A stretch of DNA of 64,000 nucleotides from positions 22,308-86,307 of the forward strand of contig CACZKE010000013.1 of the NCBI GenBank assembly GCA_902781705.1, read 5' to 3'. Positions 1 through 64,000 of this stretch are shown here, in pieces. This DNA is from an uncultured Bacteroidia bacterium. Its GTDB lineage: Bacteria; Bacteroidota; Bacteroidia; Bacteroidales; UBA932. Positions within the stretch are counted from its first letter, which is position 1, and each line of letters starts with the position of its first letter. The position numbers and the translations under genes were made by a program. Under the pieces are notes generated by a model. That model was given only the letters and a program-made list of their open reading frames with translations, had not been told where the DNA came from and made no database searches.

Positions 1-771
1 CAGACCTGTCATCCGGTTGTAACACAAATCGGATTTGCCGACGGTCTCTTCTTTGATGTCATATTCACTGCCGGTGGTGGCATGCATCGCAACCAGCATG
101 TTCCCGTAGCTTCCAAAATAAGCGATCGCCGCCTCATAATCAATGACATTATAGATACTGACAATGAAATCCACGAGTTGGAAGATCTCTTCCTTATCCA
201 GATCTTTGATCAGGCGGGCAACCTGGGCATAGTTCAAAGGTTTTCCAGCCTTGAAGCTGGCCTTCACTTCCTTGACCGCCTTCTGCAACGGCCATCGGGC
301 ATTCCGGATAACCAGTTTTTCAGAGAAAGGATGGTCACTGGCCGCATAGGCCAGATAATTCCACCGATACTCCTCCGCCCTTGCGGTCAGTTTCCGTTCC
401 ACCGGGTTGTTGCCGACATAGACCAGATTGGTCCGCGCCTTTTTCTCCTCCCGCTTGGGTGCCCTCCCGAACGGTCCTTCCAGTACCGGGCCTTTCTGCA
501 GGAACCAGTCATTGTGATTCTTGGAAAACGTAGTAGCCGTCTCCCTTTTGAACTGCTCCAAGTCCTCCTTTTTTTCCGCGACCACAGAATCATGGACATG
601 GTCCGGCATCTCGCACAGGGACAGGACACGGATTCCGTGCTTCCTGGCCATGACGCAATAATGGGTGAAGAAGACAAGGTGGTCAGTGTAGGTGTAGAAC
701 AGTACACCCCTGTCAGCCATCCGCTGGTAACAATGTGTCAATGTATTCTTGTAGAACGTCCGACGCCTCAT
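1..771 (-). CDS. IS200/RAYT-like HUH transposase, 3' end outside window
   Basis: The frame is open from an ATG at 771 down to base 1 (257 codons, no stop), so the C-terminus lies outside the window. Residues 55-60 read MPDHVH, the H-x-H metal-binding signature of Y1/HUH transposases. Around residue 118 the run YVGNNPVE matches the catalytic-tyrosine region of REP-associated tyrosine transposases, which usually reads Y-x-x-NNPV. These enzymes nick single-stranded DNA at hairpins. A 106-bp palindromic element (904-1009) sits just upstream, as expected if this gene serves the local palindromes. The family call is fairly secure; activity and the link to the palindromes are inference. Confidence 0.8.
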   Translation of the reverse strand, partial: MRRRTFYKNTLTHCYQRMADRGVLFYTYTDHLVFFTHYCVMARKHGIRVLSLCEMPDHVHDSVVAEKKEDLEQFKRETATTFSKNHNDWFLQKGPVLEGPFGRAPKREEKKARTNLVYVGNNPVERKLTARAEEYRWNYLAYAASDHPFSEKLVIRNARWPLQKAVKEVKASFKAGKPLNYAQVARLIKDLDKEEIFQLVDFIVSIYNVIDYEAAIAYFGSYGNMLVAMHATTGSEYDIKEETVGKSDLCYNRMTGL

Positions 772-903
772 ACCTTCGCAACTTTAAATGGACGGAGCCT
801 GGGCCCGGGCTCCTTACCCCACGAATATCGGAAGGTTTTTCCGGTTTTGCAAGCCTTGCGACAATACTACACAAGGATTTCGGTGGAAACCGGGCGCTAG
901 CCC

Positions 904-1009
904 GTAGAATGGAACAAACAATCCATCAATAACTTATGCAAAAGTACCCGGGAAAAATCTCCCGGGTACTTTTACATAATCGGCAATCATTCACCCGTTT
1001 CCATTCGAC
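904..1009. repeat. 106-bp MITE-like palindromic element, copy A
   Basis: The element is bounded by 11-bp inverted ends (904-914 and 999-1009, one mismatch) and has a perfect 14-bp central stem (940-953 with 960-973, 6-nt loop). Copy B at 4259-4364 is in the opposite orientation and has exactly the same length. The first 70 bases of B match the reverse complement of A at 65 positions. The hairpin could also end transcription of pyrH, whose stop is at 1059. Confidence 0.8.
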
Positions 1010-1058
1010 GGCTCTTCGGTCGAGGAAGGCGCCTTGAAAGACGGATCGGCAGGCAATC

Positions 1059-1763
1059 CTACGGATGTACGAGCGTCCCCACCTTTTCGCCCTCGATGAG
1101 CTTGGTGAGGTTGCCGATGGCGTTCATGTCGAAGACGATGATGGGCATGTTGCCGTCGGAGCAGAGGGCGTAGGCGGTCTGGTCCATCACTTTGAGGTGT
1201 TTGGAGATGGCTTCGTCGAAAGTGAGTTCGTCGTATTTCACGGCGGTGGGATCCTTTTCCGGGTCGGCGGTATAGACGCCATCGACGCGGGTGCCCTTCA
1301 GGAGGGCGTCGGCGCCGATTTCGAGGGCGCGGAGGGCGGCGCCGGAATCGGTGGTGAAGAAGGGGTTACCGGTGCCGCCGGCGATGAGGGCGACCCCGCC
1401 CCGTTCGAGGACTTTCACGGCGTCGTCACGCATGTAGTACTTCGCGACGGGCTCCATGGGCGTAGCCGTAAACACCTGGGCTTCAACGCCTTCGTCCTTG
1501 ATGAACATGGAGAGGGCGAGGGAGTTGATGACGGTGGCGAGCATGCCCATCTTGTCGCCGTCCACCCGGTCGAAACCCTTGCCCACGCCCTGCAGGCCGC
1601 GGAAAATATTGCCGCCGCCGTTGACGATGGCGATCTGGAGGCCGGCTTTCGCGGCGGCCGCGATTTCTTTTGCGTAAGCGGACAGGCTGTCCGTATCCAG
1701 GCCCTTTCCGGCCGGGCCGCCGAGGCTTTCGCCGCTGAGTTTGAGGAGGACTCTCTTATACAT
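1059..1763 (-). CDS. pyrH: UMP kinase
   Basis: UMP kinase phosphorylates UMP to UDP in cytoplasmic pyrimidine synthesis. The 234-residue length is normal for the bacterial hexameric amino-acid-kinase-fold enzyme. The N-terminal KLSGES phosphate-binding motif, the NGGGNIFRG loop near residue 49 and the GGTGNPFFTTDSGAA segment near residue 129 are all present. The ATG at 1763 is preceded by a consensus -7 element (1789-1796), giving a short leader. It is divergent from sdhC. The gene stands alone, without the frr or tsf neighbours often seen elsewhere. Confidence 0.96.
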   Translation of the reverse strand: MYKRVLLKLSGESLGGPAGKGLDTDSLSAYAKEIAAAAKAGLQIAIVNGGGNIFRGLQGVGKGFDRVDGDKMGMLATVINSLALSMFIKDEGVEAQVFTATPMEPVAKYYMRDDAVKVLERGGVALIAGGTGNPFFTTDSGAALRALEIGADALLKGTRVDGVYTADPEKDPTAVKYDELTFDEAISKHLKVMDQTAYALCSDGNMPIIVFDMNAIGNLTKLIEGEKVGTLVHP

Positions 1764-1788
1764 GTCTAGAATGGATTCAGATTTGAAA

Positions 1789-1796
1789 CAAAAGTA
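1789..1796 (-). promoter_or_regulatory. pyrH promoter -7 element
   Basis: On the minus strand this reads TACTTTTG, an exact TAnnTTTG Bacteroidetes -7 box, 25 bases before the pyrH ATG. A TTGC that could serve as the -33 box lies 19 bases upstream of it. Confidence 0.65.
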
Positions 1797-1828
1797 TCGA
1801 AATATTATGAAACTTGCAAGAAAGACGT

Positions 1829-1836
1829 TATATTTG
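1829..1836 (+). promoter_or_regulatory. sdhC promoter -7 element
   Basis: TATATTTG is an exact match to the Bacteroidetes -7 consensus, 34 bases before the sdhC start. It faces away from the pyrH promoter 32 bases to the left. Confidence 0.65.
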
Positions 1837-1870
1837 CATACTTATTGACTAACGCAACAACTAACTTATA

Positions 1871-2632
1871 ATGGCTAATTTTCTGACCTCCTCCATCGGC
1901 AAGAAGTTCATCCAGAGCGTCAGCGGCGCTTTCCTGATCATCTTCCTGCTCCTGCACGGTACCATTAATTTCTTCTCCGTCATCGACTCCATGAAGGGTC
2001 AGTTCGGGAAGGTGGCTGAAGATGCCGTCCGTTTCTCCGAGGGCGACGGCTGGTTCCAGCTGGGCTGCGACTTCATGAGCACGCCGGTCATCGACATCAT
2101 GGTTCCGATCCTCGCGCTGGGATTCCTCATCCACATCATCTACGGCATCTGGCTCTCCGTGGAAAACTACACCAAGCGTGGCGGCATCAAGCGCTATGAG
2201 GTGGCGTCCAAGGCGAAGAACGACAGCTGGTCCGCGAAGAACATGTTCGTCCTGGGCATCATCGTCCTGGGCTTCATCGCGTTCCACCTGACCCATTTCT
2301 GGGCCAAGATGCAGCTCCGCGAGTTCATGGGCGGTGAGGCCGAGAACCCTTACTACCTGCTGATCACCACCTTCAAGAACTGGTGGGTCCTCGCCCTGTA
2401 CATCGTGTGGTTCTTCTTCATCTGGCTGCACCTGAACCATGGTTTCTGGTCCATGTTCCAGACCATCGGCTGGAACAACAAGAAGTGGTTCAAACGCCTG
2501 AAAGTCATCGGCATCATCGTGAGCACCTGCATCGTCCTCCTGTTCCTGTGCACCGCGGTCAACGCGTTCGTCGAGGCGAACTTCGTGACGGCTTCCCATC
2601 AGTGGACGGCGCCCCTTCTTGCAAAATTTTAA
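1871..2632 (+). CDS. sdhC: Succinate dehydrogenase/fumarate reductase cytochrome b subunit
   Basis: This is the membrane-anchor, haem b-binding subunit that links quinones to the SdhA/SdhB (FrdA/FrdB) catalytic dimer. The 253-residue protein has about five hydrophobic helices and begins with the GKKFIQSVSGAFLIIFLLLHG segment typical of the fused single-subunit anchor of Bacteroidota. Several membrane histidines (in LLLHG, AFHLTHFW and WLHLNHG) are plausible haem ligands. In this phylum sdhC is normally followed directly by the flavoprotein and iron-sulfur genes. Here it is followed by an unrelated trp leader, so the partners must be elsewhere, lost or lost from the assembly. Confidence 0.92.
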   Translation: MANFLTSSIGKKFIQSVSGAFLIIFLLLHGTINFFSVIDSMKGQFGKVAEDAVRFSEGDGWFQLGCDFMSTPVIDIMVPILALGFLIHIIYGIWLSVENYTKRGGIKRYEVASKAKNDSWSAKNMFVLGIIVLGFIAFHLTHFWAKMQLREFMGGEAENPYYLLITTFKNWWVLALYIVWFFFIWLHLNHGFWSMFQTIGWNNKKWFKRLKVIGIIVSTCIVLLFLCTAVNAFVEANFVTASHQWTAPLLAKF

Positions 2633-2678
2633 AAAATTTCTTGCAATTTAGATTTATTCTCTACATCTTTGCAACAAG

Positions 2679-2735
2679 ATGAGAACAATGATGGTCAACA
2701 ACTTCTGGTGGCGCACTTGCAATTCCGCATTGTAA
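2679..2735 (+). CDS. trpL: trp leader peptide, 18 aa with tandem Trp
   Basis: The ORF reads MRTMMVNNFWWRTCNSAL. The Trp pair is followed at once by the first arm of the attenuator, the expected geometry for a stalling sensor. The stop codon (2733-2735) lies inside region 2, so a ribosome that finishes the peptide masks region 2 and favours the terminator. The ATG is only 7 bases after the putative -7 box, so the transcript may be nearly leaderless. It is below the usual gene-calling size. Confidence 0.8.
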   Translation: MRTMMVNNFWWRTCNSAL

Positions 2736-2772
2736 GTCGCATCGCCATAGGTATAGGAGACCATGAAAAGAT

Positions 2773-2805
2773 AAAGGCGCGCTGACTTACAGCGCGCCTT
2801 TTTTT
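2773..2805 (+). terminator. Attenuator terminator upstream of trpB
   Basis: A perfect 12-bp GC-rich stem (2773-2784 with 2790-2801), 5-nt loop ACTTA, and a T run to 2805. It lies 40 bases before the trpB start, so its role must be conditional termination of the leader transcript. Confidence 0.92.
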
Positions 2806-2844
2806 GTGCAGAAATCAATTGTCAAATACTTAACAAATAACACC

Positions 2845-4209
2845 ATGAGACAGAAAAAGTACCTGCTCCCGGAATCTGAGATTCCGACCCATTTCTTCAA
2901 CATCCAGGCGGTCATGCCCAACAAGCCCCTGCCGTTCCTGAATCCGGCCACCAAGGAGCCCCTGAAGCCCGAAGACCTGTATCCCGTCTTCGTGGAGGAG
3001 TGCGCCCGCCAGGAACTCAACCAGACGGACGAGTGGATTCCCATCCCGGAGGCCGTCCGTGAGCAGTACGCCGCCTACCGCTGCACCCCGCTCGTGCGTG
3101 CCTATGAACTGGAGGAGGCCCTCGGCACCCCGGCCCACATCTATTTCAAGAACGAGTCCGTCTCGCCCGCCGGCAGCCACAAGCTGAACTCCGCCCTGGC
3201 CCAGGCCTACTATGCCAAGCAGCAGGGAATCACCAACATCACCACCGAGACCGGCGCCGGCCAGTGGGGCGGTGCCCTGAGCTACGCGGCCAAGAAGTTC
3301 GGCCTGGAATGCGCCGTCTATATGGTGAAGGTGAGCTACAACCAGAAGCCCTACCGCCGGAGCATCATGCAGACCTTCGGCGCGGCCATCACCCCTTCCC
3401 CGTCCATGTCCACCCGTGCCGGTAAGGATATCCTCACCGTGAATCCCAACGACCAGGGCTCCCTGGGCAGCGCCATTTCCGAGGCGATCGAACTGGCCGT
3501 CACCACGCCCAACTGCAAGTACACCCTGGGGTCCGTGCTCAACCACGTGTGCCTGCACCAGACCGTCATCGGCCTGGAAGCCGAGAAGCAGATGGAACTT
3601 GCCGGCGAGTATCCGGACATCGTGATTGCCTGCTTCGGCGGCGGCTCCAACTTCTCCGGCATCGCCTACCCGTTCATGCGGCACAACATCCGGGACGGCA
3701 AGAAGACCCGCTTCATCGCCGCCGAGCCGGCCAGCTGCCCCAAGCTGACCCGCGGCAAGTTCGAGTATGACTTCGGCGACGAGGCCGGCATGACCCCGCT
3801 CCTTCCCATGTACACGCTGGGTCACACCTTCAAGCCCGCGACCATCCATGCCGGCGGACTCCGCTACCACGGGGCCGGCGTCATCATGTCCCAGCTCATG
3901 AAGGACGGCTTCATGGAGGCCATCGACCTGGACCAGACCGAGACCTTCAAGGCCGGCATCCTTTTCGCCCAGACCGAGGGCATCATCCCGGCTCCGGAGT
4001 CCTGCCACGCCATCGCCGCCACCATCCGGGAGGCCCTGAAGTGCAAGGAGACCGGCGAGCAGAAGACCATCCTCTTCAACCTGTCCGGCCACGGCTTCGT
4101 GGACATGGCCGCCTACGACCAGTACATCTCCGGCGAGCTGCAGGACTACCACCTGAGCGACGAGGAACTTGCCAAGTATATCAAGAGTGCCGATGTGCTG
4201 AATCAGTAA
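2845..4209 (+). CDS. trpB: Tryptophan synthase beta chain, TrpB2 type
   Basis: A PLP enzyme that joins indole and serine to make tryptophan. At 454 residues it is longer than classical TrpB (about 400), and it has the N-terminal extension and sequence style of the TrpB2 class. The PLP lysine is K113 in SHKLNSA, and the phosphate-binding glycine loop is GGGSNFSG. I chose the ATG at 2845; an in-frame GTG at 2806 would start in the terminator tail. There is no trpA or other trp gene nearby. The attenuator upstream ties its expression to charged tRNA-Trp, which supports a role in tryptophan synthesis, perhaps by salvaging environmental indole (inference). Confidence 0.93.
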   Translation: MRQKKYLLPESEIPTHFFNIQAVMPNKPLPFLNPATKEPLKPEDLYPVFVEECARQELNQTDEWIPIPEAVREQYAAYRCTPLVRAYELEEALGTPAHIYFKNESVSPAGSHKLNSALAQAYYAKQQGITNITTETGAGQWGGALSYAAKKFGLECAVYMVKVSYNQKPYRRSIMQTFGAAITPSPSMSTRAGKDILTVNPNDQGSLGSAISEAIELAVTTPNCKYTLGSVLNHVCLHQTVIGLEAEKQMELAGEYPDIVIACFGGGSNFSGIAYPFMRHNIRDGKKTRFIAAEPASCPKLTRGKFEYDFGDEAGMTPLLPMYTLGHTFKPATIHAGGLRYHGAGVIMSQLMKDGFMEAIDLDQTETFKAGILFAQTEGIIPAPESCHAIAATIREALKCKETGEQKTILFNLSGHGFVDMAAYDQYISGELQDYHLSDEELAKYIKSADVLNQ

Positions 4210-4258
4210 GGTCTCCGTGACGGGTGCCCCGGTTGCCACCCTGCCGCCCCGGGACTCC

Positions 4259-4364
4259 GTCGAATGGAAACGGCTGAATGATTGCCGATTATGCAAAAGT
4301 ACCCGGGAGAAATTTCCCGGGTACTTTCATGTAATACGCTCATTGTCAAAAGCTTCCATTCGAC
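4259..4364. repeat. 106-bp MITE-like palindromic element, copy B
   Basis: Perfect 11-bp terminal inverted repeats (4259-4269 and 4354-4364) surround a perfect 13-bp stem (4296-4308 with 4315-4327). It is inverted relative to copy A at 904-1009, so the pair brackets pyrH, sdhC and trpB. It lies between the convergent 3' ends of trpB and pepP and may act as a bidirectional terminator. Confidence 0.85.
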
Positions 4365-4378
4365 AGCCACCCTGAGAA

Positions 4379-4417
4379 AGATTCCTTTGTCGGGCAAAAG
4401 CCCTCGTCGGAATGACA
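4379..4417. repeat. Short interspersed repeat, AGATTCC/GGAATGACA family
   Basis: It has the same outer ends as the repeats at 13256, 13921, 25485 and 36981, but a different core that forms its own small hairpin (CGGGC with GCCCG). It begins 14 bases after MITE copy B. Confidence 0.6.
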
Positions 4418-4434
4418 CTAAGGGACGGGCCCCC

Positions 4435-6237
4435 TTACATCGGCAAGGTCTTTTCCCGCAGCCAGGCAGCGATTTCCGCGGGGAGGCGGGGCGAGAGGGT
4501 GCGGTACACGTGCTCGTTGTAGGCGTTGAGCCAGGCGATCTCCTCCCGGGTCATCAGGTCACGGACCAGGACCGAGGTGTCGTAGTGGCAGAGGGTGAGG
4601 GGCTCGAAGGAGTACCAGGTGCCGAAGTCGTTCGTGCCGTCTTCGCGTACGAGGACCACGTTCTCATGGCGTACGCCGTGCATGCCTTCCCGGTACAGGC
4701 CCGGTTCGATCGTATTGATGATGCCCGGGATGTACGGATAGGCGTTGAAGTTCTGCCGGAACTCCTGCGGTCCTTCGTGGACATTGAGGAAGAATCCCAC
4801 GCCATGGCCGGTGCCATGGCCGAAGTTACGCTTGCTCTGCCAGAGGGCGTTGCGGGCGAGGATGTCCAGGTGACAGCCGCAGGTTCCCTGGGGGAACACG
4901 GCCATGGACAGGTCGATATGGCATTTCATCACGAGGGTGTAATCCTCCTTCTCCAAGGCGGTGCAGGGGCCCATGGGCACGGTACGGGTGATGTCCGTGG
5001 TGCCGAACAGGTACTGTCCGCCGGAATCGCAGAGGTAGAGCCCGTGCGGCTCCAGGACCGGTGCGTTTTCATGCGGCGTGACATAGTGCGGCAGGGCTGC
5101 GCCGGGGCCGTAGGCCGATATGGTCTCGAAACTGTCTCCCCGGTAGCCCGGAATCTCCGCCCGGAGGGACTGGAGTTTGCAGGCCGCCTGCCACTCGTCC
5201 ACCAGGCCGGCCTGGCCTTCCAGCCAGTAGAGGAACTTCTCCACGGCGAGGCCGTCCTCGAGGTGCGCCTCCCGCATGCCCTCGATCTCGACCGGATTTT
5301 TCACGGATTTCTTGAGCGGGATGGGCGAAAGGCCTTCCACGACATCGTAGTCCCCCTCCTTCAGCGCCTCGCGGATATGGATGTTCAGCGTGCCCGGATC
5401 CACATAGATCCGGTCCACGTCGTTATGGACATAGGTAGAGAGCGCCAGGACGGCCTCTTCGTAATCGCAGAGGGTGACCTCGTCGGCGGCCAGTTCGTCG
5501 AAGCTCGCCTGCGTTTCCTCGTCGGGAGCGGCAAAGGCATCCTTGCGGACGAACCAGTACACCTGCTCCATGGTCACGAGCAGGTACGAAATCACGACCG
5601 GATTGTATTCCACGTCGGAGCCGCGGACATTCAGCAGCCAGGCGATCTCGTCGAGGGCCGTCACCAGGAAAGCGTCCACCCCCTGGACGATCATCCACTT
5701 GCGGAGCCAATGGATCCGGGCCTCCCGGGATTCGCCCGTCAGGTCCTCCCCGAGCGTGATGATGGGGGTCGACGGAATGGCGGGGCGGTCTTTCCACATC
5801 GGCGACAGCAAATCAGGGACGGACACAACCTGAACCGGGACATCGAACGCCTGCCGAAGCACCGCAATCGCGGAAACGGTCTGGCACAGGCCGTCCACGG
5901 CGATCACCGGCTCCTCAAATCCCCGCGACGCAAGCCACTGGGGGATAGGCACTTGTTCGGGAACCCGCATCTTGTGCAGTTCGATACCCGTCCCGGCGAG
6001 TTGCTTCACCGCTTGGATGAAATACCGCGTGTCGGTCCAGAGCCCGGCGTGGTCCAGGGTGATGCACAGGTCACCCGCCTCCCCGGTAAAACCGGACACC
6101 CACTCGACCTGCTTCCACCGGCGGGCCGGATACTCGCTGGCATGGGGATCGCTCCCCGTAAGGATGACGGCATCCCAGCCCCTTTCCCGCATCAGGGAAC
6201 GGATGGCTTCCACGCGCTGCGCAAAGATGTTTTCCAT
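4435..6237 (-). CDS. pepP: Xaa-Pro aminopeptidase, M24B family
   Basis: A metallopeptidase that removes the N-terminal residue before proline. The roughly 600-residue length fits the three-domain form: two creatinase-like N-terminal domains and a C-terminal pita-bread catalytic domain. Visible metal-site motifs are DSGGQYLFGTTDITRT (two Asp ligands), HGTGHGVG (His) and NTIEPGLY (Glu), followed by a terminal Glu region. I chose the start MENIFAQRVEAIRS at 6237. A longer frame to 6285 would run through the promoter. The gene is divergent from the coiled-coil gene at 6303 and shares a palindromic promoter with it. Confidence 0.93.
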   Translation of the reverse strand: MENIFAQRVEAIRSLMRERGWDAVILTGSDPHASEYPARRWKQVEWVSGFTGEAGDLCITLDHAGLWTDTRYFIQAVKQLAGTGIELHKMRVPEQVPIPQWLASRGFEEPVIAVDGLCQTVSAIAVLRQAFDVPVQVVSVPDLLSPMWKDRPAIPSTPIITLGEDLTGESREARIHWLRKWMIVQGVDAFLVTALDEIAWLLNVRGSDVEYNPVVISYLLVTMEQVYWFVRKDAFAAPDEETQASFDELAADEVTLCDYEEAVLALSTYVHNDVDRIYVDPGTLNIHIREALKEGDYDVVEGLSPIPLKKSVKNPVEIEGMREAHLEDGLAVEKFLYWLEGQAGLVDEWQAACKLQSLRAEIPGYRGDSFETISAYGPGAALPHYVTPHENAPVLEPHGLYLCDSGGQYLFGTTDITRTVPMGPCTALEKEDYTLVMKCHIDLSMAVFPQGTCGCHLDILARNALWQSKRNFGHGTGHGVGFFLNVHEGPQEFRQNFNAYPYIPGIINTIEPGLYREGMHGVRHENVVLVREDGTNDFGTWYSFEPLTLCHYDTSVLVRDLMTREEIAWLNAYNEHVYRTLSPRLPAEIAAWLREKTLPM

Positions 6238-6260
6238 GGTACGATTATTGACAATTTTCA

Positions 6261-6278
6261 CAAATATAGATATATTTG
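6261..6278. promoter_or_regulatory. Back-to-back divergent -7 boxes (pepP / 6303 gene)
   Basis: The 18 bases CAAATATAGATATATTTG hold a leftward TATATTTG (6261-6268, for pepP) and a rightward TATATTTG (6271-6278, for the gene at 6303), only 2 bp apart. Both match the -7 consensus exactly. The arrangement is a near-perfect palindrome, so two polymerases could not occupy both at once. Confidence 0.75.
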
Positions 6279-6302
6279 CAGACAATTAAAACGAAAAGAA
6301 CG

Positions 6303-7217
6303 ATGACTGAAGACCCCCTCGAGAGAATCGAGCGCGAAGAGCGCGAAAGGAAAGAGCGTAATGGCGGACTGAAGACGACCACCATCATCCTGGCCGTCGT
6401 CGCGCTGGCCCTGGCCGGCGCCCTGGCCTGGATCTGGAGCCAGAAAAGCGGCCTCGTCCATGAACTGGAAGGCGAAAAGGCGGAACTCACCGAACAACTC
6501 CTGCACCTGCAGAGCGACTTCGAGAACCTGAATTCCGACTACGAGAACATCAACAGCCAGCTGGATACTTCCCGCGAGCAGGTGGCCCTCCTCATCGAGA
6601 AGCTTTCCAAGACCGAAGCCACGAACCGGGCGAAGATCCGCCAGTACGAGAAGGAGCTGGGCACCCTGCGCTCCATCATGCGCGGCTATATCGTCCAGAT
6701 CGACTCCCTGAACACCCTGAACAAGAAGCTCACGGCCGATGCCGCAGCAGCACGCCAGGAGGCCGCCGAGAGCCGCCGGGCCAATGAGAACCTCACCCGC
6801 CAGGTGGAGAACCTGTCCGGACAGGTGGCCGCCGGGGCCGTCATCAAGGCCCGCGGCCTGCACGTCAACGCCTACAACGGTTCCGACAAGGTGACCGACC
6901 GTTCCAGCCGCGTGACCTACCTCGTCGCCACGCTCTCGCTCGTAGAAAACGAGATCGCCGAACGGGGTCCGGTCCGCGTCTATGTCCGCGTGACGGACCC
7001 GAACGGAAACGTCCTCCAGAACGCCTCCTCCACGACCGCCACCATCGGCGGAGCGCCTGTCGCCACTTCCGCTTCCCGTGAAGTGGACTACGAAGGCCAG
7101 GAAGTGGAGATGAGCATCTACGTCAAGGACGTGGGCGAGTTCGTCAAGGGCATCTACACCGTGGAAGCCTATACCGTAAACGGCCAGGTTGGCCGCGCGG
7201 AACTGATGCTCCGGTAA
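6303..7217 (+). CDS. Membrane-anchored coiled-coil protein
   Basis: A 304-residue protein of unknown function. A charged cytoplasmic N-terminus (residues 1-22, rich in Glu and Arg) is followed by one transmembrane helix (about 25-43). A long heptad-rich coiled coil covers about residues 45-180. A C-terminal beta-rich domain of about 120 residues is probably periplasmic. The layout suggests an inner-membrane structural or scaffold protein. The ATG at 6303 follows the shared divergent promoter with a 24-base leader. The stop is one base before hemW, so the two are probably co-transcribed. Confidence 0.8.
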   Translation: MTEDPLERIEREERERKERNGGLKTTTIILAVVALALAGALAWIWSQKSGLVHELEGEKAELTEQLLHLQSDFENLNSDYENINSQLDTSREQVALLIEKLSKTEATNRAKIRQYEKELGTLRSIMRGYIVQIDSLNTLNKKLTADAAAARQEAAESRRANENLTRQVENLSGQVAAGAVIKARGLHVNAYNGSDKVTDRSSRVTYLVATLSLVENEIAERGPVRVYVRVTDPNGNVLQNASSTTATIGGAPVATSASREVDYEGQEVEMSIYVKDVGEFVKGIYTVEAYTVNGQVGRAELMLR

Positions 7218-7218
7218 G

Positions 7219-8295
7219 ATGATCTACATCCACGTCCCCTTCTGCAAGCGTTTCTGCACGTACTGCGACTTCTATTCGGAGATAGGGCGGGACGGTTGTT
7301 TCAAGCCCTATGCCGATGAACTCTGTGCGGAGATCCGCCGCAGGGCGCGTGAAATCGACGACAATCCCAAGACTCTGTATTTCGGCGGCGGCACCCCTTC
7401 GGTGCTGCCCCTTTCCGTTTTGTCCCGCATCCTCATCACCCTGGACGAGGTCGGCCACGGGGGACCTTACCGGGAGTTTACGATGGAAGTGAACCCGGAG
7501 GATATCGTGGAGCGCGGCCGCAGTTACGCGGACAGTCTCCTTTCCCTCGGGGTGAACCGGATCAGCATCGGCATCCAGTCCTTCGACGACGACCTCCTGC
7601 GATGGATGAACCGCCGGCACGACGCCGCCCGGGCCCGCGAGGCCTTCCGGATCGTCCGGGAAGCCGGTTTCAGGAACGTAAGCATCGACCTGATCTTCGG
7701 CATCAGCCACCTCTCCGACGAGGTCTGGGCCGCCACGGTCGACGAGGCCGTTGCCCTGGGCCCCGAGCACATCTCCTGCTACCAATTGACGGTCGAAGGT
7801 GAGAGCGCCCTTGCGGAGATGGTCGCCGACGGGCGGTACACCGAGGCCGACGACGCCCTCTGCCGCCGCCAATATGACATCCTCTGTCAGAAACTGGCAG
7901 AGGCCGGTTACCGGCACTACGAGATCTCCAACTTCGCCAAGCCCGGCTTCGAAGCCGTCCACAACGGCGGCTACTGGGCCCGGCGCCCGTATGCGGGATT
8001 CGGCCCCGGAGCGCATTCTTTCCGCGGTTCTTCCCGCTCTTGGAACAGTAAGACACTTCAGGGATGGACAGCCGCCTCGGAGGTTCTCTCCCCCGAAGAC
8101 ACGCTCGTGGAAACCGTCATGCTGGCGCTGCGGACTGACAAGGGCATCGACGCGGACTTCCTGCACGGAAATTGCAGTATGGATGATATCGGATCACTCG
8201 TGAAAAACGGGGCCCTGGTCCGCGAAGGGGACCGCTACCGCATCCCTGAGGACCACTTCTTCGTTTCCGACGAGATCATCCGCGAACTGATTTAA
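7219..8295 (+). CDS. hemW: Radical SAM haem chaperone HemW-like protein
   Basis: A radical SAM protein with the cluster motif C9-x3-C13-x2-C16 followed by DF, and the GGGTPSVL motif typical of the HemW/HemN group. HemW is thought to carry haem to respiratory proteins. True HemN coproporphyrinogen oxidases have extra N-terminal residues that this 358-residue protein lacks, so HemW is the better call. It begins one base after the upstream stop. Confidence 0.87.
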   Translation: MIYIHVPFCKRFCTYCDFYSEIGRDGCFKPYADELCAEIRRRAREIDDNPKTLYFGGGTPSVLPLSVLSRILITLDEVGHGGPYREFTMEVNPEDIVERGRSYADSLLSLGVNRISIGIQSFDDDLLRWMNRRHDAARAREAFRIVREAGFRNVSIDLIFGISHLSDEVWAATVDEAVALGPEHISCYQLTVEGESALAEMVADGRYTEADDALCRRQYDILCQKLAEAGYRHYEISNFAKPGFEAVHNGGYWARRPYAGFGPGAHSFRGSSRSWNSKTLQGWTAASEVLSPEDTLVETVMLALRTDKGIDADFLHGNCSMDDIGSLVKNGALVREGDRYRIPEDHFFVSDEIIRELI

Positions 8296-8307
8296 CCACA
8301 TCGTACC

Positions 8308-8682
8308 ATGTCCAAAAGCAAATCATTCTTCTCCATCCTCTTAGGCCTGGCCGCCGGCACCGCCATCGGCATGCTTTACGCACCCGACAAGGGCTGGAAG
8401 ACCCGCGCCCGCATCCGCCGTGCCGCCGAGAACGGCTACGAAGACCTCAAGGAAGACCTGGACAATCTCGGCACCAAGGTCGATGAAAAGACCGCCGAAG
8501 CCCGGGAAACCATCAAGGACCTCAGCGGGAAGCTCAAGGAAAAGGCCGGCGCCATCAAGGAAGAGGCCCGCGCCAAGCTTGAAGAGCAGCTCGCCCGCCT
8601 CGAAGAAGCCCTGAAGCAGGCCGAAAAGGCCGCTGAAGAGGCTGTTGACGATACTGAGGCGCCTGCCGCCGACGAACAATGA
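8308..8682 (+). CDS. YtxH-domain protein
   Basis: A 124-residue protein with a short N-terminal hydrophobic segment (FSILLGLAAGTAIGMLYAPDKG), the signature of YtxH-type stress-linked proteins. A long Lys/Glu/Ala-rich helix follows, likely a coiled coil. It overlaps the next gene by 4 bases (ATGA) and leads a run of small envelope genes. Function is unknown; in this phylum the YtxH/holin-like pair is a common envelope-associated unit. Confidence 0.85.
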   Translation: MSKSKSFFSILLGLAAGTAIGMLYAPDKGWKTRARIRRAAENGYEDLKEDLDNLGTKVDEKTAEARETIKDLSGKLKEKAGAIKEEARAKLEEQLARLEEALKQAEKAAEEAVDDTEAPAADEQ

Positions 8683-9041
8683 GCCACTTCACCCAGCCGG
8701 CCGAGGACCTCTCCCGGAAAGCCCGGGAGTATGTGGACCTTCGCGTGGACGAGGTAAAACTCTCCGCAGCGAAAGGTCTGTCCGTCTCCCTGTCCAAACT
8801 CTCGGGCATGATCCTGATCCTGGGCGTGGCCACGGTATTCGTGCTGGTGCTCTCCTTCGGGCTCATCATCCTGGTGGGCGAACTCATCGGGAGTTACGCC
8901 TGGGCCGCCCTCGGCACGGCCGCCCTCCTGGGCGTCGCCCTGTGGATCCTCATCCGGAAGCGGGAAACCCTGTTCCGCGATACGTTCGTACCCCTGTTTG
9001 TCGGACTGTTTTTCAACCAGGACGATGAGACCAAAGAATAA
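8679..9041 (+). CDS. Phage-holin-superfamily-like membrane protein
   Basis: A 120-residue protein with an amphipathic N-terminus and two closely spaced transmembrane helices (about residues 45-66 and 72-92). This fits the chromosomal holin-like family that pairs with YtxH. There is no other phage gene nearby, so it is not a prophage remnant. It overlaps both neighbours, which implies translational coupling. Confidence 0.78.
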   Translation: MSHFTQPAEDLSRKAREYVDLRVDEVKLSAAKGLSVSLSKLSGMILILGVATVFVLVLSFGLIILVGELIGSYAWAALGTAALLGVALWILIRKRETLFRDTFVPLFVGLFFNQDDETKE

Positions 9042-9270
9042 CTACCGGGATATCAAGACGCTGGACGAGCTCACGGCCGAGCTCCTGCGCTGCAAGCAGG
9101 AGATTGACGCGCAGGGCGAATCCGTGCAGGAGAGTCTCGGACAGGTGCAAACCTTCTACACGCCCAGGCACGTCGCCCTTTCCGCCTTCCAGCGCTTCGC
9201 CCTGGACAACCATCTGTATACCATCGGCATCAATGCCGTCCGTGGACTCCGTAAACTCCTCGAAAAATGA
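9025..9270 (+). CDS. Small conserved hypothetical protein
   Basis: An 81-residue soluble, charged protein that starts at an ATG inside the end of the holin-like gene (17-base overlap) and ends 4 bases into the next gene. Its N-terminal half looks helical. It belongs to the YtxH/holin-like operon by position. I do not recognise the family. Confidence 0.7.
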   Translation: MRPKNNYRDIKTLDELTAELLRCKQEIDAQGESVQESLGQVQTFYTPRHVALSAFQRFALDNHLYTIGINAVRGLRKLLEK

Positions 9271-9737
9271 CCTACCTCCGCCGCGCCCTCAAATACTTCA
9301 TCCAGATTTCGCTGCTTCTCGCCGCCATCCTTGCGGTCCTGATGGGAACCGGCATGGTGTCCAAGGATATCGCCGTCGCCTTCCAGCATGGCTGGACTTC
9401 CGTCTGGTGGATCCTCGCCGCCTTCGCCGCGATGTCCCTCGCCTACCCTTTCTTCGGCTACCAGAAGCGGAAAATCCAACTGGCCGGCGATCCGGCCGAA
9501 TATAAGGAGGGCATCGTGGAGGCGCTCAAGATCCGTGGATACGTCCTGGAAAGCGACCGGGACGGCGTTCTCTCTTTCCACCTGTCATCCCCGCTCAACC
9601 GGGCCGCCCGGATGTGGGAAGACAGAGTGACTCTCACCCCGGTCCTGGGCGGGTTCGAGGCGGAAGGCCTCTCCCGCGACCTGGTCCGGGTCATCAGTGC
9701 TGTTGAACACCACTTCAGAAATTATGGAAACGACTGA
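9267..9737 (+). CDS. Two-helix membrane protein, hypothetical
   Basis: A 156-residue protein with two N-terminal transmembrane helices (about residues 9-30 and 50-68) and a C-terminal cytoplasmic domain of about 85 residues. It overlaps both neighbours, by 4 bases upstream and by 14 bases with the DUF2007-like gene downstream. Function is unknown. Confidence 0.75.
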   Translation: MTYLRRALKYFIQISLLLAAILAVLMGTGMVSKDIAVAFQHGWTSVWWILAAFAAMSLAYPFFGYQKRKIQLAGDPAEYKEGIVEALKIRGYVLESDRDGVLSFHLSSPLNRAARMWEDRVTLTPVLGGFEAEGLSRDLVRVISAVEHHFRNYGND

Positions 9738-9957
9738 CACCCAAAGATTCAAGACCGTTGCCAAGTTCTCCGAGCGCATGCCCGCCGAAATCCTCGCCGG
9801 CATGCTCAATGACAACGGCATTCCCGCCGGCGTCTTCGGCGCCGACTCCTCCTACCCTTCCCTCGGCTATGTGAAGGCCATCGAGGTGAAAGTCAACGAA
9901 TCCGACTTCGAGCGCGCCCTCGCCCTCGTTCCGGCGCAGGATCGCGTGCAGGAGTAA
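9724..9957 (+). CDS. DUF2007-like small protein
   Basis: A 77-residue protein with the fold signature of the putative signal-transducing DUF2007 family: a basic/hydrophobic strand (FKTVAKF), a helix at AEILAGMLNDNGIPAGV, and the closing IEVKVNESDFERA segment. It is the last gene of the 8308-9957 operon and lies about 40 bases before the pyrG promoter. Confidence 0.75.
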   Translation: METTDTQRFKTVAKFSERMPAEILAGMLNDNGIPAGVFGADSSYPSLGYVKAIEVKVNESDFERALALVPAQDRVQE

Positions 9958-9997
9958 TTTTTAAGCCGCCTTGAGCGGACCTTTCTGAAAAAATCCT

Positions 9998-10005
9998 TAA
10001 ATTTG
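9998..10005 (+). promoter_or_regulatory. pyrG promoter -7 element
   Basis: TAAATTTG fits TAnnTTTG and lies 23 bases before the pyrG ATG, separating pyrG-purF from the upstream operon. Confidence 0.55.
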
Positions 10006-10028
10006 TGTCCCGATAAATCCTAAAAGAG

Positions 10029-11612
10029 ATGTCGGGCACTTTTTTCATTTTCGTCACCGGAGGCGTCGTTTCCTCCCTGGGAAAGGGGATTATCTCCTCC
10101 AGTATCGGCAAGTTACTCCAGAGTTCCGGTTACCGGGTCACCATCCAGAAATTCGACCCGTACATCAACATCGACCCGGGTACGTTAAATCCTTATGAGC
10201 ACGGAGAGTGCTACGTCACGGAGGACGGGATGGAGACGGACCTGGACCTCGGGCACTACGAGCGCTTCACCGGCATCCGGACCACCCGGCGGAACTCGAT
10301 GACGACGGGGAAGATCTACCAGGCGGTCATCGACAAGGAGCGTCGGGGAGATTATCTCGGGAAGACGATCCAGGTGGTCCCGCACATCACCGACGAAATC
10401 AAGCGCCGGATCATGGCCAATGCATCCGAGGGGGAGTTCGACTTCATCATCACGGAGATCGGCGGCACCATCGGCGACATCGAGAGCGCGCCCTTCATGG
10501 AGGCGATCCGGCAGCTCCGCTGGGAACTCTCCGGACGGACCCTGAGCATCCACCTGACCTACATCCCCTACCTCCGGGCGGCCGGAGAACTGAAGACCAA
10601 ACCTACCCAGCATTCCGTCAAGGAACTGCAGGGCATGGGCATCCAGCCGGACATCCTGGTCCTGAGGACGGAGAAGCACCTGGAACGGGGATTGCTGGAC
10701 AAGGTAGCCTCCTTCTGCAACGTAGCCAAGGACTGTGTTATCCAGAGCGAGGACCTGCCCAGCATCTACGAGGTGCCGCTGAACATGCACCGGCAGGGAC
10801 TGGACGCCCGCATCCTGGAAAAGTTCGGCCTGAAGCAGGAACCTGAACACCTCCAGGCGCTCGCCGTCTGGGAGGACTTCGTCCGGAAGGAGAAGTCCCT
10901 GACGGACAGTGTCACGGTAGGTCTCGTGGGCAAATACGACCTCCAGGACGCCTACAAGAGCATCCGGGAGAGCCTCCACATCGCCGGGGTCCATGCCGGA
11001 CGGAAGGTGGAAATCCGCTTTGTCAACAGTGAAACCTTCACGCCGGATGCTTTGGCGGGTGTCGATGGCATCGTCATCTGTCCGGGATTCGGCCGGCGGG
11101 GCATTCAGGGGAAGATCGACGCGGTCCGGTACGCCCGGGAGCACGACCTCCCCTGCTTCGGCATCTGCCTCGGGATGCAGATGATGGTCATCGAATTCGC
11201 CCGGGACGTGCTGGGCTGGGCCGATGCAGACAGTACCGAGATGAACCCGAAAACCGCCCACAACGTCATCGACCTCATGGAGGAACAGAAGAAAATCACG
11301 GCGATGGGCGGAACCATGCGGCTCGGAACCTACGGCTGTGACCTTTCCGAAGGAAGCCGCGTCCGGAACATCTACGGCTGCGCCCATATCACCGAACGGC
11401 ACCGTCACCGGTACGAGTTCAACAATGCCTGCCGGGCGGACTTTGAGGCCGCCGGCATGCGCTGCACGGGCCTCAATACGGAGAACGACCTCGTGGAAAT
11501 CGTGGAAATCCCGACGCTCCGCTGGTTCATCGGTACCCAGTTCCATCCGGAATATGCCACGACGGTCCTCCAGCCGCATCCGTTGTTCCTGGATTTCGTA
11601 AAGACCTTATAA
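10029..11612 (+). CDS. pyrG: CTP synthase
   Basis: Converts UTP to CTP using glutamine. The N-terminal synthetase domain starts with FIFVTGGVVSSLGKG (P-loop-like) and carries the HYERF and IGGTIGDIES motifs. The C-terminal class I glutamine amidotransferase domain has its nucleophile C380 in GICLGMQ and the FHPEYA His/Glu pair near residues 505-507. The 527-residue length is normal. purF starts 2 bases after the stop, so two nucleotide-synthesis glutamine amidotransferases are co-transcribed. Confidence 0.97.
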   Translation: MSGTFFIFVTGGVVSSLGKGIISSSIGKLLQSSGYRVTIQKFDPYINIDPGTLNPYEHGECYVTEDGMETDLDLGHYERFTGIRTTRRNSMTTGKIYQAVIDKERRGDYLGKTIQVVPHITDEIKRRIMANASEGEFDFIITEIGGTIGDIESAPFMEAIRQLRWELSGRTLSIHLTYIPYLRAAGELKTKPTQHSVKELQGMGIQPDILVLRTEKHLERGLLDKVASFCNVAKDCVIQSEDLPSIYEVPLNMHRQGLDARILEKFGLKQEPEHLQALAVWEDFVRKEKSLTDSVTVGLVGKYDLQDAYKSIRESLHIAGVHAGRKVEIRFVNSETFTPDALAGVDGIVICPGFGRRGIQGKIDAVRYAREHDLPCFGICLGMQMMVIEFARDVLGWADADSTEMNPKTAHNVIDLMEEQKKITAMGGTMRLGTYGCDLSEGSRVRNIYGCAHITERHRHRYEFNNACRADFEAAGMRCTGLNTENDLVEIVEIPTLRWFIGTQFHPEYATTVLQPHPLFLDFVKTL

Positions 11613-11614
11613 AG

Positions 11615-12994
11615 ATGGATTTCCGTTCTTTGCACGAAGAATGCGGCGTGTTCGGGGCCATCGGGGTGGAGAACGCCTACGACGTGGTCATGACCGGCTT
11701 GGCGGCCCTGCAGCACCGGGGCCAGGAGGGGTGCGGCATCGCCTATACGGACGAGGATGGGGAAATCCATGTGGACAAGGGGCCGGGGCTCGTGTTCCGT
11801 GTCTTCTCACAGGTCATCCCGGGAAGCCATCCGGGGCGGAGCGCCATCGGCCATGTCCGGTACGGGACGGCCGGCGGGCGGGAAGCGGACAACATCCAGC
11901 CGTTCGCCTTCCATCAGCACGGGGACGACTACGCCATCGCCCATAACGGAAACATTGTCAATGCCAAGGAGTTGAAAGCGGCGATGGGCCACCGCGAAGT
12001 CCTGTTCAGCTCCTCCTCCGACAGCGAGATCCTGGGGCATCTGGTGAAGATGCCGCCCTACGGGAAGGCTCCCCTTTCCGGCGATACCCTCTCGCTCGCC
12101 CTCAACCGGATCGAGGGCGCCTTCTCCTACCTGGTCCTGATCCCGGACCGGCTCTATGCCGCCCGGGACAAGCACGGATTCCGTCCGCTGTCCATCGGCC
12201 GGCTGGGAAGCGGCTTTGTCTTCAGCAGCGAGACCTGCGCCCTGGGCGCTGTCGGCGCACGGCATATCCGCGATGTGGAGCCTGGCGAACTGATTACGGC
12301 CGATGCCTCGGGCCTCCGGACCCGCCGCTGGTCCCGATTCCGCCGCAACGCCCTCTGCGCGATGGAATACATCTATTTCGCCCGCCCCGACAGCGACATC
12401 GAAGGGGTCAATGTCCACGCCTTCCGGAAGGAATCCGGCCGGATTCTCTTCGAGGAGAATCCCGTGGAGGCCGACATGGTCTTCGGCGTCCCGGACTCCG
12501 GCCTGAGCCCCGCCATCGGCTATTCCGAAAGGAGCGGCATCCCCCTGGAAATGGGCGTCATCAAGAATTTCTACGTGGGCCGGACCTTCATCGAGCCCAC
12601 CCAGCAGATGCGGGAAGCCGGCGTCCGCCTGAAGCTGACACCGGTCCGAAGTGTCGTGAAAGGGAAAGACGTCGTGGTCATCGACGATTCCATCGTCCGG
12701 GGCACCACCTCCCGGCAACTTGTGAAGATGCTCCGGGACGCCGGTGCCCGGCATGTGCACCTGCGCATTTCCTCGCCTCCCCTGAAGCACCCCTGCTTCT
12801 ACGGCATCGACATTTCCTCGGAATCGGAGCTAATCTCCTCCCGGCTGGACATGGAGGAAGTCCGCCGTTTCATCGGCGCGGACTCCCTCGCCTTCCTCTC
12901 GAAAGAAGGCTTGCTCCTCGCCGGCCACCGCACCGACCTGTGCATGGCCTGCTTCGACGGGAACTACCCGACGGCACTGTATTCTTTCCGGTAA
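11615..12994 (+). CDS. purF: Amidophosphoribosyltransferase
   Basis: The first committed enzyme of purine synthesis, making phosphoribosylamine from PRPP and glutamine. The N-terminal nucleophile is C10 after a nine-residue propeptide (HEECGVFG), so processing is expected. The PRPP-binding loop VVVIDDSIVRGTTSRQ is intact. Cysteines including the C-terminal CMAC suggest the Fe-S form. Length 459. It ends 3 bases from the convergent atpG. Confidence 0.96.
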   Translation: MDFRSLHEECGVFGAIGVENAYDVVMTGLAALQHRGQEGCGIAYTDEDGEIHVDKGPGLVFRVFSQVIPGSHPGRSAIGHVRYGTAGGREADNIQPFAFHQHGDDYAIAHNGNIVNAKELKAAMGHREVLFSSSSDSEILGHLVKMPPYGKAPLSGDTLSLALNRIEGAFSYLVLIPDRLYAARDKHGFRPLSIGRLGSGFVFSSETCALGAVGARHIRDVEPGELITADASGLRTRRWSRFRRNALCAMEYIYFARPDSDIEGVNVHAFRKESGRILFEENPVEADMVFGVPDSGLSPAIGYSERSGIPLEMGVIKNFYVGRTFIEPTQQMREAGVRLKLTPVRSVVKGKDVVVIDDSIVRGTTSRQLVKMLRDAGARHVHLRISSPPLKHPCFYGIDISSESELISSRLDMEEVRRFIGADSLAFLSKEGLLLAGHRTDLCMACFDGNYPTALYSFR

Positions 12995-12997
12995 AGG

Positions 12998-13915
12998 CTA
13001 CTTTTCCTGACTGCCGCCGGCGAGGTCGAGGATCTCGGCCGTAATCTTCTGCTGGCGGGATTTGTTGTACTGGAGAGTGAGTTCCTGGAGGAGGTCTTCG
13101 CCGTTGTCGGTGGCCGTCTGCATGGCGACGGTGCGGGCGGCATGCTCGGAGGCGTTGCTGTCCAGAAGGGCCGTGTAGAACTTGAGTTTCAGGGACTTGG
13201 GAAGGAGCTCCTCGAGGAGTTCCCGGGCCGAGGGTTCCAGGATGTAATCGGTTTCAGATTCCTTCGCTTCGCTCGGAATGACAGGGGTGGAAGGAAGGAA
13301 GGTTTCCCGGACGGGAACCTGCTTGCCGGAGGAAACGAAGTGGTTGTAAACGAGCTCCACCCGGTCGATGCTTCCGGTGCGGAAGTCTTCCATCAGCTGC
13401 CCGGCCAGGGCGGCGGCCTCCGCGTAGGAAGGCTTGTCGGCCAGGTCGTGGAAGTCCGCAGGGGAAGGATGCCCCACCTTTTTCATCGCTTCGGCCATCT
13501 TGCGGCCGACACTGTAGACCGTCACCTGCGCATCCCCGTAAGACCGAATAGTCTCCAAGGCAAGCCGCACGGCATTGGCATTGAACGCGCCGCAAAGGGA
13601 GGAATTCGATGCGAAAGCGACGATAGCGACCTTTTCTCCCGCCGATGTCTCCGGGCCGGGGGTGACGCTTTCCTCCGCGTCGCTTCGCGACCCAATACGG
13701 GCATATGCTCCGGAAAGCGCCACCCCCGGTCCTCCAATCTGAGCGGTCAAGCGCCCCAGCATCTCCTGCAACTTCCGTTCATACGGGCGCATGCCTTCGA
13801 TGGCCTGCTGGGCCTTGCGGAGTTTGGCGGAGGCGACGAGTTTCATCGCGGAGGTGATCTTCAGCGTACTCTTGACGGAGGCGATGCGGCCTTTGATTTC
13901 TTTTAATGACGGCAT
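12998..13915 (-). CDS. atpG: ATP synthase F1 gamma subunit with in-frame repeat insertions
   Basis: The rotor shaft of F1. N-terminal KEIKGRIASVKSTLKITSAMKLVA and C-terminal RTVAMQTATDNGEDLL match the conserved coiled-coil ends. Two low-complexity stretches are not part of the family. One (GPGVALSGAYARIGSRSDA and following residues) is encoded by a palindrome at 13656-13729. The other (TPVIPSEAKESE) is encoded by the interspersed repeat at 13256-13283. Both keep the frame and both fall in the variable central domain, so the protein is probably still functional. It is the last gene of the ATP synthase operon. Confidence 0.95.
   Translation of the reverse strand: MPSLKEIKGRIASVKSTLKITSAMKLVASAKLRKAQQAIEGMRPYERKLQEMLGRLTAQIGGPGVALSGAYARIGSRSDAEESVTPGPETSAGEKVAIVAFASNSSLCGAFNANAVRLALETIRSYGDAQVTVYSVGRKMAEAMKKVGHPSPADFHDLADKPSYAEAAALAGQLMEDFRTGSIDRVELVYNHFVSSGKQVPVRETFLPSTPVIPSEAKESETDYILEPSARELLEELLPKSLKLKFYTALLDSNASEHAARTVAMQTATDNGEDLLQELTLQYNKSRQQKITAEILDLAGGSQEK
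13256..13283. repeat. Interspersed repeat inside atpG
   Basis: A 28-bp copy of the AGATTCC...GGAATGACA repeat, identical to the copy at 25485-25512. It is translated in atpG as part of VIPSEAKES. Confidence 0.85.
13656..13729. repeat. 74-bp inverted-repeat element inside atpG
   Basis: Arms of 18 bp (13656-13673 and 13712-13729) match with one mismatch and enclose a 38-bp core. The core has its own small hairpin (GTCGC TTC GCGAC). It is translated in frame between the N-terminal helix and the FASNSSLCGAF strand of gamma. Confidence 0.8.
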
Positions 13916-13920
13916 AGGGC

Positions 13921-13969
13921 AGATTCTTCGCTTCGCTCAGAATGACAAAATGAATCGCTCAGAACGACA
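13921..13969. repeat. Interspersed repeat between atpA and atpG
   Basis: A slightly diverged copy (13921-13947) of the 28-bp repeat found in atpG, followed by a degenerate half copy (GAATCGCTCAGAACGACAA). It fills the 55-bp gap between atpA and atpG. Confidence 0.75.
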
Positions 13970-13970
13970 A

Positions 13971-15551
13971 TTACATTCCCGCGATGATCGCGGCGGCTTC
14001 GGTGCGGATGATTTCGCCGATCTCATCGGTCATCTTGCCGTCGGCCAGCGGGGCGATGACATCGTCCTTGTGGGCGGCGCGGAGGCGGTCCAGGAAGAGT
14101 TCCTGGAACTCGCGGACACGGGTGACCGGGATGTCCCGCATGAGGGCGTTCGTGCCGCAATAGAGGACAGCGACCTGTTCGCCCACGGGCATCGGGCTGT
14201 ACTGGGGCTGGATGAGGAGTTGGTTGTTCTTGCGGCCCTTGTCCAGGGCCATCTCCGTGACCTTGTCCATGTCGGAGGAGAACTTGGAGAAGGCCTCCAG
14301 TTCGCTGTATTGGGCCTGGTCGATCTTGAGGGTACCGGCCACTTTCTTCATGGATTTCACCTGGGCGCTGCCGCCCACACGGGAGACGCTGATACCCACG
14401 TTGATGGCCGGACGGATGCCCTGGTTGAAGAGGGCGCTCTCCAGGTAGATCTGGCCGTCGGTGATGGAGATGACGTTGGTCGGGATATAGGCCGATACGT
14501 CGCCGGCCTGGGTCTCGATGATCGGGAGGGCGGTGAGGGAGCCGCCGCCGCGCACTTTCCCGTGAAGGACTTCCGGGAGGTCATTCATCTGCTCGGCAAC
14601 TTCCTGCTGGTCAATAATTTTCGCCGCCCGCTCCAGGAGACGGGAGTGCAGGTAGAAGATATCGCCCGGATAGGCCTCGCGACCGGACGGGCGCTTCAGG
14701 ATCAGGGACACCTCACGGTAGGCGACGGCCTGCTTCGAGAGGTCGTCATACACGACGAGGGCATGGCGTCCCGTGTCGCGGAAAAACTCGCCGATGGCGG
14801 CGCCGGCGAAAGGCGCATAATACTGCAGGGCGGCCGGATCGGCAGCCGTGGCGGCGACGACGACCGTATAGTCCATCGCCCCGTGCTCCCGGAGCGTCTT
14901 GACGATGCTCGCGACCGTGGAACCCTTCTGGCCCACAGCCACATAGATGCAGTACACGGGCTTCCCGTCCAGGAAGTTCTGCCGCTGGTTGATGATGGTG
15001 TCGATGGCAATGGCGGTCTTTCCCGTCTGGCGGTCGCCGATGATGAGTTCACGCTGGCCGCGGCCGATCGGGATCATCGCGTCGATGGCCTTGAGGCCCG
15101 TCTGCAGCGGCTCGCTCACCGGCTGGCGGTAGATGACGCCCGGGGCCTTGCGCTCCAGGGGCATATCAACCTTCTCCCCTTCGATGGCGCCCAGGCCGTC
15201 CAGGGGGTTGCCCAGCGGATCCACGACGCGGCCCACCATGGACTCGCCCACCGGGATGGAGGCGATGCGGCGGGTACGCCGGACCACGGCCCCTTCCTTC
15301 AGGAGGTCCGTCGGGCCCATCAGGACGGCGCCCACGTTGTCCGGTTCCAGGTTCATCACGACGGCCATCACGCCGTCGCCGCAGTCCAGCAGTTCGCCGG
15401 CCTCGGCATGGTCCAGCCCGTAGATGCGCACGACACCGTCGCTCACCTGCAGGACCTTGCCGATCTCCTCGAACTGGAGGTCGCTCTTCATTTCCCGGAG
15501 CTGGCTCAGCAGCACTTCGGAGATTTCACTGGGTTTTATCGCATTTGCCAT
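13971..15551 (-). CDS. atpA: ATP synthase F1 alpha subunit
   Basis: The non-catalytic nucleotide-binding subunit. The Walker A GDRQTGKT near residue 170, the [12 protein letters not shown] segment and the alpha signature [17 protein letters not shown] are all present. The 526-residue length is normal. It starts 2 bases after the stop of atpH. Confidence 0.97.
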
Positions 15552-15553
15552 AC

Positions 15554-16111
15554 TTACACGATTCTTCTGTTTTTCTCGATGAACTGGAGCCGGATGAGCT
15601 CCAGCTGGCGGGAGACGCTCTTGTCGATCATCGCATCGTCGATGTCGAACACGAATCCCCCGATGAGGGACGGATCTACCTCCACGTCGATCTGCGCCTC
15701 GCAGCCGGTCCGTTCCCGGACCAGGGCCTTGAGTCGTTCCAGGAGGCTGTCCGGCGGCGGAACCGCCACCTTCAGGGACGCCTTCCGGATGCCGATGCTC
15801 CGGCGGTACCGGTCCACGAAATCCCTGAGCGTGAGCGGCAGGAGGTCGGTCCGGCCGTTTGCCATCATCAGGCGGATGAACCGCTCGAGGTCCGTTTCCA
15901 TGGGCCCGTCCAGCGCGGCGCGGAGCAGTTTCATCTTCTCCGCATCCGAGACGACATCCTTCGCCGCCACCATCCGGGAGAGGTCCGGGACCTCGCCGAT
16001 GACCCGGGCGAGCCTTTCCGCCTGGGCGCAGACGGCCTCGCCCCGACCGGTCTCATGGACATACTTGGTCAGGGCTTCCGCGTAACGAAGACGGACGATG
16101 CTCGTATTCAT
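15554..16111 (-). CDS. atpH: ATP synthase F1 delta subunit
   Basis: Joins the peripheral stalk to the top of F1. The 185-residue protein has the helical N-terminal domain and a C-terminal [25 protein letters not shown] segment matching the family signature. Its ATG overlaps the TGA of atpF by one base. Confidence 0.94.
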
Positions 16112-16614
16112 CAGTTGATGCCGGCTCGGGTGGTTTCGTCGACCATCTTGTCAATGTACTCCCGCTGGGCCTCGTCGACGGAAAGGTCCTTGCGGAGAAT
16201 CTTCTCGGCGATGGACACGGAGAGGAGGGCGACCTCCTTCCGGACGTCCCGGAGGGCCGATTCCTTCTCGGCCGCGATCTGCGTGCGGGCGTCGGCAAGG
16301 ATCTTGTCGGCCTCCGCGCGCGCCTGCTCCTTCGCCTCGGCGAGGATCCGTGCCTTGGTCTCGGACGCCTCCTTGAGGATGGCGCTCTGCTCCTTGCGGG
16401 CCTCGTCGAGCATTTGCCGCTGTTCCTCCGCCAAAGCCGCCATCCGCGCCTCAATGGCACGGGCGTCCGCGATGGACTGGTCTATCCGTTCTTTCCGTTT
16501 CCGGACCATATCCGTGATGACGGGAAATCCGAATTTCGCAAGCACAAAGAAGACGATGCCGAAAATCAGCGTCATCCAGAACAGGAGTCCGAAATCAGGC
16601 GTAATGAGTGACAT
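16111..16614 (-). CDS. atpF: ATP synthase Fo b subunit
   Basis: The peripheral stalk: one N-terminal membrane helix (about residues 8-29) then a long Ala/Glu/Lys-rich coiled helix to residue 160. The conserved GFPVITDMVRKRKERI junction follows the helix. Length 167, normal. Confidence 0.94.
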   Translation of the reverse strand: MSLITPDFGLLFWMTLIFGIVFFVLAKFGFPVITDMVRKRKERIDQSIADARAIEARMAALAEEQRQMLDEARKEQSAILKEASETKARILAEAKEQARAEADKILADARTQIAAEKESALRDVRKEVALLSVSIAEKILRKDLSVDEAQREYIDKMVDETTRAGIN

Positions 16615-16618
16615 GGTT

Positions 16619-16870
16619 CTACTTGCCGATCAGGCAGACAAGGATGGCGAAAAGGCAGGCACCTTCCACAAGCGCGCCGATGATGATGGCGGTGAGCCGG
16701 TAATGATCAGCCTTTTCCGGCTGGCGGGCACCGGCTTCAAGAGCGGCCTTACCGATGTTACCGATACCGAAAGCGGCGGCGATAGCGGCGATACCCGCTC
16801 CCAGGGCCGCACCGGCCTTACCGAGCGCAGCGCTGCCGACAGCCTGAAGAATCATCGTAGAGAGTAGCAT
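16619..16870 (-). CDS. atpE: ATP synthase Fo c subunit
   Basis: The 83-residue c-ring protein has two hydrophobic helices. The GAALGAGIAAIAAAFGIGNIGKAA stretch is helix 1 and the loop is RQPEKADHYR. The ion-binding carboxylate is the Glu in IIGALVEGACLFAIL of helix 2. I see no clear extra polar residues of a Na+-binding ring, so H+ coupling is the default inference. Confidence 0.95.
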   Translation of the reverse strand: MLLSTMILQAVGSAALGKAGAALGAGIAAIAAAFGIGNIGKAALEAGARQPEKADHYRLTAIIIGALVEGACLFAILVCLIGK

Positions 16871-16890
16871 AATTCTATGGTTTTAATGGT

Positions 16891-17931
16891 TTATTCTTTT
16901 TCCTCCTCAGGATGCTGTCGGCTGAGGCCGATAAACACGCTGGAGAGCATCGTAAATATATATGCTTGCAGGAACGCCACCAGGAGTTCCAAAATATCCA
17001 TGAAAACACCGAAGACAACCGCGATGACAGTCAGTCCCGAATTCATCGCTGCCCCGAGTTCCGCCGTCAGGAAAACAACCGCAACGACACCCAGGATCAT
17101 CATATGTCCCGCCAGTATGTTGGCAAAAAGCCGGACCATCAAGGAGAAAGGTTTGGTAAACATACCGATGATTTCGATCAGGGGCATCAAGGGGATGACC
17201 TTCAGGAACATCGGGACGTCCGGCCAGAAAATGTCTTTGTAATAATGCTTGTTTCCGAACAGGTTCACGGCCAGGAATGTGAACATCGCCATGGCAAAGG
17301 TGACCGCAATGTTACCGGTGATGTTAGCCCCGCCCGGGAAGAACGGGACGATTCCCAGCAGGTTGTTCACGAAGATGAAAAAGAACGCCGTAAGGAGATA
17401 AGGAGAATATCGCTTGTAATCGGGTCCCACGCAAGGTTTGATGATATCGTCTTCCACCATGGAGACAAGCATCTCGATGAGGCCGGCAAAGCCACCGGGA
17501 GCCTCCTCCCGTGCATCGTGTTTCTTGTACCAACGCGCTCCTATGAGAATCAGAAGCACCAGCACGAGACTGTTGAACATCAGACCCGCAACGTTCTTTG
17601 TTATCGAGATATCCAGGGGACGCACATCACCGTCCGGCGTCTGTTCCATAATCCTTTCTTTGTGGGTTTCCGGGTCGTGGACCAAGTAGAAACCCTCATA
17701 AGGGCCTTCTTCCAAATGACGGGAAGAAAAGACATGCCACCCTGTAGTCTTGCTATGGACGATGACAGGCAACGGGATACTTACGGGGTGACCGTTGACG
17801 GTCGTGATGTGCCATTCATAGGAATCCAGTACATGGCCATAAAGGTACTCGTCCATATCCAGCTCCTCTGCGGACAAAGGAACCGGTAATATCGACAGGA
17901 ACAAAACGGCTATGTACCTCAACCACTTCAT
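16891..17931 (-). CDS. atpB: ATP synthase Fo a subunit with N-terminal extension
   Basis: The membrane subunit that forms the ion half-channels. A signal-like helix (KWLRYIAVLFLSILPVPLSA) and a soluble extension of about 110 residues precede the six-helix core, the usual Bacteroidota form. The essential Arg is in the FSLMVRLFANILAGHMM helix. I chose the ATG at 17931, which overlaps the atpC stop as ATGA. An alternative ATG at 17943 adds four residues. Confidence 0.93.
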   Translation of the reverse strand: MKWLRYIAVLFLSILPVPLSAEELDMDEYLYGHVLDSYEWHITTVNGHPVSIPLPVIVHSKTTGWHVFSSRHLEEGPYEGFYLVHDPETHKERIMEQTPDGDVRPLDISITKNVAGLMFNSLVLVLLILIGARWYKKHDAREEAPGGFAGLIEMLVSMVEDDIIKPCVGPDYKRYSPYLLTAFFFIFVNNLLGIVPFFPGGANITGNIAVTFAMAMFTFLAVNLFGNKHYYKDIFWPDVPMFLKVIPLMPLIEIIGMFTKPFSLMVRLFANILAGHMMILGVVAVVFLTAELGAAMNSGLTVIAVVFGVFMDILELLVAFLQAYIFTMLSSVFIGLSRQHPEEEKE

Positions 17932-18169
17932 ACTTCCACGCAAGCTTCTACCTGATTGTCATGCACTTCCACGAATCCCGAAGCGATGGAGAGGCGCTGT
18001 TCGCCGCTCTCGTTGACATAGACGATGTCGCCCTGGTCCAGGGAGGAGATCAGGGGGGCGTGGTCCTTCAGGACCTCGAACGGCGCCAGCGAGCCCGGCA
18101 GCGTCACGGCCGACACCTCCGTCTCCACGAGCGTCCCCTCGGGGGATACGATATGCAGTCTGATATCCA

Positions 18170-18170
<1 letters not shown>
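17928..18170 (-). CDS. atpC: ATP synthase F1 epsilon subunit, short form
   Basis: The 80-residue protein covers only the N-terminal beta-sandwich (SPEGTLVETEVSAVTLPGSLAPFEVLKDHAPL). It lacks the C-terminal two-helix inhibitory domain of the roughly 135-residue E. coli protein, a short form common in Bacteroidota. The start and stop overlap atpD (1 base) and atpB (4 bases). Confidence 0.94.
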
Positions 18171-19729
<1,559 letters not shown>

Positions 19730-19739
19730 TCAAAATCCG

Positions 19740-21944
19740 TCACTTCCGTCCTCCAGAAGGCAAATGTTCCAGCCAAAAGCGAAACATGGTCCGGTACAGG
19801 TGCATCGTCGTGTTCTCGCGCTCGCTGATGCCGTGGGTACGCATCGGATAGGCCATCATGGAGAACTGCTTGTCCTGTTTCACGAGTTCGTTCACCAGCA
19901 TTTCGCAGCTCTGGTAGTGGACGTTGTCATCCCCGGTGCCGTGGATCAGGAGAAGGTCCCCCTGCAGGCCGGCGGCGTGGGTAATCGGGGATCCTTCCCG
20001 ATAGCCGTCCGGATTCGTGGAAGGAAGGCCCATGTAGCGCTCCTGGTAGATGGAGTCATAGAGGAACTGCGAATAGACGCCCGCGACGGCAATTCCCACG
20101 CGGTAGATGTCCGGATACTCGAACATCAGGTGCGCGGTGGAGGATCCGCCGCCGCTCCAGCCCCAGACGCCGATGCGTTCCGGGTCCATGAACGGGAACA
20201 TCTGCTCCGCCAGACGGACCGCCTTCGCATGGTCCTGCATCGCCAGGATACCCACTTTTCCGTAGATGGATTTCCGCCATTCCCGTCCCTTGGGATTGTT
20301 CGTCCCCCGCGGGTCGATGCTCATGACGATGTACCCCTGCTGGGCCAGCAACTGATTCCAGTAGTCACCCGACCAACTGTCCTGGACGGTCGAGGAGGCC
20401 GGTTCGCCGTAGATATGGAAGATGACGGGGTATTTCTTCGCAGGGTCGAAGTCCCGGGGCTTGATCATCCAGCCGTCCAGGACGGCCTCGCCGATATCGA
20501 CCTGGAAGTATTCCCGGGTCCGGAAGCCGTAGGAGGCATAGACCTCCTTGAGCGCAGCGTTGGTTTCCAGCGTGCGGACGACCTTGTGGTCCGGAAGGGT
20601 GACCATCTCATACACCCGCGGCGTGGCGGAATTGCTGTAGGAGCACAGGGCGAACTTCGCACCCGGGGAGATATTGTAGGAATATACCCCGTGGAATCCT
20701 TCCGGCGTCACGCGCTCCGCTTTCCCCTTTCCGTCCAGCCGGCTGCGGTACAGATACTGCTCCACGGCGCTGTCCGGCGAGGCCAGGTAATAGACATAAC
20801 CGCCTTTCGTGTCGATTTCCAGCACATCGATCACATCGAACTCACCCTTGGTGATGAGGGTTTCCTTCTTCCCGTCGCGGGTTACGCGGTACAGGTGCAG
20901 CCAGCCGTCCTTTTCGCTGGTCCAGGTGAAATACTTGTTGCCGTCCAGCCAGACGATGTTGTCATGGACATTGAGGAAGGCGTCGTCATGGTCGCTGTAG
21001 AAAGGTTCCAGGGCCAGGGTCCGGACGTTGCCGTAATACACGGTGTTGGTGTTCTGGAGGCGGTTCAGCTGCTGGATCATCACCTCGTCGGTCCCGGGGA
21101 CGAACTCCATCCGGGCGATGTAGTTCTCGCGCGGGTCGCCCGGTACCGGGAACCACTCCGTCCGGGCGGTCTCCACGTCCACGACGCCCACCTGCACGGC
21201 CGAATTCGTGGTCCCGGCCTTGGGATAAGGCAGCGGGATGGTGAAGGAATAGAGCGAGTCTATGTTATTGATCATCAGGAAGGTTCCCGTTCCTTCCGTA
21301 TCGGAGTGCCAATAGGCGATCCGGTCCCCGGCCGGGTTCCAGCGCCAGCCGTCGTAGCAGCTCAGTTCCTCTTCGTACACCCAGTCGAAGTTGCCGTTCA
21401 CGAACCGGTCTCCGCCGTCGAAGGTAAGCCTCCGGCGCTCTCCGGTGGCGACGTCCTCCACATAGAGGTCGTTGTAATAGACATAGCCGAACTTGTCCCC
21501 CGCGGGCGACAGCTTCCCGTACATCATCCGGGCGGGCTCCAGGCCTTTTCCGAGCTGACGGAGCTTGCCGGAGGCAACGTCCAGGAGCCAGTAGTCGCCC
21601 CGGGTGTTGCGCCGCCAGACCCTACGGGAGTTCGTGTAAATCACCAGCTTCGTGCGGTCCTCCGACCATTCGTACCCCTGCATCCGGAGTGGACGCTCCG
21701 CCCCTTCCGGGATGAAGGCCGACGCGGGGACGACGACCGTCTCCGCAAGCGTGGCAGCATCCACGCGGACCAGGCCGTCCGCCGTGAAGGCGGAGTAGGA
21801 GCGGCCGTCCTCCAGCCACGTGGGCTGCGGGACGCCCCGGGCGCGGAACGTGCCTTTGACGTAAATGTCTTCGAGGGTGATTTCAGGCTGGGCCTGCAGC
21901 GCCGTGGTCATGCATAGCAGCGCAAGAAGGACAAGGTGCCTCAT
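19740..21944 (-). CDS. Secreted dipeptidyl peptidase IV-like S9 peptidase
   Basis: A serine peptidase of family S9 that probably removes X-Pro (or X-Ala) dipeptides in the periplasm. The 734-residue protein has a signal peptide (MRHLVLLALLCMTTALQAQ), an N-terminal DPPIV beta-propeller to about residue 460, and a C-terminal alpha/beta-hydrolase domain. The nucleophile S597 lies in GWSGGG; Asp in the GTGDDNVH loop and a late His complete the triad. The propeller WVYEEELS motif marks the DPP4 subfamily. The ATG at 21944 is 10 bases after the dacB stop. Confidence 0.93.
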   Translation of the reverse strand: MRHLVLLALLCMTTALQAQPEITLEDIYVKGTFRARGVPQPTWLEDGRSYSAFTADGLVRVDAATLAETVVVPASAFIPEGAERPLRMQGYEWSEDRTKLVIYTNSRRVWRRNTRGDYWLLDVASGKLRQLGKGLEPARMMYGKLSPAGDKFGYVYYNDLYVEDVATGERRRLTFDGGDRFVNGNFDWVYEEELSCYDGWRWNPAGDRIAYWHSDTEGTGTFLMINNIDSLYSFTIPLPYPKAGTTNSAVQVGVVDVETARTEWFPVPGDPRENYIARMEFVPGTDEVMIQQLNRLQNTNTVYYGNVRTLALEPFYSDHDDAFLNVHDNIVWLDGNKYFTWTSEKDGWLHLYRVTRDGKKETLITKGEFDVIDVLEIDTKGGYVYYLASPDSAVEQYLYRSRLDGKGKAERVTPEGFHGVYSYNISPGAKFALCSYSNSATPRVYEMVTLPDHKVVRTLETNAALKEVYASYGFRTREYFQVDIGEAVLDGWMIKPRDFDPAKKYPVIFHIYGEPASSTVQDSWSGDYWNQLLAQQGYIVMSIDPRGTNNPKGREWRKSIYGKVGILAMQDHAKAVRLAEQMFPFMDPERIGVWGWSGGGSSTAHLMFEYPDIYRVGIAVAGVYSQFLYDSIYQERYMGLPSTNPDGYREGSPITHAAGLQGDLLLIHGTGDDNVHYQSCEMLVNELVKQDKQFSMMAYPMRTHGISERENTTMHLYRTMFRFWLEHLPSGGRK

Positions 21945-21954
21945 AATGAGCAGA

Positions 21955-23448
21955 TTATAACAGGGTTTCGATAAGGCCTCCGAGGATATCACGGAGGACG
22001 CTGGTCTTGACGGCGGCGCCGCCCACCAGGATGGAGAAAACATGGGTGGGATGGCCTTCCGTGTCCAGCACGTAGCCGGAATAGCAGAGGACGCCGTCCA
22101 TGGATCCGCTCTTGAAGCGGAGGCGGGCTTTCTGCGCGGCGGGAAGTTTCGGAAGGACGGTGGCCAGCGTACCCTCGCCGGGCTGCGGCAGGCTCGTGAG
22201 GAAGGCGTCGAAGGCCTTGGAACGGGCCATCGACCGGAGATAGGCGGTCATGAAAGCCGGGGAAAGGAGGTTCTTGCGGGAAAGGCCGGAACCGTCTTCC
22301 TGATAGATACCGTCCAGCATTCCCGTGGGAATCCCGGCCTGGGCGAACAGGTCTTCCAGGACTTCGCGCGCGGCGACGCGGCAACTGTCATAGACCGCAA
22401 CCCCGCATGCCTTCTCGCCCATCTGGCGGAAGATCGCCTCCGCATAGAAGTTGTCGCTTTCCACGTTGGTCCGGCGAACGATCCGCGAAAGGACCGGAGA
22501 AAGGGAAGTACCGATCACCCGGGGACTTCCGGCCTTTTCCATGGGCACGAAATCACTCCCGCGGACATAGCCGTCCCGGTCGATGTCGGCATAGCCGCCG
22601 GAAACGTCCCAGCCGGTGCTCCGGAGGTTCTGCCAGAAATAGTAGGCGCAGGTGAGGGCTCCGTATTTGTTCGCGAAATGCTCCATCTTGGGCTTGCGGT
22701 CCGCAGCGAAAGTACCACGCAGTTCCGAATAAGGGGCCAAGTCCGTGGTGTACAGGTACAGACTGTTGCCGGTCCCCCTGGGGCCGGTCACCGAACGGTT
22801 CGTGAAATGCATCCAGGGCGTGTCGGGATAACGCTGGGCCACTTTCACGGGTTCGCCCTCCAGGGCGGCCGACACGCTGTAGTCGATGGCATTCTCATAG
22901 AAGCTCAGGGCGCTTGTTCCCGCCCCGTAATAAGTCCCGGTGTCATCGTAACCCCAGGTCGTATTCTCCAGATGGCCCTCGTACGCCCGGCCGTCACCGA
23001 TGATCCGGCCGTCGATCCGCGATATCCCGGCTTGCTTCAGGAGGGATTTCCACCGCCAGAACAGGGCGTCGGGCTTGACGGCCATGGTATCCACCACGCC
23101 GATGGTGGGGTCTCCCCCGCCTACGATGTACACATCCCCATGCAGGGTGCCGTCCTCCACGGTGCCGGTATAGCCGATGCCCGTCTCGAAACGGAAACCG
23201 TCACCCAGCGCATGCAGGGCCGTCCCCGTGGTCACGAGTTTCATGTTCGACGCCGATACCATCCGCCGCTGCGCCTCCCTTTGGGCCAGCACGTTCCCCT
23301 TCATATCCTGCACCATCACGCCCACGAGGGCGCTCCTGAGCGGTTCCCGCCCCGCTGCCTGGTCCACTTTCTGCTGGAGTGTTGTCTGCGCCTGCACCGT
23401 CACGCAGGCCATGAGGGCGCATAATGCCCCGATCCATCTGATTCGCAT
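21955..23448 (-). CDS. dacB: PBP4-type D-Ala-D-Ala carboxypeptidase/endopeptidase
   Basis: An S13-family penicillin-binding protein that trims or cleaves peptidoglycan peptides. Length 497 with a signal peptide (residues 1-21). The active-site motifs are S67-N-M-K70 (SxxK), SDN in ESDNFYAE, and KSG near the C-terminus in place of the more common KTG. The ATG at 23448 is only 4 bases after a perfect -7 box, so the mRNA is probably leaderless. Confidence 0.93.
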   Translation of the reverse strand: MRIRWIGALCALMACVTVQAQTTLQQKVDQAAGREPLRSALVGVMVQDMKGNVLAQREAQRRMVSASNMKLVTTGTALHALGDGFRFETGIGYTGTVEDGTLHGDVYIVGGGDPTIGVVDTMAVKPDALFWRWKSLLKQAGISRIDGRIIGDGRAYEGHLENTTWGYDDTGTYYGAGTSALSFYENAIDYSVSAALEGEPVKVAQRYPDTPWMHFTNRSVTGPRGTGNSLYLYTTDLAPYSELRGTFAADRKPKMEHFANKYGALTCAYYFWQNLRSTGWDVSGGYADIDRDGYVRGSDFVPMEKAGSPRVIGTSLSPVLSRIVRRTNVESDNFYAEAIFRQMGEKACGVAVYDSCRVAAREVLEDLFAQAGIPTGMLDGIYQEDGSGLSRKNLLSPAFMTAYLRSMARSKAFDAFLTSLPQPGEGTLATVLPKLPAAQKARLRFKSGSMDGVLCYSGYVLDTEGHPTHVFSILVGGAAVKTSVLRDILGGLIETLL

Positions 23449-23452
23449 ACCG

Positions 23453-23481
23453 CAAAGATACCGATAAAATTCGTACCTTTG
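23453..23481. promoter_or_regulatory. Divergent dacB/galE promoter
   Basis: A leftward TATCTTTG (23453-23460) serves dacB and a rightward TACCTTTG (23474-23481) serves galE, 13 bp apart. Both fit the -7 consensus. The galE leader would be about 15 bases, the dacB leader essentially none. Confidence 0.7.
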
Positions 23482-23502
23482 CATAGCTTAAACCGAGTGA
23501 AA

Positions 23503-24531
23503 ATGAAAAAGACAGTGCTTGTATCCGGCGGGGCGGGCTTCATCGGAAGCCACGTGACCGTGGAACTCATCGAGGCGGGCTACGACGTGGTGGTCGCCGA
23601 CAATTTCTCCAACTGCGACCGCACCTGTTTCGAGGGCGTGAAAAAGATCACCGGACGGGAAGACATTCCGCTGGTGGAGATGGACTTCTGCGACCGGGAG
23701 GCCGTGAAGCGGATCTTTGCCGACTATCCCATCGACGCGGTCATCCATTTCGCCGCCTTCAAGGCCGTGGGCGAGTCCGTGGAGAAGCCCCTGATGTACT
23801 ACCGGAACAACCTGACCAGTTTCCTCAACGTGCTGGAGGCCGCGCAGGAGAAGGGCGGCTGCAACGTGCTGTTCTCCTCTTCCGCCACCGTTTACGGAGA
23901 ACCCGAGGTGGTTCCCGTGACGGAAAAGACCCCGCGCAAGCCCGCCACGTCGCCCTACGGCAACACCAAGACCATGTGCGAAGACATTCTCCGCGACACG
24001 GTGAAAGCCACCGGCGGCACCGTCAAGGGCATCCTCCTCCGCTATTTCAACCCCATTGGCGCACACCCGAGCGCCCTCATCGGCGAACTTCCCCGCGGGG
24101 TTCCCAACAACCTCGTGCCGTACATCACCCAGACGGCCATCGGCAAGCGCGAGTGCCTGTCCATCTTCGGCAACGACTATCCCACCCCGGACGGCACCTG
24201 CCTCCGCGATTACATCGACATCGTAGACCTCGCCAAGGCCCATGTCTTCGCGGTCACCCGCATGATCGAAGGCAAGATGAAGGAGAACTGCGAGGTCTTC
24301 AACATCGGCACCGGCCGTCCTGTCTCCGTGCTGGAACTGGTCACCGCCTTCGAGAAGGTGAACGGCGTTCCCGTCCCGCACAAGTTCGCCCCGCGCCGTC
24401 CCGGCGACGTCACCGCCATCTGGGCCGATCCCACCCTCGCCAACGAAGAGATGGGCTGGAAGGCCACCCGTACCGTCGAGCAGACTCTCGCCGCCGCCTG
24501 GGCCTGGGAAAAGCACCTGGCCGGAAAATAA
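23503..24531 (+). CDS. galE: UDP-glucose 4-epimerase
   Basis: Interconverts UDP-glucose and UDP-galactose with bound NAD. The Rossmann motif GGAGFIGSH at the N-terminus, the catalytic Ser region FSSSATVYG, and Y-x3-K in SPYGNTKTM are intact. The 342-residue length is normal. The start at 23503 (MKKTVLVSGG) is preferred over an upstream ATG at 23479 that overlaps the -7 box. Confidence 0.96.
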   Translation: MKKTVLVSGGAGFIGSHVTVELIEAGYDVVVADNFSNCDRTCFEGVKKITGREDIPLVEMDFCDREAVKRIFADYPIDAVIHFAAFKAVGESVEKPLMYYRNNLTSFLNVLEAAQEKGGCNVLFSSSATVYGEPEVVPVTEKTPRKPATSPYGNTKTMCEDILRDTVKATGGTVKGILLRYFNPIGAHPSALIGELPRGVPNNLVPYITQTAIGKRECLSIFGNDYPTPDGTCLRDYIDIVDLAKAHVFAVTRMIEGKMKENCEVFNIGTGRPVSVLELVTAFEKVNGVPVPHKFAPRRPGDVTAIWADPTLANEEMGWKATRTVEQTLAAAWAWEKHLAGK

Positions 24532-24569
24532 CGTCCCGACCAATATACTGATACTCAGTAAATTACCTG

Positions 24570-24601
24570 AAATTCCCTGGTACATTTTCACCAGGGAATT
24601 T
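24570..24601. repeat. CCTGGT hairpin element, copy C
   Basis: A perfect 12-bp stem (24570-24581 with 24590-24601) and 8-nt loop. The flank TTATGCAAAA on the reverse strand is shared with the 106-bp MITEs, and the core closely matches the element at 42532. It lies just after galE and could act as its terminator. Confidence 0.75.
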
Positions 24602-24631
24602 TGCATAAACAATTGATAATACGATACTTAA

Positions 24632-25486
24632 ATGAGACGCAAAACCATTCTTGTCTGCATCTTTCTCGCGCTGGGGCTGTGTGCCATGGCGGCGGAGACA
24701 GTGCCGTACACCATGAAGTACAAGGGTGAAACACGGACATACTGGCTGTACGTCCCCGAGGGAGCCGACGCCGCAACGCCGCTCGTGCTGGTGATGCACG
24801 GGTATGGCGGGAAAGCCGAAGGATATTGCCCGGAAATGCTGGAAGTCGCTGAAAGGGAGGGCTTTGCCGTATGCTATCCGCAGGGCGAGAAGGATGCGAA
24901 AGGAAAGACCGGCTGGAATGTCGGATATGATGTCCAGCAGGGACTGGAACGGGATGACGTGGGGTTCGTGAAGGCCCTCGTCAGGCACCTGCAGCGGCGC
25001 CACCGCATCGGCCGGGACAACGTCTTCATGTCCGGCATGTCCAACGGCGGGGAGATGACCTACTTCATGGCCTACCGCTACCCGGACCTGTTCCGAGCGT
25101 ACGCCACGATTGCCGGACTCACCATGCAGTGGGCCTACAAGGACTGGAAGGCGAAAAAGCCCGTCCCCATCATGGAGGTCCATGGCACCGCTGACAAGAC
25201 CTCCATGTGGGAGGGCGACCCGACCGACACCGGCGGCTGGGGCGCGTATATCGCCGTTCCGCTGGCTGTCGGCTATTGGGCGGCACAGGCCCGCTGTACG
25301 CACGAGGAAACCGTCACGCTGCCGCAGAAGGGCGAACACCCGGTCGTCCTGCACCGCTATCTGGGCGGGGATGACGGCATCGAGGTCCGGCTATATGAGG
25401 TGCAGGGCGCCAAGCACAGTTGGCACCTCAAAGACATGGATACGTGCGAGGAGATGTGGGGGTTCTTCCGGCAGTATTTGAAGTAG
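24632..25486 (+). CDS. Secreted PHB-depolymerase/feruloyl-esterase-like hydrolase
   Basis: An alpha/beta-hydrolase of the CE1/LpqC group. The 284-residue protein has a signal peptide (residues 1-21), the oxyanion HGYGG at 56-60, and the nucleophile S137 in GMSNGG. Late acidic and His residues (GDDGIEV, AKHSWH) fit a triad. This group removes acyl or feruloyl groups from plant glycans, but no polysaccharide genes are adjacent, so the substrate is open. The stop codon overlaps the first bases of an interspersed repeat. Confidence 0.83.
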   Translation: MRRKTILVCIFLALGLCAMAAETVPYTMKYKGETRTYWLYVPEGADAATPLVLVMHGYGGKAEGYCPEMLEVAEREGFAVCYPQGEKDAKGKTGWNVGYDVQQGLERDDVGFVKALVRHLQRRHRIGRDNVFMSGMSNGGEMTYFMAYRYPDLFRAYATIAGLTMQWAYKDWKAKKPVPIMEVHGTADKTSMWEGDPTDTGGWGAYIAVPLAVGYWAAQARCTHEETVTLPQKGEHPVVLHRYLGGDDGIEVRLYEVQGAKHSWHLKDMDTCEEMWGFFRQYLK

Positions 25487-25512
25487 ATTCCTTCGCTTCG
25501 CTCGGAATGACA
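25485..25512. repeat. Interspersed 28-bp repeat after esterase gene
   Basis: Identical to the copy inside atpG (13256-13283). It begins within the TAG stop codon of the esterase gene and ends just before the stop of the LytTR fragment, so it has joined the 3' ends of both genes. Confidence 0.85.
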
Positions 25513-25513
25513 A

Positions 25514-25756
25514 TTATCTGTTTCCAAGTGCTTCGCGCAGGGCGGGGCGGTAGAGGTCGCTGACGGGGAGGGTGACGCCGCCTTCGAGGATGACGGAGGT
25601 GCGGGTGAATTCCCGGACGAGGGAAAGGTTCACGAGGTAGGAGCGGTGGATGCGCTGGAAGCGGCCGCCTGTTCGCTGAAAGAATCGGCCCGTTCGCTGA
25701 AAAATAAACGTTGCGGCGGGGTTCTTGATAAACCTGCCGATGCATGCATGCCCCAT
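25514..25756 (-). pseudogene. LytTR DNA-binding domain fragment
   Basis: The last 50 residues (RIHRSYLVNLSLVREF, then a LPVSDLYRPALREAL ending) match the C-terminal half of a LytTR response-regulator DNA-binding domain. The usual receiver domain and the first half of LytTR are missing. The frame closes at a stop near 25800, inside the next gene. The N-terminal part holds a short tandem duplication (FQRTGRFFQRTGGRFQR). It is probably the remnant of a regulator cut off when the adjacent lipoprotein gene was placed here. Confidence 0.6.
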
Positions 25757-25783
25757 CGTAGTGTAACTAAAACCGAAGAAGTC

Positions 25784-26827
25784 ATGAAACAGCGCTTACT
25801 CCCCCTCCTCGTAGTCCTGTCTGTCCAGGCCTGCGCCAAGGATACGATCGACAACCTCATCCCCGACAACGAAGACCCCGCCTCCACGGTAACGACCGCC
25901 GATGACTCGGCGGGCAAGGATATTACCACAGACAATGACGATGATGACGTGAACAATGCCACCTTCGAGCGGACGGTGAAAGTAACCTATAGCGGCAGTT
26001 CAGCCAGCGTGGACGGTGCAACCGACGACTTTTCCGTCAGCATCGACGGAGCCGGCGTAACCATTACGAACAACGGATCCGAGGTCGTGATCTACGAACT
26101 TTCCGGTTCCTCATCCAACGGGTATTTCAAGTTGTACGGCACCCGGAAGCAGGAGATTCTCCTCAGCGGCCTCACCCTTACCAATACCAAGGGTGCCGCC
26201 ATCAACAACCAGAGCCACAAGCGCACCTATGTGGTCGTGAAGGGCACGAACACCCTCGCCGACGGCGCCTCCTACACGGAAACGCCTGATGACGAGGACG
26301 AAAAGGCCGCCTTCTTCTCCGAGGGTCAGTTGGTCTTCAGCGGCGACGGTTCCCTGACCGTGAACGCCACCGGCAAAGCCGGCATCACCTCTGACGACTA
26401 TGTCCGCTTCATGGACGCACCCCGAGTGAAAGTCACCTCCAGCGCCGGACACGGCGTCCGGGGAAAGGAAGCCATCATCGTGAGCGACGGGACCATCGAC
26501 GTGAATGTGTCCGGAACCGGAAAGAAAGGTTTTTCCTCCGATACGCTGGTCTATTTCGGCGGCGGAGTGACCACCATCAAGACCACCGGATCCGCCGGCG
26601 AGGTCGATGGCGAACTGACCGGCGTCGCCGGCATCAAGGCCGACCTGCGCTTCGTCATGGACGACGGCACGCTCACCGTCACCAGCACCGGGACGGGTGC
26701 CAAGGGTATCAGCGGCGACAACGTGGCCTACTTCAACGGCGGAACCGTGACCGTGACGGCCAGCGGGGCCAATTATGGCAGCAGCTCGTCCGGCGGCATG
26801 GGCGGCGGTCCGGGCTGGGGCTGGTAG
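25784..26827 (+). CDS. Cthe_2159-like beta-helix carbohydrate-binding lipoprotein
   Basis: A 347-residue lipoprotein (lipobox before C17: LLVVLSVQAC) with an Asp-rich linker (DNDDDD) and a repeating beta-strand region of about 250 residues. This matches the acidic, Ca-binding parallel beta-helix family named after Cthe_2159. The C-terminus is a Gly-rich tail (GGMGGGPGWGW). In other genomes this family occurs beside VTC-domain and DUF4956 genes, as here. I chose the ATG at 25784, where the signal peptide begins. The role (cell-surface glycan or polyanion binding) is inferred. Confidence 0.78.
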   Translation: MKQRLLPLLVVLSVQACAKDTIDNLIPDNEDPASTVTTADDSAGKDITTDNDDDDVNNATFERTVKVTYSGSSASVDGATDDFSVSIDGAGVTITNNGSEVVIYELSGSSSNGYFKLYGTRKQEILLSGLTLTNTKGAAINNQSHKRTYVVVKGTNTLADGASYTETPDDEDEKAAFFSEGQLVFSGDGSLTVNATGKAGITSDDYVRFMDAPRVKVTSSAGHGVRGKEAIIVSDGTIDVNVSGTGKKGFSSDTLVYFGGGVTTIKTTGSAGEVDGELTGVAGIKADLRFVMDDGTLTVTSTGTGAKGISGDNVAYFNGGTVTVTASGANYGSSSSGGMGGGPGWGW

Positions 26828-26843
26828 GATTGGAAATATTGTG

Positions 26844-26851
26844 TATCTTTG
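26844..26851 (+). promoter_or_regulatory. Promoter -7 element of the VTC/DUF4956 operon
   Basis: TATCTTTG, exact consensus, 17 bases before the ATG at 26869. It separates the beta-helix lipoprotein from the four translationally coupled genes that follow. Confidence 0.65.
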
Positions 26852-26868
26852 CAAGATTTACAATTACC

Positions 26869-27279
26869 ATGAAACGGATACTCACCCTCATCGCCCTAGC
26901 CCTCGTCCTGGCCGTTCCGGCCCTGGGACAGACGGCGACGCCCAAGATCAACAAGAAGAACCTCGTGATCAAGGAGTGGAAGACCGACCCCAAGAGCGGG
27001 GCCAAGAGTCTGGACCATATCACGACCTTCAACGCCGACGGCAAGAAGATCGAGGAGATCGAATACAACGCATACGGCCAGAAATGGCGCAAGCGCTTCG
27101 AATACGGGGCCGACGGAAAGTGCACCAAGGAATACCTGTACAACGAGCGGAACAAGCTGGAGACCGTCCGGAAGTTCGAATACAACGAGTTCGGGCGGAA
27201 GAAGACCCAGTACAACTACGACCCCAAGGGGAAACTCGTCTCCATCAAGGTCTACGAATATCTCACCGAAGATGCCTGA
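26869..27279 (+). CDS. Small secreted YD-repeat-like protein
   Basis: A 136-residue protein with a signal peptide (residues 1-20) followed by three or four short repeats of the form FEYxxxGKxxxEYxYN. These resemble the strand motif of RHS/YD repeats. The VTC-domain gene begins inside its end (8-base overlap), so it is the first gene of that operon. Its role is unknown; a periplasmic partner of the VTC/DUF4956 system is possible. Confidence 0.72.
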   Translation: MKRILTLIALALVLAVPALGQTATPKINKKNLVIKEWKTDPKSGAKSLDHITTFNADGKKIEEIEYNAYGQKWRKRFEYGADGKCTKEYLYNERNKLETVRKFEYNEFGRKKTQYNYDPKGKLVSIKVYEYLTEDA

Positions 27280-28069
27280 GGAAGCGCATATCTGTTTCGT
27301 GGAACCGTTGCAGGCCCTCGCCCCCATCACCCTCGACGAGATGGAATCGGTGAAACTGATGAACCGGGTGGACACGAAATATCTTACGGATGAGAAGACG
27401 CTGCTGGGCGTTCTCCGGGATGCGGCGGAGGCCGGCTACCGGGTCCTTGTCGCCGACGGCGCCCGGATCAGTCCCTACGACTCCGTGTACTTCGACACCG
27501 AAGGCCTCCGGATGTTCTCCGACCACCACAACAAGCGGCTTCGCCGGCAGAAGGTGCGCACCCGCGCCTATGTCAATTCCGGGGACGCCTTCCTGGAGAT
27601 CAAGCGGAAGAACAACCGGGGCCGGACGAAGAAAAAGCGGACACAGATTCCGGTCGCCGAACTGCCGGACTTCCGGGGCGACGAAGCGGCCTGCCGTTAC
27701 CTCGCCGACCACTCGGACTTCGAAGCGGGACAACTGCTGCCCACGCTCGAGACCCTGTTCAAGCGGATTACGCTGGTGAACCCGGCCCGGACCGAACGGG
27801 TCACCATCGACACCCGGCTGTGTTTCAAGAACTTCCGGACCGGTCTTGAAACGTCCCTCCTCGATGCCGTCATCATCGAGATCAAGCAGGACGGCCACGC
27901 CGCCTCGCAGATGAAGGGCATCCTCCTCGACCACCGGGTGAAACCCGCCCGGATCAGCAAATACTGCATCGCCGTCACCCTCACGGACCCCTCGGCCAAA
28001 TCCAACCGGTTCAAGGTGAAGGTGCGCCAGATCGAAAAAACCATCCACCATCAAATCACTGTCGCATGA
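27272..28069 (+). CDS. VTC-domain (polyphosphate polymerase-like) protein
   Basis: A 265-residue soluble protein with the VTC tunnel-fold pattern. It starts with NRVDTKY (basic Lys at the tunnel mouth), then VRTRAYVN (R-x-R), FLEIKRKNNRGRTKKKR (Glu plus Lys cluster), IDTRLCF, EIKQDG and SKYCIA. These basic residues line the polyphosphate/triphosphate tunnel in yeast Vtc4. Bacterial VTC proteins are nearly always next to DUF4956 genes, and their product is not settled. It overlaps the DUF4956 gene by 4 bases. Confidence 0.85.
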   Translation: MPEEAHICFVEPLQALAPITLDEMESVKLMNRVDTKYLTDEKTLLGVLRDAAEAGYRVLVADGARISPYDSVYFDTEGLRMFSDHHNKRLRRQKVRTRAYVNSGDAFLEIKRKNNRGRTKKKRTQIPVAELPDFRGDEAACRYLADHSDFEAGQLLPTLETLFKRITLVNPARTERVTIDTRLCFKNFRTGLETSLLDAVIIEIKQDGHAASQMKGILLDHRVKPARISKYCIAVTLTDPSAKSNRFKVKVRQIEKTIHHQITVA

Positions 28070-28833
28070 TCTCAATGCAAGACCTGGACGAGTTCAACCT
28101 CTCCGACGATAATTTCCTGGATGTCCAGACCATCACGGACGCCATGATGACGACTTCCCAGAACCTGACCGAACTTGTCATCCGTTTCTTCCTGAACCTC
28201 CTCGTGTGCTGGGTCATCGTGGGGCTGTTCTACTACCGGAAGAGCCGCCGGCGCGACTACTATTTCACATTCATGGTGTTCTCCACGGCCATGCTCATGC
28301 TCCTGTACATCATGGGCAACGTGGAAGTGGGAGTGGGCCTCACCCTGGGCCTGTTCGCCATTTTCGGGGTGATCCGGTACCGGACGGAGACCGTGCCCAT
28401 CCGGGAGATGACCTACCTGTTCGTCATCATCGCCCTGGCGGCGATGAACGGCCTGGCGCCGCTCTATCACGTCGTGGGCGCCACCGGGCCGGAGCCGCAC
28501 TATGCGCTGAACTGGGGCGCGCTCCTGGTCACCGTCCTCTCGAACTTCCTGGTCGTGGCCCTGATCTGGGTCCTGGAGAACGAGAAACTCCTCAGGCACA
28601 CCTCCACGAAACTCGTGCTGTATGACCGCATCGACCTGATCGTTCCGGAGAAACGGGCCGAACTGATCGCCGACCTGGAGAAGCGCGTGGGCGTGAAGGT
28701 GGACAACCTGGAGGTCGGGCACGTGGACTTTCTCCGCGACGCGGCCTTCATCAAGATCTTCTATACCCTGGACAAGGGACAGACCGGCTCCATCGACCAG
28801 ATTACCCGGGCCAAAGACTTCGTAGAGCAATGA
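28066..28833 (+). CDS. DUF4956 membrane protein
   Basis: A 255-residue inner-membrane protein with about four helices between residues 45 and 175 and a cytoplasmic C-terminal domain of about 80 residues. The central IRYRTETVPIREMTYLF segment between helices is characteristic. It is coupled to the VTC gene by an ATGA overlap and to the DUF2490 gene by another. The C-terminal DLEKRVGVKVDNLEVGHVDF part resembles a small regulatory ferredoxin-like fold (inference). Confidence 0.83.
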   Translation: MISMQDLDEFNLSDDNFLDVQTITDAMMTTSQNLTELVIRFFLNLLVCWVIVGLFYYRKSRRRDYYFTFMVFSTAMLMLLYIMGNVEVGVGLTLGLFAIFGVIRYRTETVPIREMTYLFVIIALAAMNGLAPLYHVVGATGPEPHYALNWGALLVTVLSNFLVVALIWVLENEKLLRHTSTKLVLYDRIDLIVPEKRAELIADLEKRVGVKVDNLEVGHVDFLRDAAFIKIFYTLDKGQTGSIDQITRAKDFVEQ

Positions 28834-29669
28834 AAAGGATCCTGATCACCCTCCTGGCGCTGGTTCCCTTTTGCGCCATCGCCCAGACCACTTACGACGA
28901 AGGGACGTCCTTCGGTGCCCGCGCCACCGTGGAGGCCGATGTGAAAGTGGCGAACGGCCTGCACATCCTGGCCCATGAAGAGGCGCGCTACTACTCCAAT
29001 GGTGAAGACATCATGCGGCTCTATACCGGCATCGGCATGGAGTACAAGGTTCTCCCGTTCCTGAAGGTGGGAGCCGAGTACGAACTGATCAACCGGTACA
29101 AGTACGACGAGGACCTCCTGGCCAATGCCTGGAGCATCCGGCACCGGGGAAACTTCTTCCTCACCGGCACCTGGAAAACGCCCTGGTGGCAGTTCGGCGT
29201 CAAGGAAACCCTCCGCCTGACGCACCGGCCGGACGATTTCAACGCCTTCCAGGCACCGCGCAACGCCCTGGCCCTCAAGTCCAAGGTCTCGGTGAAATAC
29301 CGCGGCTGGGAGAATATCATCCCCCATGCGGCCTTCGAACTGCGGAACACGCTGAATGATGCGGCCTATTCCGGCACCTACAACCCCTCGGCCGAAAAGA
29401 ACAAGGACAAGTACACGGACGAGGAGTTCCTGGGCTATACCCACGCCTACGTGAACCGCTACCGCCTCCAGTTGGGCGTGACGGTCAAGTTCAACAAGCA
29501 CCACGAACTGGACTTCTATCTCCTCGGCGACCACTACAAGGACAAGGAGATCGACACGAACCGCGAAGGTTCCTCCAGTTGGGAGAAGAACAGACTCGTC
29601 CTCAAGTCCATCGACTGGTACACCGGGAACATGATTTCCGCCGGCGTGGGCTACAAATGGTCGTTCTGA
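28830..29669 (+). CDS. DUF2490 outer-membrane beta-barrel protein
   Basis: A 279-residue protein with a signal peptide (residues 1-19) and a series of alternating amphipathic strands (TVEADVKVANGLHILAHEEARY, GIGMEYKVLPFLKVGAEYEL) ending in Phe (GVGYKWSF). That ending is the usual C-terminal barrel signal. The family forms outer-membrane pores or barrels of unknown cargo. It is the last gene of the operon and precedes a strong terminator. Confidence 0.82.
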   Translation: MKRILITLLALVPFCAIAQTTYDEGTSFGARATVEADVKVANGLHILAHEEARYYSNGEDIMRLYTGIGMEYKVLPFLKVGAEYELINRYKYDEDLLANAWSIRHRGNFFLTGTWKTPWWQFGVKETLRLTHRPDDFNAFQAPRNALALKSKVSVKYRGWENIIPHAAFELRNTLNDAAYSGTYNPSAEKNKDKYTDEEFLGYTHAYVNRYRLQLGVTVKFNKHHELDFYLLGDHYKDKEIDTNREGSSSWEKNRLVLKSIDWYTGNMISAGVGYKWSF

Positions 29670-29688
29670 GGAGCGTCCCGCATATAAG

Positions 29689-29725
29689 AAAGGTGTCCGG
29701 AACCAGTGCTCCGGACACCTTTTTT
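29689..29725. terminator. Bidirectional intrinsic terminator
   Basis: A perfect 13-bp stem (29689-29701 with 29710-29722) with an 8-nt loop, flanked by A and T runs. It sits between the convergent DUF2490 gene and the 93-residue gene at 29744 and should serve both. Confidence 0.85.
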
Positions 29726-29743
29726 ATGTCGATGGTGCGGCTC

Positions 29744-30025
29744 TTACTCGCCGAGCCCCTTCTTGACTGCTTCGCTGAGCTTGTCGTAGAGGCCGTCGGT
29801 CTTCTCAAGAAGCTCCTTGCGGATGCCGTCATAGTAGGCGCGCTTGCTGCCCTCGGGCTTGCCCAGCTTGTTGCGGAGCTCGTTGAAAAGGTCCACGGCA
29901 CCGTCGATGAGGTCGGCGACCTCGTCGGCATTCTTGCCCGGATGGACGGAGAGGAACAGGGCGCAGTCGTCCACGAACGCACCGATCACATACTCGATGT
30001 CTTTCTTGATGTCACGAAGATTCAT
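29744..30025 (-). CDS. Small helical conserved hypothetical protein
   Basis: A 93-residue, all-helical, acidic protein with no signal peptide or membrane helix. I do not recognise a function. The promoter (TATATTTG at 30055-30062) and the first seven codons lie in a 57-bp segment that is repeated at 32815-32871, where the rest of the gene is absent. Confidence 0.8.
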   Translation of the reverse strand: MNLRDIKKDIEYVIGAFVDDCALFLSVHPGKNADEVADLIDGAVDLFNELRNKLGKPEGSKRAYYDGIRKELLEKTDGLYDKLSEAVKKGLGE

Positions 30026-30062
30026 ATACTTTCACTCGTTTAGAATTGTCGATGCAAATATA
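30006..30062. repeat. 57-bp direct repeat, left copy
   Basis: Matches 32815-32871 at 55 of 57 positions. It covers the promoter and start of the 93-residue gene. The two copies flank the M64-like gene in the same orientation. Confidence 0.9.
30055..30062 (-). promoter_or_regulatory. Promoter -7 element of the 93-residue gene
   Basis: Minus-strand TATATTTG, exact consensus, 29 bases before the ATG at 30025. Confidence 0.6.
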
Positions 30063-30089
30063 GTGATTTTTCGCAAAACATAGCCTCAA

Positions 30090-32597
30090 CTAACGAACAA
30101 TCACCGGAGGTGCTGTCGGGACGAAGGACCGGCTGCCGTTCTCTGCAACCTTCATCGGGGGTCTGGCAGCGGCGGCGTTGACCGAAGCCTTACGGTTTAC
30201 GGCATCGTAGTTGAGGAAGGCGTCGAAACTGACGCTTTCACCGCTGCGCTTCATGATCTGCTGGTATATCGCCCAGCGTGACGGAGCGTTGAAATACTCC
30301 ATGCCTTCGCGCATCATGCTGTTAGGCGTCGGCCTGTATGCGCCTTTTTCATAGAGGGCGCCGCCTTCATGGATGCCGACCTCGCCTTTGTAGCGGTCGT
30401 CAGCCAGGAAAGCGCTCCACCTGACCGTCTTGGGATCGTTCGTGAAATCAACGTTGGAGTACCACCCGTATTTTTTGTAAGCATCGTTATACTCGGCGAT
30501 GTGCTCGGCCGGGGCGGCACCCGCGAACTGACTGTATTCGTCAGCCAGGAAGGCGAAACCGTGTCCTCCCGCCTCATGACGGAGCGTGCTGCCGAAGACC
30601 GACGGATCGTTGCCCATGGAGGATAGATAGGCTACGCCCGTCTGATGGTCGGAGAACAAGAAGCTCGTACCGGCGTGGCGACGCGAGTTGACCAAGACGG
30701 TGACCAGCAGATTGTCGCGGGATTTGATACCGGGCACCTTCATGGCGTATTCATAGCATTTATCGTGATTGCCCCTGACGTATGAGCCGTTGCCGAACAT
30801 GGTGGAAAATGCGGTACTGCAACCGTCGCCGATCCGGGCATTCTTCGAGACAGCTTTCACTGCATATACGTTGAAGCGGTTGCGGAACGATTTGTAAGGC
30901 TCGATGGCGAAGAACTCTTCCATGGACTGCTTCATGACCTTCTCATAAAGTCCGTCCCTGCCCATATCCCTGTCGGTGTAGGCATCGCCCATGAATACGA
31001 TGTTGATACCCTTGCCGACGGTGGCTTTCTGCAGCGTCATCACTTCGCCATCCTTCGAGTAGTCAACGGATTCATAGGTGTCGGGAATTTCGGCAGGGCC
31101 CAGCAGGGTTTCCAGGAAAGGAATCAGGTCAGAGGAGGCTGTCTTGCCGAAACGTTTCTTGACCGGATCCGGATAATCGGCGAAGGAACTGAACAAGATA
31201 TTGCCGTCCTGATCGTACACTTCGGCCACCGGAACGGCCATGGAGTATGCCGCGTCGTATTTTGTGTAATAAAAGTTGTACCATTGGTCGTAGCCTCTCT
31301 GGATGCATTCATTCTTCTGCAACCCGTAATCGGTGAAGGGTTCGAATCCTTCTGCGACCTGGATTGTGGCGATGACTTCCAGGCCGTCCTGCTTGTACTT
31401 GTCGTAATACCGCTTGAGTTCCGGCATCAGCTCTTTGGAGAAAGGACACCAGGTCGCCCAGATGATATATACCGTATATTTGTTGTCCTTGACCACATCC
31501 GGGATGGAGAAGGTGGTACCGTCGAGATTCTCCAGCACCTTGCCTTCAAGCCAAAACCTATAACCTGGAATATCCAGGTCGGAAATGTCGAAGCCATAGT
31601 TTTCCTTTTGCCATAGATTGCCATCGGTGATGAAGGCAACCAAATCGTCCCTGCTGTGGAACAGAGAGGAGATTTTTCCGGACAGACAGTTGTTGTACAC
31701 GTGCATGAACGCGCTGTAAGACGCCCAGCTGGACGGAATGCTGCCGGAGAACTTATTGTGACCGAGCTGCAGAGACTCCAGGACAGGGGACTGGAGGCTC
31801 TGGGGCAAGGGGCCTTCCATCGAACTGTTGATGTTGACCTCGAAATGGGTCAGTTTTTTCATGTCCGCGAAAACGTCGGACAGCGAGGTCATGCCTGTGC
31901 TCTGGATGACGATTTTCTCAAGGCCGGTAAGCTTGCTGAACGAATCAGGCAGCGTTCCCTGAAGGCCGGGCTCGTCTAAAATGCGGATTCCTGAAAGCAT
32001 GTCGCCGAAATCACCGATGCACTCCGGCATTTCCCGATTGATTCCGTAACCGCTGAGGGATATCTGGACGGTCTGCGTTTCGGGATTAAAAGAGAATCCC
32101 GGCAAGGATCCGTCCGGCGTCCAGGGTTGCTTCTCCCATCCCTTGGCGCCCCAGGCTTCAAGGACCCTTTCCATGATCTGACGGGCCTGGAGCTCCTTGC
32201 TTGACGTTCCCGGAGTGACGGTTACGGAACACGTCGCGGTCTTCCCGCCGTCGGCAGTCGTCACGGTGATGGTCGCCGATCCGGTTTTGACGGCAGTCAC
32301 TTTTCCCTTGTCGTCAACCGTTGCAATGCCGGTATCGGAGGACTTCCAACTGACATCCTTATTGGACGCATTGCCCGGAGATATGGTGGCCGTCAATGTT
32401 TCGGAGCTCCCTTCTACAAGGCTGAGGGATGATTTATTGAGAGAGACTCCCGTCACCGAGACTGTTGTCGGCGTCGGTGTCGGTGTCGGTGTCGGTGTAG
32501 GGTCTGGCTCCTGATGCTGACATCCGGAAAACAAAGCGGCACACGCGGCAAACGCTGTCATTGCCACCAGGCGGAGTGTAAGGAAGGATCGTTCCAT
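30090..32597 (-). CDS. Multidomain M64-like peptidase lipoprotein
   Basis: An 835-residue surface lipoprotein (lipobox LFSGC). In order: a PT-repeat linker coded by a 6-bp tandem repeat, a Big_2 Ig-like domain (about residues 43-125), leucine-rich repeats (about 170-300), a thioredoxin/TlpA-like domain (about 340-470), and a C-terminal peptidase M64 domain. The thioredoxin-like site reads ATWCPFS, so it lacks the second Cys. The M64 zinc motif reads HEAGGHGFAFLADEY, one residue longer than the usual HExxH spacing. I chose the ATG at 32597; one at 32606 is also possible. The A/T content is higher than in neighbours, and the gene lies between direct repeats, so transfer is likely. Confidence 0.82.
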   Translation of the reverse strand: MERSFLTLRLVAMTAFAACAALFSGCQHQEPDPTPTPTPTPTPTTVSVTGVSLNKSSLSLVEGSSETLTATISPGNASNKDVSWKSSDTGIATVDDKGKVTAVKTGSATITVTTADGGKTATCSVTVTPGTSSKELQARQIMERVLEAWGAKGWEKQPWTPDGSLPGFSFNPETQTVQISLSGYGINREMPECIGDFGDMLSGIRILDEPGLQGTLPDSFSKLTGLEKIVIQSTGMTSLSDVFADMKKLTHFEVNINSSMEGPLPQSLQSPVLESLQLGHNKFSGSIPSSWASYSAFMHVYNNCLSGKISSLFHSRDDLVAFITDGNLWQKENYGFDISDLDIPGYRFWLEGKVLENLDGTTFSIPDVVKDNKYTVYIIWATWCPFSKELMPELKRYYDKYKQDGLEVIATIQVAEGFEPFTDYGLQKNECIQRGYDQWYNFYYTKYDAAYSMAVPVAEVYDQDGNILFSSFADYPDPVKKRFGKTASSDLIPFLETLLGPAEIPDTYESVDYSKDGEVMTLQKATVGKGINIVFMGDAYTDRDMGRDGLYEKVMKQSMEEFFAIEPYKSFRNRFNVYAVKAVSKNARIGDGCSTAFSTMFGNGSYVRGNHDKCYEYAMKVPGIKSRDNLLVTVLVNSRRHAGTSFLFSDHQTGVAYLSSMGNDPSVFGSTLRHEAGGHGFAFLADEYSQFAGAAPAEHIAEYNDAYKKYGWYSNVDFTNDPKTVRWSAFLADDRYKGEVGIHEGGALYEKGAYRPTPNSMMREGMEYFNAPSRWAIYQQIMKRSGESVSFDAFLNYDAVNRKASVNAAAARPPMKVAENGSRSFVPTAPPVIVR
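32468..32500. repeat. Hexanucleotide tandem repeat coding Pro-Thr linker
   Basis: Five to six units of GGTGTC on the plus strand, coding a Pro-Thr run after the lipidated Cys. Unit length is a multiple of 3, so copy-number change would alter linker length without shifting the frame. Confidence 0.8.
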
Positions 32598-32777
32598 ATC
32601 ACACAAGCATTTGATTATAAAACATTTATCTACCCGCCGTCAAACAAGGGCGTGTCAAAAACGGCACTACATTCGAAAGTTACTGGTTTTCAATGGAAAA
32701 ACCAAATTTACGTCTTACGGCATGTTTTATAACCCCTGCTGTTGTACTTGGTGTTGAATCAGTTGCGTCTTAAAACG

Positions 32778-32834
32778 TCAAAAACCAGATGGCAACCATT
32801 CTATATGGCCTATTTTGATGTCACGAAGATACAT
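32778..32834 (-). pseudogene. Truncated 5' copy of the 93-residue gene
   Basis: The right direct repeat carries the promoter and start of the gene at 29744. It codes MYLRDIK, which aligns with MNLRDIKKD, then runs into unrelated sequence and stops after 18 codons. It is a stub left by duplication. Confidence 0.7.
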
Positions 32835-32871
32835 ATCCTTTCACTCGTTTAGAATTGTCGATGCAAATATA
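32815..32871. repeat. 57-bp direct repeat, right copy
   Basis: Right copy of the repeat at 30006-30062. Its embedded minus-strand -7 box (32864-32871) points toward the M64-like gene and may drive it. The rest of 32598-32814 is A/T-rich, with no gene that I can support. Confidence 0.9.
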
Positions 32872-32882
32872 ACAATATTTTT

Positions 32883-32890
32883 TAACTTTG
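32883..32890 (+). promoter_or_regulatory. Promoter -7 element, leaderless radical SAM gene
   Basis: TAACTTTG, exact TAnnTTTG, ends 4 bases before the ATG at 32895, so transcription would begin at or near the start codon. Confidence 0.65.
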
Positions 32891-32894
32891 GCCC

Positions 32895-33773
32895 ATGGAC
32901 TTGGAAGGAAGGCGGTATCGCACGGCCGGGGAGCCGGGACAGAAACTGGTCGTAGATGCGGGTTTCACGTGCCCGCATGGCCGGTGTACGTTCTGCGACA
33001 ATGCCGCGTTCCATCCTTCGTACAGCGTCCCGTCCAAGAGCATCACGCAGCAGATTGACGAGGGGATTGCCTTCCACGCGGCCAGAGGCCGGACACAGGG
33101 ACCTTATCTGGCTTATTTCCAGTCATTTTCCAATTCTTTTGCCTCCCTTGAGCGCCTGAAGGCCGTGTACGGGGAAGCGTTGGCGCACCCGGCGGTGGAG
33201 GGCATCGTCATCGGCACGCGGCCGGACTGTGTGGATGCGGAGAAACTGGACTTCATCGCTTCGCTGGGCTGTGCGCGGATGGAATACGGGATCGAGTCCT
33301 GCCGGGACGAAACCCTCCGGCGGGTGCATCGCGGGCATGATTTCGCCTGCACGGAACGGGCCGTGCAGGAAACGGCCGCACGGGGGATTCCGGTCTGCGG
33401 CCATTTCATCCTGGGCCTCCCGGGCGAAACGCGGGAAACGCTGCTGGAGGACGTCGCGCACATCAACGCTCTCCCCCTGGACACGGTCAAGTTTCACCAG
33501 TTGCAGATCCTGAAGGGAACGCCGATGGCGGAGGAATTCGCCGCCCGGCCGGAGGATTTCGTCCGGTGGACGCTGGACGGGTATATCGACCTGCTCTCCG
33601 ACATCCTGGAGCGCCTGCGGCCGGATATCGCCATCGGCCGTCTTGCCGCCAGCGTGCCGCCCCGCTATCTCGCCGTCCCCGGCTGGGGCGTCAAGGCCGC
33701 GGAGTTATCCGCTCGGCTGGAAACCCGCCTGCGCGAACGCGACGCCTGGCAGGGAAAACTATTCCTGCCCTGA
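32895..33773 (+). CDS. TIGR01212-family radical SAM protein (YhcC-like)
   Basis: A 292-residue radical SAM enzyme of unclear substrate. The cluster cysteines lie in GFTCPHGRCTFCDNAAFHPSY, the family signature, and the ARMEYGIESC and GHFILGLPGE segments match the barrel core. Its 3' end overlaps the convergent deformylase gene by 15 bases. Confidence 0.87.
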   Translation: MDLEGRRYRTAGEPGQKLVVDAGFTCPHGRCTFCDNAAFHPSYSVPSKSITQQIDEGIAFHAARGRTQGPYLAYFQSFSNSFASLERLKAVYGEALAHPAVEGIVIGTRPDCVDAEKLDFIASLGCARMEYGIESCRDETLRRVHRGHDFACTERAVQETAARGIPVCGHFILGLPGETRETLLEDVAHINALPLDTVKFHQLQILKGTPMAEEFAARPEDFVRWTLDGYIDLLSDILERLRPDIAIGRLAASVPPRYLAVPGWGVKAAELSARLETRLRERDAWQGKLFLP

Positions 33774-34445
33774 AGGCCACCAATCGGGGCGGGTGTAGTC
33801 GAAGGCACGCCGCTCCGCTGCCCAGGCAGGGGATACGAAAACGGTATCGGCCCGGTCGATATAGAGTTTCCCGTCCAGATGGTCACATTCGTGCTGGAAG
33901 ATGACGGCGGTATAGCCGGTGACGGTATCACGCTTAGGCTGAAGCGTTTCCGCATCGACATAAGAGACAATGACGGAGGTGTACCGGGGGACGAGCCCCC
34001 GCATGGGCGGAACGGAAAGGCATCCTTCCGGTCCCTTGCCCATGGGCCCGGACAAGCTGTCCAGGTGCGGATTCAGGTAGCACTCGAAGGGACTCCCCTC
34101 CTTGTCGAAGCGCTGCACCCAGATGACACGCTTGTCGATGCCGACCTGGGGAGCGGCGATTCCCACGCCGTCCTGCTTCGGGGATTTCACGGTGGAGAGC
34201 ATCTTGGCCATCAGCGTCCGAAGGTCCTTCGACTTCAATTCGGCAGGCGTCAGGTCGGCACTGGGAGTCCGGAGGACCGGACTGTCATCCGGCAGCACGG
34301 TCACATACATCACCGAATCGGACTCCCGGATGATGGTGCGCTCCTCGGGCGTAAAGGCCTTCGGACGGTTGACGGCCAGGAACACCGCCGCCACGATCAG
34401 GATCGGGAAAAGGTACCGGTTGATCTGTCTCATCGTCATGCTCAT
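33759..34445 (-). CDS. Membrane-anchored peptide deformylase-like protein
   Basis: The deformylase core is intact: motif 1 GVGIAAPQVG, motif 2 EGCLSVP and motif 3 HECDHLDG, with Cys and two His as metal ligands. Unlike the cytoplasmic Def enzyme (about 170-190 residues), this 228-residue protein begins with a transmembrane or signal helix (NRYLFPILIVAAVFLAV). The catalytic domain would therefore face the periplasm, where formyl-Met substrates are not made. The role is unclear. It overlaps radA by 4 bases. Confidence 0.85.
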   Translation of the reverse strand: MSMTMRQINRYLFPILIVAAVFLAVNRPKAFTPEERTIIRESDSVMYVTVLPDDSPVLRTPSADLTPAELKSKDLRTLMAKMLSTVKSPKQDGVGIAAPQVGIDKRVIWVQRFDKEGSPFECYLNPHLDSLSGPMGKGPEGCLSVPPMRGLVPRYTSVIVSYVDAETLQPKRDTVTGYTAVIFQHECDHLDGKLYIDRADTVFVSPAWAAERRAFDYTRPDWWPSGQE

Positions 34446-35806
34446 CGGAACAGGGATTTTACGAGGGCCGGAATGTCGGCAACCTTGACGACGTCGATGC
34501 CCTCGGGTTTACGGTCGAAACGGGTGTAGGAGGAAACGAAGATGCGGCGGAAGCCCAGACGGGCCGCTTCCACGGCGCGGCGCTCGGCCTGGGAGACGGG
34601 GCGGATCTCGCCGCTGAGGCCCACTTCGCCGGCGAAGCAGACATCATTCGGGATGGCGTAATCGAAGTTGGAGGAGAGCACGGCCACCACGACCGCCAGG
34701 TCGCAGGCTGGGTCCGTGATCCGGAGGCCGCCGGCCATGTTCAGGAATACGTCTTTCTGGGAGAGTTTGAATCCGGCCCGGCGCTCCAGCACGGCGAGGA
34801 GCATATTCAGGCGGCGGACGTCAAAGCCCGTCGCGCTGCGCTGCGCCGTACCGTACACGGCCGACGAAACCAGCGCCTGCACTTCGAACATGAAGGGGCG
34901 GTTGCCGTCCAGCATGGCGCTGATGGCCGTGCCGCTGAGACCCGCTTCGTGCTGAGGGATCAGCAGTTCCGAAGGATTGGCCACCTGCCTGAGTCCGGCA
35001 CCGGTCATCTCGAAGACCGCCAGTTCGGAGGTGGAGCCGAAACGGTTCTTGATGCTCCTCAGGACCCGGTAGGCACCCCGGTTTTCGCCCTCGAACTGGA
35101 GGACCACATCGACAATGTGCTCCAGGACTTTCGGACCGGCGATGGTCCCCTCCTTCGTGATGTGGCCGATGAGGATGACGGGAATCCCGCTGCCCTTGGC
35201 GAAGCGGAGGAGCGAGGCGGCGACTTCCTTCACCTGCGAAACGGAGCCGGCGGTGGATTCCACGTTCTGGCTGTACATCGTCTGGACCGAGTCCACGATG
35301 ACGAGGTCCGGGGCCACGGATTCCGCTTCCGCGAGGATGTTGTCCATCAGCGTTTCGCTGTAAATCAGACAGTTGGAAGCATCGCCACCCAGGCGGTCCG
35401 CCCGCATCTTCACCTGCTTGACGCTCTCTTCGCCCGTGACGTACAGGACCTTGAGGTTCGGACAGGAAAGCGGGATCTGCAGGGATAAGGTGGACTTGCC
35501 GATACCGGGCTCGCCGCCCATCAGTACCAGGGACCCCTTGACGATGCCGCCGCCGAGGAGCCGGTCCACCTCGGCATTGCCGAGGGAAACGCGGTCCTCC
35601 GCCGTCGTGGACACCTCTTTCAGGGGCATCGGCTTCCGCCCGGCACCTGGAACGGACACCGATGCGGACAAGGGCCGCTTACCGGTGACCACTTCCTTCT
35701 CCACCATCGTATTCCATTCCCCGCAGGCGGGGCACTTGCCCATCCACTTGGAGTATTCGTTGCCGCAGTTCGAGCAGAACCAAACGGTCTTCGCTTTTGT
35801 CGCCAT
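34442..35806 (-). CDS. radA: DNA repair protein RadA
   Basis: A RecA-like ATPase for branch migration in recombination. The N-terminal C4 zinc finger (CSNCGNEYSKWMGKCPAC), Walker A GEPGIGKST, the RadA motif KNRFG and the C-terminal Lon-protease-like domain are all present. The 454-residue length is normal. A near-consensus -7 box (TATCTTCG, 35828-35835) precedes it. Confidence 0.95.
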   Translation of the reverse strand: MATKAKTVWFCSNCGNEYSKWMGKCPACGEWNTMVEKEVVTGKRPLSASVSVPGAGRKPMPLKEVSTTAEDRVSLGNAEVDRLLGGGIVKGSLVLMGGEPGIGKSTLSLQIPLSCPNLKVLYVTGEESVKQVKMRADRLGGDASNCLIYSETLMDNILAEAESVAPDLVIVDSVQTMYSQNVESTAGSVSQVKEVAASLLRFAKGSGIPVILIGHITKEGTIAGPKVLEHIVDVVLQFEGENRGAYRVLRSIKNRFGSTSELAVFEMTGAGLRQVANPSELLIPQHEAGLSGTAISAMLDGNRPFMFEVQALVSSAVYGTAQRSATGFDVRRLNMLLAVLERRAGFKLSQKDVFLNMAGGLRITDPACDLAVVVAVLSSNFDYAIPNDVCFAGEVGLSGEIRPVSQAERRAVEAARLGFRRIFVSSYTRFDRKPEGIDVVKVADIPALVKSLFR

Positions 35807-35827
35807 ATCGCGTTTCCTTTACTTACG

Positions 35828-35835
35828 CGAAGATA
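35828..35835 (-). promoter_or_regulatory. radA-def promoter -7 element
   Basis: Minus-strand TATCTTCG, one mismatch from TAnnTTTG, 21 bases before the radA ATG. Confidence 0.45.
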
Positions 35836-35899
35836 CAAAAAAAAGATATTGTTCCAACCTGGGACAATATCCGATCCATAGGAGGATATGAAGGGGAAA

Positions 35900-36115
35900 T
35901 TACTCGCCCTTGACTTCCTCGACGACCTCCTGGGCAGCGGCAGCGACGGTGTCGGCAGCAGCGGCGACAGTGGAATCGACAGCCTCGGCGGTGGCCTCGA
36001 CGGCCTCCTCGACAGCAGCCTCGGCCTCAGCGGCCTTCTTGGAATTGTTGTTGCCGCAAGCGCTGGCAGCAACCATCATCGCGACGATGGCGACGGACAC
36101 AAATACCTTTTTCAT
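35900..36115 (-). CDS. Small Ala/Glu/Val-rich lipoprotein
   Basis: A 71-residue lipoprotein: signal MKKVFVSVAIVAMMVAASAC, then a low-complexity Ala-Glu-Val helix made of repeats such as EAVEATAEAV and AADTVAAAAQEV. It resembles small outer-membrane lipoproteins with a long helix. No function is known. The ATG at 36115 gives the best signal peptide; an upstream ATG at 36133 is less likely. Confidence 0.75.
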   Translation of the reverse strand: MKKVFVSVAIVAMMVAASACGNNNSKKAAEAEAAVEEAVEATAEAVDSTVAAAADTVAAAAQEVVEEVKGE

Positions 36116-36242
36116 AGCTGATAAGATATACATTGGTAAAAAAACACTTTTCCGGCCGCAAAATTACATCGCATTCCGGACATTTCAAAGAATTTTTTAA
36201 AAAAATTATAATCTTGGAATGCCCTTGGTATGCAGCGGCATA

Positions 36243-36734
36243 TCAGCGTTTTAGTTCGAACACCTCCATATCGTGGATATTTCCGCTATCAATATGAAAG
36301 CGGAGGGCCGTCCGAACCGCGTGCCAGCCCTGTTTTCCACAGGCTCCCGGATTGATATACAGCAAGTTGAATGATTTATCCCGCATGACCTTCAAGATAT
36401 GGGAATGTCCGCACACGAACACGTCGGGGCGATACTGCCGGATCAGGGCCCGCGCCTCGGGATAGTAATGCCCGGGCGACCCGCCGATGTGCGTCATCAG
36501 GATTTTCAGCCCTTCGCACTCCCAGAAACGGTACACCGGACAGTCGAAAATGAGTTTCCGGTCGTCGCAATTGCCGATGACGCCTTTCATGGGCTTGAAC
36601 GCCGCGATCTCCGCCGCCGTATCCAGTCCCCCGCCAAAGTCCCCGGCATGCCAGACCTCGTCCACCGGCTGCAGGAACTCCTTGAATTCGGGGCTGAATA
36701 CCCCGTGACTGTCCGATATGAGGCCGATATACAT
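36243..36734 (-). CDS. YfcE/MJ0936-family metallophosphoesterase
   Basis: A 163-residue phosphodiesterase with all five metal motifs: DSH at residues 8-10, GDFGG, GNCD, the THIGG loop and CGHSH. The substrate is unknown. It is the last gene of a minus-strand run from 41955. A stretch of about 130 A/T-rich bases (36116-36242) separates it from the lipoprotein gene and holds no gene I can support. Confidence 0.88.
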   Translation of the reverse strand: MYIGLISDSHGVFSPEFKEFLQPVDEVWHAGDFGGGLDTAAEIAAFKPMKGVIGNCDDRKLIFDCPVYRFWECEGLKILMTHIGGSPGHYYPEARALIRQYRPDVFVCGHSHILKVMRDKSFNLLYINPGACGKQGWHAVRTALRFHIDSGNIHDMEVFELKR

Positions 36735-36737
36735 ATG

Positions 36738-37514
36738 CTACCCCCGCGCCAGATACACCGCCGTGGCAGCGACGACTGCGGCCGTTTCGGTACGGAGGCG
36801 GGAGGCACCGAGGTGCACGGGGATGTAGCCGTGCTCGATGGCGAGGCGCGCCTCTTCCGGCGAGAAATCCCCTTCCGGGCCGATCAGGATGGTAATGTCC
36901 GTTGCGGTGCTCGTGGCAAGGGCCTCCTGGATGGAGATGCGGCGGGTGTCGCCTTCGAAGCAGTACGCGATGAGTTTGAGAGATTCCTTCACCTGCTCCA
37001 CAGGTTCGGAATGACAAGGTGTACTGTCATTTCGACCGAGCGAAGCGAGTGGAGAAATCTGTATGAAATCCTTGACGGACAGGGGCTCGGCGATTTCGGG
37101 GATGCGGGCCTTGAGGGACTGTTTGGTGGCGGAAAGGGCGATCCGGTAAGCCCGGTCGGTCTTGTAGACTTTCCGTTCGGAGCGCTCACCGATGACGGGG
37201 ACGATGCGGTCCACGCCTACCTCGGTGGCTTTTTCCACGAACCACTCGAAACGGTCGTTGTTCTTCGTGGGACAGCAGGCGACGGTGAGCCGGTACGGAT
37301 GGCCGCCCCAGCCGGGGATGGCCTCCAGCACCTCCGCTTCGGCCGATTTCGGGTTGTCGTCCGTCAACCGGCAGCGGAACATCGTCCCGCAGCCGTCGAT
37401 GACGTGGATTTCATCCCCGACCCGGTGGCGCAGCACCCGGACGCAGTGCCCGGATTCGTCGCTGTCCAGCCGGCAGAGGCGGCCGTCGGAGTCGTATGCG
37501 TAAAAAAGTTCCAC
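36738..37514 (-). CDS. rsmE: 16S rRNA m3U1498 methyltransferase with in-frame repeat insertion
   Basis: A SPOUT methyltransferase acting on the 30S subunit. The C-terminal knot motifs ILIGPEGDFSPEEARLA and HLGASRLRTETA bind SAM. The family core runs from IPEIAEPLSVKDFI directly to LIAYCFEGDTR. Here about 27 extra residues (including PLASLGRNDSTPCHSEP) interrupt it, coded by the inverted repeat at 36981-37060. The start is a GTG right after the tsaC stop. Confidence 0.93.
   Translation of the reverse strand: MELFYAYDSDGRLCRLDSDESGHCVRVLRHRVGDEIHVIDGCGTMFRCRLTDDNPKSAEAEVLEAIPGWGGHPYRLTVACCPTKNNDRFEWFVEKATEVGVDRIVPVIGERSERKVYKTDRAYRIALSATKQSLKARIPEIAEPLSVKDFIQISPLASLGRNDSTPCHSEPVEQVKESLKLIAYCFEGDTRRISIQEALATSTATDITILIGPEGDFSPEEARLAIEHGYIPVHLGASRLRTETAAVVAATAVYLARG
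36981..37060. repeat. 80-bp inverted repeat inserted in rsmE
   Basis: Two 36-bp arms (36981-37016 and 37025-37060) are imperfect inverted copies of the AGATTCC...GAATGACA repeat, separated by 8 bases. They form a long hairpin within the reading frame of rsmE. Confidence 0.85.
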
Positions 37515-38117
37515 CTACATCCGGATAATCTGAACCTGACCGTCCATGGCGACTTTGATGATCTGGGAGGCCTTGCCGGTGGAGCCGGCGTCAAAGGAGG
37601 GCGGAACGACGAAGTCCACGGCATCCTTGATCTCCTGCGGAATGTCGCTGAAGCGCTTGGGCGTGGGCTCGCCGGAGATATTGGCCGATGTGCTCACGAG
37701 GGGACGTCCCAGTTTGAAAATCAAGTCTTTGCAGAAATCGAACAGCGGAATGCGGATGCCCACGGAGCCATCCTCGGCCACCGCATTCCAGGCGAGGTGC
37801 CAGCGGTCGCCGGGCTCTCCCTCGATACCTGCCTGGGCCTCGGGATAGATGATCGTCATCGGGCTGTCATTGACTTCGACGAGATCCACGGCCATCGGGG
37901 GGATCTCCCGCACGTATTTCGCGACCATGTCCAGGTCATTGGCCAGCAGCACCAGCGACTTGGCTTCGCTGCGCCGCTTGATTTCAAAGATGCGCGCCAC
38001 CGCGGAAGGGTTCGTGGCGTCGCAGCCCAGGCCCCACACGGTGTCGGTCGGATACAGGATCGTGCCGCCGGCGCGAAGGGTCTTCAGGGCTTCGGCAAGG
38101 ACTTCATCTCTTTTCAT
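37515..38117 (-). CDS. tsaC: L-threonylcarbamoyladenylate synthase
   Basis: Makes threonylcarbamoyl-AMP for the t6A37 modification of ANN-decoding tRNAs. The 200-residue YrdC/Sua5 fold has PTDTVWGLGCDA, KRRSEAKSLVLL and the STSANISGEPTP loop. It lacks the extra C-terminal Sua5 domain. It overlaps the upstream nuclease-like gene by 14 bases. Confidence 0.93.
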   Translation of the reverse strand: MKRDEVLAEALKTLRAGGTILYPTDTVWGLGCDATNPSAVARIFEIKRRSEAKSLVLLANDLDMVAKYVREIPPMAVDLVEVNDSPMTIIYPEAQAGIEGEPGDRWHLAWNAVAEDGSVGIRIPLFDFCKDLIFKLGRPLVSTSANISGEPTPKRFSDIPQEIKDAVDFVVPPSFDAGSTGKASQIIKVAMDGQVQIIRM

Positions 38118-39186
38118 AGAAAGTGGTTATGACGGGATAATGGTCGGAATACTTGACTTTCGGGACCTCGCAGCGGACGGCCTCCAGGTCTCTCGGATAC
38201 AGGATATAGTCGATGCGGAGCAGCGGCCACAGTGTCCGGAACGTGGCGCCGAAGCCCTTCCCCGCCTTGACAAAAGCGTCGCTGCGGCCGCGGGACAGCC
38301 GGTACAGCGTATAGGACAGCGGATTGTCGTTGAAATCCCCGAGCACGACCGAGCGGACCGGGCAGGCATCCACGTCCTGCATGACGGCATCGACCTGCCG
38401 GGGGCGCTGGACGATGGAACGGCGCATCTTGCGGCCGGTATCCTCCACCGCCTCGTCGTCCACTTTCTTCAGCGAACGGACCAGACCCGAGAGCGAAATG
38501 TTGTAACTCTCGAAATGGCAGTTGTAGAAGCGTAAGACCGTGGAATCCAACTGGACGTCCGTATGGAGCGCCATGTTCGTGGATTTCTCGAAATCGATCT
38601 TCCCCTTGTACAGGACGGGCCGACGGGTGAGCGTGACGTTCCCGGCATGGCCTTTCTCCCCAGTAAGTACGTAATAATCGGCATGATAGCCCGGGAAATG
38701 GTCCCGGAACCAGGCCTCCATGTTCAGGGCGTTGGGCAGATAGAATTCCTGGAGGCAGATGACGTCGGCCTCCGTCTTCCGGAGGTAGGCGGCGATGGAA
38801 TCGGCCAGGACGAGACGACGCTCACCCATATCCCCGTGGGCGAAGAGGCCCACATTGTAGGATACCACTTTCAGAGTGGGTTCACGTTCCGGTTCGGGTG
38901 CCTTCCTCTGGTAATACTTTCCAATCAGGAAGATCGCCGGCAGGAGCATCAGGAACAGGAATCCGGTCATCCGCGAGCGCCGGACCAGGGCCCAGATGAA
39001 AAACAGGGTCGTCAGGATCACCAGCGGGATGAACAGCAGGCCGAAGATGGTGAAGAACCAGGCCTTGGCCGGATTCACGAACACGGACAGGTAACTCAGC
39101 AGGAGCAGGCCCGCAATGATGAGGGCCGCCGTCCCGAAAGTCAGGCGCGAGAACCAGCCGGGGCGTTTCTTTTCTACCTCCGCCAT
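38104..39186 (-). CDS. Membrane endonuclease/exonuclease/phosphatase-family protein
   Basis: The 360-residue protein has two or three N-terminal transmembrane helices (about residues 15-105) and a C-terminal EEP domain. Motifs are VVSYNVG, the catalytic Glu in CLQEF, VVLGDFNDNP and SDHYPV. The active site would lie outside the cytoplasm or at the membrane, which suits lipid-phosphate or nucleic-acid cleavage; the substrate is unknown. Confidence 0.87.
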   Translation of the reverse strand: MAEVEKKRPGWFSRLTFGTAALIIAGLLLLSYLSVFVNPAKAWFFTIFGLLFIPLVILTTLFFIWALVRRSRMTGFLFLMLLPAIFLIGKYYQRKAPEPEREPTLKVVSYNVGLFAHGDMGERRLVLADSIAAYLRKTEADVICLQEFYLPNALNMEAWFRDHFPGYHADYYVLTGEKGHAGNVTLTRRPVLYKGKIDFEKSTNMALHTDVQLDSTVLRFYNCHFESYNISLSGLVRSLKKVDDEAVEDTGRKMRRSIVQRPRQVDAVMQDVDACPVRSVVLGDFNDNPLSYTLYRLSRGRSDAFVKAGKGFGATFRTLWPLLRIDYILYPRDLEAVRCEVPKVKYSDHYPVITTFYEKR

Positions 39187-39824
39187 ATCGCTCCGGTTTT
39201 ACGCCAGTACAGGACCAGCAGGAAGGCGAACAGGGCACCGCCCAGGTGTGCGAAATGGGCGATGCCCATCTGCGTTCCGGTAATGCCGGTCAGGAGTTCG
39301 ATGCCGATGAAGATGGCGACCATCCACTTCGCATCCAGGGTGACCGGCGGGAAGATCAGGGTCATCCGGGCCTGCGGATACAGCATCGCAAAGGCGACGA
39401 GAACGCCGTAGATGGCGCCCGAAGCGCCCACGACCGGGGTCCGGAGCAAGTCGATGTACGCCGCGCTGTTCGGGGACAGGGACTGCGCCTGGAGCCACTC
39501 CACGCCCGTGTGCAGGGCGACGGCGCCGAAACCGGCCACGAAATACAGGATCAGGAACTTGTTCGTCCCGAGCGCCCGTTCCACCACCATGCCGAACATC
39601 ACGAGGGTGTACATGTTGAACAGGATGTGCATGAAGCCCCCGTGCATGAACATGTGCGTGAGGGGTTGCCACCAGCGGAACAGGGGCGAAGCCGGATAGA
39701 ACATCGCGAAGGTCCCGTACATGAAATCCTGGTTGATCAGCGTGGCGACGAAGACGATCACGTTGGTGATGAGGATGTTCCGGGTTACCTTCGGGATATT
39801 TTCGAGAAAAGCAGGCAAGGCCAT
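39174..39824 (-). CDS. Rhomboid-family intramembrane serine protease
   Basis: A 216-residue, roughly six-helix protein. The HMFMHGGFMHILFNMYTL helix gives the HxxxN oxyanion site, the nucleophile is S135 in GASGAIYG, and the catalytic His is in GIAHFAHLGGALFAF. It overlaps the EEP gene by 13 bases and follows mutL by one base. Confidence 0.92.
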   Translation of the reverse strand: MALPAFLENIPKVTRNILITNVIVFVATLINQDFMYGTFAMFYPASPLFRWWQPLTHMFMHGGFMHILFNMYTLVMFGMVVERALGTNKFLILYFVAGFGAVALHTGVEWLQAQSLSPNSAAYIDLLRTPVVGASGAIYGVLVAFAMLYPQARMTLIFPPVTLDAKWMVAIFIGIELLTGITGTQMGIAHFAHLGGALFAFLLVLYWRKTGAIWRR

Positions 39825-39825
39825 G

Positions 39826-41643
39826 TCAGAATCGTTTGTCGATCTCCTCCAGCGGCAGGATGCTGATGATCCGGCGGCCGGCGGAGGTGAATTCGGGGTT
39901 TTCGGATGCGAGGAGGGCGTCCACGAGGCGCTGGGCCTCGGTGGGCGAGGTAAGTTTTTCCCCGCCGGAAGCGCCCAGGAGGGCGAACTTCTGCGCGAGG
40001 GACTGCTCCATCATTTCGGGAAGGGCGCTGTGGTCCTCGCCGAGGATGAGGATGAGGTCTCCCACCATGGTGTGGACCTTGCCGGCCTCGGTGCTGTAGC
40101 CTTCGGGGACGCCGTTCACGACTACCGTGTCGGTCCCGAAGGCGTCGATATCGAAGCCCAGGCGCCGCAGCAGGTCCTGGTGCTCGTCGAAGAGCAGGCG
40201 GCCGCCCACCCCGACATTGACCTGGACGGGAAAGAGGGTGCTCTGGCTCACATGGGCCTCTTTGCCGAGGACTTTGAGGAAACGGTCGTAGAGGATGCGC
40301 TCCCGGGCGCGGGCGACGTTCACGATCATCACCCCGGAAGCCGACTGGGAGAAGATGTATTTTCCCTGGACGGTGAGGACCTGCGCCGACGGCATCGTGC
40401 GGTCTTCGAAGAGTTTCCCGTAGTCCTCATGCTTGTCCACGGTATAGGAAGGGCGCATGGACGGCTGAGGGCCTGCGCCACCTTGAACAGGAGCGAAGTC
40501 CCTGTCGTCCAGGTACTTGTCTCCAGCAGTGAAGGGATTGTAGGTCGGGTCCACGCCGGCCGTGGGGATACTCACGGGACGGTATTCGTCGAAGCGGGTG
40601 CCCAGTACCGGCATCTCCCGCGCCTCGGGATTGTCGAAGTCGATGGCGCCGCCGGCGCCGCCGCGGGCCGTGGCTTCCCGGACGCAGGCATAGAGGGTCT
40701 GGAAGATGACGCTGTCCTCCTCGAACTTGATCTCGGTCTTGGTGGGGTGGATGTTCACGTCGATGGTGGAAGGGTCCACCTCCAGGAAGATGAAATAGGA
40801 CGGCGTCGTTCCCTCCGGAATCAGCGCCTCATAGGCCTTCATGACGGCCTTGTGCAGGTAGGGACTCCGGAAATAGCGGCTGTTGACAAAGAGGAACTGG
40901 TTCCCCAGGGTCTTCTTCGCGGATTCTGGCCGGCCCACGAACCCGTGGATCCGGACGATGGTGGTATCGGCCTCGATGTCCGTCACTTCCCCGACGACGG
41001 CGCTTCCGAGAAGGTCCATCACCCTGAATTTCAGGGATTTCGCCGGTTTGAGGACATGGATGTCCCGGCCGTTGTGGATGAGGGTGAAAGCGATGTCCGG
41101 CCGGGTGAGGGCGACGCGCTGGAACTCCTCCACGATGTGGCGGAACTCCACGTTGTCGGACTTGAGGAACTTGCGGCGGGCAGGGACGTTGTAAAAGAGG
41201 TTCCGGACCGCGAAGTTGGAGCCCTTGGGGGTGGCGACTTCGCGGGTGGCCAGGTGCTCGGAGCCGGAGAATTCCACCTCCACGCCCACTTCGTCCTCTT
41301 CGCGGCGGGTCCTCAGGACCACATCGGCGACGGCGGCGATGGAAGCGAGGGCCTCCCCGCGGAAACCGAAAGTGATGATTTCCTGCAGGTCCTCGGCCGT
41401 GGCGATCTTGGAGGTGGCATGGCGTTCGAAGCACAGGACGGCATCGTCCGGGGACATGCCGCAGCCGTTGTCGATGACCTGGATGAGGGTGCGTCCGGCG
41501 TCCGTCACGGTGACGGAAACCTGCGTCGCGCCGGCGTCCACGGCATTCTCCATGAGTTCCTTCACCACGGAAGCGGGCCGCTGGACGACCTCTCCCGCGG
41601 CGATCATGTCCGCGATGTTCCGGGGTAGGATCCTGAGTTCCAT
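39826..41643 (-). CDS. mutL: DNA mismatch repair protein MutL
   Basis: A GHKL ATPase that links mismatch recognition to strand removal. The N-terminal ATPase motifs are ELMENAVDAGAT, DNGCGM, ATSKI and GFRGEALASI. The 605-residue length is normal. The C-terminal endonuclease motif DQHAx2Ex4E is not intact: the matching region reads MIVNVARARERILYDRF. The protein may therefore lack the nicking activity of most non-gamma-proteobacterial MutL proteins. Confidence 0.94.
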   Translation of the reverse strand: MELRILPRNIADMIAAGEVVQRPASVVKELMENAVDAGATQVSVTVTDAGRTLIQVIDNGCGMSPDDAVLCFERHATSKIATAEDLQEIITFGFRGEALASIAAVADVVLRTRREEDEVGVEVEFSGSEHLATREVATPKGSNFAVRNLFYNVPARRKFLKSDNVEFRHIVEEFQRVALTRPDIAFTLIHNGRDIHVLKPAKSLKFRVMDLLGSAVVGEVTDIEADTTIVRIHGFVGRPESAKKTLGNQFLFVNSRYFRSPYLHKAVMKAYEALIPEGTTPSYFIFLEVDPSTIDVNIHPTKTEIKFEEDSVIFQTLYACVREATARGGAGGAIDFDNPEAREMPVLGTRFDEYRPVSIPTAGVDPTYNPFTAGDKYLDDRDFAPVQGGAGPQPSMRPSYTVDKHEDYGKLFEDRTMPSAQVLTVQGKYIFSQSASGVMIVNVARARERILYDRFLKVLGKEAHVSQSTLFPVQVNVGVGGRLLFDEHQDLLRRLGFDIDAFGTDTVVVNGVPEGYSTEAGKVHTMVGDLILILGEDHSALPEMMEQSLAQKFALLGASGGEKLTSPTEAQRLVDALLASENPEFTSAGRRIISILPLEEIDKRF

Positions 41644-41955
41644 CTAGCCGAGGAGGGAATAGAACTTCGTGATGTAGATCAGGACCACGGCCACCAGAAG
41701 CAGGGCGACGATGCTGATAATCACCTGCGTACGTGTCTGGGTGGAACGCATGCGCTTGTAATTGCCGTCGCGCCAGGCACCGCGGATGCTGCTGCCGGGA
41801 ACATACTTTCCTTCCTTGGCGGCCTGCTTGTTGGAGCCGTCCACATCACCGAACAGGCGCTTGCGCTCCTCCTCTTCGGGGTCGTAGTAGCGGGGCTTGT
41901 AGTTGAACACCCGGTGTTCCTGGCTTCCGAAGAAACCGAAATTGAATCCTGCCAT
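41644..41955 (-). CDS. Small C-terminally membrane-anchored protein
   Basis: A 103-residue protein with an aromatic, charged N-terminus (NFGFFGSQEHRVFNYKPRYYDPEEEERK), a basic linker, and one C-terminal membrane helix (VIISIVALLLVAVVLIYIT). Function is unknown. It starts the minus-strand operon that continues with mutL, and its stop touches the mutL ATG. Confidence 0.8.
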   Translation of the reverse strand: MAGFNFGFFGSQEHRVFNYKPRYYDPEEEERKRLFGDVDGSNKQAAKEGKYVPGSSIRGAWRDGNYKRMRSTQTRTQVIISIVALLLVAVVLIYITKFYSLLG

Positions 41956-41977
41956 AGTGCCTATGCTTGTTAACCTA

Positions 41978-42005
41978 CAAAATTAATCATTTTTCATTAT
42001 ATTTG
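41978..42005. promoter_or_regulatory. Divergent promoter, 103-residue gene / ispF
   Basis: A leftward TAATTTTG (41978-41985) and a rightward TATATTTG (41998-42005) both match TAnnTTTG, 12 bp apart. The rightward box ends 5 bases before the ispF ATG, so ispF is probably leaderless. Confidence 0.65.
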
Positions 42006-42010
42006 CGTCT

Positions 42011-42490
42011 ATGGAAATCAGAATCGGAAACGGATACGACGTACACGCCCTCGCGGAAGGGCTTCCCATGTGGCTGGGCGGGGTCCGCATCCCGTCGGAA
42101 ACGGGCTTCGTGGCCCACTCGGACGGCGACGTGGCCATCCACGCCCTGTGCGACGCCCTCCTCGGCGCCCTCGCCCTCGGGGACATCGGCCATCTGTTCC
42201 CCGACACCTCCCCCGAGTGGAAGGGCATCGACAGCAAGATCCTGCTGGAGAAGGTCGTAGCCCTCATCGCATCGAAAGGCTGGCGCGTCGGCAACGCCGA
42301 CGTCACCATCGCCCTCCAGCGTCCCAAACTCGCCCCGCACATCCTCTCCATGCGGGAAACCCTCGCCCGCGTCATGGGCATCCCCGTCGATGCAGTCTCC
42401 GTCAAGGCCACCACGACCGAACGCCTCGGCTTCGTGGGCCGCTGTGAGGGCTGCGAGGTCTGGGCTTCCGTCACCGTGATGAATCCCTAG
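42011..42490 (+). CDS. ispF: 2-C-methyl-D-erythritol 2,4-cyclodiphosphate synthase
   Basis: The MEP isoprenoid pathway enzyme. Zinc ligands Asp and His lie in GNGYDVHAL, and the [25 protein letters not shown] signature is intact. The [14 protein letters not shown]-terminus is also typical. The 159-residue length is normal. It shows that the organism uses the MEP route. Confidence 0.96.
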
Positions 42491-42531
42491 GCCCGTCCCA
42501 AGCAAGTCACTGAAGTACAGTACATTATGCG

Positions 42532-42563
42532 AAACACCCTGGTACATTTGCACCAGGGAGTTT
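42532..42563. repeat. CCTGGT hairpin element, copy D
   Basis: A 12-bp stem with one mismatch (42532-42543 with 42552-42563) and an 8-nt loop. The core and flanks match copy C at 24570. It lies between the convergent 3' ends of ispF and the LacI-family gene. Confidence 0.75.
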
Positions 42564-42603
42564 TTATAATGCGCTGATTATCAGCCGATTGGGTGCCAGC
42601 GGC

Positions 42604-43602
42604 CTAAATGGAGGCTCCGGGGATGAAGGTGGGGAGGAGTTTGATTTGGGAGTGGTTGTCGCTGCGGCCGGAGAGTTTGTCCATGAGGATCTTTACGGCC
42701 AGGGTGGACATGTCGGCGGTGGGTTGGCCTACGCGGGCGATGGACGGGGTGAGGTAGTCCATGTACATGTTGTCGTCGAAGGAGAGGAGCGCTATGTCGG
42801 AAGGAATGTCCAGACCCGATTCTTTGATGGCCTTGAGGGCGCCCAGCATGATGGTGTTGCTGAGGGCGAAAATGGCTTTGGGCGGGGCGGGCCTGTTGAG
42901 CAGGAGTTTGGTCTCCAGATAACCGTTCTGGATGGTGAAGTCGTTGCCCACTACCTTGCAATTTTCTTCCAGTCCGTTTTTCTGCATGGCTTCCCGGTAG
43001 CCGTGTATCCTTTCCTTATTGGGCATGGAAGAGGCCGCGCCCTGGATGCAGACAATCTCCCGATACCCTGCCGAAATCAGTTTGACTGTAGCCAGAAAAG
43101 CCCCCTGATAGTTATTGGTGGTAACATAGGGCAGGGTGGTGTTCTCGTAATATCTGTCGATGAGGACGATGGGAACTTTGTGCCCCAACCTTTCCAGGGC
43201 CGATGCATCGATACCGCTGGGCGCCGCTATTATACCCTCTACCTGCCTGGAAATCAACGATTCCACTCCTTCTATGAGCGTATTGTCGTTCTCCATGGTG
43301 TCGATGACGATGGTGATATAGGACTGTTCTCTGAGTTTGGTGACGATGACGCTGGCCATCTCTGCAAAGAAAGGATTGGAGATGGAGGGGATAAGAAGTC
43401 CTATGATGCCGGATCCGGGGTTGCGCAAATTTTGCGCAGACGCGTTGGGCATATACATGCAGCGGTGGGCTTCTTCTAAAACCTTGTCCCTTGTGGCGTC
43501 GCTGATTCTGTATTTTTCGGCGTCTCCACGCAGTACACGTGAGACTGTGGTGGCCGATACTCCAATCCGGGCAGCTATGGAAGATAGGGTTTCCTTTTTC
43601 AT
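42604..43602 (-). CDS. LacI-family transcriptional regulator
   Basis: A 332-residue repressor-type regulator. The N-terminal helix-turn-helix is LSSIAARIGVSATTVSRVL, followed by a hinge helix and a periplasmic-binding-like sugar domain. It is divergent from the ribose/nucleoside locus and a perfect palindrome overlaps its own promoter, so it probably controls both. The effector may be ribose or a nucleoside (inference). Known ribose PULs in Bacteroides use another regulator type, so this is a variation. Confidence 0.92.
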   Translation of the reverse strand: MKKETLSSIAARIGVSATTVSRVLRGDAEKYRISDATRDKVLEEAHRCMYMPNASAQNLRNPGSGIIGLLIPSISNPFFAEMASVIVTKLREQSYITIVIDTMENDNTLIEGVESLISRQVEGIIAAPSGIDASALERLGHKVPIVLIDRYYENTTLPYVTTNNYQGAFLATVKLISAGYREIVCIQGAASSMPNKERIHGYREAMQKNGLEENCKVVGNDFTIQNGYLETKLLLNRPAPPKAIFALSNTIMLGALKAIKESGLDIPSDIALLSFDDNMYMDYLTPSIARVGQPTADMSTLAVKILMDKLSGRSDNHSQIKLLPTFIPGASI

Positions 43603-43611
43603 TGGGAATGG

Positions 43612-43630
43612 TTGTGGTTAGCGACCACAA
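43612..43630. promoter_or_regulatory. LacI-type operator
   Basis: TTGTGGT (43612-43618) and ACCACAA (43624-43630) are perfect inverted arms with a 5-base spacer. The right arm overlaps the -7 box of the regulator gene. A second GCGACCA half-site occurs exactly 60 bp downstream (43621-43627 and 43681-43687), which suggests paired operators on the same face of the helix. Confidence 0.7.
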
Positions 43631-43635
43631 AATTA
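43628..43635 (-). promoter_or_regulatory. LacI-family gene promoter -7 element
   Basis: Minus-strand TAATTTTG matches TAnnTTTG, 25 bases before the ATG at 43602. It shares bases with the operator, consistent with autoregulation. Confidence 0.6.
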
Positions 43636-43741
43636 AAAAATCGCGCAATATATTCCAAAAATTTTCAAAAAACCGCTTGTGCGACCAAAAAATTTCGTTA
43701 AAAAACTATTTTCTTTGCACAAAGGACTGGAGGATTTGCCT

Positions 43742-44752
43742 ATGAGAAAGACTGTATTACTGCTATTTTCTGTTGCGGCACTGCTCTGTGCCTGCAAACA
43801 GGTGCCTTCTGCAGGGGAGGTCGCCGGTGTTATCTTCGAAACTGATATGGGCAACGACGTGGACGACGCCCTCGCTGCCGATATGCTCTTCAAGTATACC
43901 GCCCAGGGGAAGATTAAACTCCTGGGAATGGGCCTTAACAAAGATTGGGAAGACTCCAGGGAATACCTGGATATCCTGAACACCTGGTACGGCTGCCCGG
44001 ACCTGCCGGTAGGCGTAGTCCGTGGCGGCGCTTCCTATGCCGATGACAAGAACTGCTATGCCTCCCGAGTATGCCAACTGAGGGATGTTGACGGAAAACC
44101 CCTGTTTCCCCGTTCCCGGACAGAGTATGCTTCTATTCCCGACGCCGTGGTCTTTTACAGGAAACTGCTGTCGGAAAGTGCGGACGGCACGGTGGACATC
44201 GTCTCCGTTGGTTTTTCCACCAATCTGTCCCGCCTGCTGGATTCGGCCCCCGACAAACTGAGCCCTCTCGGAGGGAAGGAGCTGGTTAAGGGAAAAGTCC
44301 GTACTCTGGTGGTGATGGGCGGTAATTTCGACGGCAGGAATCTTTCGGAGTTCAATATCGTAAAGGACATTCCCTCGGCTAAAAATGTGCTGGAAAACTG
44401 GCCTACGGAGGTGGTGCTCACTCCCTTCGAACTGGGCGAGAAGATCCTGTTCCCCGGCGCGGTCATTGAGGAGGCCGCCATTCCGACCCCGGTGACGGAA
44501 GGATACAAAGCCTTCCAGCCGATGCCTTACGACAGGCCCACCTGGGATTTGACCGCCGTCCTGTACGCAGTGGAAGGCCCCGGGTGGTTCACCCTGAGCC
44601 CCGCGGGAAAAGTAGAAGTCACTGAGGACGGCGGGACCATCTTTACGGAAGACCCGGCCGGGAACTGCAAATACCTGATGGTGAGCGACCAGCAGGCCCA
44701 TTCCATCGGCAAGCGATTAACCGAACTATTCAATGAAACTTATGTGCGCTAA
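43742..44752 (+). CDS. Nucleoside hydrolase lipoprotein
   Basis: Splits nucleosides into base and ribose. The 336-residue protein has the family calcium-binding motif DMGNDVDDALA (D35, D39, D41, D42) and a C-terminal PTWDLTAVLYA metal-site Asp. A lipoprotein-type signal (MRKTVLLLFSVAALLCAC) places it in the periplasm or outer membrane. It is the first gene of the locus and is coupled to ribokinase by a 20-base overlap, so released ribose can be phosphorylated after import. The ATG at 43742 begins the signal peptide. Confidence 0.92.
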   Translation: MRKTVLLLFSVAALLCACKQVPSAGEVAGVIFETDMGNDVDDALAADMLFKYTAQGKIKLLGMGLNKDWEDSREYLDILNTWYGCPDLPVGVVRGGASYADDKNCYASRVCQLRDVDGKPLFPRSRTEYASIPDAVVFYRKLLSESADGTVDIVSVGFSTNLSRLLDSAPDKLSPLGGKELVKGKVRTLVVMGGNFDGRNLSEFNIVKDIPSAKNVLENWPTEVVLTPFELGEKILFPGAVIEEAAIPTPVTEGYKAFQPMPYDRPTWDLTAVLYAVEGPGWFTLSPAGKVEVTEDGGTIFTEDPAGNCKYLMVSDQQAHSIGKRLTELFNETYVR

Positions 44753-45641
44753 ACCTAAAATCCTGGTGATTGGCAGCAGCAATACCGACATGACTGTTGT
44801 CAGCGACCACCTCCCCGCATCCGGAGAAACGGTGATGGGGGGAGTATTCTGCATGGGACCCGGCGGAAAAGGCGCCAACCAAGCCGTCTGCGCCAGCCGC
44901 CTGGGGGCCGATGTCACCTTTGTCTGCAAGGTAGGGAACGACCTTTTCGGCGACAATGCCCTGGATGGCTACAAGGCCGAAGGGGTTGACGTCTCTCACG
45001 TCCTGCGGTCGGAAAAACCTACCGGATCGGCCCTGATTCTGGTGGATAAGAAGGGAGAAAACGTTATTTCGGTGGCCCCTGGAGCCAATTCCGATTTCAC
45101 GCTGGAGGATATCGACCGTCTGGAAGATGTCATCAAGGGGGCCGATTATCTGCTTCTGCAACTGGAAATCCCGATCCCCTGCGTTGCCAGGGCGGCGGAA
45201 ATCGCCCACGCCGCGGGGGTGTTCGTGATTCTGAACCCGGCTCCCGCCTGCGCTCTTCCCCCTCAACTTTTCAAGAATGTGTCCCTCCTGATTCCCAATA
45301 GGACAGAGTTGGAGATTTTCTCCGGCAAAGACCCTTCCCTAAGCCTGTCGGAGGCAGTGGCCGAGGTTATGAAAAAAGGCGTTGACAACGTAATCGTGAC
45401 CCTTGGGGCCGACGGCGCCTTAGTCTGCAGCCATGGCTCCTTCTCCTCTGTTCCCGCCTGCAAGGTTGTGGCCGTGGATACGACGGCGGCCGGAGACACC
45501 TTCTGCGGCGGGGTTTGCGTAGGCCTCAGCGAAGGCCTCTCCCTGGAAGAGGCGGCGCGTTTTGCCACCAAGGCATCGGCCCTGACCGTGCAGAAGGTGG
45601 GCGCCCAGAATTCCCTCCCTTTTAGAAACGAAATAATCTGA
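44733..45641 (+). CDS. rbsK: Ribokinase
   Basis: A PfkB-family kinase making ribose 5-phosphate. N-terminal GPGGKGANQAV, the substrate-binding NSDFT segment and the C-terminal VDTTAAGDTFCGG (catalytic Asp) are intact. The 302-residue length is normal. It overlaps the nucleoside hydrolase end by 20 bases and is followed after 7 bases by the transporter. Confidence 0.94.
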   Translation: MKLMCAKPKILVIGSSNTDMTVVSDHLPASGETVMGGVFCMGPGGKGANQAVCASRLGADVTFVCKVGNDLFGDNALDGYKAEGVDVSHVLRSEKPTGSALILVDKKGENVISVAPGANSDFTLEDIDRLEDVIKGADYLLLQLEIPIPCVARAAEIAHAAGVFVILNPAPACALPPQLFKNVSLLIPNRTELEIFSGKDPSLSLSEAVAEVMKKGVDNVIVTLGADGALVCSHGSFSSVPACKVVAVDTTAAGDTFCGGVCVGLSEGLSLEEAARFATKASALTVQKVGAQNSLPFRNEII

Positions 45642-45648
45642 CAGCCTT

Positions 45649-46665
45649 ATGTTTATAGTTAAAAGTTACCTATTGGCAGTAGTGCTCTGCTTTATTACCA
45701 TGCTATGTTGGGGTTCCTGGGGGAACACCCAGAAACTGGCGGCACGAAGCTGGCGATACGAACTGTTCTACTGGGACTATGTCATTGGGATGGTCCTGTT
45801 CTCCCTGATTATAGCGTTTACGCTGGGCAGCTTCGGCTCCGAAGGACGCCCTTTCCTGGAGGATATATCGCAGGCATCGGCCCAGAGCATAGGCTGGATT
45901 CTGCTGGGGGCGCTGGTTTTCAACGTTTCCAATATCCTTCTTTCCGCTTCCACTTCCATAGCCGGTATGTCGGTGGCGTTTCCGCTGGGCGTGGGACTTG
46001 CCCTGGTGGTGGGGGTCCTGAATAATATTATCTTCCATCCTAAAGGGACGGAAAATATCCCGCTTCTGTTCATGGGCGTTGCGCTTGTCGTAGCCGCCAT
46101 CATCTGTAATGGCATAGCCTCCGGAAAAGTGTCCAACGAGCAGAAAAACCCTGCCCAGAACCGCAAGGGCATTCTGCTGGCCGTGGCTGCCGGCCTTATC
46201 ATGTCCTTCTTCTCAGCCCTGGTGTACAACGGGGTGGACCTGGACAATTTCGCTGCGCCCGCCCCTGGGAAGTGCACCCCCTATACAGCTATCGTGGTCT
46301 TCAGTATCGGCGTATTCCTCTCCAACTTCATTGTGAATACCTTGGTGATGAAGCATCCATTTGTGGGTGAGCCTGTTACCTACAGGCAGTATTTCCATGA
46401 GGGGGATGCGAAGACCCACCTGGTGGGCATGCTGGGCGGTGCCATCTGGTGCCTGGGTACGGCACTCAATTACATATCGGCCGGGATGGCCGGCGCTTCG
46501 GTGAGTTACGCCCTGGGACAGGGCGCTCCCATGATCGCCGCCATTTGGGGCGTCTTTATCTGGAAGGAGTTCAAGGGTGCCAAGAAGGGTGTCTACGGGC
46601 TTCTCGCTGCCATGTTCTGCCTGTTTGTGGCGGGACTTGCGCTGATCATCGTTTCCGGTAATTAA
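45649..46665 (+). CDS. GRP-family sugar transporter
   Basis: A 338-residue inner-membrane protein with about ten hydrophobic helices of the drug/metabolite transporter superfamily. The glucose/ribose porter (GRP) type is suggested by MLCWGSWGNTQKL at the N-terminus and the ASVSYALGQGAPMIAAIWG helix. Next to ribokinase, ribose import is the most likely job. Confidence 0.88.
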   Translation: MFIVKSYLLAVVLCFITMLCWGSWGNTQKLAARSWRYELFYWDYVIGMVLFSLIIAFTLGSFGSEGRPFLEDISQASAQSIGWILLGALVFNVSNILLSASTSIAGMSVAFPLGVGLALVVGVLNNIIFHPKGTENIPLLFMGVALVVAAIICNGIASGKVSNEQKNPAQNRKGILLAVAAGLIMSFFSALVYNGVDLDNFAAPAPGKCTPYTAIVVFSIGVFLSNFIVNTLVMKHPFVGEPVTYRQYFHEGDAKTHLVGMLGGAIWCLGTALNYISAGMAGASVSYALGQGAPMIAAIWGVFIWKEFKGAKKGVYGLLAAMFCLFVAGLALIIVSGN

Positions 46666-46678
46666 TCATCAGAATCAT

Positions 46679-49600
46679 ATGAAAAAACGCTTTGCATTAG
46701 TAATCATCGCCGCTGTGCTGGGGTGGCTGTCCGCCGGAGCACAGACGCGTGCGGTCAAGGGTACCGTCTCGGATGAGCGTGGCGAGCGGCTGGTAGGGGT
46801 GAGCGTCATCGAGAAGGGCACCGACAATGGCGCATTGACAGGCTCTGACGGCCGATTCTCCATCACCGTCGGCCGCGATGCCGTTCTTCAGATTTCCTGC
46901 CTGGGCTTTGAGACTCAGGAAGTTCCGCTGGGTGGGAGAAGCAGCCTCTTCATTACGCTGAAAGAGGATTTCAAACTGCTGGACGAGGTGGTAGTGGTAG
47001 GTTTCGCCACCCAGAAGAAAGTGAACCTGACGGGGTCCGTATCCACGGTAGATTCCAAAGCCCTGGAGTCTATCCCGGTTCAAAACGCGGTCCAGGCTCT
47101 GCAGGGGCAGGTCCCCGGCCTGCTGATCACCCAGAATAACGGCCAACTCAACACCACGCCTTCCATCAATGTCCGCGGCCTTACCACGATCGGCGAAGGT
47201 TCCTCCGGGCAGGTGCTGGTGCTGATTGACGGAGTGGAAGGAGACCTGAGCACCATCAATCCGCAGGATATCGACAACATCTCTGTCCTGAAGGATGCGG
47301 CGGCCTCTTCCATCTACGGCTCCCGTGCACCATTCGGCGTGGTCCTGGTCACCACCAAGAAGGGCCGGAGTGGAGACGCCAGGGTGAACTACAATAACAG
47401 CATCCGCTTCTCCACTCCGCTGAACATGCCCCACGAGGCCGATTCCTACTCCTGGGCCGTCTTCTTCAACGATGCCTCCAACAACGCAGGTTGGGGCGAC
47501 GTGAAGGATGCCGCCCTGGTGCAGCGTATTCTGGATTACCAGAACGGTGTCATTTCCTACAACACCATTCCTGAAGGTACATTCTGGAGCACCGGCTACA
47601 GCCAGGCTAACGACAACCTGGACTACTACGACGTCTTTTACAAGAAAGTGACTTTCTCACACGAGCACAACCTGAGCGTCAGTGGCGGAACGGATAAGAT
47701 AAACTATTATGTATCTGGTAATTTCCTCAATGACGGCGGCAAGATGAACTGGGGAGGCGATGGACTTAACCGCTACAATGTGTTTGCCAAGTTGGAGGCA
47801 CAGGTGAAACCTTGGATGAAGATGAACTTCAGCAGCCGCTTCACCCGCTCCGACTATCATCAGCCTTCCCACATGATAGACAATTTCTTCCAGGAGATTG
47901 GCCGTCAGAGCTGGCCGGTGAGCCCGCTCTACGACCCCAACGGCATTCTGTTCAATGATCATGTGCTGAATATGGTGATGGGTGGCAAGACCACGAACCA
48001 AAACACTGTCTCCACCAACCAGTTCGGGATCGAGATCGAGCCGGTCAAGGGCTGGAAGATTATCGGCGATGCCAGCTACCGTTATAACCATTCCATGGAC
48101 CACGTGGCCTGGACGCCTTACTGGCAGACCGCTGTGGACGGGGAATCCCAAGGAACGCTGTGGTACCAGAACGATATTTCCGAAAAGTCCTGGAAAAGTG
48201 ATTACGCCAATGTGAACCTGCACACGGACTATGAACACCTGTTCGGGAAACACTACCTGAAGCTGATGGCCGGCTTCCAATGGGAAGATTTCCACTGCCG
48301 CGACGTTTACGCCAAGAAATACGGCATCATGCTTTACGATATCCCGACGCTTAACACCGCCAACGGACTGAGCCAGAAGGGAGAGGAAGTTACGCCGGAG
48401 GTGAGCGGCGGCTATGCCAGCTGGTCCACTGCCGGGTTCTTCGGCCGTATCAATTACAATTATGCCGAAAGATACCTCCTGGAAGCCAACCTGCGCTATG
48501 ACGGAACTTCCCGTTTCCGCAGCGGACGCCGCTGGGGCCTGTTCCCTTCCTTCTCCGTGGGCTGGAACATCTCCAAGGAGGATTTCTTCCAAAGAGCCGT
48601 TCCGTGGATCAACACCTTGAAACTCAGGGCTTCCTACGGTTCCTTGGGTAACCAGAACACCAATTCCTACTACCCTACCTACAGCACGATGCCTTATGCC
48701 AACAACGAGGGCACCTGGCTGATAGGCGGATCGCAGCCCAATATCTCCTGGGCCCCGGGGCTCATCAGCACCAGCCTTACCTGGGAGACGGTTGAATCCT
48801 ATAACGCCGGTCTCGATTTCGTCGCACTGGACGGTCGCCTGAGCGCCACCTTCGATATTTTCGAGCGCAATACGCTCAACATGGTGGGACCGGCCGACGA
48901 ACTCCCTGTCATCCTGGGAACTTCCGTACCCAAGACCAACAACACTAACCTCCGTACGCGAGGCTTTGAACTGGAGCTGGGCTGGAAAGACAGGATAGGA
49001 AAAGACTTCAATTACAGTATCCGCGCCCTGCTTTCCGACGCCAAAGGCGTGATTACCAAGTACTCCAACCCCTCCGGAAGCATTTGGAGCTCCTATGAGG
49101 GAATGGAATGGGGCTCCTTCTGGGGCTATGATACCATCGGCATTGCCAAAACGCAGGAAGAGATGGACGGGCACCTGGCCTCGCTGCCGGACGGCGGACA
49201 GAGCGCCCTGGGCTCCAACTGGAAAGCCGGTGACATCATGTACAAGGATCTGAACGGAGACGGAAAGATCGACTCCGGCCAGGGAACCCTGAGCGATCAC
49301 GGCGACCTTAAGATCATCGGCAACACTACGCCCCGTTTCAGCTATGGCATCGACCTGGCTTTCAATTGGAAGGGCGTTGATTTCCGGATGTTCTGGCAGG
49401 GCGTGGGCTCCCGCCAGTACTGCCAGACCAGCCGGTACTTCTTCGGAGCCACCTCGGATGTGTGGCAGTCCATGGCGCTTACCCAGCATATGGACTATTT
49501 CCGTGACAATCCCGACCATCCGCTGGGCCTGAACTTGGATTCCTATTATCCCCGCCCGGTGTGGGGCACGGACAAGAACCGTGTAAACCAGACCCGCTGG

Positions 49601-49837
49601 ACGCAAGATGCCAGTTACCTCAGACTCAAGAACTTGCAGATTGGCTATACGCTTCCCATGAGCTTTACCAGCCGCTTTGGCGTGGATCACCTGAGGGTGT
49701 TTGTCTCCGGAGAGAATCTCCTCACCTTCACCAAGATGTCCACCATCTTCGACCCCGAGACCATTGACGGCAACTCCCTGGGCAACTGCTATCCTCTTTC
49801 CCGGACCTATTCCTTCGGCGTCAGTGTAAGTTTCTAA
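46679..49837 (+). CDS. SusC/RagA-family TonB-dependent receptor
   Basis: A 1052-residue outer-membrane importer. In order: a signal peptide, a carboxypeptidase-like N-terminal domain (about residues 25-100, TVSDERGERLVGVSV), a TonB-box-like DEVVVVGF, a plug domain with NVRGLTT and LVLIDGVEG, then a 22-strand barrel ending in YSFGVSVSF. It forms a lid-and-bucket pair with SusD, which starts 13 bases downstream. Substrate by context is a ribose-containing compound. Confidence 0.95.
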   Translation: MKKRFALVIIAAVLGWLSAGAQTRAVKGTVSDERGERLVGVSVIEKGTDNGALTGSDGRFSITVGRDAVLQISCLGFETQEVPLGGRSSLFITLKEDFKLLDEVVVVGFATQKKVNLTGSVSTVDSKALESIPVQNAVQALQGQVPGLLITQNNGQLNTTPSINVRGLTTIGEGSSGQVLVLIDGVEGDLSTINPQDIDNISVLKDAAASSIYGSRAPFGVVLVTTKKGRSGDARVNYNNSIRFSTPLNMPHEADSYSWAVFFNDASNNAGWGDVKDAALVQRILDYQNGVISYNTIPEGTFWSTGYSQANDNLDYYDVFYKKVTFSHEHNLSVSGGTDKINYYVSGNFLNDGGKMNWGGDGLNRYNVFAKLEAQVKPWMKMNFSSRFTRSDYHQPSHMIDNFFQEIGRQSWPVSPLYDPNGILFNDHVLNMVMGGKTTNQNTVSTNQFGIEIEPVKGWKIIGDASYRYNHSMDHVAWTPYWQTAVDGESQGTLWYQNDISEKSWKSDYANVNLHTDYEHLFGKHYLKLMAGFQWEDFHCRDVYAKKYGIMLYDIPTLNTANGLSQKGEEVTPEVSGGYASWSTAGFFGRINYNYAERYLLEANLRYDGTSRFRSGRRWGLFPSFSVGWNISKEDFFQRAVPWINTLKLRASYGSLGNQNTNSYYPTYSTMPYANNEGTWLIGGSQPNISWAPGLISTSLTWETVESYNAGLDFVALDGRLSATFDIFERNTLNMVGPADELPVILGTSVPKTNNTNLRTRGFELELGWKDRIGKDFNYSIRALLSDAKGVITKYSNPSGSIWSSYEGMEWGSFWGYDTIGIAKTQEEMDGHLASLPDGGQSALGSNWKAGDIMYKDLNGDGKIDSGQGTLSDHGDLKIIGNTTPRFSYGIDLAFNWKGVDFRMFWQGVGSRQYCQTSRYFFGATSDVWQSMALTQHMDYFRDNPDHPLGLNLDSYYPRPVWGTDKNRVNQTRWTQDASYLRLKNLQIGYTLPMSFTSRFGVDHLRVFVSGENLLTFTKMSTIFDPETIDGNSLGNCYPLSRTYSFGVSVSF

Positions 49838-49850
49838 AACAGTTGCAGTT

Positions 49851-51812
49851 ATGAAAAAGATATTCTATTTCCTGACCCTTACGGTCCTCGTTGTAAGTTC
49901 CTGCGACGGTTTTTTGAACAGGGAACCGGAATCGGACCTTACTCCCGAACAATATATGACCACCGAGGCCAATGTGGCTTCCTATGCTACGGACCTCTAT
50001 AATCTGCTTCCCGTACACGGTGCTTATGGCTACGGTACTTTCGAGAGCGACAAGCACACCGACAACATGGCTTATTACCAGCCCAGTGACATCTATGCCC
50101 CCGGCTACTGGAAAGTGAGCCAGACAGGCGGCGACTACAGTTTCTCCAGCATTTACCGCTGCAACTGGTTCTTTGACAATGTCTTGCCGCTTCTGGAAGA
50201 AGGAAAGATCTCCGGCAGCGAAAGCAATATCAACCACTACATAGGCGAAGTTTACTTCTTCAGGGCCCTGTGCTATTTCAATAAATTGCAGGCTCTGGGC
50301 GATTTCCCCATCGTGACCCAGTGTCTGGACAACGACCTGGAAACCCTGGTGGCCGCCAGTAAGCGTGAACCCAGGAATGAGGTGGCACGTTTCATTCTCT
50401 CCGACCTGGAAAAGGCCGTGGAACTGATGAAGGATACGCCTCCTGTCGGCGGGAAGAATCGGCTCAACAAGGATTGCGCCCGCCTGATCATGTCCAGGGT
50501 GGCCCTTTACGAAGGTACCTGGCTCAAGTATTTCAAAGGCACGGCCTTCGTTCCCGGCGGTCCCGACTGGCCGGGCGAGAAAACCTACCCCGGCTACCAA
50601 TACCCCTCCGGCAGCATCGATGCGGAGATTGACTTCTTCCTGGACATAGCCATGGAACAGGCTGCCCTGGTGGCCGACAAATATACGCTTACGGCCAATA
50701 CAGGCACCTACCAGCATAAGGAAGAGGACGACGTGAATCCCTATTACGACATGTTCTCGGCCATCGACATGAGTGCTTACTCGGAGGTGATGCTCTTCAA
50801 GAGCTATAGCTGGGACCTGAAGGTGGTCCATTCCGTAAGCGCTTATGCCTCAAAGGCGGACAACGGCAACGGCATCACCAAGGGGATGATAGACGCCTTC
50901 CTCATGCGCAATGGCCTTCCCATCTATGCCGACGGCAGCGGCTACCCCGGCGACAAAGACCTTCACAAGATAGCCAAGGACCGCGACACCCGCCTGCAGG
51001 TATTCCTAAAGCAGGAAGGCGACCGCAATTTCTTCGGTGAGGCCGGTGAAGAAGGCCGCACCATAGAGCCTTGGCCGGACATCACCTGCGGCACGCCCAA
51101 CAACCGTTATGTCACCGGCTATGTGATCCGCAAGGGGATGAGCCACGACGGCGAGATGGCTACCTTCCACGATTTCTCCGGCTGCCTGGTGTATAGGGCT
51201 ACGGAAGCTTACCTGAACTATATCGAGGCCTGTTATGAGAAAAACGGGACTATCGATGACAAGGCCGACGGCTACTGGCGGGCCCTTCGCGAAAGGGCTG
51301 GAGTGGATCCGGACTATGGGAAGACCATCGCCGCCACCCGGATGAACCTGGAGGCCGAAGGCGACTGGGGCGCCTATTCGGGAGGCCGTCTGGTAGATCC
51401 CACGCTGTACAATATCCGCCGCGAGCGCCGCTGCGAACTCCTTGCGGAAGGCTTCCGCGGAATGGACCTCCACCGCTGGCGCTCCATGGATCAGATGATT
51501 ACCGTTCCTTTCCACGTGCTCGGCATCAATCTCTGGGAGAACGCGAATCTGGCCGATATCGAGGCCTCCTCCAGCGTCCCCTTCCAGGAGAACGCCAACG
51601 TGTCGTCCAGGAGCTTCAACAAGTATTTTGCGCCGTACCATATATCGGCCAATAATAACTGCTACAATGGCTACCGGTGGAAGATGGCCCACTACCTGAG
51701 CCCCATCGCCGTGCAGCACTTCCTCATAACGGGCGATTCCGACGTCCCCGCTTCTCCGCTTTATCAGAACCCTTACTGGTCCACAAAGGCCGGAGACGGT
51801 GCCCAGCTGTAG
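49851..51812 (+). CDS. SusD/RagB-family surface glycan-binding lipoprotein
   Basis: A 653-residue, alpha-helical TPR-rich lipoprotein (lipobox VSSC, Cys at about residue 18). The SusD motifs GEVYFFRALCYFNKLQALGDFPIVT and NIRRERRCELLAEGFRGMDLHRWR are present. It is longer than typical SusD (about 550). It partners the SusC before it. Confidence 0.95.
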   Translation: MKKIFYFLTLTVLVVSSCDGFLNREPESDLTPEQYMTTEANVASYATDLYNLLPVHGAYGYGTFESDKHTDNMAYYQPSDIYAPGYWKVSQTGGDYSFSSIYRCNWFFDNVLPLLEEGKISGSESNINHYIGEVYFFRALCYFNKLQALGDFPIVTQCLDNDLETLVAASKREPRNEVARFILSDLEKAVELMKDTPPVGGKNRLNKDCARLIMSRVALYEGTWLKYFKGTAFVPGGPDWPGEKTYPGYQYPSGSIDAEIDFFLDIAMEQAALVADKYTLTANTGTYQHKEEDDVNPYYDMFSAIDMSAYSEVMLFKSYSWDLKVVHSVSAYASKADNGNGITKGMIDAFLMRNGLPIYADGSGYPGDKDLHKIAKDRDTRLQVFLKQEGDRNFFGEAGEEGRTIEPWPDITCGTPNNRYVTGYVIRKGMSHDGEMATFHDFSGCLVYRATEAYLNYIEACYEKNGTIDDKADGYWRALRERAGVDPDYGKTIAATRMNLEAEGDWGAYSGGRLVDPTLYNIRRERRCELLAEGFRGMDLHRWRSMDQMITVPFHVLGINLWENANLADIEASSSVPFQENANVSSRSFNKYFAPYHISANNNCYNGYRWKMAHYLSPIAVQHFLITGDSDVPASPLYQNPYWSTKAGDGAQL

Positions 51813-51834
51813 AACCTTCAAATCTGCATCAACA

Positions 51835-53070
51835 ATGAAACACAAGATAATCCTTCTGATTTCCTTCCTGGGCGTGATTCTGTGCGCCTGCCAAAAGGAG
51901 GCTCCCGTGATCAATATCCAGGAGGAACTGATCGTGGAAAGCGTCGGCGAAACCGTGAACATTCCGGTGGAATGCAATGCCGACACGAAGGCCGTCCTCA
52001 CTTACGACGACCCTTCCCAGACCGACTGGATCCTGCTGCTTCCCCGGATCCTGTATAAGGACGGAGTTCTGACTTTCTTTATCTCTGCATATGACGCTGT
52101 CCTTGCCGACAGGACCGCTACCCTCACCCTTACGGCAGGGGAGTGCACCGCTTCCATGAAGATCATTCAGCGGGCCAAGGACGGCATTTCCATCTCCCGC
52201 AAGTTCTACAATGCTCCCGACGGCGGAGGAAGCCTGACGGTGGTGGTAGGCGCCAATACGGACTGGACAGCATCGGTGATAAAAGGCGGCGACTGGGTAA
52301 GTGTCACACAGGGATCCGGCTCCCAGGGCGAGAACCCTATGTCACTGACCATCAGTCCGGTATCCGGCATCGGCGAGTTTGACATGAGAGTCGCAACGGT
52401 ACAGGTAGCCACCGATGCCAAGACGGAAGAACTGAAGATTTACCAAGGCTTCGGCACCATCATCGGCGGTCTCCGCTGGGCCGACAGGAACGTGGGCGAG
52501 TTCGGACAGTTCAGCTCCTCTCCCGACGATGTGGGCTGCATGTATCAGTTTGATTCTCCGACCGCCTGGCCCGGAACCGGCGACGGCGCCCCCTCCGGCT
52601 ACCAGGGTGGCTGGACCGATTGCGGCCACAGTTCCTGGGAGGCCGAAAAAGACCCTTCTCCGGAAGGATGGCGTCTTCCTACGATGGAAGAATTCGAGGC
52701 CCTCTGCGGCTGGGATGTGGGTGAGAAGAAATACATCTGGCTGGATCCTTCCCTGTCCGGATTCTCCGTTCCCGGCGCTGTAGTGGGCCTAAGCCAGGCC
52801 GACCTGGAGGGCGCTACCTCCGTCGACCTTAAGGGCGGTATCTTTATCCCGCAGTCCGGTTATCGTGCAGGCGGTTCGGGTTCCGGCGAACTGATTGACA
52901 AGGAGCGGGCGGCTGTACAGACAAACACCACGCCCAACGAAAACTGGGACCGCTACGTCTATTGCCTGGGCGCAGGCGGCAATTGGGGCAAGTCCTGGGG
53001 CGACTGGGAAATCAAAGCCTGCGTCAGGTCTGCCTTCCCCATCCGTTGTGTGGCTCCTATACCTGAATAG
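51835..53070 (+). CDS. BACON and FISUMP-domain lipoprotein
   Basis: A 411-residue lipoprotein (MKHKIILLISFLGVILCAC). Two BACON-type beta-sandwich domains (about residues 25-110 and 115-205) carry the NTDWTASV and GDWVSVTQGSGSQGEN motifs. The C-terminal half resembles the FISUMP domain: GLRWADRNVG, PEGWRLPTMEEFEAL and the AFPIRCV ending. Surface ligand binding is likely. It takes the place usually held by an accessory surface binding protein in such loci. Confidence 0.82.
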   Translation: MKHKIILLISFLGVILCACQKEAPVINIQEELIVESVGETVNIPVECNADTKAVLTYDDPSQTDWILLLPRILYKDGVLTFFISAYDAVLADRTATLTLTAGECTASMKIIQRAKDGISISRKFYNAPDGGGSLTVVVGANTDWTASVIKGGDWVSVTQGSGSQGENPMSLTISPVSGIGEFDMRVATVQVATDAKTEELKIYQGFGTIIGGLRWADRNVGEFGQFSSSPDDVGCMYQFDSPTAWPGTGDGAPSGYQGGWTDCGHSSWEAEKDPSPEGWRLPTMEEFEALCGWDVGEKKYIWLDPSLSGFSVPGAVVGLSQADLEGATSVDLKGGIFIPQSGYRAGGSGSGELIDKERAAVQTNTTPNENWDRYVYCLGAGGNWGKSWGDWEIKACVRSAFPIRCVAPIPE

Positions 53071-53072
53071 AC

Positions 53073-54677
53073 ATGACTATGAGAAAATACATATTTTTAA
53101 TGACTTTTTTGGCTTTCCTCCCGTCCTGCTCCTGCTCCGAGGAGGGGAAGGGACCGGTAACGCCCGGAGGAAAGCCGGAAGAGCCCGAAACGCCTGTAGA
53201 AGAGGTGCTTCCGCAAATTGAAGTGAGCAGGATTGCGAAAACTGCCGAAGGGAAAGTGTACCTGGAAGTAGACGGGAAGCCGTTTCCGCTCTTTGGAGCG
53301 CAGATCCGGGTAGATGTGTTCAAGAACTGCGACAAGCTGACGGATGCCCAGATAGAGCCTTACTTCCAGAAAGCGGCGCAGCTGAACCTTAACTGTGTGC
53401 AGGTTCCCATTACCTGGAAAGGGATGGAGCCTTCGGAAGGGAAGTACGACTTTGCCTGGATGGACATGATCCTGGAATATGCCGTAAAGTACGGGCTTAA
53501 GGTGGAACTGTTGTGGTTCAGCACCAACATGATAGGGGATAGCTATACTTGGTTTGTCCCTGGCTACCCGCTTAAGAACCTGGATACCAGGCTTTTGCGG
53601 AAAGGAACGCTGGAATACGACTATCTTCACAATCTGTACGGATACACGTACAATGCGGTATTCAACCATCCCGACATCCTGAAGGCGGAGACGGCAGCCG
53701 TAACGGCCCTTTTCAATCATATCCGCAACTGGGACGCGGCGCACGGAGAGACCCATCCGGTGATTACCTGCCAGCTGCATAACGAGATTGACGGCCTGGT
53801 TCGCTGGAGAATTACGGACGAGAAACTGAACATCTGCAAACGGGACGGCACAAAGCTCACCGAGGCCGAGGCCTGGGAAATGTCCCTGGATGCCGTGGAT
53901 GCCGTGGGCAAAGCTGTCAAGAACAGCCCTTACAAGGTGGTGACCCGCGTGAACTATACTTCCTGCACTTCTCCGGGTGTCTTCCCCCAATGCACCCAGG
54001 CAAAAGGCTCCGACGCGTTCTACAGGGAGGGTGTGGACATTGTGAGCGTAGACCCTTACATGAGTGATGTGAACTCCATCGCCTCCGTCGTGAAGGCTTT
54101 CACTGAACTGAAAGGAAATTATCCACTAATTGCCGAAAACAGAGGCGGTTATGACACTACTCCCAGCCTGATTCTGACAGCGGCCGCCTTGGGCGCTGGC
54201 TACGATATCTACGACCTTGCCACCAGCAAGTTCATCCACGACAACAACGGCGTTCCCTGGGGCGAAGAGGGCGTACTTAACTACGATCTGATGGACAGAC
54301 CCTATACTCCCAAAGTGCGCTCTATCCTGAAGGGGCTTACGGAAGCTGCCGAGGATGTGGCTCTTACCTCCAAAGAGAACTTTGTGGCTTTTAACGTGAA
54401 CAAGGACTATCCCGACGACTCCAGAACGCTTATCGTCAATACGACGGGGGCTTCTCTCACCATCAATTCTTCCAACGGGGCGCTGGGCTTCGTCCTGGAC
54501 AGGGGCGACAACATCGTGATGTATTTCACTGCGCCTGCGACGGTGGTCATCGAAAACGGAAGTGTTGAGGGCGGCAAGAAGACTTTCTCCCTGGAAGGGG
54601 AGAAACTGACCCGTGTCGGATTCACTTCCTCCAAACCGCTGACCAGTACAACGGCTTCGTGCATAGGCTCTAATTGA
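53073..54677 (+). CDS. GH42/GH35-like glycoside hydrolase lipoprotein
   Basis: A 534-residue lipoprotein (Cys at residues 19-21) with a (beta/alpha)8 barrel. LNLNCVQVPITWKGMEPSEGKYDF is the typical start of GH42/GH35-like barrels. E238 in QLHNEIDG is the likely acid/base and E355 in PLIAENRGG the likely nucleophile. A C-terminal beta domain follows from about residue 440. The exact family is not certain; related proteins carry DUF names. In this locus it could release ribose or galactose from a glycoside. Confidence 0.72.
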   Translation: MTMRKYIFLMTFLAFLPSCSCSEEGKGPVTPGGKPEEPETPVEEVLPQIEVSRIAKTAEGKVYLEVDGKPFPLFGAQIRVDVFKNCDKLTDAQIEPYFQKAAQLNLNCVQVPITWKGMEPSEGKYDFAWMDMILEYAVKYGLKVELLWFSTNMIGDSYTWFVPGYPLKNLDTRLLRKGTLEYDYLHNLYGYTYNAVFNHPDILKAETAAVTALFNHIRNWDAAHGETHPVITCQLHNEIDGLVRWRITDEKLNICKRDGTKLTEAEAWEMSLDAVDAVGKAVKNSPYKVVTRVNYTSCTSPGVFPQCTQAKGSDAFYREGVDIVSVDPYMSDVNSIASVVKAFTELKGNYPLIAENRGGYDTTPSLILTAAALGAGYDIYDLATSKFIHDNNGVPWGEEGVLNYDLMDRPYTPKVRSILKGLTEAAEDVALTSKENFVAFNVNKDYPDDSRTLIVNTTGASLTINSSNGALGFVLDRGDNIVMYFTAPATVVIENGSVEGGKKTFSLEGEKLTRVGFTSSKPLTSTTASCIGSN

Positions 54678-54698
54678 AGATTGTAAATTTATAAGCAT

Positions 54699-56747
54699 AT
54701 GAAAAAAGTATTAGCTGTGGCCGCAATGATACTGGCCGTTTCTTGCGTGCCGAAAGAGAACGGAGAAAGCGGGCCGGCCGGACCGCTGGGCAGTCCTGTT
54801 CTGACGAGCAGCGTTTCTACCGTGGGAATATCCGCCTATTCGGACGAGATATGCCTTAGCTACTCCTGGAATGATATCGCTCCCGACGGGACGTACCCTT
54901 CTTATGTCATTGAACTGACCAAGACTTCCGACTCGGGCTTCTCATCGGCCGTCGAGGTGAGTTGTGTGGCCAACAGGAAGCAGTTTTCTTCCTATCAGCT
55001 TGCGGCCATCGCTTCCGAACTGGGTGAAGACATCGCCGCCGGGTTCGACCTAATGGCCCGGGTAGCGGCTTCCGTCAAAGGATACGAGCCTGCGTATTCC
55101 AATTCTGTGACGGTCCATATCGGCCAGACTCAATATGAAGTAAGTCAGTTGTTTATCGCCGGGGCTGCCCTTGAGGGAGAGCCCTCTGAAATGACCAGGG
55201 AGGACGGTATTTTCACCTGGACGGGACATCTTGCGAAAAACGCGGACTTCCTCTTCCCCTGCCAGGCCGATGCCGCTTGGCCCGCCATCGTGCGGAATAA
55301 CCTGGCCGATGAATACTGGACTGCCAAACTGGGCTATTCGGTGGCGGACGAGTATGGTTTCCAGGTAACGACGCCGGGCGTTTATACCATCACCATCGAC
55401 ACCTCCGATTCCAATGCCGTCACTATCGAGATGGCCCTGGTCGAGGCCGACCTCCAGCTGGAAGTCACCGAGCTGTATATCGCCGGTGAAGCGGTCGGAG
55501 AAGCTGCAGGCGAGGCGTTTACCGCCGATGGAAAAGTCTTTACCTGGGAAGGACATCTGGACAAGGACAAAGAGTTCTTCTTCCCGCTGCAGGGCGGAGA
55601 ATCCTGGCCTGCGCTGATGCCTGCCGAAGACGGCCTGACGGCTGTCTATGTGGCATCCGAAGAGGAGAAAACCGGCTTCACGCTTTCTCCGGGCGGAGCT
55701 TACAGAATCTCCGTGTATACGGAAGATGTCGACAATATGGAACTTACCATCACCTTGCTGGAAGAGGACGTGGTACTGACTCGTCTGTTCCCGGTAGGCG
55801 GTTTTGACTGGGGATGGAACAAGGATGCCGCAGAAGAGATGACCACGGAAGACGGTGTCATCTATACCTGGCGGGGCACCATCTGGGGAGGGGCCGACTT
55901 CAAGTTCCTTTGCCAGAAGGATACCTGGAGCCCCGGCTATACCCGTGACGGCGAGGCGGAAGATTACTGGACGCTGGTGTACAATGACGGCTCCCTGCCC
56001 GACACGCAGTTCCAGGTTTCCGAAACCGGCACCTATATCATCACCATCAATCTGGAGACCCTGAAAATCAAGGTCCGCAAGGCCGAAGATTCGCCCACCC
56101 TTTACCTGATCGGCGGAGGTTTCGACTGGGGCTGGTCTCTTGCCGATGCCCAGGCGATGACCACCGAAGACGGCATCACCTACACCTGGACAGGCAATAT
56201 GTGGGGCAATGCCGACTTCAAGATACTCTGTCAGAACGACGCCTGGGCCCCCGGATACAACCGGGATGCATCGGCCGAAGACTACTGGACCATGGTCTAC
56301 CGCGCCACAGAGGCCGATCCGGATGTCCAGTTCCAGGTTGCCGAGAATGGCGAGCATACCATTACAGTGAATATCGAGACCATGAAGATGACCGTGACCA
56401 AGCCGGAGCCTAAACCCGAATATCCCAAGATTTATCCTGTAGGCGGCATAGAAGACTGGGGATGGGATTTGAGCAAGATCCAGCCCATGGAAACCGAAGA
56501 CGGAATCACCTACACCATAGTGGTAAAGATCTGGAACGACGCCAATTTCAAGTTCCTCTGCCAGAATGACGGCTGGAACCCCGGCTACACCCGCGACGCC
56601 GACGCCGAAGACTACTTCACAGTGGTCTACAACGACGGCTCCCTCCCCGACACCCAATTCAACCTGCAGTCCCAAGGCATGGAAACCGGCGTCTACAAAA
56701 TAACCCTGAACACAGAAACCAGAAAACTAACCTTCGAACCACAGTAG
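54699..56747 (+). CDS. SusE/SusF-like protein with five tandem binding domains
   Basis: A 682-residue lipoprotein (lipobox AVSC). The N-terminal SusE domain (about residues 30-140) is followed by five tandem SusF/SusE-type starch-binding-like repeats of about 105 residues, from about 145 to the end. Repeats 1 and 2 share a YIAGEA style. Repeats 3 to 5 share the GGFDWGW...TTEDG...YTW...FKFLCQ pattern with aromatic clusters for sugar stacking. Repeats 3 and 4 are the most alike, which suggests recent duplication. Confidence 0.87.
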   Translation: MKKVLAVAAMILAVSCVPKENGESGPAGPLGSPVLTSSVSTVGISAYSDEICLSYSWNDIAPDGTYPSYVIELTKTSDSGFSSAVEVSCVANRKQFSSYQLAAIASELGEDIAAGFDLMARVAASVKGYEPAYSNSVTVHIGQTQYEVSQLFIAGAALEGEPSEMTREDGIFTWTGHLAKNADFLFPCQADAAWPAIVRNNLADEYWTAKLGYSVADEYGFQVTTPGVYTITIDTSDSNAVTIEMALVEADLQLEVTELYIAGEAVGEAAGEAFTADGKVFTWEGHLDKDKEFFFPLQGGESWPALMPAEDGLTAVYVASEEEKTGFTLSPGGAYRISVYTEDVDNMELTITLLEEDVVLTRLFPVGGFDWGWNKDAAEEMTTEDGVIYTWRGTIWGGADFKFLCQKDTWSPGYTRDGEAEDYWTLVYNDGSLPDTQFQVSETGTYIITINLETLKIKVRKAEDSPTLYLIGGGFDWGWSLADAQAMTTEDGITYTWTGNMWGNADFKILCQNDAWAPGYNRDASAEDYWTMVYRATEADPDVQFQVAENGEHTITVNIETMKMTVTKPEPKPEYPKIYPVGGIEDWGWDLSKIQPMETEDGITYTIVVKIWNDANFKFLCQNDGWNPGYTRDADAEDYFTVVYNDGSLPDTQFNLQSQGMETGVYKITLNTETRKLTFEPQ

Positions 56748-56779
56748 CTGGCAACCAACTACTTGATACAGAGTGTTTT

Positions 56780-56821
56780 ATAGAAACCAAGTGTGACTTT
56801 TTTGCACCAGGGTGTTTCTAT
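56780..56821. repeat. CCTGGT-family hairpin element, copy E (degenerate)
   Basis: An 8-bp outer stem (56780-56787 with 56814-56821); the right half GCACCAGGGTGTTTC matches copy D, while the left half has decayed. It lies between the convergent ends of the SusE/F-like and OmpA genes. Confidence 0.6.
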
Positions 56822-56861
56822 CAAAGCGCTGTGTGTCAAGCACTTAACTGGGACGCCCCAC

Positions 56862-58121
56862 CTATTTCTTCACAAACTCCACGCGGCGGTTTTTTGCCCT
56901 GCCTTCCTCGGTCTTGTTGTCGGCCACGGGCTCATGCGCACCCTTACCCACGGCGCGGAGGTTAAACGGGTCCACGCCCAGGCCTTCAAGGGCTTTGACG
57001 ACGGCCTCGGCGCGCTGCTGGCTGAGCGGGTCGTTGACCTTGTCGGAGCCCTGGTTGTCGGTATGGCCCTGCACCTCGAAGCGGGCGCCGGGGTTCTTCT
57101 TCATATAGTCGGCGACCTTTTCGATCTCCTCCATGGACTCGGGCTTCAGCGTGGCCTTGCCGGTCTCGAAGAGGATGTTGTTCGTGACGAACTTGCCGGT
57201 CTCGGCGATGGCCTTTTCGACGGCGGTCATGGACTGTTCGTTCCGGTCATACAGTTCAACAGCGCCCTTGGCGATCACGACATTGCGGATAAACGTCAGG
57301 TTCGAATGATCGAAAGGAACCTGGAAAGACATCCATGTCGGCTGCTTGACCTTCGGCAGATTGATCACCCGGTTCCCGTCAAAGTAAACCTTCAGCGCGC
57401 GCTTGTTGAACGAAAGCGCCACATGGTGCCAGCCCTGCTTGAATTTGTATTCAAAACTCACTTCCCGGGTATCCTTGGAGCCCGTGTCATTATTATAATT
57501 GGCATGATGGTCCCACGTAGCGCACACGCCATGGACCAAGCAAAAAGCGCAGCCTTCGCCATAATAACCGCTCCATTCGGAACGGTCCGTGTTATCGGCC
57601 AGACAGAGTTTCAGGTCATTCAAGCCGACGTCATCCTTATCGTCCCAATAATAGAAATCATACTCGATGGTGAATTCTTCTGGCAGATAGGCTCCCTGTT
57701 CCTTGATCAGAGGCGTGATGACACCGTTGTTGGTAATCTCAACGGCCTTGATTCCGCCCAGGGTCTTGACCTCGGCACCACCGTCCAGCAGGTCCCACTT
57801 GGAAGGGAACTCGCCCACCACTTCAGCCGTGAAATCATCCTCGAACAAAATGACTTCGCCGCGCTTGAAATCGGTTGATGTGGCCGCTTGCGGATTCCCT
57901 TCGCCCACAGCGGGAGTGTTCTCCTCTTCGCCAGCCTTCTTGTCTTTCTTGTCCTTTTTCTTGCCGTTCAGGACGTTGTTCACGCCCTCTTCGATCTTGT
58001 TGCCGATGTTGTTCTCCACGGCCTGTTTGGCGCGTTCGCCGAGGCGTCCGAGAAGGCCCTGGGCGGAGGCGGTCCCGCCGACGAGCGCGAGGACAGCCCA
58101 AGTGAGGATGTACTTTTTCAT
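56862..58121 (-). CDS. OmpA-family protein with LamG-like domain
   Basis: A 419-residue protein: signal peptide (to SAQG at about residue 21), a Lys/Asp-rich linker, a concanavalin/LamG-like domain (about residues 85-290), and a C-terminal OmpA domain that binds peptidoglycan. The OmpA motif is EVQGHTDNQGSDKVNDPLSQQRAEAV, followed by the terminal RAKNRRVEF. I chose the ATG at 58121, which begins the signal peptide. It anchors the outer membrane to the wall and may bind a ligand outside. Confidence 0.9.
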   Translation of the reverse strand: MKKYILTWAVLALVGGTASAQGLLGRLGERAKQAVENNIGNKIEEGVNNVLNGKKKDKKDKKAGEEENTPAVGEGNPQAATSTDFKRGEVILFEDDFTAEVVGEFPSKWDLLDGGAEVKTLGGIKAVEITNNGVITPLIKEQGAYLPEEFTIEYDFYYWDDKDDVGLNDLKLCLADNTDRSEWSGYYGEGCAFCLVHGVCATWDHHANYNNDTGSKDTREVSFEYKFKQGWHHVALSFNKRALKVYFDGNRVINLPKVKQPTWMSFQVPFDHSNLTFIRNVVIAKGAVELYDRNEQSMTAVEKAIAETGKFVTNNILFETGKATLKPESMEEIEKVADYMKKNPGARFEVQGHTDNQGSDKVNDPLSQQRAEAVVKALEGLGVDPFNLRAVGKGAHEPVADNKTEEGRAKNRRVEFVKK

Positions 58122-58239
58122 GGTCCGGTCTGATCTAATCACCACAAATGTCACGATTATCGGTGGGAAAAGCACCACCCAAAAGGGTGGAAATGACCGT
58201 CCGGAAGGGGCATTCGGCACAAACGAGCATCATTTTACC

Positions 58240-58247
58240 TATCTTTG
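58240..58247 (+). promoter_or_regulatory. Promoter -7 element, leaderless TPR-LuxR gene
   Basis: TATCTTTG, exact consensus, ends 5 bases before the ATG at 58253. Confidence 0.7.
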
Positions 58248-58252
58248 CATCC

Positions 58253-59470
58253 ATGAGACACCTCGCCATCTCCCTCCTCCTGGGGACCTTGACGGCCCTC
58301 TGTGCCGGTGCATACAACGACCACCGCGGCCACAACGTGGATTCGCTGGAGCGGGTCGTCGCCCCCTGGACGCCCGACGCCATCGACAAGGCCACGGAGG
58401 AGGAACTCATCGACCTGAACCGGGCCTACCGGGACCTGATGCTGGGATATGAGGTAATCAACGGCGAGAAGGCGGTGTTCTATGCCCGGAAGGCGATCGC
58501 AATCAGCCGGCGGAAGGGATGGACCGAGGCCACGGGCGACGCGGCCCGGCACATCGGCCAGTACTTCTACGCCCGGGAGCAGTTTGACAGCGCGATGGTG
58601 TGGTTCCAGGAATCCCTCGACTGTGTGGAAAAGATGGCCGCCGGGGCCACTTCCCCGAGCCATCCGGAGGGATACGGGGAGATCGACATCGACGACAGCC
58701 GGTCCTCGCTATATGGGGCCATCGGCAACCTGTACAACGTGATGGGGGACATTCCCGCCGCCATGGACTATTACCGGAAAGCCGGGGAAATCTTCGACAG
58801 GCACGGCTGGAACGAAAGCAATTCCATCCTCTATTACAACATCGGAGAGACCTGGCTCGAGGAAAAAGACTACGCCCAGGCGCTCCCGGCCTACGAGAAA
58901 TCCCTGGACTACGCCCGGACCGCCGGGGACTCCCTGCTGGTGGCCAACGCACTGAAGGGACTCGGCGGCCTGTATATGGATACCGGAAAGACCTGGAAGG
59001 CCCTGCGGTGCCTCCGGGAAGCGGACCGGTACTATTCCCTGCACGATGACCAGGAGTTCCGTTTCCGGATGGAGAACCTGGATTTCATGAGCCAGGCGCT
59101 GTCGGCGCAGAAGCAGGCCCTGGCCCGGTGGCTGGGCGTATCGGCCCTGCTGGTCATGCTTCTTGCAGCCTTTATTCTGATCTTCAGACGGTTGCACCGT
59201 GCAAAAAGGGAACAGGCCGAGACGGCGCAGGTCATGGACGAAACCCTGTCAGAACGCCACACCCCCTCCGATAAAGCGCCCGCGCTCACGGACCGGGAAC
59301 GGCAGATCCTCGCCCTCATTGCCGACGGGAAGACCAACCCGCAGATTGCCGACGCCCTTTTCCTGAGCCCGGAGACCATCAAATGGTACCGGAAAAAGCT
59401 GCTGGTGAAGTTCGATGTCCCCACGGCAGCAGCTTTGGTGTCCAAGGCAAAAGACCTTGGGCTCGTGTAA
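58253..59470 (+). CDS. TPR sensor with C-terminal LuxR DNA-binding domain
   Basis: A 405-residue single-protein membrane regulator: signal or N-terminal helix (residues 1-19), periplasmic tetratricopeptide repeats (about 40-280), one transmembrane helix (WLGVSALLVMLLAAFILIF), and a cytoplasmic LuxR helix-turn-helix (LTDRERQILALIADGKTNPQIADALFLS). No phosphorylation domain is visible. It would transmit a periplasmic signal directly to DNA. It is divergent from the OmpA gene, a likely target. Confidence 0.9.
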   Translation: MRHLAISLLLGTLTALCAGAYNDHRGHNVDSLERVVAPWTPDAIDKATEEELIDLNRAYRDLMLGYEVINGEKAVFYARKAIAISRRKGWTEATGDAARHIGQYFYAREQFDSAMVWFQESLDCVEKMAAGATSPSHPEGYGEIDIDDSRSSLYGAIGNLYNVMGDIPAAMDYYRKAGEIFDRHGWNESNSILYYNIGETWLEEKDYAQALPAYEKSLDYARTAGDSLLVANALKGLGGLYMDTGKTWKALRCLREADRYYSLHDDQEFRFRMENLDFMSQALSAQKQALARWLGVSALLVMLLAAFILIFRRLHRAKREQAETAQVMDETLSERHTPSDKAPALTDRERQILALIADGKTNPQIADALFLSPETIKWYRKKLLVKFDVPTAAALVSKAKDLGLV

Positions 59471-59473
59471 TCC

Positions 59474-59950
59474 TTACAAAGCCTTCATGAGTTTTGTCAG
59501 CGCGGAAACCGTAGCGGAGACCCCTTCCGTGGAATAGGTAAGGGCCGGCGCCGTACCGTTGGCGGTATAGGCCGATGTGGCCTTGGTTATGGCCGACGTA
59601 TTGATGTTGGTCAGCGACTTGAGACTGCTCAGGACGCCGGCGACATTGGCGGAATTGATCAGGTTCGAAGAGCCGCTGATCAGGCCGGAGGTGAAATCGC
59701 TGGTGAAGGCTTCGGTCGCGCCGGTCAGGGAGTTTGCCCCGGTGAGGATCTTCCCGAGATTGATGAGGGTGGTGATGTTGTTCAGGTCGATTCCGCCGGT
59801 CGATTTGAAGATGTTGTAGATGGCGGCGATGGCCGATCCGGTATTGCTGCCGGACGCGGCGCCGTTGGAAGTCAGTCCCTTGAGGACGGAGCAGGACGAA
59901 AGGATGGAGAGGGCGGCGACGGCCGCGACGATGTGCTTGAGGATTCTCAT
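59474..59950 (-). CDS. Small Ser/Ala/Asn-rich lipoprotein
   Basis: A 158-residue lipoprotein (lipobox ILSSC) with two long, low-charge helical or repetitive stretches rich in Ser, Ala, Thr and Asn. Function is unknown. The ATG at 59950 begins the signal peptide; its promoter is TATATTTG at 59983-59990. It ends 3 bases from the convergent LuxR gene. Confidence 0.75.
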   Translation of the reverse strand: MRILKHIVAAVAALSILSSCSVLKGLTSNGAASGSNTGSAIAAIYNIFKSTGGIDLNNITTLINLGKILTGANSLTGATEAFTSDFTSGLISGSSNLINSANVAGVLSSLKSLTNINTSAITKATSAYTANGTAPALTYSTEGVSATVSALTKLMKAL

Positions 59951-59982
59951 ATTGCTGTGTGTGTTACGTGTTATCTTGCAAG

Positions 59983-59990
59983 CAAATATA
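59983..59990 (-). promoter_or_regulatory. Promoter -7 element of small lipoprotein gene
   Basis: Minus-strand TATATTTG, exact consensus, 32 bases before the ATG. Confidence 0.55.
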
Positions 59991-60029
59991 CTGTTTTTTT
60001 CAGCAAATTTGACTATCTTGCAGACAGAT

Positions 60030-60178
60030 ATGAAACACACTCTCGCCAACATCCTTCTTTCCATCGCCGCCAGGCCAACCCCGCTGGCCGCGTCATGATC
60101 GGCGCCGACTGCACCGTGGGCAGCGCCCCGCTTGCGAATATCCAGGCAGCAGTCTCTGCCGCACACGGTTCCATTTGA
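60030..60178 (+). pseudogene. Remnant possibly of a uroporphyrinogen decarboxylase-family gene
   Basis: A 22-codon ORF (MKHTLANILLSIA...) with a near-promoter upstream runs out of frame at 60098. A second frame then reads GRVMIGADCTVGSAPLANIQ and ends at TGA near 60178. That piece resembles the C-terminus of URO-D/MtaA-family proteins (GADCT...AxxxAH). It looks like a gene whose middle was deleted. The family call rests on a short match. Confidence 0.4.
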
Positions 60179-60207
60179 CCCACAAAACGTTCTAACTGTC
60201 CCCAGCA

Positions 60208-61146
60208 ATGATTCACCGCAAGATTATTACCATGGCAGTCGCAGCCCTTTCCCTCGCATCCGCCGCGCAGGCGCAGAATCCCCCCGTCACCAGTTGCCTG
60301 GAGATCTTCGACCTCGCCACGGGCACCCATACGGTCATCCGCGAATTCCCCTTCCTGATCGAGGCTCCCAACTGGTCTCCCGATGGCAAATGGCTCCTGG
60401 TGAACAAAGGCGGCCGCCTGTTCCGCATCGCCCCGGACGGGCAGGGCGACCTGATTCCCGTCGAAACGGGAAATATCGTCCAGTGCAACAACGACCATGT
60501 CATCACGGCCGACGGGCGCTGGATCGGCCTGAGCAGCAACGATCCCGAATGGAGGGCCGGACACAACTCTTTCGTCTATGTCGTCCCCTTCGAGGGTGGA
60601 CAGCCTCGCAAGATCACTCCGGTGGGACCGAGTTACCTGCACGGCATCAGCCCTGACGGCAAAATGGCGGCCTACTGCGCCTTCCGGGGACCGGAGCAGG
60701 AACCGGACGTGTACGTGATGCCCCTCGACGGGAGCGGGCCGGAGATCCGGCTCACCGACGCCCCGGGACTGGACGACGGGCCGGAATACAGCCCGGACGG
60801 AAAGCATATCTGGTTCAACAGCGTCCGGAGCGGCAACATGCAGGTCTGGCGGATGAATGCCGACGGAACGTCGCAGACCCAGCTCACCTTCGACCACGAC
60901 CGGAATTCCTGGTTCCCGCACGTGAGTCCCGACGGGAAATCGGCCGTCTATATCGCCTACCGGGCCGATGAGGTGAAGCCCGGCGACCATCCCGCCAACA
61001 AGCACGTCCAGTTGCGTCTGATCCCCTACGACGGCGGTACACCCCGGGTCCTGCTGGATTTCTTCGGCGGACAGGGCAGTCTCAACGTGAATTCCTGGAA
61101 CCCCGAAAGCACGAAATTCGCCTTCGTGAGTTATCGCCTCCAGTAA
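60208..61146 (+). CDS. Secreted TolB-like beta-propeller protein
   Basis: A 312-residue protein with a signal peptide (residues 1-22) and repeated PD40 blades of the form APNWSPDGKWLLV, GISPDGKMAAY, PEYSPDGKHIWF and PHVSPDGKSAVY. A six-blade propeller is likely. There is no peptidase domain, unlike the DPP4-like gene, and no TolB N-terminal domain, so a binding role in the periplasm is the safest reading. Confidence 0.83.
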   Translation: MIHRKIITMAVAALSLASAAQAQNPPVTSCLEIFDLATGTHTVIREFPFLIEAPNWSPDGKWLLVNKGGRLFRIAPDGQGDLIPVETGNIVQCNNDHVITADGRWIGLSSNDPEWRAGHNSFVYVVPFEGGQPRKITPVGPSYLHGISPDGKMAAYCAFRGPEQEPDVYVMPLDGSGPEIRLTDAPGLDDGPEYSPDGKHIWFNSVRSGNMQVWRMNADGTSQTQLTFDHDRNSWFPHVSPDGKSAVYIAYRADEVKPGDHPANKHVQLRLIPYDGGTPRVLLDFFGGQGSLNVNSWNPESTKFAFVSYRLQ

Positions 61147-61155
61147 GCCGGACCG

Positions 61156-62466
61156 TCAGAAAGACGGGATCAGAACCGTTCCGACAAGCAGGATCCAACC
61201 AATGATAAGGAGGGCCGCCACGCCCTTCCAGATCCATTTTACCCATTTCGCATAGGGGATGCGGGCCATCGCCAGGGCGGCGATGAGAACGCCGGAAGTA
61301 GGCGTGACCATGTTCGTGAATCCATCGCCGAACTGGAAGGCGAGCACCATCGCCTGGCGGGAGACGCCTACCATGTCGGCAAAGGGTGCCATGATGGGGA
61401 TGGTGATGGCTGCTTTGGCCGTAGCGCTGGGTATCAGGAAGTTGATAAGGGCCTGGATGCCGTACATCGCCGACAGCGACGCCACGGGGCCGGTGCCGTC
61501 CAGTCCTTCCTGCATCCCATGGAGGATGCTGTCCACGACGTGCCCGTCCTGGAGGATGACGATGATGCCGGAAGCAAATCCCACTACAAGGGCGGCGGAA
61601 AGGATGTCCTTGGCGCCGGCGAGAAGTTCCTCGGCGATCCGGTTGGCCCCGAATCCGGCGATGATTCCGCACACGATCCCCATTCCCAGGAAAAGCGCCG
61701 TGATCTCCGGGAGGTACCATTCCCAGACGGTCACCCCGACGATGAGGGCGATGACGGTCAGGAGCAGGACGACGAGGATCCAGCCCTGACGTCCCGTAAG
61801 CGGAGTATCCTCCAGCCGGACGGCTTCCGTGGGGGCTTTGCGGGTCCTATGGGCATAAATGACCACGAAAAGGGCGGTAAGGGCTGTGAGGACGGCCCAG
61901 CAAAAGACGCGGTATCCCATCCCGGAGAACAGGGGCAGGCCGGCCATGTCCTGCGCGATCCCGACGGTGAACGGATTCAGGAAGGCGGCGGAAAAGCCGA
62001 TGTTGGACGCCACATACACGATGAGCATGCCCATCAGGGCGTCATACCCCATGGACACGACCAGCGGAACCACGATCCCCACAAACGGGATCGTCTCCTC
62101 GCTCATGCCAAAGACCGCCCCGGCGAGGGAAAACAGGACCGTGATGGCGACGAGCACCCACTTGTCCCGCCGTCCCACCCGGGCGATGAAGCGGCTGATG
62201 CCCGCCGTAACGGCCCCCGTCGCATTGAGCAGCCAGAAGGCCCCGCCCACGACGAGGATGAAGATGATGATCCCCGCCTGCTTGACGAACCCGTGATAGA
62301 CGGCGGAGAACACCTGCCAGGTCTGCGGCGCCGCCTCCACCCGCTCGTAGGACAATGTTCCGTCCTCTCCCGTGACATAGGACCCGCCGGGCACGAACCA
62401 CGTCAGGACCGCACACAGCACGATCAGCGCCGCGATGATCACATAGGTATTCGGGATCTTCTTCAT
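61156..62466 (-). CDS. YfcC/DcuC-family carrier
   Basis: A 436-residue inner-membrane protein with about 12 helices. N-terminal PNTYVIIAALIVLCAVLTWFVPGG and the later SEETIPFVGIVVPL and SATAKAAITIPIMAPFAD loops fit the YfcC group of the C4-dicarboxylate/amino-acid anaerobic carriers. It follows the metallopeptidase-like gene after 6 bases, so it may import products of peptide breakdown (inference). Confidence 0.87.
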   Translation of the reverse strand: MKKIPNTYVIIAALIVLCAVLTWFVPGGSYVTGEDGTLSYERVEAAPQTWQVFSAVYHGFVKQAGIIIFILVVGGAFWLLNATGAVTAGISRFIARVGRRDKWVLVAITVLFSLAGAVFGMSEETIPFVGIVVPLVVSMGYDALMGMLIVYVASNIGFSAAFLNPFTVGIAQDMAGLPLFSGMGYRVFCWAVLTALTALFVVIYAHRTRKAPTEAVRLEDTPLTGRQGWILVVLLLTVIALIVGVTVWEWYLPEITALFLGMGIVCGIIAGFGANRIAEELLAGAKDILSAALVVGFASGIIVILQDGHVVDSILHGMQEGLDGTGPVASLSAMYGIQALINFLIPSATAKAAITIPIMAPFADMVGVSRQAMVLAFQFGDGFTNMVTPTSGVLIAALAMARIPYAKWVKWIWKGVAALLIIGWILLVGTVLIPSF

Positions 62467-62472
62467 CGGTTT

Positions 62473-63885
62473 TTATTGAAAATGCTTCGCGAAAGCCGCC
62501 TCGTCCGTTATCTCCAGCCGGGGAACGCCTTCGGAGTTACGGACGATCCGGCAACCGGACGGCATGTCTTCCGGGAAGAAATCGAAATCGGCACCCTGCA
62601 GGATATACTTTTCATAATCCTTCTGCAGGCGCTCCTTGTCCATCAGGGAGGCCATGGCCGTCAGGAACTTCTCCGCCGTGAAATCGTCGATGAAGGGCTT
62701 CACGGCTTCCATGATGGGCTTCCAGGCATTCGGGTGGCCGGTCTCTTTCTCGTAAACGCCGCAAAGGTGAAAGGCATAACTGAAGCCGCGCCAATAGAGC
62801 AGCCAGATGTAGTCCCCATCCTCCCAGAACTTCTCTTCCGCCTCTTCGTCAGGGACATTCCGGTAAGGATTGTGGAAAAGCCCGGAGAGGGCGTGGTTGA
62901 AATAGGAGGCAAAATAGGACGGGTCGTCCAGTCCCGAAGCGACCAGCTGATAGGCGGTCTGCATCTCGTTGAACCCTTCCGGGAACCATACCGGCCCGTT
63001 GTTCAGCCACTTGTGCCCGATCTCATGCGTGAACAAGTCCCGGCGGTTGATGGTCAGGATGGTATCCGCCGTAGCGTCGTACCGGGAGAAGAAGCCGTTC
63101 GTGAAACCGTTTCCGGTCGCTTCCCAGGTATTGTTCCTGAACGGGAAAAAGAGCATGGAGTACGGTCCGGAATACGCGTCTCCCCAGAAATCGGAGATGG
63201 TGCCGTAAAAAGAATGGAAGTACTCCTTGAGTTGTTTCTTGTTCAGATCGGCTTCCTTTCTCAATGCCGTTACCAGATAGTGCTTTCTACCACCCACCAT
63301 AACGGTATCCACCGTCAGCAGCGGGTCTCCGGCCATGACGGACCAGGCGATGTCGCCGGCGACCCCCTGGAACCTGTCGGTGCCTTTCCCGGGATTGTAC
63401 ATACAGAATACCGGATAAGGCGGCGTGGAAGCCCATTCGACCGTCACGGGCATATCCTCATCGTCCACCGGAACGGCAAAAATGTTCTCGGTCCGCGAAA
63501 AGAGCATGTCCCCGTCGATATCCGGCCGGAAAACGTCCATCAGGCATCCGCCCGGCGAACCATAGCCTTCCGGAAGCGTACAGCGCACTACGTAGGAGAA
63601 CTCCGCTTGGTTCCTCCGGGGGACAATGGTCAGCGTTCTGCTGGCCGAATCGATGGACACGGAACCCCTATCCACCGCAAAATCCTGAAACCAACTCATC
63701 TGGTCCTTCTGTCCCCCATTGTCCGACGCGTACGTGAAACGCACGGTATCCAGCGGGGTATTGACCTTGAGCGTCACCTTCAGTCCGTCCCCTTTCCACT
63801 CCAGCACGTAATCTGCGTGCCGGTCCTGGCGGGCACAGGAGGCGCATATCAGGAATAATGCCGTTATGGGTATAAGAAATCGCAT
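62473..63885 (-). CDS. Gluzincin (M1-like) metallopeptidase lipoprotein
   Basis: A 470-residue lipoprotein (lipobox near LICASC) with HEIGH at residues 287-291 and the downstream zinc ligand in WFPEGFNEMQ, the HExxH...E gluzincin pattern. The N-terminal half is beta-rich, like the M1 and M61-type layout. It is shorter than full aminopeptidase N. The ATG at 63885 begins the signal; an ATG at 63906 overlaps the promoter. Confidence 0.75.
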   Translation of the reverse strand: MRFLIPITALFLICASCARQDRHADYVLEWKGDGLKVTLKVNTPLDTVRFTYASDNGGQKDQMSWFQDFAVDRGSVSIDSASRTLTIVPRRNQAEFSYVVRCTLPEGYGSPGGCLMDVFRPDIDGDMLFSRTENIFAVPVDDEDMPVTVEWASTPPYPVFCMYNPGKGTDRFQGVAGDIAWSVMAGDPLLTVDTVMVGGRKHYLVTALRKEADLNKKQLKEYFHSFYGTISDFWGDAYSGPYSMLFFPFRNNTWEATGNGFTNGFFSRYDATADTILTINRRDLFTHEIGHKWLNNGPVWFPEGFNEMQTAYQLVASGLDDPSYFASYFNHALSGLFHNPYRNVPDEEAEEKFWEDGDYIWLLYWRGFSYAFHLCGVYEKETGHPNAWKPIMEAVKPFIDDFTAEKFLTAMASLMDKERLQKDYEKYILQGADFDFFPEDMPSGCRIVRNSEGVPRLEITDEAAFAKHFQ

Positions 63886-63905
63886 ACGTTTCCGTTTTGT
63901 AGGCA

Positions 63906-63913
63906 TAAATATA
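63906..63913 (-). promoter_or_regulatory. Promoter -7 element of metallopeptidase-YfcC operon
   Basis: Minus-strand TATATTTA, one mismatch from TAnnTTTG, 21 bases before the ATG at 63885. Confidence 0.45.
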
Positions 63914-63966
63914 GATAAAATCTGGCGATTTTAGGCCAGTTGAGATAAAAATCAAGACCGCTTCCT

Positions 63967-63974
63967 TATCTTTG
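63967..63974 (+). promoter_or_regulatory. Rightward promoter -7 element at window end
   Basis: TATCTTTG, exact consensus, points to a gene beyond the window. The flanks GACCGCT (63955) and AGCGGTC (63981) form a 7-bp inverted repeat around it, a possible operator. Confidence 0.5.
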
Positions 63975-64000
63975 TTGGCGAGCGGTCATCGCCTCCCGGC

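Follow-up and report, generated by a model that had tools for sequence, protein, structure and literature searches.

What does a stand-alone trpB2 gene do for its host, and what controls it? For stand-alone TrpB2 the first question has had no sure answer for a long time, and a conserved tryptophan-sensing switch in front of the gene gives a separate line of evidence that the enzyme contributes to the tryptophan pool. Such a gene lies, behind a short leader, in the 64,000-nucleotide stretch of DNA analysed here (the window), which comes from an uncultured Bacteroidia bacterium. Judged from its sequence, the leader is very probably a ribosome-mediated tryptophan attenuator of trpB2, whose product most likely turns scavenged indole into tryptophan.

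The gap between the upstream sdhC-like gene and trpB2 is 212 nt and contains a leader ORF and a T7-tailed hairpin (Table 1). As claimed in an earlier note on this DNA, the leader encodes 18 residues with tandem Trp codons, both read directly, and ends in a terminator; the terminator hairpin has a folding energy of -21.3 kcal/mol. The pairings proposed there, 2711-2723/2729-2740 (1:2), 2732-2738/2784-2790 (2:3) and the terminator stem (3:4), are all present and folding yields the same helices. The antiterminator pairs in full are 2784-2791/2731-2738, 2781-2782/2739-2740 and 2776-2779/2743-2746. The leader ORF has further in-frame ATGs at 2688 and 2691. Its stop codon, TAA at 2733-2735, falls inside segment 2, and trpB2 starts 109 nt past it. 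By the known footprint sizes of the ribosome, a ribosome at the Trp codons would mask segment 1 and leave 2729-2740 free, and one at the stop codon would occupy segment 2. The geometry of the leader thus fits a ribosome switch.

Table 1. Features of the trpB2 locus in the window, and lone trpB1 loci of sister genera.
Feature	Position or locus	Strand	Details and basis
sdhC-like neighbour (b558 family), outside the trpB2 unit	1871..2632	+	profile match
Candidate Bacteroidota-type promoter	2637..2671	+	TTTCTTGC at 2637-2644, TACATCTTTG at 2662-2671; sequence
Leader peptide ORF, MRTMMVNNFWWRTCNSAL, 18 aa	2679..2735	+	direct sequence read; similar ORFs in relatives
Tandem Trp codons TGGTGG, proposed stall site	2706..2711	+	direct sequence read
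Segment 1	2702..2723	+	partner 2729-2751; fold and covariation
Segment 2, core 2729-2740	2729..2751	+	alternative partners segment 1 and segment 3; fold and covariation
Segment 3 (antiterminator)	2776..2791	+	fold, pairing in relatives, cognate test
Terminator	2773..2805	+	hairpin 2773-2784/2790-2801, T7 2799-2805; fold and covariation
trpB2, 454 aa, TrpB-like PLP enzyme	2845..4209	+	TIGR01415, PRK12391
Gene 3' of trpB2	4435-6285	opposite to trpB2	
Lone trpB1 with Bacteroid-trp-type leader	L188/L210 (G154), L195/L211 (G011), L197/L212 (G092), L198 (G049)		

The downstream element of the candidate promoter ends 7 nt 5' of the leader ATG. Of 64 leader loci, 31 have an exact TAnnTTTG, the Bacteroidota promoter motif, starting 25-75 nt before the tandem Trp codons, where chance would give 4.5%; the form in the window is not an exact one. 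With its promoter element so near the ATG, the leader mRNA may have hardly any 5' untranslated region.

From these parts we infer the following mechanism. Transcription would start just 5' of the leader ORF. When charged tRNA-Trp is ample, the ribosome would reach the stop codon in segment 2, 3:4 would pair and RNA polymerase would terminate before trpB2. If charged tRNA-Trp runs low, stalling at the two Trp codons would place the ribosome over segment 1. With segment 1 covered, 2:3 would pair, the terminator would be blocked and trpB2 would be transcribed. The switch would most likely turn on the conversion of scavenged indole and serine to tryptophan, because TrpB2 is the only visible tryptophan synthase gene in the genome.

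The folding energy of the entire leader is -54.4 kcal/mol, compared with -34.1 (sd 3.6) for shuffled sequences (z -5.7, 0 of 200). The terminator is the stable fold when 2724-2812 is present. The earlier note had suggested folding with segment 1 masked. The 2:3 helix, with the core pairing GTAAGTC/GACTTAC at 2732-2738/2784-2790, is the minimum-energy fold once segment 1 is removed and the RNA ends at 2791, inside the terminator, but for an RNA of this composition it does not stand out (z -1.3; 23 of 200 shuffles equally good). The support for 2:3 therefore comes from relatives.

Leaders were sought at 110 trpB2 loci. The 199 family genomes supplied 30 of these, a part of their matches, and GTDB contigs the other 80, the best of at least 594, so that the sample favours near relatives. 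A cut locus (L076) was dropped, giving 109 loci, or 107 distinct ones after two duplicate pairs were merged. A short ORF with tandem TGG codons (WW ORF) lies within 300 nt upstream of trpB2 in 65/109 loci (65/107 distinct). Sorted by TrpB2 identity, it is found at 54 of 59 loci at 84.5% and above (53 without the false L068), at 4 of 7 (4 of 6 distinct) between 80 and 84.5%, and at 7 of 43 (7 of 42 distinct) below 80%. Five of the 59 closest loci are without a WW ORF, and a sixth, L068, has only a false one; it was rejected as a leader locus, its WW sitting inside sdhC. Upstream of the remaining ORFs at the same loci, counting those of 200 aa or longer, the rate was 4/243, and in Markov sequences 37/2,180. 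WW short ORFs are not rare when taken alone, with three on both strands of the whole 64 kb, but their conservation, position and structure jointly exceed chance. Sixty further upstream regions from the family, a part of those remaining, gave 33 WW ORFs, one of which (G042, MWWD) is clearly spurious.

A TrpB2 tree, made quickly from 109 rows, needs 13 changes to explain which rows have the leader, compared with 33.6 for shuffled labels; 67 rows were labelled as having it (the 65 minus L068, plus L024, L028 and L030). By this tree the leader is clustered in its distribution, with several losses or gains. The own genus in the 199-genome sample has trpB2 in 15/19 genomes, and the leader is present in only four of these 15 (G000, G129, G084 and G195). 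Of the 11 leaderless genomes, nine have sdhC just upstream of trpB2 and a plain terminator in the gap. Leader control is therefore not essential to trpB2 function in this genus.

A rival reading makes the hairpin just a terminator of the upstream sdhC, with the WW ORF a chance ORF before it. The sdhC-like gene is on the same strand only 212 nt away, leaderless sdhC-trpB2 pairs also have an intergenic terminator, and WW short ORFs do arise by chance. A terminator within 190 nt upstream is found at 61/65 WW-ORF loci (the 66 leader loci minus L070, which is too short), at 16/43 trpB2 loci without a WW ORF and at 23/120 control genes. This reading is nevertheless very unlikely. An sdhC-like match is present upstream at 21/65 leader loci, L068 among them, and absent from the upstream DNA of the other 44, where that of L070 and L075 is short; WW ORFs occur far above the control rates; and the partners of both 1:2 and 2:3 are maintained, neither of which a plain terminator needs. 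The hairpin may serve both sdhC and trpB2.

The sdhC-trpB2 adjacency is common to many relatives. Short-gap pairs without a Trp leader occur at L006, L008, L017-L023, L041, L052, L069, L097 and L105, and a plain terminator was found in the 12 leaderless gaps inspected, a set that does not include L097 and L105. For sdhA the genome has a single match (TIGR01811), at G000:C5:78043-79869 on a contig other than that of the sdhC-like gene and trpB2. Near one trpB2 locus a SAM-II riboswitch scores over the gathering threshold (L059:1377-1443).

Maintenance of the helices was measured on an alignment of 32 of the 66 leaders, picked by eye for their likeness to that of the window. The Trp codons were part of this selection, so their invariance in the alignment is circular. 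For stems 1:2 and 3:4, 86.2% of cells are paired, and 67 cells are changed on both sides compared with 27.0 in shuffled alignments (0/500). Five measures were taken on these stems, and the one for further pair types is not above the shuffles (44 vs 42.5, 143/500). The 8-pair core of 2:3 is paired in 96.3% of cells and barely varies, so that its covariation is weak (9 cells vs 5.7, 39/500). Outside the 32-member group the leaders are of many sequence types with one shared plan. By one criterion a terminator is present in 57/66 leaders, and it is also present in 31/31 further leaders from other genera.

Since covariation of 2:3 is weak within one leader family, cognate and non-cognate duplexes were compared between dissimilar leaders. 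The pool consisted of 87 leaders with a terminator; L068 and nine leaders without one were excluded. In 22 dissimilar leaders the mean cognate 2:3 duplex is -17.58 kcal/mol, compared with -13.27 (sd 0.66) when partners are permuted (0/20,000), and a leader's own segment 3 is the single best partner of its segment 2 in only 6/22. Clustering by gapped identity had given three groups only, with 1,742/10,000 permutations as good, and decided nothing. Clustering by k-mers was adopted after that result, at thresholds leaving 40, 34 and 22 leaders, all with 0/20,000; the strictest is quoted. The earlier note would have been refuted had relatives conserved neither the Trp codons nor the pairings. Both are conserved: 1:2 and 3:4 covary and 2:3 is upheld by the cognate comparison. 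The occurrence of the leader is patchy, as the own genus illustrates.

In the own genome a covariance model of the 32 aligned trpB2 leaders, R1, matches nothing but the trpB2 leader itself. Across the genus it has matches with E below 1e-6 in 15/41 genomes. Ten of these matches were fetched as loci, three of them (own genome, L173, L178) already in the alignment and seven new. Each of the ten has a WW ORF and stands in front of a trpB2 gene.

The leader might govern trpB2 in some other way, for example through coupled translation, an RNA-binding protein or trans action of the leader peptide, an ability that has been described for leader peptides (PMC7298713). A hairpin with a U-tract between leader and gene, together with a maintained competing helix, is a sign of transcription attenuation, and 109 nt from leader stop to trpB2 start would be too far for simple coupling. 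Control of this other kind is most improbable, and attenuation by a translating ribosome remains the preferred reading of the leader.

The enzyme itself is a clear member of the TrpB2 family. It scores 598.9 bits against TIGR01415 (cut-off 518.85) and 695.6 bits against PRK12391 (cut-off 366), and its best solved chains are 6hul, deposited as beta chain 1, followed by 4qys and 6hte, beta chain 2. TIGR01415 is labelled a 'hypothetical equivalog' by NCBI. The own genome, which is 99% complete, has no match to trpA, trpC, trpD or a second trpB, an absence that is likely rather than certain, and none to tryptophanase. A trpC match is missing in 103/121 family genomes with trpB2, many of which are drafts, so that some of these absences are false. 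With no match to the other trp genes, free indole is therefore the only visible substrate route for TrpB2, and the enzyme most likely salvages indole to make tryptophan. The earlier note had argued that the control signal itself points to a tryptophan-making enzyme, an argument that gains from the missing trpA, trpC, trpD and second-trpB matches.

The TrpB2 of B. thetaiotaomicron, BT_RS23500, is reported to be 59% identical to a Thermotoga TrpB2, and to aid an E. coli trpA mutant only beside wild-type E. coli, for which the authors credit secreted indole (PMC11535334). Indole salvage via TrpB is reported as shown in bifidobacteria (PMC11085991). The Trp auxotroph classes of gut genomes that appear in the available part of PMC9026213 include none with TrpB2 alone.

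An IorA-like indolepyruvate oxidoreductase subunit is encoded in the own genome at G000:C12:46359-47948, with a score of 527 bits, below the cut-off of 650.9. It might leave a second route to tryptophan, from indoleacetate. In five family genomes Phe codons as well as Trp codons are abundant in the trpB2 leader, for example FFFWRAWFWQ (L028, L030, and genomes G124, G102 and G051 at L128, L130 and L131). These leaders have terminators, and their 2:3 duplexes are weak (-6.7 to -12.0). A PaaK-like gene follows trpB2 at L208 and L209, the two loci checked by profile, with scores below the curated cut-offs. Such a leader is possibly a two-amino-acid attenuator, and it is offered as a lead only.

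These observations, with the 'hypothetical equivalog' label of TIGR01415, speak for an alternative in which the leader is an attenuator as proposed, but TrpB2 catalyses another beta-replacement or a step near tryptophan supply from arylacetates. Control by Trp codons best fits an enzyme that makes tryptophan, no other tryptophan synthase was found in the genome, and the related TrpB2 appears to use indole in E. coli (PMC11535334). The alternative is thus unlikely, and indole-dependent tryptophan synthesis is the preferred role.

The distribution of tryptophanase was compared with that of trpB2, with a strong match defined by a self-chosen cut of E below 1e-190, plus the partial match in G068; six weak or partial matches were scored as none. 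Ignoring kinship, a strong match is present in 47/121 family genomes with trpB2 and 50/78 without (p 0.0008), and in the own genus in 1/15 with and 4/4 without (p 0.0013). Among genomes with trpB2 it is found in 21/48 with the leader compared with 9/42 without (p 0.03, kinship again ignored). That tryptophanase is commoner with the leader, and is also matched in the four lone-trpB1 genomes described below, sits awkwardly with a picture of plain indole consumption. An avoidance between trpB2 and tryptophanase is not leaned on, because the cut was self-chosen, kinship was ignored and the presence of the leader goes the opposite way.

Leaders of a related kind stand before trpB1 in sister genera. 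A leader ORF rich in Trp codons is present in 17 of 20 trpB1 upstream regions, and for 16 of the 17 the best hairpin found lies between leader and gene. The Rfam family RF01692 (Bacteroid-trp) scores over gathering in 3/20 of these regions, and another five match it with E no higher than 0.05. The model R1, although built from trpB2 leaders only, matches trpB1 leaders at L181 (49.0 bits), L197 (48.6) and L188 (44.3), and the four pairwise alignments inspected span the whole attenuator or nearly so. These cross-matches and alignments hint at common ancestry with Bacteroid-trp, though part of the likeness may come from the function they have in common.

Three genomes of genus g15 in which neither trpA nor trpC was matched (G134, G193 and G079) have the trpB2 leader WWWRDSRFK, which is close to the trpB1 leaders of G161, G187, G014 and G144 (e.g. 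WWWRDSRIQNS). The latter four have their own trpB2 without a WW leader. A takeover of the trp-operon site by trpB2 was considered for g15, but the stretches compared have no synteny in common, so that synteny does not show how the arrangement arose.

Thirteen of the 17 genomes with a trpB1 leader have trpA, trpC or trpD. In the other four (G154, G011, G092 and G049; Table 1) no match to trpA, trpC, trpD or trpB2 was found. Three of the four lone trpB1 genes were checked and score 559 to 562 bits against TIGR00263 (cut-off 392.45), which makes them trpB1 proper. All four genomes also have a strong tryptophanase match. A scan of the neighbours around lone trpB1 in three genomes matched no family; close behind it, both G154 and G092 have a pair of unassigned genes of about 322 and 777 aa. 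A lone trpB1 with a Trp leader in front thus occurs as well, a parallel to the trpB2 case of the window.

A wider picture can be drawn tentatively. Bacteroidales that lost the trp pathway may have kept a Trp-attenuated lone trpB, either trpB2 or, in at least four sister genomes, trpB1, behind a relative of the trp-operon attenuator, for use of their neighbours' indole. One genus, with its Phe and Trp leader before trpB2 and a PaaK-like gene, would perhaps sense both amino acids. The locus points to indole as a nutrient traded between gut bacteria.

How does the leader relate to known attenuators? RF00513 (Trp_leader), known from proteobacterial trp operons, has the same plan from the Trp codons through the terminator, and it matches the window over its full length at 2700-2805 with 36.7 bits, under the gathering score of 41. 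At gathering scores Rfam has no match in the window, and RF01692 none in 20 trpB2 loci of relatives; at E up to 0.05 RF01692 has none in 20 other trpB2 loci. The window enzyme belongs to the same TIGR01415/PRK12391 family as BT_RS23500 and the Thermotoga TrpB2. The open-access literature searched, mostly abstracts, reports no attenuator on trpB2. For a flavobacterium, strong clues to leader-peptide attenuation upstream of amino-acid operons are reported (PMC9723704). The earlier note's remark that such attenuation is best known from Proteobacteria has to be amended, since RF01692 is catalogued as a Trp leader of Bacteroidota (PMC2864571) and is found before trpB1 in the sister genera. RF01692 resembles the window leader in phylum, in its Trp-codon leader and in its competing helices. 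It differs in that the window scores 24.9 bits, under the gathering score of 49, and in that the window copy serves a stand-alone trpB2. The kind of attenuator is thus known in the phylum, and what is new here is a sequence variant under the Rfam thresholds and its target gene, trpB2, which adds to the targets of the trp attenuators of Bacteroidota.
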